32,014 nucleotides of DNA from Acidobacteriota bacterium. GTDB lineage: Bacteria > Acidobacteriota > Thermoanaerobaculia > Multivoradales > J023. Location: assembly GCA_029263395.1 (NCBI GenBank), contig JAJCXO010000155.1:1-32014 (forward strand), given 5' to 3'. Below the pieces are notes generated by a model. The model saw only the letters and a program-made list of their open reading frames with translations. It had not been told where the DNA came from and searched no databases. Position 1 is the first letter of the stretch. Every line of letters begins with the position of its first letter. A program made the position numbers and the translations under genes. Of the stretch, positions 1 through 32,014 are shown piece by piece.

Positions 1-244
1 CATCCGCATCGCTCTGCAGGCCCGCTCGTTCGCGATGTGGTTTGGCCACAATCCCCGGCGGCGTCTCCATTTCCGGCACCAATGCGAAACTCGCCTGCGG
101 TGTTGCCGCCTGCAGCGGACTTGTCAACAGCCCAAAACTCAACAGCCAGGGTGTAAGGACACCCAACACAGCGAGGACGTATGGCTCTTTGCCAACACCA
201 ACACTACGAACACAATCATCGGGTTGAGCGCGGGCCTTCGGCAT
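1..244 (-). CDS. Exported protein of unknown function, N-terminal part only (runs off left edge)
   Basis: An open frame begins with ATG at 244 and stays open to the left edge, giving 81 residues and no stop. A clear Shine-Dalgarno sequence, GAGGAG at 250-255 on the minus strand, lies 5 nt upstream and decides the start. Residues 1-20 are polar with several basic residues. Residues 22-44 form a hydrophobic stretch (about YVLAVLGVLTPWLLSFGLL) followed by a plausible signal peptidase site near LQA-AT at 45-48. The visible mature part is too short to assign a family. It is divergent from the sspB gene at 515, with 270 bp between the starts. That it is a real gene rests on the ribosome binding site plus the signal peptide. 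The function is unknown. Confidence 0.65.
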   Translation of the reverse strand, partial: MPKARAQPDDCVRSVGVGKEPYVLAVLGVLTPWLLSFGLLTSPLQAATPQASFALVPEMETPPGIVAKPHRERAGLQSDAD

Positions 245-249
245 TCGGA

Positions 250-255
250 CTCCTC
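250..255 (-). promoter_or_regulatory. Ribosome binding site of the left-edge gene
   Basis: GAGGAG on the minus strand, 5 nt before the ATG at 244. It is the main reason for calling the truncated left-edge reading frame a gene. Confidence 0.6.
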
Positions 256-324
256 GCGTCGTCGTTGCAGTGCATCACGAGTTTAGGGGGAAGCAGGCGG
301 TAGGATGGCGTCACCTCAGGCCAA

Positions 325-362
325 GTGACTGTCTGGTGGCAATCGTGACTGGCTGGTGGCAA
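325..362. repeat. Two 18-bp direct repeats at 20-bp spacing in a divergent intergenic region
   Basis: Copies at 325-342 and 345-362 (consensus GTGACTGKCTGGTGGCAA) differ at one position of 18 and start exactly 20 bp apart, close to two helical turns. They lie between the divergent left-edge gene and sspB. That spacing suggests paired protein-binding sites, but no known operator is recognised. The rest of 245-514 shows nothing I can name. Confidence 0.5.
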
Positions 363-514
363 CCTGGATCTTATTGTAGACGACCTGACAAACTGCGGCC
401 AATTGCCACCCTGGCCGACGCTCCCCTGCCTTGTGACGATGGTATGGTAGGGCGGCTCGGACTTCTGCAACCCTGCTGATTGCCTTCTCTTTCCTCTGGA
501 GTCAAGAACACACC

Positions 515-976
515 ATGAGCCACGACCCTCTCGACTATGGCCTGCTGATTCAAGACGCCTTCCGAGGTGTTGCACGACGCAGCCTGGAGATCGTCGCCTC
601 CCACGGCATGCCCGGCGAACATCACTTCTATCTGTCTTTCGATACCCAAATGCCAGGTGTGATGATTCCACCCCATCTGAAAGAGAGTTATCCGGAAGAG
701 ATGACCATTGTTCTCAAGACCCAGTTTCAAGATCTGGTCGTAGACGATGACGCTTTTTCCGTCGGCCTGTTCTTCAGCGGCAAGCTCCATCACCTGATGG
801 TGCCTTTTTACGCCCTGCTGTCCTTTACTGATCCGTCCGCAGAGATTCAGCTCTCGTTCAAGCCAGAAGCCCCAGAAGCCGAAGAGCTCGACGAAGAAGA
901 GGCCTTAGAGGCCGATGCCACCACCGACAACGTAGTGTCGTTCTCAGGCTTCCAGAAACGGCGTTCTGGCCAATAA
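515..976 (+). CDS. sspB: ClpXP protease specificity-enhancing factor, SspB family (alphaproteobacterial type)
   Basis: This is a 153-residue adaptor expected to bind ssrA-tagged proteins and deliver them to the ClpXP protease in the cytosol. The core (about residues 5-115) contains the stretch G-E-H-H-F-Y-L-S-F-D-T near 35-45, then K-E-S-Y-P-E-E-M-T-I-V-L, and V-P-F-Y-A-L-L-S-F-D-type residues. This matches alphaproteobacterial SspB (PF04386) better than the E. coli form. An acidic linker rich in Glu and Ala (about 116-138) leads to a tail, NVVSFSGFQKRR, resembling the ClpX-docking XB motif of that subfamily. The upstream CTGGAG at 496-501 is a weak, distant ribosome site. It converges with the next gene 7 bp downstream. 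The family call is from memory of the family pattern. Confidence 0.88.
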   Translation: MSHDPLDYGLLIQDAFRGVARRSLEIVASHGMPGEHHFYLSFDTQMPGVMIPPHLKESYPEEMTIVLKTQFQDLVVDDDAFSVGLFFSGKLHHLMVPFYALLSFTDPSAEIQLSFKPEAPEAEELDEEEALEADATTDNVVSFSGFQKRRSGQ

Positions 977-983
977 GACGTCG

Positions 984-1544
984 TCAGTCAGAGACTGAGT
1001 GGCGATCTCGCGGAGCGAGTAACAGAGCCAGGAATCCGGGCAAGAAGGCAAACGCCCAACACAAGAACCGCCACAGATAGTTGATGTTGGGGTCGGGTTG
1101 GGTCCAGATCTCGGAGATCGCCCAAAAAGCCAAGCCGGAACCGATCGCTGCTGCGGCACCCCGCAGCAGCGTCAAAACTAGGGACTCGGCTCCCTGCCGT
1201 GCCCAACGCTGCAGACCGGCGGTGGAAAGCCACATCATCACCCAGGTCACCAAGAGGGCTCCAACGTACCCAATGCCGTGGGCCAGCGGGTAGAAAACTG
1301 CGGCGATAACAATGCCAGCAGCGGGCAGCGTTGGCACCAAGCGTCTCAGGGCGAGACCGGACCCCGCAGCTTGCCCCAGCACGATCGCCATCACCAAGAA
1401 GATCACTGCACCGTGGATGACACCAGGTACCACCGCTCCGTCGGGAATGTAATGGGTCCACAGCCAATCACCGAAGGTCGAAACCGCAGCCAACACACCA
1501 CAGCCGATTAATGCCGCAAGGATCCCGTCGAGTCGAAGTTTCAT
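984..1544 (-). CDS. Small integral membrane protein of unknown function
   Basis: The protein has 186 residues starting MKLRLDGILAALIGCG. An upstream in-frame extension exists, but it is arginine-rich, has poor coding character and would overlap mmuM. About five hydrophobic segments are visible: residues 7-25, 37-57 (with G-Q-A-A-G), 65-90, 92-108 (V-T-W-V-M-M-W-L) and 130-180. The C-terminus is short and charged (R-D-R-H). No catalytic motif or family is recognised. It is divergent from mmuM with only 25 bp between the two starts, so the promoters must overlap or lie within the coding sequences. It converges on sspB. Confidence 0.7.
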   Translation of the reverse strand: MKLRLDGILAALIGCGVLAAVSTFGDWLWTHYIPDGAVVPGVIHGAVIFLVMAIVLGQAAGSGLALRRLVPTLPAAGIVIAAVFYPLAHGIGYVGALLVTWVMMWLSTAGLQRWARQGAESLVLTLLRGAAAAIGSGLAFWAISEIWTQPDPNINYLWRFLCWAFAFLPGFLALLLAPRDRHSVSD

Positions 1545-1569
1545 GCGCGAATGATACCGTCTCCGCCCG

Positions 1570-2580
1570 ATGTCAGAAACAAGCGCTACAACAAGATCCG
1601 GAAAACGGGCCGATCCCCTCGGCCGCTTCCTCGAGCGCCAAGGGGTTGTCATCCTGGACGGCGGCCTGGCAACCGCACTCGAAGCTCGTGGTTTCGAGCT
1701 CAACGATCACCTGTGGTCCGCCCGCCTGTTGCTCGACGATCCGCAAGCCATCCAACAGTTGCACTGCGACTATCTCGATGCTGGCGCCGACTGCATCATT
1801 AGCGCCAGCTATCAAGCTAGCTTTCAAGGTCTCGAGCGATACAGATCGGCACACCGTCCCTTATCGAACGCCGATATCGCAGCCTTGCTGCATCGTTCAG
1901 TCCAACTGGCACTGCAGGCGAGAGAGACCTTCTGGGCAGAATTCAGTTTGCAGTCCGCAGATGCGGTCCAACCGGAACGCCTTTATCCGCTGGTTGCTGC
2001 CAGTGTTGGTTCCTACGGCGCCTACCTTGCAGATGGTTCGGAATACACCGGCGGCTACGGACTCGAACCATCTGCCCTGCTCAACTTCCATCGCCAACGC
2101 CTCGAAGTCCTGGCCGAGAGTGCCGCCGATCTGCTGGCCTGCGAGACGATCCCAAGTCGCGCTGAAGCACACGCGCTGCGCCAGTTGCTGGACGAGTCGT
2201 CCGGTATCCCGGCTTGGATCAGCTTTAGCTGCCGGGACGATGCGCACCTGAGCGACGGCTCCCTGCTCGCCGAGGTTGTTGCCGAACTCGAGGGTTGCCA
2301 ACGCTTGGTTGCAGTAGGAGTCAACTGCACGGCGCCACAGTTCATTCCTGGGTTGATCGAACAGCTACGTCACGTGACCAGCTTGCCAATTGTCGTTTAT
2401 CCAAACTCCGGTGAAGGTTATGACGCAACCCACAAACGTTGGCTGGAGGCGACCGACCGGTCAGACTTGGCGAAAGATGGACTCGAATGGTTGCAGGCGG
2501 GTGCGCGGCTCATTGGTGGCTGCTGTCGCACCGGGCCAGACCACATCCGGGCCTTACGGACATCCCTACTCGCTCGATGA
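1570..2580 (+). CDS. mmuM: Homocysteine S-methyltransferase
   Basis: The 336-residue cytosolic enzyme transfers a methyl group from S-methylmethionine (or S-adenosylmethionine) to homocysteine, giving methionine. The family signature is complete: D-G-G-L-A-T at 30-35, the first zinc-ligand region G-V-N-C-T-A-P with Cys253, and the C-terminal G-G-C-C-R-T-G-P motif with Cys318 and Cys319. The length is normal for MmuM-type enzymes, and no cobalamin or folate domains of MetH are present. The start has no good ribosome binding site, but the barrel begins by residue about 25 and no better start exists. Its last 15 bases overlap the convergent gene at 2566-3708. No permease or other methionine gene adjoins it, so the methyl donor is open. 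Confidence 0.92.
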   Translation: MSETSATTRSGKRADPLGRFLERQGVVILDGGLATALEARGFELNDHLWSARLLLDDPQAIQQLHCDYLDAGADCIISASYQASFQGLERYRSAHRPLSNADIAALLHRSVQLALQARETFWAEFSLQSADAVQPERLYPLVAASVGSYGAYLADGSEYTGGYGLEPSALLNFHRQRLEVLAESAADLLACETIPSRAEAHALRQLLDESSGIPAWISFSCRDDAHLSDGSLLAEVVAELEGCQRLVAVGVNCTAPQFIPGLIEQLRHVTSLPIVVYPNSGEGYDATHKRWLEATDRSDLAKDGLEWLQAGARLIGGCCRTGPDHIRALRTSLLAR

Positions 2581-3708
2581 GTCGGAATCCGCCGTCAGCT
2601 TCTCCCACACGCTAAAGGCATAAACATCACCACGGTGCCAAAAAATCACCGGCTCGAGATCCAACCGGCTGATCGCTGCCTCGATTCCACGTAGCAGCTC
2701 GTATTCTCTGTACCTGAACGTCCCGGGATACCGCACGACAAAGGGACCAATCTCCTTGGTATAACGCTCAACCGCAAAAAAATAGCCGACGCGATCACCG
2801 CGTTCAACTTTGCTCACCCGCTGCATCTGACGTCCTACGTCGAAGAATGGCGGTGATGCACTAGTGGGAAAAGCCGCATTGAGTTCGCGGCGCAGGCGGT
2901 TAGCCACCGTGGCCGTACGTTCATCAGGCGGCACCGTCTTCGAGTCGGTTTGACCGTAAACGATGCGCATGCCCTCGAAGTAGAACGGCATGCCTCGAGT
3001 TTCGTTGAGGACCTTGCCGTCTCGAAACGTCAAGACCGATAACATCCCTAGCGGATCCTCGCTGAATGGCAGCGGTGCATCGGTATCGAAGGCAGCCGCC
3101 CACAAGGCGTCGGAGTCCGAGTAGACGGTAGCTTCTGGCATCCGCGGATCTACCACCGGAGCCCCTGGCGTCCCCTCCTTCATCGACCTGCGGGTAAGGA
3201 ACACCTCAGACAACGGCAAGTCAGATCTACGGTACATCTGAATCAGCATGTCGACCACCGGCTTCGGATCGTCCATGCCATGGACAACGATATTGATCGT
3301 ATTACCTGCTAGCCGTCGATGAATCGGCACCTTGACGCCAGTATCGATCATGATCCGACGACGCCACCGGACGAGCGGCTCGAGAAGCTGCTCCCCCAGG
3401 TTCCTCATCCGCTGATGAGCGGGACCGAACGCCAGGAAGATATCGATCGCATCATCTTTGCCAGCGTTTTCAAATACCGGATGGGTTATCCCCTCTACCG
3501 GAACGCGATAGAGCGGTCGTTCGTGGCGGGCCGGTTTGTCCGGCAGAGCGGCCTTTGGCTGCACCTGGGCCATAGGCTGCCCTTCGGCCTTTTGCTGGCC
3601 GCCGACAGAAGCGGGCGCGAGCCCAACCACTGCCAACAACGTTCCGATTGCCCACCAACGGCGGAGCTGCCTGCGTACGCCTACCCTAGCGCCAAATTCT
3701 AGTTTCAT
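2566..3708 (-). CDS. Exported protein of unknown function
   Basis: The protein has 380 residues. Its N-terminus has several arginines (RVGVRRQLRRWW), then the hydrophobic stretch AIGTLLAVVGLAPASVGG, consistent with a Sec signal peptide or anchor. After it comes a polar Gln/Lys/Ala-rich linker (about 37-62). The remainder is soluble and mixed alpha/beta. It includes a segment (about 75-150) describing a conserved-looking helix-rich region and a Tyr/Phe-rich C-terminal half with YFFAVERYTKEIGPFVVRYPG. No catalytic motif is recognised and no family is assigned. The gene converges on mmuM and overlaps its end by 15 bp. It is divergent from the ribonuclease gene at 3828. Confidence 0.8.
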   Translation of the reverse strand: MKLEFGARVGVRRQLRRWWAIGTLLAVVGLAPASVGGQQKAEGQPMAQVQPKAALPDKPARHERPLYRVPVEGITHPVFENAGKDDAIDIFLAFGPAHQRMRNLGEQLLEPLVRWRRRIMIDTGVKVPIHRRLAGNTINIVVHGMDDPKPVVDMLIQMYRRSDLPLSEVFLTRRSMKEGTPGAPVVDPRMPEATVYSDSDALWAAAFDTDAPLPFSEDPLGMLSVLTFRDGKVLNETRGMPFYFEGMRIVYGQTDSKTVPPDERTATVANRLRRELNAAFPTSASPPFFDVGRQMQRVSKVERGDRVGYFFAVERYTKEIGPFVVRYPGTFRYREYELLRGIEAAISRLDLEPVIFWHRGDVYAFSVWEKLTADSDSSSE

Positions 3709-3790
3709 ACTTCCGGAGTTTATCTGCCACGGCTATGCACAACCGCCGACGGTGTAGAGAGGCTGTAAAAGGACAACCGAATACCAGCAG

Positions 3791-3821
3791 TTGACGTGCC
3801 CTCACCCAGACACACTACGAT
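3791..3821 (+). promoter_or_regulatory. Candidate promoter for the RNB ribonuclease, implying a leaderless transcript
   Basis: TTGACG at 3791-3796 and TACGAT at 3816-3821 are separated by 19 bp. The GTG start at 3828 lies where transcription would be expected to begin, and no Shine-Dalgarno sequence precedes it. The spacing is longer than the usual 17 bp, so this is a weak call. Confidence 0.3.
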
Positions 3822-3827
3822 AGAGCA

Positions 3828-5642
3828 GTGAATCCTTCCAGAGTATCCTCTCAGCGTTTCATCGGCTGCGTCGATTCCGACGGACAAGTACGCGATGCCT
3901 TTGGCAGCTCGGAGTCTTCGCTGACCCTAACGGTCGCCGTCGCACCTGGCAGCTGGTGCGTATTCGCACTGGAGGACGAGCAGGCCCACCCGATTGGGAA
4001 CGTCCTGGCGGCTCCTGGTAGCGCACTCGCCGACCTCTACGCTCTGGCCGCCAGGCGCGGCCTCCAGCCCCTCCACAGCGCCGAGGTCATGGCCGAGACG
4101 GCAAACGCCGTCGCCGAACCAGGCATCGATGATCCAACACTGATTGATCTCACCCGGCTACCCTTCGTCACCATCGACGAGGAGCACAGCAAAGATCTCG
4201 ACCAGGCGCTTTTCATCGAGCGACGCGGCAATGGTTCGACGGTATGGTATGCGATCGCCGACCCGGCATGGTGCGTGCGACCAGGCTCCGCTTTATTCAA
4301 CGCAGCACTTGCCCGCGGCGCCACCTATTACCTTCCCGGCTTGGTTGTCCCGATGTTACCGAGGGAGCTGTCGGAAGGTACGGTTTCCCTCAATCCGCAG
4401 GTGGACCGACGAGCGATGGTGTTCGAGGTCGAGTTGGACCCGACTGGCCGAGTCGAGACCACTCGTATCCATAGGGCACGAGTCCGCAGCCGCGTCAAAA
4501 CGTCTTACGACGCGGTGCAGGCGTTCTACGATGGAGCACCAGCACCGGGCGCCGAGTTAGACGATGGGCAACGCATAGCCGACAGCCTCGAGCGTCTGGC
4601 CGAGGTCGGACAAAGTCGCCTCGCCCTCGCCGAAGCCCGCGACATCGTCGCCATCCGGCGACGCGAGATCGCGGTCTCTCTCTCCGGGCACGAGGGGCTG
4701 CGTTTCGTCGCTTTGACGGACCCACGCCTCGACGTCGAGCGCTACAACGAGCAAATTTCACTGCTGTGCAACATCGAAGGCGCAAGGTTCCTATTGCGCA
4801 ATGATACCAACGATGACCACATCCAGCCGATCTTCCGACTCCATGAACCGCCCACCGAGCAGCGATTGGAAGAATTGGCCCTCCAAATTGACGCCATTGT
4901 CCAGCTACACGGGCTCGAGGGTGAACTCTGGCACTGGCGGCACGGCCAGCAGAGCCTTGCCGACTATCTGAGAGCCTTGCCGGAAAGCGGCACCGAAGCC
5001 CGTACCGCACGCGCCATCCACCGCCAAGCCATGCTGGTCGGAGGGCGTTCGATGTTTGCCGACGAGCCTGGGACTCACTACGGTGTCGGAGCCGACGTCT
5101 ACGGCCGCTTTACGGCGCCGATGCGCGAGATCGTCGGCATCTTCGAGCACAAGGAAACATGGGAGAAGCTCGCTCTCGTACAAGGCTCGGCGCCAGCCAC
5201 GACAGCCCAAAACCGGCGCGCCGATGAGCTACTACGCCAGTCGGTGGTCGAGGCTGCCAATCGATCACGACAAACCCAGCGGGAGTTGGACAAGGAGGTC
5301 AACCGGCGTGTTCTGGATCAACTCTTCGGCGAAGATCTCTTGCTCCCAATCGACCAGCGCCCGTGGCGCCCCGGCACCATCCTCGGTATCTCTCGCTCCA
5401 AGATCCACATTGGCCTCGATGATCCACCGATCGATCTCAAGATCTACATCCACCATCTGCAGGACTGTCACCAACATCGGATCGCCCAAGGGCGCGATCG
5501 GATGACCCTGAGAAACCTGTCGACGGGAGAGCGCCTGCGAGCGGTTGGAGACGCAGTGATCGTCAAGACATTGGAGCGTGATCTCGACCGCGATCGCTGG
5601 CGACTCGATCTAGCAAGTTGCGGCGAACCGACTCCCTGCTGA
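3828..5642 (+). CDS. RNB-domain ribonuclease (RNase II/R family, short form)
   Basis: The 604-residue protein is expected to be a processive 3'-to-5' exoribonuclease of the RNB family (PF00773). The active-site stretch is T-I-D117-E-E-H-S-K-D123-L-D125-Q-A-L, and downstream Y-G-R-F-T-A-P-M-R-E-I near residue 425 matches the second RNB motif (normally H-F-T-S-P-I-R-R). The fourth Asp of E. coli RNase II (Asp210) is Gln126. I recall the same D-L-D-Q form in actinobacterial RNB proteins, so this is probably a subfamily trait. It is shorter than RNase R; the N-terminal about 90 residues do not show clear cold-shock folds, and the C-terminal region (about 505-600) may be a small S1-like domain. 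The start is GTG. The acetamidase gene follows after 22 bp. Confidence 0.88.
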   Translation: MNPSRVSSQRFIGCVDSDGQVRDAFGSSESSLTLTVAVAPGSWCVFALEDEQAHPIGNVLAAPGSALADLYALAARRGLQPLHSAEVMAETANAVAEPGIDDPTLIDLTRLPFVTIDEEHSKDLDQALFIERRGNGSTVWYAIADPAWCVRPGSALFNAALARGATYYLPGLVVPMLPRELSEGTVSLNPQVDRRAMVFEVELDPTGRVETTRIHRARVRSRVKTSYDAVQAFYDGAPAPGAELDDGQRIADSLERLAEVGQSRLALAEARDIVAIRRREIAVSLSGHEGLRFVALTDPRLDVERYNEQISLLCNIEGARFLLRNDTNDDHIQPIFRLHEPPTEQRLEELALQIDAIVQLHGLEGELWHWRHGQQSLADYLRALPESGTEARTARAIHRQAMLVGGRSMFADEPGTHYGVGADVYGRFTAPMREIVGIFEHKETWEKLALVQGSAPATTAQNRRADELLRQSVVEAANRSRQTQRELDKEVNRRVLDQLFGEDLLLPIDQRPWRPGTILGISRSKIHIGLDDPPIDLKIYIHHLQDCHQHRIAQGRDRMTLRNLSTGERLRAVGDAVIVKTLERDLDRDRWRLDLASCGEPTPC

Positions 5643-5664
5643 AAGCGCAAGACCTTACGGAGAT

Positions 5665-6714
5665 ATGAACATGAAGCTCTCTCGGACTTCGTCCATCACC
5701 CTATGCCTCGGCTTGTTTTCCTTGGCCTGTGCACCAACCGCCCCCGAGCAGACCGCCAGTGCACCCAGCGACCATGCAAGACCAGTCGCCGGAGAGGCCA
5801 AACTCGAGCCGCAGTTTTCACTCACCGCAGATCAAACCCACAACCGATTCAGTCGAACGATTCCACCGGTCTTGACCGTAGCCTCAGGAGCCATCATCGA
5901 GACTTACACCGAAGAAGCCTCCGATGGTCAGCTGACCGCCGATTCGACGGTGGAAGCCGTCAGCGAGCTCGACTTCGACCCAATCCACCCCTTGACTGGC
6001 CCGATCGCCGTCGAGGGTGCCGAGCCCGGCGACGTTCTCAAAGTCACCTTGCACGAGATTGAGCTCGGGGACTACGGCTGGGTCTCAGTCTCCCCTGGTT
6101 TCGGTTTCCTGGCTGATGAATTCCCCGACGCCTACTTGAAGACGTTTCGCTTCGAGGAGGGAGCCACCACCGTAGCCTTCAGCGATGACATCACGTTGCC
6201 ACTGAACCCGTTTCCCGGTGTGATGGGCGTCGCTCCCGATACCGATGAGCTGCTGTCGACTATTCCGCCCCGCGCCAACGGCGGCAATATGGACAACAAA
6301 TACATGACCGTCGGCACCACCGTTTACTTTCCGGTGTTCGTCGAAGGGGGCCTGTTTTCGATCGGTGACACCCACGCGGTGCAGGGGGATGGCGAAGTCT
6401 GTGGCACCGCGATCGAAGCACCGATGCGGGTTGTGTTCGAGATCGAACTGATCAAAGGTGGTCGACAACTCCCCGAGCCACAGTACGAAACCGACGACTA
6501 CTACGCGGTCACTGCCTTCGCCACCACCATCGACGAAGCGGCGCGCAAGGCCACCCGCTACATGATCGACTATCTGGTGGCGGAGCGTGGGATGGATCGC
6601 ACCGAAGCCTACGTGCTGTGCTCGTTAGCCGGTGACCTCAAGATATCGGAGGTCGTCGATGTTCCCCACGTGCTGGTCAGTATGCACATGCCCAAGGGCA
6701 TCTTCGAGGGTTGA
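5665..6714 (+). CDS. Acetamidase/formamidase-family lipoprotein
   Basis: The 349-residue protein belongs to the FmdA/AmdA family (PF03069), whose members hydrolyse short amides to ammonia and the acid. Family landmarks are visible: G-P-I-A-V-E-G-A-E-P-G-D near 110, P-F-P-G-V-M-G-V-A-P near 185, P-P-R-A-N-G-G-N-M-D-N-K, and G-G-L-F-S-I-G-D-T-H-A-V-Q-G-D-G-E-V. The N-terminus is a signal peptide with lipobox S-L-A-C at Cys22. The protein is therefore predicted to be exported and lipid-anchored, unlike cytosolic acetamidases. It lies 22 bp after the ribonuclease and probably shares its transcript. The substrate cannot be told from sequence. The family call is firm; activity as an amidase is inferred. 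Confidence 0.87.
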   Translation: MNMKLSRTSSITLCLGLFSLACAPTAPEQTASAPSDHARPVAGEAKLEPQFSLTADQTHNRFSRTIPPVLTVASGAIIETYTEEASDGQLTADSTVEAVSELDFDPIHPLTGPIAVEGAEPGDVLKVTLHEIELGDYGWVSVSPGFGFLADEFPDAYLKTFRFEEGATTVAFSDDITLPLNPFPGVMGVAPDTDELLSTIPPRANGGNMDNKYMTVGTTVYFPVFVEGGLFSIGDTHAVQGDGEVCGTAIEAPMRVVFEIELIKGGRQLPEPQYETDDYYAVTAFATTIDEAARKATRYMIDYLVAERGMDRTEAYVLCSLAGDLKISEVVDVPHVLVSMHMPKGIFEG

Positions 6715-6733
6715 CCGACGAGCTCTCTCAGCC

Positions 6734-8761
6734 TCAATCGCGGCGTTGTTCGATGCCTTCGACCGACGGTACCTCGAGGTACTTTTCGAACCAGCCAACA
6801 ACCCGCTGGACAAAGTCGAGTTGATGGGCACGTTCGTTGAGTCCATGAGGTTCTCGGGGATAATGCACCTGCTGTGTCGGCACTTTCTTGATTCGCAAAC
6901 CTGAGTAGAGCTGCATCGCCTGCTCAGGGTGGACACGAACATCTTCGGCTCCGGTGACCACCAGTGTCGGAGTTTTGGCCTGATTGATGTAGGCCATCGG
7001 TGAACGTTGCCAATGCAGCTCAGGCTCGTCGAACCACCAAGAGTCCCAATGCACCACGGACATTTCATGAGGGATGTCAGTGGTACCGGCAAAGGAGATC
7101 CAATTGGTGAGACCTGCAGCCACCACCGAGGCTTGGAAACGCTCCGTCCAGCGGGTCGCCGCCCAGGCGGACATGTAGCCACCATACGACCAACCGCCCG
7201 TTCCGACTCGTTTGCCATCGACCATGCCACGATCGATCAGCGCATCGACGCCAGCCAGAATATCGTCGAACTCCTTGCCCCCAAGATCGTCGTGGTCCGC
7301 CTTGCTGAAAGCGACGCCGCGGCCCTGACTGCCACGATAGTTGGGTTCCAACACCATGAAGCCGCGCGCCGCCAGTACTTGCACTGGGTAGCCCGGGGCC
7401 GATGTCCAACCATTCAGGCTGACGCCTTCGGGACCGCCATGTACCTGCAACACCAACGGGTAGCGTTTGCCTTCCTCGTAGTCCAACGGGTAGGTCAGGA
7501 CACCGCCGATTGTCCAGCCATCGGCCCCTTTCCACTGTGTCGTCTCTTGGCGTGCTAGCCGGACCCCCTCGAGCTGTGCACTGTGGTGACTCAGCTGCCG
7601 CGGCGCCTCACCGCTCGAGCCCGCCACAAAAAGCTCCGCTGGATGCTGGGGTGAGCTCGCGGCGACTGCCCAGCGGTCACCAACAACGTCCATTGACCGG
7701 ATGATCAGCGGCGGCCAGGCGACCGCAGTTCGTTTGCCGCTGGCGACATCGATGTGGTGCACCGCGTTCTGCTCGCCTTCGACCGCCACCATCAGCAAGG
7801 TCTTGTCGTCTTGCCAGGCAATCCGCGTCGCACTGCCCTCATACTCTGGCGTCAGGTTCTGTTGCTCACCACCTCCAAGCGGGACCACGAACACACTCTG
7901 TGCCAACGGATCATTGCGGCTGACCGCACCCAAGAACGCTAGCTGACGACCATCCGGCGAAACCTCCATACCGGCCAATTTGCCCGGAGTCTCAGTCAGC
8001 ACTTCGGCAACGGCAGGCTCTTCGGCCACTGCCGACACGGAGTAAATGCGGGTGTTCAGAAACTCGTCGTCAACCTTGGTGGTCCTGTTGGCTTGGAACA
8101 CCAGTGTCGAGCCGTCTGGACTCCAATGGACCTCGGTCACATCGAGATCGTCACTCAGCACCCGCTGCGCTTCTCTGCTCTCGACTTCGAGCAGCCACAA
8201 GTGCCGAAATTTGGGGTCTTCGTCGAACACTTCCCAGTCCTGACCGGCTTCCTTCGCTTCCTTGACGTCCTTAGGTTCCTCATCGGTGGCGGCGAAAGCG
8301 ATCCGGCGCCCGTCGGGGGACCAACGATACCCAGAGACCGAGCCCTTGTGCTCGGTCAGTGCTCTCGCCTCTCCCCCATCTACCGGGATTGCGTAGATCT
8401 GGACACCATCGTGCGCTTGCTTACGTTCGACTCGAAACGTTACCCAACGGCCATCGGGCGAAAAAGCCGGCGAGCTCACTCCCTCCTTACCAACCGTGAA
8501 CCTCCTGGGCTCACCACCCTCAACTCGGGTCAACCAAAGCTCGGAATACGAACCGCCAGGATCGTCGCCTTCAGCTCGTGGCACGCTCAGCGTGTAAGCG
8601 ATCATCAACCCGTCCGGGGACAGCGCGACTGCATTGACCCGCCCGAGATCAACCAACATTTCCGGCGTCAAACCCTCGACGCCAGAGTCGACTTGAGCCC
8701 AGGAACAGCAGGCTACGGTGGCGCAGACAACAAAACTAAACAGGACAACATGGGGCTTCAT
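6734..8761 (-). CDS. Exported S9-family (prolyl oligopeptidase-like) peptidase
   Basis: The 675-residue protein has a signal peptide (MKPHVVLFSFVVCATVACC, cut near SWA-Q), a seven-bladed-type N-terminal propeller and a C-terminal alpha/beta-hydrolase domain. The propeller shows repeated S-P-D-G motifs such as W-S-P-D-G-R-R-I-A-F and F-S-P-D-G-R-W-V. The nucleophile motif G-W-S-Y-G-G places Ser525; Asp607 (G-A-E-D) and His639 (E-P-H-G) complete the triad. The layout matches acylaminoacyl-peptidase/dipeptidyl-peptidase-type S9 enzymes, which cleave short peptides in the periplasm or outside. The start at 8761 is chosen over an upstream in-frame ATG at 8797 because GAGGAG lies 7 nt before it and the signal peptide begins there. 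It is divergent from the M20 gene. The cleavage preference is not determinable. Confidence 0.93.
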   Translation of the reverse strand: MKPHVVLFSFVVCATVACCSWAQVDSGVEGLTPEMLVDLGRVNAVALSPDGLMIAYTLSVPRAEGDDPGGSYSELWLTRVEGGEPRRFTVGKEGVSSPAFSPDGRWVTFRVERKQAHDGVQIYAIPVDGGEARALTEHKGSVSGYRWSPDGRRIAFAATDEEPKDVKEAKEAGQDWEVFDEDPKFRHLWLLEVESREAQRVLSDDLDVTEVHWSPDGSTLVFQANRTTKVDDEFLNTRIYSVSAVAEEPAVAEVLTETPGKLAGMEVSPDGRQLAFLGAVSRNDPLAQSVFVVPLGGGEQQNLTPEYEGSATRIAWQDDKTLLMVAVEGEQNAVHHIDVASGKRTAVAWPPLIIRSMDVVGDRWAVAASSPQHPAELFVAGSSGEAPRQLSHHSAQLEGVRLARQETTQWKGADGWTIGGVLTYPLDYEEGKRYPLVLQVHGGPEGVSLNGWTSAPGYPVQVLAARGFMVLEPNYRGSQGRGVAFSKADHDDLGGKEFDDILAGVDALIDRGMVDGKRVGTGGWSYGGYMSAWAATRWTERFQASVVAAGLTNWISFAGTTDIPHEMSVVHWDSWWFDEPELHWQRSPMAYINQAKTPTLVVTGAEDVRVHPEQAMQLYSGLRIKKVPTQQVHYPREPHGLNERAHQLDFVQRVVGWFEKYLEVPSVEGIEQRRD

Positions 8762-8922
8762 CGATAGCTCCTCTAAAAGGCTCGGGGGAGGTGTCACCGC
8801 GGAGTATGTGGATAGGGCCGCACGAACAACAGGGTCGCATTAGATACATGGCCGCGCCGAATCGCAGGCCGGCATCAAAGGACCGTTGGTTTCTGAAGCA
8901 GATCGTATCACTCGCCGATATC

Positions 8923-8935
8923 CCACCTGAGGTGG
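8923..8935. promoter_or_regulatory. Perfect inverted repeat between divergent peptidase genes
   Basis: CCACCT-G-AGGTGG is a perfect 6+1+6 palindrome in the 246-bp region between the S9 peptidase (minus) and M20 amidohydrolase (plus), about 70 bp before the latter's start. It could be an operator shared by both. No regulator gene adjoins it. I see no other strong signal in 8762-9007 apart from the two ribosome sites. Confidence 0.35.
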
Positions 8936-9007
8936 CGTGTTACCATTCGCGCCCTGATTACCAATCTAACTGCCAGCATCCATGCAGGCGCCCGAGGAGC
9001 AAGGAAC

Positions 9008-10342
9008 ATGCGACTCTCGACTTTACGCATGCCGACCGTCATCGGTTCGGCCTCCCCTGTTTTGATCATGGCGCTGTTGACGAGCCTCGGATTCTCGTCT
9101 CCAGCCGCGGGACAAGCCGAGAAGATCGAGCACGCAGTGGATCGGTTGGCGCCCAAGATTATCGAGCTGCGGCAGCAGATTCACCAAAACCCGGAACTCG
9201 GCAACCGCGAGTTCGAGACTTCCAAGCTAGTCGCCGAACATCTGACGAGTCTTGGGCTCGAAGTTGAGACGGGTGTCGGAGTGACAGGCGTCGTCGCCCA
9301 TCTGGTCGGTGGCCGCCCCGGGCCGACGGTTGCGGTCCGGGCCGATATGGATGCTCTGCCGGTGACCGAAGAAGCTGACTATCCCTTCAAATCGACTGTC
9401 CGTACGACCTACTTGGATCAAGAGGTCGGCGTCTCCCACGCCTGTGGCCACGACATCCACACCGCTGTCCAGCTAGGGGTCGCCTCGGTGCTGGCATCGA
9501 TGCGCGAAGAGATCCAGGGCACCGTCAAGTTCATCTTTCAGCCGGCCGAAGAAGGTCCCCCTGCCGGCGAAGAGGGTGGCGCTTCGCTGATGATCGAAGA
9601 GGGCGCTCTCGAACATCCCAAACCCCGAGCAATTTTTGGGCTGCACACCTTCGCCGAGATGCAAGTCGGCAAATTAGGCTACACCTCTGGGCCGGCGTTT
9701 GCTGCCGTGGATCACTTCATCATCAAAATCCAGGGCAAACAGGCCCATGGTGCCGCACCTCACTTCTCGATCGACCCGGTGGTCATGGCGTCTCAGGTTG
9801 TAGAGGCGTTTCAGACCATCCGCTCGCGAACGCTGCCACCACTCGAGCCAAGTGTCATCACGGTTGGTGTCATCCGCGGCGGCGAGCGCTTCAATATCAT
9901 TCCTGCGGAAGTGCTCCTGGAAGGTACTGTGCGGACCTACAGTCCAACCATCCGCAATACCGTCGAGCGACGCATGGACGAAATCCTCGCCGGCATTACC
10001 AGTGCCGGCGGTGGCTCCTACGAGCTCGAGTATCAACGGGTGACACCAGCAACCATCAACCAACCAGAACTGACTAGACTGACCTTACCTTCGTTGGCGG
10101 CGATCGTTGGCGAAGACAACCTTGTCGAGGTGCCACCCACCATGGGTGGCGAAGATTTTGCCGAATTCTCCAACCTCGTGCCCGGCTTCTACTTTCGCTT
10201 AGGCATGGTCAAACCGGGGACACGCTCCGGCGGCCACCACACGCCGATGTTCCTGGCCGACGATAGCGCCGTCCCGATCGGTATGCGGGTGATGTCACGG
10301 GTTCTGATCGACTACCTGAATCGTGAGTCCGCGACGCAATAG
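9008..10342 (+). CDS. Exported M20-family amidohydrolase (N-acyl-amino acid/hippurate hydrolase type)
   Basis: The 444-residue protein is a two-zinc amidohydrolase of the M20D/AmhX-HipO type, removing acyl groups from N-acyl amino acids or related amides. Visible metal and catalytic motifs: V-R-A-D-M-D-A-L-P around Asp113, S-H-A-C-G-H-D-I-H-T-A with Cys146 and His148, Q-P-A-E-E-G-P with Glu181/182, G-L-H with His213, and the late G-G-H-H-T-P with His410/411. The dimerisation domain is about residues 232-350. Residues 1-36 form a signal peptide ending SPAAG-Q, so it acts outside the cytoplasm. AAGGA lies just upstream of the ATG. It is followed after 34 bp by the PQQ-like protein. The substrate is open. 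Confidence 0.93.
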   Translation: MRLSTLRMPTVIGSASPVLIMALLTSLGFSSPAAGQAEKIEHAVDRLAPKIIELRQQIHQNPELGNREFETSKLVAEHLTSLGLEVETGVGVTGVVAHLVGGRPGPTVAVRADMDALPVTEEADYPFKSTVRTTYLDQEVGVSHACGHDIHTAVQLGVASVLASMREEIQGTVKFIFQPAEEGPPAGEEGGASLMIEEGALEHPKPRAIFGLHTFAEMQVGKLGYTSGPAFAAVDHFIIKIQGKQAHGAAPHFSIDPVVMASQVVEAFQTIRSRTLPPLEPSVITVGVIRGGERFNIIPAEVLLEGTVRTYSPTIRNTVERRMDEILAGITSAGGGSYELEYQRVTPATINQPELTRLTLPSLAAIVGEDNLVEVPPTMGGEDFAEFSNLVPGFYFRLGMVKPGTRSGGHHTPMFLADDSAVPIGMRVMSRVLIDYLNRESATQ

Positions 10343-10376
10343 GCTCGCGGAGCTGGCAACACAAGAGGCTTTTCTC

Positions 10377-11912
10377 ATGACGAAGATCCGCTGGTGGCCG
10401 GCAGCTGCGATCCTGTTAATCGCTGCTGCATTCTTGTTCTGGACTTGGTCTGGCGAAGCACCCGATCGTCAAGATCAAGTAATCGCGACCATCATCACGC
10501 TTGGCCTTGCCGTCATCGGCCTGCTCTTGTGGTGGTTCTTGCTCTCTGGCCTACCGGGCCGTATCAGGCTACTCTCACTTGCCGCCTTGATCGGCCTCGG
10601 AATCGTCGGCATCTTCACGTTGCGGTTACGGGAAGTAACCGGAGATCTGATTCCGGTGTTGGAATGGCGCTGGGCAGGATCGACTCCTGATACGGCACCT
10701 GCTGCCGCAGCACCCAAACCGATATCCGGCAGCAACGCTCTATCGAGTTCCGATTTCCCACAATTCCTCGGCCCCAATCGCAACGCGACCTTACCCGCCG
10801 CTGGCCTGGCTCGCGACTGGACAGCGGCGCCCCCTGCTCTCCTCTGGCGTCAGCCGATTGGCGCCGGCTGGTCGGGTTTTGTAGTCGTCGAGGGCCTCGC
10901 GGTGACGGGCGAGCGACGCGGCGACGAGGAATGGACTTCGGCCTACGAGCTCGAGTCTGGTGTTCTGCGCTGGGCACACAAGAATCCTGTGCGCTTTGAG
11001 GGCGGAGTGATGGATGGCCCCGGGCCACGAGCGACACCAGCGATCATCAACGGACGAGTCTTCGCAAACGACGCCGCCGGCCAGCTCGACGCTTTGGACC
11101 TCGCAACCGGAGAGTTGATCTGGTCGCGAAACTTCGCGACCGAGAATGAAGCGCCGATGCCCGACTACGGCATGAGCGCTTCGCCGCTGCTGCTGGACGA
11201 TTTGGTCATCGTCATGGCTGGTGGCTCAGCGGGACGTTCGTTGGTCGCCTATGACCAGCAGACCGGCGAACTGAGATGGTCTGGCGGCAACGACCCAGCC
11301 GCCTACAGCTCACCCCTGGCGACCACTCTGGTCGGGACCCGCCAAGTCGTAGTACTCAATCAGGTGCATCTGGCCGGCCATGATGCGGCCAATGGCAACG
11401 TCCTGTGGCAGGCACCCTGGCCGAGCAGTACCGAGCGAGCATCCCAGCCCGTCGTGTTGCCCGGCGATCGACTCTTCGTATCCACCGGTTACGGCATCGG
11501 CGGCAAACTTTTCCAGATCGCCACTGGGTCCGACAGTAGCCTGGCTGCTGACTTGATCTGGGAAACGCAACGCCTCAAAGCCAAGTTCACCCAGGTTGTC
11601 CATCGCGACGGCACCCTCTATGGTCTCGATGACGGCACCCTCGTCGCCCTCGATCTCGCCGATGGCGAGCGGCGGTGGAAACGAGGTCGCTACGGCCACG
11701 GTCACATCCTCTTAGTCGGCGACTTACTGCTCGTCCAGGCCGAACAGGGTGACGTTGTCATGGTCGCTGCCGATCCAGACCAACACCAGGAGCTGGGACG
11801 TTTCCCGGCAATCGAGGGCAAAAGCTGGAACACCCCAGCGCTCGCCGGTCGCCACTTGCTGGTCCGTAACGCCACCGAGGCGGCGTGTTACCTACTACCC
11901 GCCAAGTCGTGA
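10377..11912 (+). CDS. Membrane-anchored PQQ-like beta-propeller protein
   Basis: The 511-residue protein has three N-terminal membrane segments (about residues 5-24, 36-60 and 64-84) followed by an Ala/Pro linker and a beta-propeller of the PQQ-binding-like repeat family. Repeats of the form L-D-L-A-T-G-E-L-I-W, Y-D-Q-Q-T-G-E-L-R-W, H-D-A-A-N-G-N-V-L-W and L-D-L-A-D-G-E-R-R-W are visible, as in BamB and quinoprotein dehydrogenases. No dehydrogenase calcium/PQQ ligand set is evident, so a binding or scaffold role is as likely as catalysis. The start is placed at ATG 10377; the longer frame opens with a GTG inside the M20 gene. It probably sits in an operon with that gene. It converges on the SDR gene. 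Confidence 0.85.
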   Translation: MTKIRWWPAAAILLIAAAFLFWTWSGEAPDRQDQVIATIITLGLAVIGLLLWWFLLSGLPGRIRLLSLAALIGLGIVGIFTLRLREVTGDLIPVLEWRWAGSTPDTAPAAAAPKPISGSNALSSSDFPQFLGPNRNATLPAAGLARDWTAAPPALLWRQPIGAGWSGFVVVEGLAVTGERRGDEEWTSAYELESGVLRWAHKNPVRFEGGVMDGPGPRATPAIINGRVFANDAAGQLDALDLATGELIWSRNFATENEAPMPDYGMSASPLLLDDLVIVMAGGSAGRSLVAYDQQTGELRWSGGNDPAAYSSPLATTLVGTRQVVVLNQVHLAGHDAANGNVLWQAPWPSSTERASQPVVLPGDRLFVSTGYGIGGKLFQIATGSDSSLAADLIWETQRLKAKFTQVVHRDGTLYGLDDGTLVALDLADGERRWKRGRYGHGHILLVGDLLLVQAEQGDVVMVAADPDQHQELGRFPAIEGKSWNTPALAGRHLLVRNATEAACYLLPAKS

Positions 11913-11969
11913 CCCACCGAGCACGATTGCGTGTCGTCGCTATCTACTTGATGTTCATTCTCTCGATCG

Positions 11970-12818
11970 TCAGAGTCTGGTGACGGATCTCTGGCGGAGA
12001 ACTGCCTCGTAGCCAGCTCGATAATCCGGATATCGGAATTCATATCCGGTGGCTAGCAGCCGACGATTGGAGCAGCGTTTGTTGGCGCTCATCCGCCGAC
12101 GACTGGTGTCACGGTCGGCGGCGGTTGAGGGTTCGGACACTCTCAGACGACGGGCCAGCCAACGCTTGACCTCACCATCCGGGGCCGGTTCATGGTCGAC
12201 GCCGAGATAAATCGACTCCGGTTCCGATAGCTGCCCGAGGTGACGCAGCATGCCAGCACAATCGTCGACATGGATGCGGTTCGTGTAAAGCGGCGGATCG
12301 TCCCAGCACACCGCCTCGCCATTGCGTACCGACTCGATCAGGCGAGTACGGCCAGGGCCATAGATACCGGCGAATCGCACCACCACCGTATATCGGTCGG
12401 CCTCGGACAGCAGACGCTCGGCCTCTAGAATCTTGTGCCCGCGAAAGCTCGCAGGGTTGGTAGCGGACTCTTCGTCGACCCAACCGCCATCGTCCTGGCC
12501 GTAGACCGAGGTACTGGAAACGAACAACAGTCTGCCACTGGTGGTCGCCGCCAATAGATTGCGTAGCCCGTCAACATAAGCCCGCTGATAGGCTTTTTCC
12601 GTCGATTGATCTGCGGCAGCGATGTAGACCACCTGGTCGAGATCCCTGGGCAAGGCGACCAGGCTCGCCGGGTCGGTGAGATCAGCCGCGAGGCCGATCA
12701 GGTTACTCGGTAGCAGCTCCGGCCGGCGGCGCAGCCCCCAGACGCGATGTCCGTCGGCAACCAACTGCAGCCCTAGACGGGTACCCACGTCCCCACATCC
12801 GGCAATCAAGATACGCAT
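11970..12818 (-). CDS. NAD-dependent epimerase/dehydratase-family (SDR, YeeZ-like) protein
   Basis: The 282-residue Rossmann protein has the nucleotide-binding motif G-C-G-D-V-G-T-R-L-G at residues 7-16, then F-V-S-S-T-S-V-Y-G, the extended-SDR motif for the active-site Ser and substrate loop, and R-F-A-G-I-Y-G-P-G-R. The catalytic Y-x-x-x-K appears as F-R-G-H-K, lacking the tyrosine. Loss of this Tyr, together with an arginine-rich C-terminus (R-R-R-M-S-A-N-K-R), resembles the YeeZ/YbjS-like atypical SDRs, whose reactions are unknown. No good ribosome binding site precedes the ATG; an 8-bp palindrome GTTCGAAC lies immediately upstream (12820-12827). It is convergent with the PQQ-like gene and downstream of, but 53 bp from, the repeat-protein gene. 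Confidence 0.85.
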   Translation of the reverse strand: MRILIAGCGDVGTRLGLQLVADGHRVWGLRRRPELLPSNLIGLAADLTDPASLVALPRDLDQVVYIAAADQSTEKAYQRAYVDGLRNLLAATTSGRLLFVSSTSVYGQDDGGWVDEESATNPASFRGHKILEAERLLSEADRYTVVVRFAGIYGPGRTRLIESVRNGEAVCWDDPPLYTNRIHVDDCAGMLRHLGQLSEPESIYLGVDHEPAPDGEVKRWLARRLRVSEPSTAADRDTSRRRMSANKRCSNRRLLATGYEFRYPDYRAGYEAVLRQRSVTRL

Positions 12819-12871
12819 CGTTCGAACTTAGCACGCTCGGCACCTAGAACAAGCTCGACTGCGGCACACAT

Positions 12872-14314
12872 CTAGCCCGAATCTCCCGCAGCTGAGTCCC
12901 TAGCAGCAGGGGCCCTAGACGCAGGGTCCTTGGCAGCAGAGTCTCGCGCCGCCGCCAACGCTTGCTCACGTTGGTGATCGGACGCGATGGATGCTGCGGC
13001 GCGCTCGAACGCCGGTCGCACCTGATCATTGATCGGATAGGCACGAGCGACATTCACCAACAATTGCTGCATCTCGTGGTCAGAGCTGATGTCGAGAGCC
13101 GAGTGCAGAATGGCCTCCATACGCTCCGCTGTAGGCTGTGGGCGCTTAGTAGCGGCGCTCAACACGCGACGGAGATGAAAGTCTTCAGCCAGAGTACCGA
13201 GAGCACGAAAGAAGCTGTCTGGCAAGGTTGCATCGGTGGTCTCGGAGAGTTCGATCAAAAGCTCTGCCAAATCGTAGTCCGAACCGATCGTCTGCGCTGC
13301 GCCTAGGAGTTGGTCGAGCTCCTCTGCTGCCACCCCGGGTCGACGCAAAGCCACTGCTAGGACTTTGCGCAGCTCAAAGTCGGTGTTGATCGAATTCAGA
13401 GCCTGCGTCATACCACCGGGCAGCACCCGATCGGACGGGTACACTGCGACAAAATCGACCAACAGCTCGGCGAGATCGTAGTCGCTCCCGATATTCTGGG
13501 CGGCGTCGATCAGCGTGTCGAAAGCCACCGACTCGAGGTCGGAGCGGGCCAGAAAACCGGCCAGTGCCTGGCGCAGCTCGAAGTCTGAGCCGATCGATCT
13601 TGACGCGGCGACAAAAGCACTAGCCGACTCCTCGTGGACCAATACGTCGCTCGACAATGCCGACAGCATTTTTCGTAACTCGAAGTCGGAGCCAATATCT
13701 CGCCCCATGTGGCGCACTAGACTCTCGAGTTCTTCCGGCGTCGGCTCTGTTTGGGCCAAAACTTGTTCATAGTAGAGCCGCTGGATCTGGTCGCTGTCGA
13801 TCTTGCGAATCTCGGCCAAGATTCCGGAGATTCCAGACGTGTTCAGGAACCGCTCGACCCGACCTTCGGCGTCGAGCCCAGTCGTGCGGTAGATCCGCGG
13901 CAGCACTCCCTCGAGCCAATCTTGGGCGGAGTCGTCAAATTCGGCAGGCTCTCGATTGACGAACCAGGCGATCTCGGGCTCGCCACCAGGACCGGGCGTC
14001 GCTTCCAGGCGAAACCGATCCCCCTCCTTCCTCTCCTCGATTTCGAGGTAGGACTCAGGTTCCACTCTGGCGATGCTGCGCTCGTCGGCGGTCATCTCGA
14101 CTTCACCTTTGAGGTTGACGGTCAGACGCCAGCGCCCTTCACGGATACGAATCCGCTGAACGTCTCCCGTTTTGATGGAATCCACTCCCGAAGACCAGGA
14201 AGCGTGGATCGAAGCGGACTCCCACACCGTGATGACAACCAACGCCAGGAAACATCCCAGCATGATTGGGAACAATTTGGATTGAGTTCGACTGCGCAGC
14301 GGCTCGCCCATCAC
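12872..14314 (-). CDS. Membrane-anchored protein with about eight 34-residue I-G-S-D repeats
   Basis: The 480-residue protein has one N-terminal membrane segment (about 14-31), a beta-rich region (about 45-125) and then helical repeats. The Asp of the I-x-[ST]-D motif recurs at about 175, 210, 244, 278, 312, 346, 378, 412 and 446, a period of 34 residues. From the third clear repeat, Y-D-L-A-E-L-L and F-E-L-R-K-V-L types alternate, giving a 68-residue super-repeat. The tail (455-480) is Ala/Asp/Ser-rich. From memory, similar N-terminal regions and repeats occur in M56/BlaR1-like and anti-sigma-linked proteins of Acidobacteriota and Gemmatimonadota; no peptidase motif is present here. GGAGG at 14321-14325 serves either GTG 14314 (6 nt) or the adjacent ATG 14311 (9 nt). 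It follows hflX by 71 bp. The function is unknown; an alpha-solenoid for protein binding is likely. Confidence 0.85.
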   Translation of the reverse strand: MMGEPLRSRTQSKLFPIMLGCFLALVVITVWESASIHASWSSGVDSIKTGDVQRIRIREGRWRLTVNLKGEVEMTADERSIARVEPESYLEIEERKEGDRFRLEATPGPGGEPEIAWFVNREPAEFDDSAQDWLEGVLPRIYRTTGLDAEGRVERFLNTSGISGILAEIRKIDSDQIQRLYYEQVLAQTEPTPEELESLVRHMGRDIGSDFELRKMLSALSSDVLVHEESASAFVAASRSIGSDFELRQALAGFLARSDLESVAFDTLIDAAQNIGSDYDLAELLVDFVAVYPSDRVLPGGMTQALNSINTDFELRKVLAVALRRPGVAAEELDQLLGAAQTIGSDYDLAELLIELSETTDATLPDSFFRALGTLAEDFHLRRVLSAATKRPQPTAERMEAILHSALDISSDHEMQQLLVNVARAYPINDQVRPAFERAAASIASDHQREQALAAARDSAAKDPASRAPAARDSAAGDSG

Positions 14315-14385
14315 GAGATTCCTCCATCGTTTGCCATTCGGGCCGACATCAAGTCCTATGACGTAAGCGACGGAAGAAAAGTTCG

Positions 14386-16059
14386 CTACTTTGGTCCGGT
14401 TCCGTATTGCGCCATCAGCGGCCGCCCCCGCCCCAGCCCTTCCTCGACCGCGGCAATCAGTCCTTTGATTCCCTGCTTGCTGACCGCGCTGATCGCGACG
14501 CCGTCAAACCGAGCGGTGAGTGACGCCAGCTCACTATCCGGCACCAGGTCTGCTTTGTTGAGCACCACTAGCCTCGGAATGGCATCGAGCTCCAACTCGA
14601 CCAGCAGCTTCTCGACCGCCGCCGCCTTCTCATCCAGTCGCTCGTCAGCGGCATCCAGCACGTGCAGCAATAGATCAGCGTCCGCCAACTCTTCCAATGT
14701 TGCACGGAACGCCGCCAACAAATCCTTGGGAAGATCTGAAATAAAGCCAACGGTGTCGGTGATAACCACTTCACCCTCGCGCGGAAAACGGAGTCTCCGA
14801 CTGGTCGGGTCGAGAGTCATGAAGAGTTGATCGGCGGCTTCGACCTCGCTGCGGGTCATCGCATTCAACAACGTGCTCTTGCCAGCATTGGTGTAGCCGA
14901 TGATCGAGAGGATTGGGATCGCTTCCTCACGTCGGCGGCGACGGCGCAGGTCACGCTGCTGCGATAGCTTTTCGATCTCACGCTCGAGCTTGCCGATCCG
15001 ATCGCGCAAGCGACGACGACCGATTTCCAACACTGTTTCACCGGGTCCCCGACCACCGATGCCACCAGCAAGGCGAGACAGCCCAGCATCTTTGTCGGTC
15101 AGACGCGGCAAGGAGTAGCGCAGCTGGGCGAGCTCGACTTGTAGCTTGCCGTCTCGGCTCTTTGCTCGTTGGGCAAAAATATCGAGGATCAGCTGAGTAC
15201 GGTCGATCGCCTTGAGACCGGTGAAATCCTCGAAGGCCCTAGCTTGGGCCGGCCGGAGGTCGATGTCGAAGATCGCAACGTCCGCTCGCAGACGCATACT
15301 CTCGAAGACGATTTCGGTCAATTTGCCTCGGCCAACTACGGTCTTGGGATGGACCCGTTGACGCTTCTGACGCATGGTCCCGGCAACTGTGACGCCCGCT
15401 GCCGCGACCAGTTCCTGAGTCTCCGCGAAGTGTCCATCGTCCATCGTGACACCGATGACCAACGCCCGTTCTTTCTGCGTTTCGCCCGCCGCTCCGCGGG
15501 TGAGTCGCGTCAATTCATCCTCGAGCGCTCGGATCTCAGCCTCGAAGTCAAGATCGAGACGATGGATGTCACGGGCTTCGAAGCGTCGGAAGAAGTCACC
15601 GAACTCGCCGCTGTCGTCACCGCTGCCGCTCGGCGACAACAGTGCGACCTCGACCTCTTTCGCTTCACCGGAAGCGGACACCTGAATCACCGCCACCGCG
15701 TCGAGCCGCAGCAGCGCCAGATCGTTCAGATCGTCGGCGGACAGCGGCTCGCCGCGAAGATGTGTGTGGACCAGCCGCAATCCTCGAAACCGTCCAACGC
15801 CGCCCCGCAAACGGCCAATGTCCGGCAGATGCAGCTGGGTCGCATCGCCGACGACGACATTGCGGATCGTCCCCTCGCGAGACACTACAACACCAACTTG
15901 CCGCCCCAAGTCACGCGAGACTTTGGCGAGGTGCTTCGCAAGCTCCGGCGAGACCACTTCTGTAGATGTCATACGACGACGATAGGTACGCTCGAGAGCG
16001 CGCTTCATCGAGGTTTTGATGCCGCGGAGATTGCCGTCTATGTGATGCGAGATAACCAA
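14386..16059 (-). CDS. hflX: GTPase HflX, long form
   Basis: The 557-residue ribosome-associated GTPase is expected to split stalled or hibernating 70S ribosomes. Domain order: an N-terminal extension (1-190) opening with the G-N-L-R-G-I-K stretch typical of long HflX proteins; the HflX subdomain (about 200-375) with G-G-R-G-P-G-E at 335-341 and the basic coiled linker R-R-R-R-R-R at 372-377; then the G domain with G1 G-Y-T-N-A-G-K-S at 388-395, G3 D-T-V-G at 435-438, G4 N-K-A-D at 501-504 and G5 S-A-V-S near 524. The start is a TTG at 16059 whose AGGAGG lies only 1 nt away; an in-frame ATC at 16053 is spaced 7 nt from it. It lies 26 bp after the DUF3604 gene, same transcript. Confidence 0.95.
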   Translation of the reverse strand: MVISHHIDGNLRGIKTSMKRALERTYRRRMTSTEVVSPELAKHLAKVSRDLGRQVGVVVSREGTIRNVVVGDATQLHLPDIGRLRGGVGRFRGLRLVHTHLRGEPLSADDLNDLALLRLDAVAVIQVSASGEAKEVEVALLSPSGSGDDSGEFGDFFRRFEARDIHRLDLDFEAEIRALEDELTRLTRGAAGETQKERALVIGVTMDDGHFAETQELVAAAGVTVAGTMRQKRQRVHPKTVVGRGKLTEIVFESMRLRADVAIFDIDLRPAQARAFEDFTGLKAIDRTQLILDIFAQRAKSRDGKLQVELAQLRYSLPRLTDKDAGLSRLAGGIGGRGPGETVLEIGRRRLRDRIGKLEREIEKLSQQRDLRRRRRREEAIPILSIIGYTNAGKSTLLNAMTRSEVEAADQLFMTLDPTSRRLRFPREGEVVITDTVGFISDLPKDLLAAFRATLEELADADLLLHVLDAADERLDEKAAAVEKLLVELELDAIPRLVVLNKADLVPDSELASLTARFDGVAISAVSKQGIKGLIAAVEEGLGRGRPLMAQYGTGPK

Positions 16060-16060
16060 G

Positions 16061-16066
16061 CCTCCT
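16061..16066 (-). promoter_or_regulatory. Ribosome binding site of hflX with unusual spacing
   Basis: A perfect AGGAGG on the minus strand lies 1 nt before the TTG at 16059 but 7 nt before an in-frame ATC at 16053. An in-frame stop (TAA) a few codons upstream and the conserved G-N-L-R-G stretch downstream confine the start to this region. Confidence 0.6.
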
Positions 16067-16085
16067 AGATAACGCCCGCCTTAAA

Positions 16086-18107
16086 CTATCCTGTCGTGGC
16101 CGATTCTGCGACGAAGTAGAACGGGCTGGACCATGCCAAGCCACCATTCTCTTGCACAACGCGTACATAAAGATACTCGCCAGCGGTAATGCCTTGAAAC
16201 GAGGCTCCAAAGGAGCACTCCAGCTCCCCTCCGCATGCCACGACGTCAACCACTTCGCCGCTACGAATCACATCGACATGACTCACCGAATCTGGCGCGA
16301 TCACCTTCACCGCCAATACCTCAGAAGCAAACTCAAGTCCCGAGTCGCCATCTTCGACCGGACTATCCGCGACCGGAATCACCGCACCCATGCCAAAGCC
16401 GCCAAAAGCGGCCCGAAGAAGGATGCGCGGACCGCTGGTTGCGTACACTCGACGCTGGCGCAATGCTCGGTAGATCGACTCTCGATCGAGACGATCTGCA
16501 AGGATAGCGGCCAGACCACCGGTCGGCGATGCCAGGTGCCCTAGTCCGGGATGGCCATCATGTCCATCACTAGAGCCCAAAAAGCCGAGCCGGTAGCCTC
16601 GGTCGAGGGCATCTCGGACAAAATTGCCTGCTACTGGCCGATAGATGAGCGAGGGTGAGTCCGCGGCTTCGCTCGAGCCGTGGACTGACACGATCTCGGT
16701 AATCGGCTCGAGCTCGGGGTCGGGTGGAATACTCCAATCGGTCGACACCGGGCCTCCCGCCGAATGGTGGGCGATAGTCAAGGCGTGGGTGCCTCGCAAA
16801 CCTTGCCATAACTCCTCAGGCTCGTCGTAACGCGGATCGATGGAGCTCAGGAGGGGGCCCTCCTCGCCAAAGAAGAGCACATGCCGATGACCGTAAACCC
16901 AGTTGGTCCACTCGTAGCCTAAGAGGGTGATGAAACGCCCAGGATCATGAAACTGTTGCACTAGATTTTGCATCTCTCGCCACGCTTCGGGATGTTGATC
17001 CAAGAACAACATTCCCCAATGGTCGTGATCGGTCAGCGAGATGACATCGAGCGCGGCAACATCGCGGGCATAGAGAAACTGCTCTTCGGGGGTCCCCGTG
17101 CCATCCGACAGGCCGGAATGATTCTGTAAATCCCCCCACCAGACCCGTGCGATGCGCGACGCAACTTGTAGCGGGTTGCTCACCGCCTCCAACCCTGCCA
17201 CTGCAGCCCGCAGGCGCACCACTCCAGGTTGTTCGACGCTCAGCTCGACTGTTTTCCTGCCAGAATCGGTAGGCACGAACCGAATCGACGCCGGAGCCTG
17301 CACTCCTGGCGCCGGCTCGAGCTGGACTTCACCATCGAAAGGTATACCAGCGTTGCCACGGGCATCGAGCAGCACGACGGTCAGGCGCACCGTCTCCCCG
17401 GGTTCCGCCGTCGAAGGCAGAGTCAACATTAGTCGTGCGGCCGGCCCGGGCCCAACCGCAACACTCGGCGACTCGGCAAGAATGCCACGTAGACCGTCGC
17501 CATCACCGTCGACCGCGATCCAGAACCTCGACTCGCGTTCGGCAAACCGATCGGCTATCGCCCCTGCCGACCCGGCACCATACACGATACGGACACGCTC
17601 CCCAGCAGCCAGGGCACGCCCCCCGACCTTGATGCCCAAGAGTTGCTGATCAAGGGTTCCTGCCGTCAGTTCGACCCCCACAGCCGTGGTCGACACCTCG
17701 GTAAAACCCGGCCTCGACGGCACCTCGACTTGTGGTGTCGACCACCCCCAGAACGGCGAAACTTGCAGATAGATCATGCCGCCCAAGGCGACCCCAAACT
17801 CGCCAGCCTCGTAGAGTATCGTCCACTGCCCCGGAGACGATACGGTCACCGGCGGTGCCGATTCCAGCCAAGCGCGCCCGCCACCGTCGGCGGGATGGCG
17901 TTCGGCGTTTACATCCTGACGCAGTTTTTCGACGAGTTCGGGCCTCGGCTGCCGGCGTGGCTCTTCGGGCTCGCTTACACTCCTCGCAGTCGCACCATGG
18001 TCGGGTAGTGATGACTTTTCGCAACCAACCGTGATCAACGTCAGAATGACAGCCAACCACACCGAGGCTTGGGCGCGAGTTTGGTCGTCCCTGCGATCAA
18101 GACACAT
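16086..18107 (-). CDS. Exported DUF3604/PHP-type metal-dependent protein
   Basis: The 673-residue protein has an N-terminal hydrophobic export signal (about 15-28) ending T-V-G-Cys29, possibly a weak lipobox. A beta-rich region of about 280 residues follows, including an Ig-like part near 225-315. The C-terminal half (about 320-670) is a PHP-like domain resembling DUF3604 (PF12228). Its putative metal ligands are W-W-G-D-L-Q-N-H at 323-330, T-D-H-D-H-W at 359-364, I-A-H-H-S at 445-449 and G-S-S-D-G-H-D at 511-517. PHP domains are usually phosphoesterases; the substrate of DUF3604 proteins is unknown to me. The start ATG shares one base with the TGA of the LON-domain gene (TGATG), so the two are translationally coupled. 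hflX follows 26 bp downstream. Confidence 0.88.
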   Translation of the reverse strand: MCLDRRDDQTRAQASVWLAVILTLITVGCEKSSLPDHGATARSVSEPEEPRRQPRPELVEKLRQDVNAERHPADGGGRAWLESAPPVTVSSPGQWTILYEAGEFGVALGGMIYLQVSPFWGWSTPQVEVPSRPGFTEVSTTAVGVELTAGTLDQQLLGIKVGGRALAAGERVRIVYGAGSAGAIADRFAERESRFWIAVDGDGDGLRGILAESPSVAVGPGPAARLMLTLPSTAEPGETVRLTVVLLDARGNAGIPFDGEVQLEPAPGVQAPASIRFVPTDSGRKTVELSVEQPGVVRLRAAVAGLEAVSNPLQVASRIARVWWGDLQNHSGLSDGTGTPEEQFLYARDVAALDVISLTDHDHWGMLFLDQHPEAWREMQNLVQQFHDPGRFITLLGYEWTNWVYGHRHVLFFGEEGPLLSSIDPRYDEPEELWQGLRGTHALTIAHHSAGGPVSTDWSIPPDPELEPITEIVSVHGSSEAADSPSLIYRPVAGNFVRDALDRGYRLGFLGSSDGHDGHPGLGHLASPTGGLAAILADRLDRESIYRALRQRRVYATSGPRILLRAAFGGFGMGAVIPVADSPVEDGDSGLEFASEVLAVKVIAPDSVSHVDVIRSGEVVDVVACGGELECSFGASFQGITAGEYLYVRVVQENGGLAWSSPFYFVAESATTG

Positions 18108-18772
18108 CAGTTGAGCAGTGGGGCTGCGACATCACCCCGCAGCTCGATGCCCATGTCGAGTAGAGCCAGCAACAACTCGTGCCGTCGAGTAACGTCGGGG
18201 GCTTCCAGCAAGGCCTGCTTTTCCGCGGGCGGGAACGGTAGCGCCATCGCAATGCTGTTGAGCAGTGCTAGCCCTGACAACTCGCCGAGCCGATCGAGCT
18301 CTAGCGGCACATTGTGGGCCTCGGCAAACTGCCGCAGCGCACCCATCAAGATGTCCGGAGTGACGTCTGCCTCTACATCCTCGGTATCGACTTCGAATCG
18401 TTCAAAACTTGCCGCAACCCGGCGGTAACCTCGCTCCAAAGGCAGTTCCTCGGCGATAGTAAATCGCCGGACACCGCGCAGCAACATGATGAACCGCCCA
18501 TCCGGCAAGCGCTCCCAGCGTTCGATCAGGCCAACGCAACCAACCTCGTAAAGCTCTGGATCGTCCAGTTCATCAGGCCCCTCCTCCTCGGAGTATGTCT
18601 GGGGCACTTTGCCAAAGGGCTGGATGATGCCGATAGCCCGATCGCCGGCCAAAGCGTCTTCCACCATGTTGCGATAACGCTCCTCGAAAATGTGGAGCGG
18701 CAGACGACCTCCGGGCAGCAGCAAGGCACCCGTCAGAGGGAACACCGGAATGATGTCTGGAAGCTCGTCCAA
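18107..18772 (-). CDS. LON peptidase substrate-binding-domain protein
   Basis: The 221-residue protein has only the N-terminal domain of Lon protease (PF02190), with no ATPase or peptidase. The domain opens with the typical I-P-V-F-P-L-T-G-A-L-L-L-P-G-G-R-L-P-L-H-I-F-type stretch at residues 8-29, then E-E-R-Y-R-N-M-V and G-x-x-G-L-I-E-R-W-E-R-L-P-D-G-R further on. The length is normal for stand-alone members. The start is uncertain: TTG at 18772 is the first canonical codon with the domain intact, and no strong ribosome site precedes it; a CTG further upstream is in frame. Its stop overlaps the DUF3604 start by one base. It follows era by 126 bp in the same direction. Role unknown; it may bind unfolded protein. 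Confidence 0.9.
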   Translation of the reverse strand: MDELPDIIPVFPLTGALLLPGGRLPLHIFEERYRNMVEDALAGDRAIGIIQPFGKVPQTYSEEEGPDELDDPELYEVGCVGLIERWERLPDGRFIMLLRGVRRFTIAEELPLERGYRRVAASFERFEVDTEDVEADVTPDILMGALRQFAEAHNVPLELDRLGELSGLALLNSIAMALPFPPAEKQALLEAPDVTRRHELLLALLDMGIELRGDVAAPLLN

Positions 18773-18898
18773 CGGGAAGATGCCTCGTTGCTCGATTGCG
18801 ATTGACAGACGGAGGCGGGCGGGTTCTTACCAGGCCCTACCAGACGGTGACACCTCGGCGCAGCCGTCGACCTGCTAAGGCTCAACTCTAGCAGATCG

Positions 18899-19813
18899 TC
18901 AATCGCGAGCGACGTCGAACGGTGCTCTTTCGAGCTCGGAGAGGATCCGCGTGTTCTCTCGCCAGTCTTTGGAGACACGCACTGTCAAGTCCAGAAAAAC
19001 CCGGCGCTCCAAGTACTCTTCGAGATCATGACGCGCCGCAGTACCAATCGCTTTGATCTGTTGGCCACCGGCTCCCAAGAGGATCTTCCGCTGGCCAGGT
19101 CGCTCGGCGAGAATTGAAGCATAAATTGCCACCAGGCCTGGACCTCGCTCTTCCCAACTGTCGATCACCACCGCCACACTGAATGGCAGCTCATCCCGCG
19201 TCCGCTCGAGAACTTTCTCGCGAATCCGTTCCGCGACCAGGAAACGTTCTGGATGGATCGTCAACAATTCGGGATCATAATGTGGCTCGCCGACAGGCAG
19301 TAGGCGCCACAAGACCTCGAGGACGCGATCGGTGCCGTCGGCACGGAGTGCGCTGATCGGCACGATCTCGGTGAACCCATGTTCCGCATAGCTTGCAATC
19401 CGCGGCAGCAGACGCGGCTTGTCGACCAGGTCCACCTTATTGAGCAACGCTACCTTCGGCGCCTCCGCCTTGGCGATCCATTCGAGCATGAAGGCATCTC
19501 CAGCCCCCGGCTTCTGGCTCGCGTCTACCAGCAGGCAGATGACGTCGGCATCGTTGAGCGCCTGTTGAGCCGCCTTGACCATGTTCCGGTTCATCCGATG
19601 CTGGGGGCGATGAACCCCTGGGGTGTCGTAGAAGATCATCTGCCCTTCAGCCTCGCTCAAGATCCCGACCAGCCGATGACGGGTAGTCTGGGGTTTGTTC
19701 GAGACGATCGCCACTTTCTCCTGCAGTAGGAGATTCATCAATGTTGATTTGCCGGCGTTGGGCCGCCCCACCAGGGCGACAGTCCCCGCTTTGTAGACAC
19801 GCTCCGACTCCAT
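18899..19813 (-). CDS. era: GTPase Era
   Basis: The 304-residue GTPase binds 16S rRNA and acts in 30S ribosome maturation. Motifs: G1 G-R-P-N-A-G-K-S at 16-23, G2 region with P-Q-T-T-R-H at 41-46, G3 D-T-P-G at 63-66, G4 N-K-V-D at 125-128 and G5 S-A-L near 154. The C-terminal KH domain (about 205-300) contains the R-N-A-binding loop G-A-G-G-Q-Q-I-K-A-I-G at 247-257. The start at ATG 19813 is set by AAGGAG 7 nt upstream; an in-frame upstream extension of eight residues overlaps the previous gene. Only one base separates it from the stop of the CorC-type gene, so the two are surely co-expressed. Length is normal for Era. Confidence 0.97.
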   Translation of the reverse strand: MESERVYKAGTVALVGRPNAGKSTLMNLLLQEKVAIVSNKPQTTRHRLVGILSEAEGQMIFYDTPGVHRPQHRMNRNMVKAAQQALNDADVICLLVDASQKPGAGDAFMLEWIAKAEAPKVALLNKVDLVDKPRLLPRIASYAEHGFTEIVPISALRADGTDRVLEVLWRLLPVGEPHYDPELLTIHPERFLVAERIREKVLERTRDELPFSVAVVIDSWEERGPGLVAIYASILAERPGQRKILLGAGGQQIKAIGTAARHDLEEYLERRVFLDLTVRVSKDWRENTRILSELERAPFDVARD

Positions 19814-19814
19814 C

Positions 19815-21077
19815 TCAAGTCTCCTTCGCCACGGCACCGATCTCGTGCCGGACTTTGACGATCATGATGCGACGTTCGTCCGCTTCCTCTATCTCGAAAC
19901 AGAGTCCATGACTCTCCACCTCGGCTCCAGGTTTGGGCACATATCCGAGCTCACCACAAATCAGGCCGGATACCGTCTCGTAAGGCAGGTCGTCGAAGTC
20001 CAACTCGAAAATCTCCCCCAAGTCTTCCAGCGGGGTGCGCCCCCGCACACGCCAACTATCCTCGTCGATCCGGACTTGGTGCCGCCTCGGTCGTTCGTGT
20101 TCATCAGCAATCTCACCAACAATCTCCTCGACCAAGTCTTCCATCGTCACCAAACCGGCGACTCCGCCATATTCGTCGATCACAATCGCCATCTGCTGCT
20201 GCAGCTTCTGCAACTCTTCGAGCAAATCACGCAGTGGCTTCGTCTCAGGCACATAATGCGGCGTATTGGCCAAGGTTGCGGCATCTGTGTCGACCTCGTT
20301 GTGGATCGCTTCGAACAGGTCACGGATATGCAAAATACCGACGATCTGATCAATCGAATGGCCATGTACCGGCAAACGGGCATGTTTCCATTCCAGAAAC
20401 GCTCGTGCGAGCTCTTCTAGGCTGGCCTCCGACGCGACACTTTTGATCTCGACCCTGGGAGTCATCACACTCCGCACTTGGCTATCGCCGAAGTCGACGA
20501 TACTACGAACCCACTCCTCCTCTTCGGGCTCGAGGATCCCCTCCCGCCGCCCGACATCAATGAATGCATCGATCTCTTCTTCGGACGCCTCGTCGTCGTC
20601 TTCTTCTTCGTTGGTCTCGGCTTCCGGAACAAAGTACTGCAACACCCAAAGCAGTGGGCGAGTAACCGCGTGGACGAACCGCATTGGCAAGGTGAGGGCT
20701 CTTAGCGCGGACTCAGCATGCAACTCGACCAAACGTCGGCTGACCCATTCGGTGACCAGCGTCAGGAGCGCCACGGCCAACAACGCCACCCACCAGGCTC
20801 CGGCAATGTATTGACTGAGGAAGATCCACAGAGCCATCACCACCAATAAGGGCATCCCGTGCGCCACCGTGGTGACCAGAAACCGGAAGCCATCGAACCG
20901 TGCAGGTTGGTCGTAGAGTCGCCGCAGCCCTCCCCCCGCTTCTTCAGCCCAATGCCGCAGCCGGATCAGGCCGCTGCGCTCGAGCAATGCCGAAAGCACC
21001 GCAAACAAGATCGACAGCGGAACCGCGAGCAATAGAACCCAACCTCCCAACACTGCGGGAGCCGACATCTCAATCAT
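19815..21077 (-). CDS. CorC/HlyC-family protein (membrane domain plus CBS pair and transporter-associated domain)
   Basis: The 420-residue protein is of the hemolysin C/CorC-CNNM type linked to magnesium or cobalt homeostasis. The N-terminal membrane part has segments at about 10-31, 66-88 and 93-113 plus a reentrant region near 135-150; it is more divergent than a typical DUF21. A very acidic linker ([12 protein letters not shown], 157-168) precedes V-M-T-P-R-V-E at 204-210, the start of the CBS pair (about 204-325, with [12 protein letters not shown] at 300-311). The transporter-associated domain is 335-415. The start at 21077 overlaps the ybeY stop by 8 bp; ATG 21068 is a possible alternative. 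The position next to ybeY and era is the usual one. Confidence 0.92.
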
Positions 21078-21612
21078 GATGGATATACCGTAATCTCAGG
21101 CGCCGTTCTAGAGAATCCATGGCACCGTTATCTGTCTCGTGATCGTAGCCGAGGCAGTGCAAAACGCCGTGTAACATCAGGATCTGCAACTCGGTTTGTA
21201 CGCTGTGCCCTTGCTGTCCAGCTTGGCGACGGGCCACCGGCACCGAGATCACGACATCACCGAGGTGAGGCGCACCAGGCCTAGACATAGCTGTTGGCGC
21301 AACAGGTCCGGGCACACCGGCCTCAGGCTTGACCGAAGGTTCCCAATCACCTGGGAATGTCAGTACGTCCGTCGACTTGTCGAGGTCTCGATAGGTGCCG
21401 TTGAGTCGACGCATTTCACGATCGCTGACAAAACGCACCGTGAACGTCAACGCAGCCGGTGCCTGGTCCGCAACCAGACGCTCGATCCATGGCCGCAGTA
21501 AACGCGCACCAGACTCCCGATATCGGCAAGGGTTCTGGAGGGTAATCTCGCACCGCTGATCGATCTTGTGATCGGAAGGCGATGCGCTGGGTTTGGCAGG
21601 TTCGCTATTCAA
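21070..21612 (-). CDS. ybeY: Endoribonuclease YbeY (rRNA maturation factor)
   Basis: The 180-residue metalloenzyme acts in 16S rRNA 3'-end maturation and late ribosome quality control. The zinc motif H-G-V-L-H-C-L-G-Y-D-H gives ligands His148, His152 and His158. The family's earlier T-D-V-L-T-F-P and L-G-D-V-V-I-S stretches are present but separated by about 24 extra residues rich in Pro and Ala (PSVKPEAGVPGPVAPT), a longer loop than usual. The start is a TTG at 21612 without a good ribosome site and is therefore uncertain. The gene lies between the PgpH-type gene (59 bp upstream) and the CorC-type gene (8-bp overlap), the classic order. Confidence 0.94.
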   Translation of the reverse strand: MNSEPAKPSASPSDHKIDQRCEITLQNPCRYRESGARLLRPWIERLVADQAPAALTFTVRFVSDREMRRLNGTYRDLDKSTDVLTFPGDWEPSVKPEAGVPGPVAPTAMSRPGAPHLGDVVISVPVARRQAGQQGHSVQTELQILMLHGVLHCLGYDHETDNGAMDSLERRLRLRYIHHD

Positions 21613-21671
21613 GGTAGTTCGTACAGGAAGCCCTCTTCGAAGAGTATCATGTCCAGGCTTCTATCCAGAGT

Positions 21672-24362
21672 TCAGCTGATCTTGCGCACTCGCTCCGAGG
21701 TTTCTGTTGCGGAGGTCGATGAAGATGCGGCGGACTCTACCTCAGCTGCCTGTTTTGCGGCAGATTTTGTTTCATCGGGCTCGCCGGTCCCAGACTCTGC
21801 TGCGACAGCAGCTGCCTCACTAGCGGCGGCGGCGGTCGCGGCGGCGGCGGTCGCGGCGGAGATCTTACCCGAGCTGGTCAACGCAGACATTTCGCCGGAC
21901 GGTCCCGAGTTGCGCTTTCGATTCCGCTCCTCTCCGCGAGGAGCACGCTTGAAATCGAAACCAGGATAGTCGACACGACGATGGTAGATGTTGGTTAGGA
22001 CCCGCAGGAAAGCCTCTTCGACTTTGCGCAGATCGCTCAATGTCAGATCGGTCTCATCGAGCTGTCCATCGTGCAGACAGTCGTCGATCAACGTTTGCAA
22101 CAGCGTACGAATCTGTTGTCGGCCGGGATTGACTAATGTCCGACTGGCAGCCTCGACGGCATCGGCCAACATCAAAACACCCATTTCTTTCGACTGGGGC
22201 TTGGTTCCGGGGTAACGGAACTCTTCTTCACGGACTTCCTTGGTGCAGGGATCGCAGCGTTCCTTCGCCCGGTTGTAGAAGAACTTGATCAGCCGAGTGC
22301 CATGATGTTGTTCGATGGCATCCATGATCGGTTGCGGCAGATTGAGCTTGTAGGCTAACTCGAGCCCTTCCTTGACGTGGTTGATCAGAATCAACGCACT
22401 CATCGACGGCTGAATTTTGTCGTGCGGGTTCTGGCCAGGTATCTGATTCTCGATGAAGTATCGTGGCCGGAAGATCTTGCCGATGTCATGGTAGAGCGCG
22501 CCGGTGTGAATCAGCACCGAGTCGGCATCGATCGCCTCACATCCAGACTTGGCAAGATTTGCTACCGCCAAAGAGTGCTGGAATGTGCCTGGGGCCTCGA
22601 ACGCCAAGCGTCGCAAAATCGGCAGATTGGGGTTGCCAAGCTCGATCAACTTGATCGAAGTGGTGATCTGAAATAGACCCTCGAGGATCGGCACGGAGAA
22701 GCTAGCAACGGCCGCCGCCAACAATCCACCGGTGAATCCACAGACCAGATCGAAGCCAAGCTGTGGCAGCCCGCCGGCGACCTCACCACTCAGGGCTTTG
22801 AGGGCCAACAGTGCCGAAACGTTGACCAAACCGACAACAACTCCGGCTCGCGTCATCGCCGAACGCTGTTTGAACTGCTGATGATCAAGCACGAAGACTG
22901 CCGCCAATGATCCCGCCAGCGAGTAGACCGTCGCCACCCACATGTCGAGACCTGTCACGATGTGTCCAGCCAGCAACGAGAACACCAACGACAGCACCAG
23001 AGCAGTATTCCGACCGTAGAGCAATACTGCGAGCAGCGCCAACGTTGCCATCGGCGCAGCGAACGTATAACTCTCGATCGAGCCATAAGGCTCGCTGGTG
23101 ATCGACTTGGCGAGGGCCGACGCGATGAAAAAAGCGAAACGGGTGCCCAGGATGTGAATCATCAAGAGAATGAGACATTCACTCAGCATCCGTTCGCGAC
23201 TTCGATCGCGACGCTTCTCCAGACCACACATCAGCCAGACGAGCAGCGCGGAGGCAGCGAGCAGGAAGACGATCCCCAAACCTGTCAGAAGCAAGCGGCC
23301 GGAGTCTCGATCGCCCGCCATTTGGGCAACTGCCTGGGCGGTAACCTCGTCAACCTTGCCTCCTTTACGGACAATCACCTCACCCTTGCGGATGTTGTGA
23401 GCTACCGTACCCACTGATTCAGCACCCTCGTTCTTGAGCTCCAAGGTTGCACTCGAGTTGAGTGTCAAGTTCGGCGAGACATTGGCCATCACCAACTCGA
23501 CGAAGGTTTTGCGATGCCGTTTCTTGACCGCATCCCAACTCAACACATCGAGCTCGACAACCTGAGCCACCTGTTCGGGGTAGTCCAGATAGCCATAGAG
23601 ATCCAATTGAGTTTTGCGATAGCCCGAGGGCAATTCCTGGACGGTGATACCGTGCACACGATGCTCCAGCAGTAGCTCTTTGGCGCTGACAACACCTTGG
23701 CGAAAGACGCGGTTGAGCACCCCCGCGACGCGATCCTCCAGTTCGGTCGAGAATTCACGAGAGCGCAACAATTCGACCTGGGCCGATGTCACCCGAAAGG
23801 TGCTGGCTTCGCCCAAGCGAGCGAGGAGATCAGCACCGGGGCTCACCGGCTCCTCTCCCCCCACCGGTGGCAGACCGGTTGGCGGTGAGGACTGTTCCGC
23901 CGCTGGCGGACCATCGCCTACCTCTTCACCTTCCAACATCTCGAGCGGTACCAAGGCCGAGCGCCCGGCTTCGAACAACTGGGCTAGCTGCCGTCGGGCG
24001 TCAGCACCGATCGCACGATCGAAATCGTAGACCGGCAAAACGTCCTCGCGAGCGCGCTCTTGAAGGGCTCGCGTGGCCGACTCGTTGGTCACCGAAATCG
24101 CCTCGTCCGCGATATAGGTCCGGTCAGCAATCGAGCCAGCCTCGACAGGTGCCACGAAGAAAACCCGGCGTGGTAACAAACACCAGGTCGCGATCAGCAA
24201 AAAAAGCAAAATCCACAGCGGGCTGCGTTCCAGCAGCTTACGCCATGAGTTTCGGAGGTCGTACTGAAGCCGAGGCAGCCCCTTCTCGGGAGGCCGGCGC
24301 AAGACTGCGCTGCGGGCACCCCGTCGGCCAGGATTCTGAATCTGGGACTTACTGTTCCCCAT
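21672..24362 (-). CDS. pgpH: PgpH-type 7TM-HD phosphodiesterase (probable cyclic-di-AMP hydrolase)
   Basis: The 896-residue membrane protein has the 7TMR-HD layout: a cytoplasmic N-terminus, one membrane segment at 49-64, a large outside domain (about 65-350), a bundle of membrane segments (about 354-565) and a cytoplasmic HD domain (about 590-790). HD residues are visible as F-Q-His596, Y-His625-Asp626-I-G-K, plus later N-His661 and H-H-G near 686-688. Relatives hydrolyse cyclic-di-AMP. The C-terminal tail (about 830-896) is low-complexity, mostly Ala and Ser. ATG 24362 is preferred to the adjacent TTG at 24365; G-A-G-G lies about 10 nt before it. The gene is 162 bp after phoH, within the phoH-era cluster. 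The substrate is inferred from family. Confidence 0.93.
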   Translation of the reverse strand: MGNSKSQIQNPGRRGARSAVLRRPPEKGLPRLQYDLRNSWRKLLERSPLWILLFLLIATWCLLPRRVFFVAPVEAGSIADRTYIADEAISVTNESATRALQERAREDVLPVYDFDRAIGADARRQLAQLFEAGRSALVPLEMLEGEEVGDGPPAAEQSSPPTGLPPVGGEEPVSPGADLLARLGEASTFRVTSAQVELLRSREFSTELEDRVAGVLNRVFRQGVVSAKELLLEHRVHGITVQELPSGYRKTQLDLYGYLDYPEQVAQVVELDVLSWDAVKKRHRKTFVELVMANVSPNLTLNSSATLELKNEGAESVGTVAHNIRKGEVIVRKGGKVDEVTAQAVAQMAGDRDSGRLLLTGLGIVFLLAASALLVWLMCGLEKRRDRSRERMLSECLILLMIHILGTRFAFFIASALAKSITSEPYGSIESYTFAAPMATLALLAVLLYGRNTALVLSLVFSLLAGHIVTGLDMWVATVYSLAGSLAAVFVLDHQQFKQRSAMTRAGVVVGLVNVSALLALKALSGEVAGGLPQLGFDLVCGFTGGLLAAAVASFSVPILEGLFQITTSIKLIELGNPNLPILRRLAFEAPGTFQHSLAVANLAKSGCEAIDADSVLIHTGALYHDIGKIFRPRYFIENQIPGQNPHDKIQPSMSALILINHVKEGLELAYKLNLPQPIMDAIEQHHGTRLIKFFYNRAKERCDPCTKEVREEEFRYPGTKPQSKEMGVLMLADAVEAASRTLVNPGRQQIRTLLQTLIDDCLHDGQLDETDLTLSDLRKVEEAFLRVLTNIYHRRVDYPGFDFKRAPRGEERNRKRNSGPSGEMSALTSSGKISAATAAAATAAAASEAAAVAAESGTGEPDETKSAAKQAAEVESAASSSTSATETSERVRKIS
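21826..21855. repeat. Perfect 15-bp tandem duplication in the pgpH tail
   Basis: GCGGCGGCGGTCGCG occurs twice back-to-back at 21826-21840 and 21841-21855, within a wider GCG-rich stretch from 21823. It encodes the A-T-A-A-A pentapeptides of the low-complexity C-terminus, so its copy number can vary without a frameshift. Confidence 0.7.
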
Positions 24363-24366
24363 CAAT

Positions 24367-24420
24367 CAGGCCTCATCGACCAGGCCCCACCCACCAAGTC
24401 AGGCCCTATCAAATCAGGCT
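24367..24420. repeat. Four CAGGC-type short direct repeats between phoH and pgpH
   Basis: CAGGCC at 24367, 24381 and 24400 and CAGGCT at 24415 lie within 54 bp of the 162-bp gap between phoH and pgpH, the longest gap inside the cluster. Spacing is irregular (14, 19, 15), so phased binding is not obvious. The rest of the gap shows no terminator that I can see. Confidence 0.3.
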
Positions 24421-24524
24421 CCAGCCATTCACCTTCTGAACGTCCCTCAAATTTCGAGTCCCCGCAGGTCGATCCGTATCGGTACCTCAACGCACGTTGT
24501 GATGGTCGACACAGACTGCCTACC

Positions 24525-25523
24525 TTACACCACGGCCGGGCGAGAGCCGGCTACGCTTTCGCGGGGCGGCTCGGCCAGTAATTTTTCGTGTTTCTCATAA
24601 GCGGCGACAACCTTCTGTACGATCGGGTGGCGTACCACGTCTCGACGGTCGAAATGCGCAAAGCAGATCCCTTCGACATCCTTCAACACAACCTGAGCTT
24701 CCCGCAAGCCTGAAGCTTGAAACGATGGCAGGTCCACTTGCGTGATATCGCCATTGACCACGGCCTTCGAGCCAAAGCCGATGCGGGTCAGAAACATCTT
24801 CATCTGTTCCGACGTGGTGTTCTGCGCTTCGTCGAGAATCACGAAGCTCTCGTTGAGCGTACGGCCGCGCATAAACGCAATCGGTGCTACTTCGATGATG
24901 CCACGTTCGAGCAACGCACCTACCTTATCGTATCCCAATAGGTCGTAGAGTGAATCATAAAGCGGGCGTAGATAGGGATTGACTTTCTCCGCCAGATCTC
25001 CGGGCAGGAATCCGAGCTTTTCGCCAGCCTCGACCGCTGGCCGCGCCAAGACGATACGCCGTACTTTTTTCTCCTTCAATGCGGCCGCCGCCATCGCCAC
25101 TGCCAGGAAGGTTTTGCCCGTGCCGGCCGGGCCGATCGAAACCACGATATCGTGGTCCAGCATCGCCTTCATGTAGAGGTACTGGTTGAGACTGCGCGGT
25201 GAGATCAACTGCCGCACCGCACTCAACAACTGGTCGGTGGGCTGAAAGAACTCGGTCAATGAGATCTCGGGAGCCTGTTCGACCACTCGAATCGCGGTTC
25301 GGATATCTTCCGTACGGAAGCGGTAGCCTCTACTACCAAGCGTCGACAGCTCGGTCATCAAGTGTTGCACCAGCTCCACTCGCTCGGCGTCACCATCGAT
25401 TGCGAGCTCGTTGCCGCGCGCCGAAAGCTGGACATCGAAGGCTCGCTCGATGAGCTTCAAGTGTTGGTCATGGGCACCAAACAGGGACTCGAGTCCCTTT
25501 TCGGCCAAAGTCAATCGCGCCAT
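24525..25523 (-). CDS. phoH: PhoH family ATPase (PhoH-like, YbeZ type)
   Basis: The 332-residue cytosolic NTPase is thought to work with YbeY in RNA metabolism. Walker A is G-P-A-G-T-G-K-T at 131-138, Walker B V-I-L-D-E-A-Q-N at 228-235, and the PhoH sequence G-D-I-T-Q-V-D is at 258-264; A-R-P-A-V-E-A-G-E-K-L-G-F-L-P-G-D near 160-176 is diagnostic. An N-terminal region (10-90) with a KH-like character precedes the ATPase. The start is ATG 25523, since a longer frame adds a low-quality 17 residues; the ribosome site (GAGCA) is weak. It is the first gene of the phoH-pgpH-ybeY-corC-era cluster. A repeat array and an inverted repeat lie in its upstream region. Confidence 0.95.
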   Translation of the reverse strand: MARLTLAEKGLESLFGAHDQHLKLIERAFDVQLSARGNELAIDGDAERVELVQHLMTELSTLGSRGYRFRTEDIRTAIRVVEQAPEISLTEFFQPTDQLLSAVRQLISPRSLNQYLYMKAMLDHDIVVSIGPAGTGKTFLAVAMAAAALKEKKVRRIVLARPAVEAGEKLGFLPGDLAEKVNPYLRPLYDSLYDLLGYDKVGALLERGIIEVAPIAFMRGRTLNESFVILDEAQNTTSEQMKMFLTRIGFGSKAVVNGDITQVDLPSFQASGLREAQVVLKDVEGICFAHFDRRDVVRHPIVQKVVAAYEKHEKLLAEPPRESVAGSRPAVV

Positions 25524-25571
25524 TAATATGCTCGCTTGAAGGGGTAGTGCAGATACTCTGCGGAGGGGCGC

Positions 25572-25589
25572 CAAGCCGATCGAGGCTTG
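25572..25589. promoter_or_regulatory. Inverted repeat upstream of phoH
   Basis: CAAGCC-GATCGA-GGCTTG forms a 6-bp stem with a 6-nt loop, about 50 nt upstream of the phoH start. It could be an operator or a hairpin in the 5' untranslated leader. There is no T-run, so it is not a typical terminator. Confidence 0.35.
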
Positions 25590-25641
25590 ACCGTTTACTG
25601 GACGGTGGAGATTGCCAAGCTGGGAGTTGATTTCAGGGTTT

Positions 25642-25777
25642 CACTGTAACAAAGGCAACACTGTAACAAAGCCAGCACTGTAACAAAGCCAACACTGAAG
25701 CAAAGCCAACACTGTAACAAAGCCAACACTACAGCATAGCCAACACTACAGCATAGCCAACTCTACGTCGCAGCACG
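25642..25777. repeat. Tandem repeat array, 17-bp unit, seven copies plus one degenerate
   Basis: Units start at 25642, 25659, 25676, 25693, 25710, 25727 and 25744, exactly 17 bp apart. Two sequence classes occur: CACTGTAACAAAGCCAA-like (units 1-3 and 5, with unit 4 a variant having GAAG) and CACTACAGCATAGCCAA (units 6 and 7, identical to each other). A decayed eighth unit begins at 25761. The array lies in the 298-bp gap between the DinB-family gene and phoH. It does not continue a reading frame (17 is not a multiple of three). A-rich units in GC-rich DNA suggest a polymorphic minisatellite or clustered binding sites. Known function: none. Confidence 0.9.
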
Positions 25778-25821
25778 GCCACCGCTTCGTTACGAAGCCG
25801 ACTCTCTTCACACGCTGGACC

Positions 25822-26484
25822 TCACGCCCCAGGCGAGACTTCGGAAATCTGCCGCCGGACGGTCTCGATGTGGTGAAGATCGTGGAAGTGGGTGAAGTAC
25901 AGCATCTCCCGGACAGTGAGTTTGCCGAGCAGCGGATGCGGCAGGCGAACTTTGTCGAGCGCGTCTTCGCCCCATGATTCGAGTCCGCGCACCAGCTCCT
26001 GCCCCGCCGCCTGCCATCCCGTCAGGGCGCGAGCTCGGACCCTGACCGCCTCTTCATTGTCGGCCGGTTCGAGGTGTGAAGGGACATAGGGTCCGGTCGC
26101 AACACCGCCACTCGCTAAGCGTTCGTGATAGTCGGCCCGAACCTCACGGTAGGTTCGTGAGCCTCGGCGAGATGTCCCAAAACGCACCTTCAAGAGTAGT
26201 TTGGGCAGTTTCAGTGCAGCTGCCACCGCCTTGACCGACTTGACGAGATGGATCACATTCTCCGCTGGTGACCACACTCCATCGGCCGGGCGGCGGAAGA
26301 ATGCTTCCTGCGAAAGGCCGCCAAAAAGCTCTGCTGAGTCACTGTGGACGGTATCGAACGCGCGACGCAACTCGTCGAGGAACTGTGGTTCGTCGAAGGA
26401 CTGTGGTTCGTCGAAGGACTGTGGATCGTCGAGGGACGGTGGCCCTTGCAGAGACGGCGGCTCGTGGAATCTCTCTTTGGTCAT
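25822..26484 (-). CDS. DinB-family protein with N-terminal hexapeptide repeats
   Basis: The 220-residue protein has a DinB-like four-helix fold (PF12867-type). The metal-binding histidines are probably His79 (E-N-V-I-H-L-V) and the C-terminal cluster H-F-H-D-L-H-H at 199-205. Residues 9-38 are five copies of a six-residue repeat, from P-P-S-L-Q-G to P-Q-S-F-D-E, the last three close to identical. This makes an acidic, proline-rich N-terminal extension that DinB proteins usually lack. The ATG at 26484 shares its A with the stop TAA of the dehydrogenase gene (TAATG), so translation is coupled. It is the last gene of the 30.1-25.8 kb unit. DinB-family proteins include thiol-dependent transferases; the reaction here is unknown. 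Confidence 0.85.
   Translation of the reverse strand: MTKERFHEPPSLQGPPSLDDPQSFDEPQSFDEPQFLDELRRAFDTVHSDSAELFGGLSQEAFFRRPADGVWSPAENVIHLVKSVKAVAAALKLPKLLLKVRFGTSRRGSRTYREVRADYHERLASGGVATGPYVPSHLEPADNEEAVRVRARALTGWQAAGQELVRGLESWGEDALDKVRLPHPLLGKLTVREMLYFTHFHDLHHIETVRRQISEVSPGA
26371..26460. repeat. In-frame 18-bp tandem repeats in the DinB-family gene
   Basis: Five 18-bp units encode the six-residue repeats. On the plus strand CTGTGGTTCGTCGAAGGA-type units begin at 26383, 26401 and 26419, with the first two identical and the third differing at two or three bases; the two outer units are more diverged. The unit length is a multiple of three, so gains or losses keep the reading frame. Confidence 0.85.
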
Positions 26485-27341
26485 TATCGCTTGGGATACT
26501 CATAGAAGCCATGTCCGCTCTTGCGCCCCAGACGGCCAGCCAACACCATTTGCTTGAGTAGCGGCGGCGGTGCAAAACGCTTCTCCCGATACTCATCGAA
26601 CATGATGTCGGCGATGTAGAGAGTGGTGTCGAGCCCGACAAAATCCAGCAGAGTAAACGGGCCCATCGGATAGCCGCAACCGAGTTGCATTCCCTTGTCG
26701 ATGTCCTCGATCGAACCCACCCCCTCTTCGTAGGCGCGAATTGCGTCGAGTAAGTACGGCACCAGCAGCCGGTTGACGATAAAACCAGAGTTGTCGCGAC
26801 AGGCGACCGGCTCTTTGCCCAATCCACGCACAAAGGCGGTCGCACGTTCTACGGTCTCGTCGGAAGTCACCAAGGTACGCACCACTTCCACCAATTTCAT
26901 CATCGGCACCGGATTGAAGAAGTGCAGGCCGACAAAACGCTCTGGACGGTGCGTCGACATCGCGATCTCAGTGATCGTCAACGAAGACGTATTACTGGCA
27001 AAAATTGCCGTTTTCTTGGCAGTTTCGTCGAGAGCTTCGAAGGTCTGGCGTTTGGCGTCGACGTTCTCGACAATAGCCTCAATGATCAGGTCGCAGTCCG
27101 CCAGATGTTCGAGTTCGACGACACCTTCGATGCGGTCGAGAATATTGGAACGTTCACCGTCTTCCAGGCGCCCCTTACTGACCGCTTTGGACAAGGAAGT
27201 CTCGATCCGCTGACGTCCCTTGTTCAAGAGCTCTTCGGAAACCTCACGCACAACCGTCGCGTATCCGGCTCGGGCCGCAACTTCGGCAATCCCAGCACCC
27301 ATCAGTCCACAACCCAAGACTCCAACTTTCTTGACCTTCAT
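26484..27341 (-). CDS. hbd: 3-hydroxybutyryl-CoA dehydrogenase (3-hydroxyacyl-CoA dehydrogenase family)
   Basis: The 285-residue enzyme oxidises (S)-3-hydroxybutyryl-CoA to acetoacetyl-CoA with NAD(P), or the reverse. The Rossmann motif G-C-G-L-M-G-A-G-I-A is at residues 10-19. H-F-F-N-P-V-P-M-M-K-L-V-E-V-V near 140 is the diagnostic family stretch with the catalytic His, and the C-terminal helical domain contains G-Y-P-M-G-P-F-T-L-L-D. Length is as for stand-alone Hbd/PaaH/FadB2 proteins, with no enoyl-CoA hydratase domain. AGGAG (27349-27354) lies upstream of the ATG. It follows tsaE by 61 bp and is coupled to the DinB gene. No other beta-oxidation genes are present, so its pathway (fatty acid or butyrate) is undecided; the symbol is one of several used. 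Confidence 0.94.
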   Translation of the reverse strand: MKVKKVGVLGCGLMGAGIAEVAARAGYATVVREVSEELLNKGRQRIETSLSKAVSKGRLEDGERSNILDRIEGVVELEHLADCDLIIEAIVENVDAKRQTFEALDETAKKTAIFASNTSSLTITEIAMSTHRPERFVGLHFFNPVPMMKLVEVVRTLVTSDETVERATAFVRGLGKEPVACRDNSGFIVNRLLVPYLLDAIRAYEEGVGSIEDIDKGMQLGCGYPMGPFTLLDFVGLDTTLYIADIMFDEYREKRFAPPPLLKQMVLAGRLGRKSGHGFYEYPKR

Positions 27342-27402
27342 CCCTGCTCTCCTGTTACTTTTGAGACGGTGGAAGTTGATCCTACCAAGTCCCCGGCCGG
27401 CT

Positions 27403-27861
27403 TCAGGCCGCAGACGCTTCGATCACGATTTCATGTTCCGATGACGCCAAACGCCGCAATCTGATCCGCACTGCACCAGGCCAAGTGGCGCTGTCTTGCT
27501 GAGCTGTCAAACGTTCCGCCCATTCGATTGCCTTGATGCCATCGCCAGCCAGCATTTCGTCGAGCCCGAGTCCGTCGATCTCCTCACCTTCCAGTCGGTA
27601 GAGGTCGACGTGGACCAACCGCCCTTGTTCACCCTGGTGCTCGTGGATCAGGTTGTAGGTCGGCGATTGAATCTGACGGCGATCGATTCCCAAACCACGA
27701 CCGATGCCGCGCACCAACACAGTTTTGCCGCTCCCCAAATTGCCCTCCAGGAGAATCACCGCATCTCGCCCCAAACTCGCGACCAGCTCTTCTCCGAGGC
27801 GTTCGGTCTCGCGCTCGCTGTGGCTAATGACACGGCGTGTCGATGGTGCGGAGTTGCTCAT
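27403..27861 (-). CDS. tsaE: tRNA threonylcarbamoyladenosine biosynthesis protein TsaE
   Basis: The 152-residue ATPase is required with TsaB, TsaC and TsaD for the t6A modification at position 37 of ANN-decoding tRNAs. Walker A is G-N-L-G-S-G-K-T at about 40-47, Walker B region V-H-V-D-L-Y-R-L near 86-93, and S-P-T-Y-N-L and I-E-W-A-E-R-L are the diagnostic stretches. Length is typical. The ATG at 27861 has GGGAGG 4 nt upstream, and the nnr stop lies 10 bp away. The nnr-tsaE order is common among bacteria. No tsaB or tsaD is in the window. Confidence 0.96.
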   Translation of the reverse strand: MSNSAPSTRRVISHSERETERLGEELVASLGRDAVILLEGNLGSGKTVLVRGIGRGLGIDRRQIQSPTYNLIHEHQGEQGRLVHVDLYRLEGEEIDGLGLDEMLAGDGIKAIEWAERLTAQQDSATWPGAVRIRLRRLASSEHEIVIEASAA

Positions 27862-27871
27862 TTGGCCTCCC

Positions 27872-29410
27872 TCATGCGTTACGTAAGCGATCGAAGGCGC
27901 GCGGCATAGCGTCGATCAAGTCACTTGCTGCCAAGGCTTCGGGGGCCCCACTCTCGATAACTAGATCACCCGCCAAGCCGTGGAGGAAAACCGCCAGCTG
28001 ACTGGCGATCAAGGCCTCGTAGCCTTGGGCTAGCAAAGCAGCCAGCAATCCGGTCAACACATCGCCGCTACCGCCGGTCGCCATGCCCGGGTTTCCAGTC
28101 GGATTGACGTAAACCTCGCCGTCCGGATCGGCGATGAGTGTGCGATGCCCTTTGAGGATGACAATTGCATCCGAAAGTTCAGCCGCACGCCGCGCTGCAG
28201 CGAGTCGATCCGCTTGGATCTCGGCCGTTGGCACGCCTAATAAACGTCCCATCTCGCCGGGGTGAGGCGTCAAGACGGTCTCCGCGGTGCGGGCTCGGAG
28301 GTCACCCAGACTTTCGCCCAACGCGTTCAACCCATCGGCGTCGATAACCAAAGGACTCTCGATCTCGCGCACCAGCCGCCCGACGAAGCGCACCGTCTCT
28401 TCATCGAGCCCCATCCCCGGGCCGATCGCGACCGAACGTTTGCCGGTTGCTGCTAGAAGTGCAGCTCTCAGGTCGCCGGACGGCAGGCTAATCGTCATCG
28501 ACTCGAGTGAACCAGCATCTACCGTTGGCATAATCCCGGCCGGAACTCCCACAGTCACCAAGCCGGCCCCGCCACGGACCGCCGCACGGGCCGCCAGCAC
28601 CATCGCCCCGGATTTCCCTGGCGAACCACCGATCAGCAGGGTGTGGCCAAAATCGCCCTTGTGGGTTGCCGCCGCACGCGGCAGCAGGCACGCGGCCAAC
28701 TCCCCGCGATCCAACAAATGGAGAGCCCCCGGGGCTTCTTCGACCAGGTAGGACGGAATTCCCAAATCCGTCACGACAACCCGTCCGACCATGTCCGAAG
28801 CCGGTGCAAAAATGTGCGCTCGTTTCGGCGCGGCGAAAGTCACAGTCACCGACGCAGGCAGCACCGCCCCAGGAATCGCTCCTCGGCTGGCATCGAGACC
28901 GCTCGGCAGATCTACGGCGAGGACCGGTGTACTGACGGTTTCCAGGTGCTGCACCAACTCGGCATAGTGGCCTTCCAATGCCCTACTCAGCCCGGTACCG
29001 AAGAGGGCGTCGACGATCAAGTCACAATCACGAGCTGCTTCGATCGCGGCAACTAGGTCGGTTTTTGGTGTCAGGTGCTCTACCAGCTTGCCGGAACGTT
29101 CCAAAATCTCGAGCTGCGTCGCAGCATCGCCGCGCAAGACCGACCCGTCAGCCGGCGACGTACGAGCAACCAAGAAGGACCGCAGGCGATAGCCTCGGGC
29201 GTCGAGGTGGCGAGCAACCGCCAACCCATCACCGCCGTTGTTGCCGGGACCACAGAAGATCGCCACCGACTCAGCCTGTGGGAAATACTCCGCGATGGCA
29301 TCCACCACACCGATTGCAGCGTTCTCCATCAGCACCATTCCCGGAATCCCAACCTCTTCGATCGCTCGCCGATCCACCGCTTGCATCTCCGACGCCGCCA
29401 AAATCCTCAT
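27872..29410 (-). CDS. nnr: Bifunctional NAD(P)H-hydrate epimerase/dehydratase
   Basis: The 512-residue bifunctional enzyme repairs hydrated NADH and NADPH. The N-terminal YjeF-N-type epimerase domain (about 1-215) shows G-P-G-N-N-G-G-D-G-L-A-V-A-R near 50-63 and V-D-A-L-F-G-T-G. The C-terminal ADP/ATP-dependent dehydratase domain (about 225-505) shows H-K-G-D-F-G-H, L-T-P-H-P-G-E-M-G-R-L-L and G-S-G-D-V-L-T-G-L-L-A-A near 440. The start MRILAASEMQ at 29410 is preferred to an upstream in-frame extension because GGGGAG lies 5 nt before it and the extension overlaps the neighbouring gene. Its ATG overlaps the upstream stop by 4 bp (ATGA), and tsaE follows after 10 bp. Confidence 0.97.
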   Translation of the reverse strand: MRILAASEMQAVDRRAIEEVGIPGMVLMENAAIGVVDAIAEYFPQAESVAIFCGPGNNGGDGLAVARHLDARGYRLRSFLVARTSPADGSVLRGDAATQLEILERSGKLVEHLTPKTDLVAAIEAARDCDLIVDALFGTGLSRALEGHYAELVQHLETVSTPVLAVDLPSGLDASRGAIPGAVLPASVTVTFAAPKRAHIFAPASDMVGRVVVTDLGIPSYLVEEAPGALHLLDRGELAACLLPRAAATHKGDFGHTLLIGGSPGKSGAMVLAARAAVRGGAGLVTVGVPAGIMPTVDAGSLESMTISLPSGDLRAALLAATGKRSVAIGPGMGLDEETVRFVGRLVREIESPLVIDADGLNALGESLGDLRARTAETVLTPHPGEMGRLLGVPTAEIQADRLAAARRAAELSDAIVILKGHRTLIADPDGEVYVNPTGNPGMATGGSGDVLTGLLAALLAQGYEALIASQLAVFLHGLAGDLVIESGAPEALAASDLIDAMPRAFDRLRNA

Positions 29411-30114
29411 GGTGCTCCCCCAGAACTCAACAGCCACCCCCAGTCGGTCAATAGTGCCCGGGTCCGTGGACAATCACCCTTGGTTAAGCTCAACCTCGCC
29501 GCCAACTGCCGCAAGTCGGCGGCAAAATCGATGTCGTGTCCAGTCGGTAACAACGCAACCTCGAAACCGAGCTCCCGACACCGTTCTAGGCTGGCGTCTA
29601 GAACCGCCGAGGTACTCCAGGGAATTCCAGCAAACAACTCCGGTCTTACCGCTTCACGCCGCAAGCCAACAAAATAGTAGCCGCCATCGACAGTCGGACC
29701 GAAGACCACATCCGCTCCCCTCTCGAGTTGCTGAAACGCGTCTTCGACCGCTGTCGCCTCGAGCTCGGGATGGTCGCTGCCCACTGCACCGACCGCGGCG
29801 AACTCCTCGGCCGCCATCGCCAAACCCGCAGTCAGCCGGTCTCCGAGATCACCCGCTGATTGAACCACATGGTTGCCGCCGGGTGGCACCAAGCCGTATG
29901 GGATGGCTTCGCCGTCCGACAGCGCCCATGCGGTCCACAAATGAAAATCTCCCGGCTCCAACCGCTCACTCAGATCACCCAGCAAGGCGGCATGGATCGC
30001 CGCGGCCTGCTGCGCGGTCAACTCCCCGATCAATCGAGTCTTGACCCGCCCCGGATTGGCTGGCTTGGTAAACAGCAGCACACAACGCTGAGAGGAGTGC
30101 TCACTCTTCGCCAT
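29407..30114 (-). CDS. TIGR04282-type glycosyltransferase (DUF2064)
   Basis: The 235-residue protein resembles the 'arsenosugar biosynthesis glycosyltransferase' family TIGR04282 (DUF2064). The diagnostic stretches are K-P-A-N-P-G-R-V-K-T-R-L near 17-28, G-D-L-G-D-R-L near 85-91, G-S-D-H-P-E-L near 113 (normally G-S-D-x-P) and G-P-T-V-D-G-G-Y-Y-F-V-G-L near 134-146. These form the nucleotide-sugar fold. No partner arsenic or radical-SAM gene is present, so the arsenosugar role is doubtful. The ATG at 30114 is chosen over an upstream TTG; no strong ribosome site is seen. It overlaps nnr by 4 bp and is the first gene of this unit, divergent from the DUF4177 gene. Confidence 0.88.
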   Translation of the reverse strand: MAKSEHSSQRCVLLFTKPANPGRVKTRLIGELTAQQAAAIHAALLGDLSERLEPGDFHLWTAWALSDGEAIPYGLVPPGGNHVVQSAGDLGDRLTAGLAMAAEEFAAVGAVGSDHPELEATAVEDAFQQLERGADVVFGPTVDGGYYFVGLRREAVRPELFAGIPWSTSAVLDASLERCRELGFEVALLPTGHDIDFAADLRQLAARLSLTKGDCPRTRALLTDWGWLLSSGGAP

Positions 30115-30190
30115 GACGAGTCCACCCACAACAGCCGGACGGTTTCTTAATGTGGATTGCAAACATTATCGACCATAGTCGCAGCAAGCC

Positions 30191-30200
30191 GTTACGTAAC
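30191..30200. promoter_or_regulatory. Perfect 10-bp palindrome in the divergent region
   Basis: GTTACGTAAC lies about midway between the divergent DUF2064 and DUF4177 genes (129 bp apart). It is a possible symmetric operator; chance occurrence is not excluded. Confidence 0.25.
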
Positions 30201-30243
30201 ACTCATCAAGGGAATGTCCCAACCATCAAGTAGGAGGAGCAGC

Positions 30244-30432
30244 ATGGTCCGATGGGAGTACAAGATCATCAACATCCGAAGTGAGAACTATCGACTCGAT
30301 CCCGCAGTCAGTCCAGAACTCAACAGCCTAGGCCAAGTTGGCTGGGAGCTTGTCGGTTTGACTTCGGTCAACTTCAAGAGTGGTGCAACCGACAACATCG
30401 CCATGGTGTTCAAGCGCCCGGTCGACGCATGA
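30244..30432 (+). CDS. DUF4177-family small protein
   Basis: The 62-residue protein matches the DUF4177 pattern: it opens W-E-Y-K-I-I-N-I, has a central L-N-S-L-G-Q-V-G-W-E-L-V and ends in a beta strand I-A-M-V-F-K-R-P. The start at 30244 is set by a strong AGGAGGAG at 30232-30239, 4 nt upstream; a longer frame from 30157 has no such signal. The family's function is unknown. It is divergent from the glycosyltransferase unit and converges on the YqjK-like gene 13 bp downstream. Confidence 0.88.
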   Translation: MVRWEYKIINIRSENYRLDPAVSPELNSLGQVGWELVGLTSVNFKSGATDNIAMVFKRPVDA

Positions 30433-30445
30433 ACCTGGGATCTAA

Positions 30446-30643
30446 CTAACGCCGTCGACGGACGGCGACCCAAGCCGCGAAAGCAAGACCCGTCGCGAAG
30501 GCCATCGTAGGCAACGCCCAGGTCTTGGCTTTCGGGGCCCAGCCGATCTCACGATCGATGGATTGACGCAAATCGTTGAATCGTGCCTCGAGCTCTTGGC
30601 GTCGTCTCGTCAGGAGCTCAGTCGCTTGATTCGAGGGTTTCAT
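30446..30643 (-). CDS. Small YqjK/DUF3618-like membrane protein
   Basis: The 65-residue protein has an amphipathic, arginine/glutamate-rich N-terminal helix (about 8-33) and one C-terminal membrane segment (about 42-60), ending in four arginines. This shape resembles YqjK-like or DUF3618 proteins found next to holin-superfamily III proteins. The start at ATG 30643 is chosen because AGGAG lies 6 nt upstream; it overlaps the end of the upstream gene by 26 bp, so coupling is likely. Sequence identity to any family is not certain. Function unknown. Confidence 0.75.
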   Translation of the reverse strand: MKPSNQATELLTRRRQELEARFNDLRQSIDREIGWAPKAKTWALPTMAFATGLAFAAWVAVRRRR

Positions 30644-31070
30644 TGGTCTCTCCTTCGGTAATCTCGCCGTCACTCAGAATTCGCTCGTTCCACCAGGCAC
30701 GATGATCAGTGACCTGGTTTCGAATAGTCGCAACCGGACTTTCGAAACGATGTTTCATCAGGTATTGCGCGATCCCACCCAACACCCCGATGACCAAGAC
30801 GACGACCCCTGTGACGGTTAGCGCCGAGCCCCAGAGTGGCCAGCCCAGCGCCTCGTAGAGGGCGGCCGTCAAGACAATGATCAACAGCGTCGGTAGACAG
30901 ATCAGACCAAGATAAGCAGCCGCGGCGACCAACGCCGCTACTTTGCCGAGCTCTTTGCCTGACCGTGCCCAGGTTTCGGTGATGATGGCCAATTCGGCCT
31001 GCACCACCCCGATTAGCGACTCACCAAGGGCGCGAAACGTCTCTCGCCAACTCTCCTGCCGACTACCCAT
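30618..31070 (-). CDS. Phage holin superfamily III / YqjE-like membrane protein
   Basis: The 150-residue protein has an N-terminal amphipathic helix (1-38) followed by two membrane segments (about 44-70 and 76-100) and a charged tail ending in acidic residues. This is the layout of PF07332, called 'actinobacterial holin-X' or YqjE. Despite the name these are chromosomal membrane proteins, and no other phage gene is nearby. AGGAGA is 10 or more nt before the ATG. It lies 35 bp after the VWA gene and overlaps the YqjK-like gene by 26 bp. The family assignment is by topology and pattern. Confidence 0.8.
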   Translation of the reverse strand: MGSRQESWRETFRALGESLIGVVQAELAIITETWARSGKELGKVAALVAAAAYLGLICLPTLLIIVLTAALYEALGWPLWGSALTVTGVVVLVIGVLGGIAQYLMKHRFESPVATIRNQVTDHRAWWNERILSDGEITEGETNETLESSD

Positions 31071-31105
31071 TATCTTGGTTTCTCCTGGCCGATTTACGGT
31101 GCCAA

Positions 31106-32014
31106 CTAACGGCTACGATTGACGCTGCCTATGTGCACGCCACGAGTGGCAAAGCCGTTGACCGCGCCGATCTCATCACGCACACCAACCGCAACCACTT
31201 GCCGACCGGATCGCATGAGAAGCTTCATACTGTACTGATACTTCTGCTCCTGGGCACGCTCGAACTCTGCCTGTGGAATGTCGATCGGCACCGGGATATC
31301 TTGAATCGGTGCCAGGCCCCCTTCAGAGTCTTTAGCCCCAATGAAGAGACGGATACGACCGCGCTGCATCGCTTCTTGCGGAATGAAACTCAACTTGCCG
31401 ATCGGAATCCGCACCTTGACCTCAACCAGGTAACGATCTTTCGACTTGGTGCTCTCTTGCCCGATATCGATCTCAACATCGAGGGGATTGGACTGGAAGC
31501 CATAGTGGAGCGCCGCCAAGGTGCCCTCTGACATACGGGTCGACACCGGCTTGTCACGATAGCCATCCCGGGTTCGCACCACTAATCCCTTGCGTCCTTT
31601 GACCTTGACTTGGAACCGATGGTAGCGGCCAGACTCGGAGGCCGCCGGGCTGAAGCCCAGGGAATAGTAGGTGTCGAAGTCCTCGGCGACACGGTTGAGC
31701 AGCGGCTCATAATTGTTGGTGTTGAGCAACACCATACCGCCGGTCTCGCTCGCCATCATCCGCAACGAACTCTGGATGTTGCTGAAGTGCACCTGGTCGA
31801 TCTTGGACCCACCACCGATGGTGTTGTTGGAGGCATCGAGGTAACTGTAGGTCCGGAGCCCCGAAGCATCGATGGTGTAGAACGTCACGCGATGGGTGTT
31901 CGCCCGCGAGGTCAACTCCTGAAATTGGCGCGACATGTCGTAGCGCAAACCATCCATCAACACGTTGTCGCTGCTGTCGGTGAAGCGATCGTACATGGCG
32001 TGGAAGATGTCGTC
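31106..32014 (-). CDS. VWA-domain protein of the acidobacterial VWFA-related family, C-terminal part (runs off right edge)
   Basis: The frame stays open at the right edge (codons before the first ATG at 31996 read D-D-I-F-H-A), so the N-terminus is outside the window. About 302 residues are seen. The end of a von Willebrand factor A domain (residues Y-T-I-D-A-S-G-L, with V-T-F-Y-T-I-D) is followed by D-T-Y-Y-S-L-G-F-S-P and Y-H-R-F-Q-V-K-V-K-G-R-K-G-L-V-V-R-T-R-D-G-Y. That last pattern is typical of the VWFA-related acidobacterial family TIGR03436. Members are usually exported; substrate or ligand is unknown. It lies upstream of the YqjE-like gene in the same direction. This is the best lineage marker in the window. 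Confidence 0.88.
   Translation of the reverse strand, partial: DDIFHAMYDRFTDSSDNVLMDGLRYDMSRQFQELTSRANTHRVTFYTIDASGLRTYSYLDASNNTIGGGSKIDQVHFSNIQSSLRMMASETGGMVLLNTNNYEPLLNRVAEDFDTYYSLGFSPAASESGRYHRFQVKVKGRKGLVVRTRDGYRDKPVSTRMSEGTLAALHYGFQSNPLDVEIDIGQESTKSKDRYLVEVKVRIPIGKLSFIPQEAMQRGRIRLFIGAKDSEGGLAPIQDIPVPIDIPQAEFERAQEQKYQYSMKLLMRSGRQVVAVGVRDEIGAVNGFATRGVHIGSVNRSR

Follow-up and report, generated by a model that had tools for sequence, protein, structure and literature searches.

A protein of beta platform and 34-residue alpha-solenoid beside hflX in an Acidobacteriota genome: a probable stand-alone copy of a module from the sensor position of M56/BlaR1 receptors

Here, we describe a gene that follows hflX on the minus strand in a window of 32,014 nucleotides (the whole stretch of DNA that was analysed) from an Acidobacteriota genome, together with the two-part protein that it encodes (Table 1). 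A preliminary description had placed the reading frame at exactly these coordinates and had left the strand unstated; it is the minus strand, the plus-strand reading of the same interval holding 7 stops. A promoter/terminator scan of the window returned counts close to those of shuffled sequences, so that an operon structure around the gene is not demonstrated. No MacB/FtsX permease adjoins the gene, and no BlaI gene was found in the whole window. The neighbouring HflX has about 205 extra amino acids at its N-terminus (15445-16059, minus strand), with the conserved motif HTHLRGE-x-L-[ST]-x-DDLNDL. This stretch gave no Pfam match at E<=1, whether from the window or from locus L043, and is also conserved in genomes G299 (full motif) and G301 (N-terminal part compared). 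We take its motif to be reminiscent of JAMM metallopeptidase motifs.

Table 1. Features of the gene, its product and its two neighbours
Feature	Position	Strand	Basis or remark
Gene of the free beta+solenoid protein	12872..14314	minus	480 aa; GTG start, next codon ATG
GGAGG, possible ribosome-binding site	14321..14325	minus	by reading the sequence
N-terminal membrane helix, about aa 12-35	14210..14281	minus	hydropathy; R7, R9 and K13 ahead
Beta domain, aa 42-124, nine short strands	13943..14191	minus	AlphaFold
Two helices linking beta domain to solenoid, aa 128-170	13805..13933	minus	AlphaFold and alignment
Alpha-alpha solenoid, nine units of ~34 aa, aa 172-462	12929..13801	minus	self-comparison and AlphaFold
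Ala/Ser/Asp-rich C-terminal tail, aa 463-480	12875..12928	minus	overlaps 15-bp tandem repeat
hflX, upstream neighbour, 71 bp gap	14386..16059	minus	TIGR03156, E 1.6e-126
NAD-dependent epimerase-type gene, downstream neighbour, 53 bp gap	11970..12818	minus	

Hydropathy finds one hydrophobic segment in the protein, as against about four membrane helices in M56/BlaR1 receptor peptidases, and the basic residues R7, R9 and K13 that precede it suggest an N-in, C-out topology. The protein contains no HExxH motif and gave no Pfam match at E<=0.1, M56 and penicillin-binding/beta-lactamase domains included. AlphaFold, run on a 14-row alignment, predicts a beta platform joined to an alpha-alpha solenoid (mean pLDDT 85.7, pTM 0.77); pLDDT falls under 50 at aa 1-4 and 7-42, which cover the membrane helix, and reaches 92.4 when the beta domain is folded with the next two helices. 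In these linker helices G146, A149 and G161 are invariant among the 14 aligned proteins. The earlier picture of a single-pass protein with a beta domain ahead of its repeats and with no peptidase thus stands. At the other end, a 15-bp tandem repeat (12898-12939; 2.8 copies, 74% matches) encodes the Ala/Ser/Asp-rich tail, and is missing in the shorter protein of the sister species, G298.

The repeats had been put at eight or more units of 34 residues, and we count nine, starting at aa 172, 207, 241, 275, 309, 343, 375, 409 and 443, with spacings of 35, 34, 34, 34, 34, 32, 34 and 34. Self-comparison of aa 196-455 gave z = 8.3 at lag 34 and z = 8.8 at lag 68, the top z at any lag in a shuffle control (n=500) being 4.26. 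The score is also higher at lag 68 (0.50) than at lag 34 (0.37), in agreement with the alternation of YDLAE and FELRK types that had been proposed; from aa 207 the unit classes run FELRK, FELRQ, YDLAE, FELRK, YDLAE, FHLRR, HEMQQ and HQREQ, so that the two types alternate strictly no earlier than aa 241, and the pattern weakens in the last units. AlphaFold models the A-helices, counted from aa 210, with 14, 12, 14, 12, 14, 11, 14 and 17 residues, and the B-helices with 11, 11, 8, 11, 7, 11 and 9; in this model the alternating A-helix lengths correspond to the two classes of repeat. Among relatives, 21 proteins had at least 5 detected units, and in 18 of them a unit resembles the next but one more than its direct neighbour. 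When the unit order was permuted, just 6 of these 21 reached p<0.05; the window protein, where the finder took in 5 of the 9 units, had p=0.10.

Position 3 of the repeat motif is S or T in eight units and E in one, and the modelled A-helix begins one residue past it in all nine, for which reason we consider the IGSD signature a probable helix cap. An S-D-x-E sequence at a helix start is a capping box, and on the predicted structure S-D-x-E is here read as a helix N-cap. A catalytic or metal-binding function of IGSD was rejected, given that the S, T or E caps the helix in each of the nine modelled units. Family-wide, position 3 holds S in 97% of 151 units, a value biased by a unit finder that required S, T or N there.

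Compared as a whole with known structures, the model had its best VIA-align matches among HEAT/ARM proteins (6iur_E, Z 14.1, rmsd 7.6, 255 aligned), at a Z that is common among helical repeats. In a whole-model structure search, designed repeat proteins came up at E 8.3e-4 with TM-scores no higher than 0.13, and the best match in a viral structure library was an uncharacterised megavirus protein (E 1.1e-4, TM 0.46). For the fold of the beta domain there was no confident match, the best being C1QBP/p32 in Foldseek (E 0.019) and Z 5.6 in VIA-align. No known enzyme fold, a match to which had been named in advance as evidence against the preliminary description, stood out among the best 50 matches listed per structure search. 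Like HEAT/ARM and TPR solenoids, the module consists of two-helix units that form a superhelix, and it shares with TPR, whose period is 34, both the period and the two helices per unit; it differs from all three in its own signature, I-x-S-D-[YF]-E, and in a 68-residue super-period of two units. The window protein gave no HEAT or TPR Pfam match at E<=0.5, and two of 12 members, the window protein not among them, had weak HEAT_2 matches (best E 0.053).

With the window protein as query, 15 of 297 sampled genomes of the phylum gave matches, and the module was found in 4 of the 7 genomes of the family. A 12-row profile matched 54 of 396 phylum genomes, many of them through the beta domain alone in M56-sized frames, and 15 of 72 genomes of the order. 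Records with a taxonomic name that contain the module belong to Acidobacteria, Gemmatimonadales, Candidatus Kutchimonas, Latescibacterota, Lysobacterales, Zixiibacteriota and Chitinophagales. The M56-type frames L094-L105 and L110-L115 match the beta domain and are without the solenoid, and in L056 (4895-8536), where the M56 protein is of Zixiibacteriota and 1213 aa long, a second beta-domain match precedes the full module. Elsewhere the searches gave little: in NCBIfam 6 single members were matched, all at E 0.014 or weaker and none clearly; the best PDB sequence was VanA at E 0.45, which we take as chance and not as a relative; viral contigs held no relative of the module; PHROGs left the window protein unmatched, two families being weakly matched by 1-2 of 14 members; and a first scan of genome contigs with the window protein returned 31 pattern matches with no relative among them. 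In the literature searched we recognised no description of the beta+solenoid module. The beta+IxSD module is one for which no curated family name was found, and it has no clear match in Pfam or NCBIfam; M56-BlaI systems themselves are already known.

It is to these systems that the protein is related. With the window protein as the sole query, M56 proteins are matched at E values down to 4.6e-47, and the homology to the C-termini of fused M56 proteins spans the full length of the module, beta domain and solenoid. All seven fused ORFs tested contain PF05569, which bears out the earlier statement that the repeat type occurs in M56/BlaR1-like proteins. In the fused proteins the module comes after the last predicted membrane helix; a passage in PMC9834060 likewise describes the BlaR1 sensor as extracellular and C-terminal, after the membrane helices. 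A BlaI-like ORF lies beside 15 of the 16 fused loci, the exception, L117, running off its contig and owing its M56 assignment to a reading of partial sequence; ten of the 16 were themselves the source of the BlaI profile, so that their matches follow by construction, and among the remaining six the count is five. PF03965 was confirmed in all four of the BlaI matches tested outside the profile donors. Beside the 15 loci with no demonstrable M56 part (L050 being unclassified because of masked sequence upstream, and L044, L045 and L051 being close relatives) no BlaI-like ORF was found. The N-termini of free modules are signal-peptide-like, lipobox-like (L026, L055 and L116, by eye) or single-helix.

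Set beside M56/BlaR1-BlaI pairs such as Staphylococcus BlaR1 and the cyanobacterial PetP-PetR, the latter presented in PMC7896320 as a BlaR1/BlaI system for signals other than beta-lactams, the module makes up the C-terminus of many M56 proteins that adjoin BlaI. The window protein, by contrast, has no M56 domain, one membrane helix rather than four, and no BlaI nearby. The module also differs from the BlaR1 sensor, which is class D beta-lactamase-like, in being a beta platform with a solenoid instead. How often the two architectures have interchanged can be read from a 30-row tree, where at least 7 fused/free changes are needed and at least 3 are forced by starred branches, many branches being weak; gain and loss are indistinguishable on this tree. 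The free and fused labels are weakly clustered on it (26-27 of 500 shuffles were as low). The N-terminal helix was also considered as a counterpart of the fourth M56 membrane helix and rejected, there being no detectable or consistent sequence match. Since the N-terminus shows no such similarity, descent of the free form through loss of the peptidase is not demonstrated. The repeat type had further been ascribed to anti-sigma-linked proteins, and here one free copy, L053, does follow an ECF sigma factor, as a single case. At that locus (5562-7942) the sigma factor and a small membrane protein with no Pfam match lie directly before the free module gene.

The genome that contains the window has 10 PF05569 matches, 9 of them over the cut-off, and 8 PF03965 matches; BlaI adjoins 8 of the nine M56 loci, and the ninth is a 163-aa frame. 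None of its M56 receptors carries the module, the window protein and the C269 paralogue being the only module copies. PF05569 was found in all 8 of the M56 proteins scanned, and 5 of the 8 have C-terminal Pfam domains, namely HEAT (2), beta-lactamase (1), STN (1) and TonB_C (1); the other three have no such domain, although in one, L126, a different repeat is visible by eye. Because the receptors with HEAT, another repeat, STN, beta-lactamase or TonB_C (L123, L125, L126, L127, L128 and L129) bear differing domains there, the sensor position of the M56 receptors in this genome is modular. Alpha-solenoids are a repeated choice at this position: L123 and L125, PBS-type HEAT M56 receptors, likewise have one there, and differ from the window protein in being peptidase-fused, HEAT by Pfam, and without a match to the beta domain.

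So many receptors in one genome could invite the view that the free module acts as a decoy, or as a co-receptor, by binding the signal of the M56 receptors and tuning them in trans, and there is an analogy in BlaR1, whose sensor domain is released by signal peptidase according to a passage in PMC9834060. A shared signal is speculative, however, since no M56 receptor of this genome has the module and the window has no BlaI, and we regard the decoy as rather improbable. A second view, that the gene is a decaying remnant of an M56 gene, would explain the missing peptidase and BlaI. It is opposed by the open frame and by the orthologue in G298, which is 72% identical, with dN 0.17, dS 1.12 and dN/dS 0.15, all parts of the protein being similarly conserved (70-76%); decay is thus extremely unlikely. 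For comparison, hflX in the same pair of genomes is 90% identical with a dN/dS of 0.05. The module gene is real and under purifying selection, and is evolving faster than hflX.

The position of the gene after hflX had been thought to connect envelope sensing with ribosome rescue. An envelope sensor coupled to HflX could draw on the common strand, on the distance of 71 bp and on the retention of the arrangement in two species of the genus, so that a genus-specific link may exist. A genome-context survey of homologues had been set beforehand as the test of the idea, and it turned up unrelated contexts: when hflX was sought at E 1e-10 around 31 other module loci (30 distinct, L025 and L053 being the same), it was near the module in one, that of G298. 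In G300 and G301, the two further genomes of the family with the module, it and hflX are on different contigs, while in G299 and G246, also of the family, the DUF3604-hflX order is kept with other genes downstream of hflX, and neither the window-protein search nor the profile found a module gene in these two genomes. The epimerase-type gene, for its part, was not found downstream in G298. On these contexts hflX was rejected as a conserved partner, and its adjacency is, as far as two genomes tell, a trait of this genus. With the adjacency limited to its own genus, the window protein is probably an envelope binding scaffold, and coupling to HflX ribosome rescue is very unlikely. The proximity would then be a genus-level accident of position, in which transcription is possibly shared and function is not. 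The hflX adjacency of the module should not be read as a link to translation, and a wrong lead is thereby removed.

In light of this, what might the protein do? On balance we favour the window protein being a stand-alone, peptidase-free copy of the module found at the sensor position of M56/BlaR1 receptors, which probably serves as an inner-membrane-anchored periplasmic binding scaffold uncoupled from proteolytic output. This proposal is based on homology, the missing peptidase and BlaI, purifying selection and the predicted fold; anchoring and binding are inferred. The single helix would tether the protein to the inner membrane and leave the module in the periplasm, as the positive N-terminus implies. 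Along the solenoid, a long groove lined with variable residues would be open to a ligand, whether a protein, a peptide or a product of the envelope, and the geometry would presumably be set by the beta domain together with the two helices that follow it. An M56 receptor would relay the binding of its ligand across the membrane to the zinc peptidase, which removes BlaI; the free form, having lost this output, may do no more than bind, serving another envelope protein as scaffold or co-receptor. Candidate partners would be an M56 receptor in trans, which is unproven because no M56 protein of this genome carries the module, or a MacB/FtsX permease, which has some support.

Indeed, the free module might be a periplasmic subunit of MacB/FtsX-type permeases, which the window protein would reach in trans. 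In 4 of 11 free lineages a MacB_PCD/FtsX permease (Pfam) is the immediate same-strand neighbour, these being the C269 paralogue of the same genome (L027), G259 (L021), G088 (L025/L053) and the L044/L045/L051 group, and in G300 such a permease is one gene away from the module. From the number of PF12704 matches (120 in G000, 133 in G259 and 31 in G088), we estimate, with 1.1 kb allowed for each gene, that at most 2-5% of genes adjoin a permease of this kind; at a background of 5%, 4 of 11 has a chance of about 0.002 by hand calculation, in a comparison conceived after the data were seen. Against this, 7 of the 11 lineages, the window gene among them, are without an adjoining permease (most judged from ORF starts, not Pfam), two loci of the count stop at a contig end, and MacB/FtsX permeases are very numerous in the phylum. 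A general role as permease subunit is therefore unlikely, and we retain the stand-alone scaffold as our reading of the window protein.

A wider and decidedly tentative idea, which we would not yet expect to hold in full, is that of a widespread, uncurated periplasmic recognition module that is either wired to M56-BlaI or free (membrane-anchored, lipoprotein-like or secreted), in some cases with MacB/FtsX, the free copies sharing the ligands of the receptors and tuning export or signalling in trans. M56-BlaI receptors are common in soil bacteria, and a module common to these receptors and to free proteins provides a handle on what the receptors sense. As the free forms are soluble or single-pass, their ligand would be accessible to biochemistry and could then be tested on the M56 receptors.
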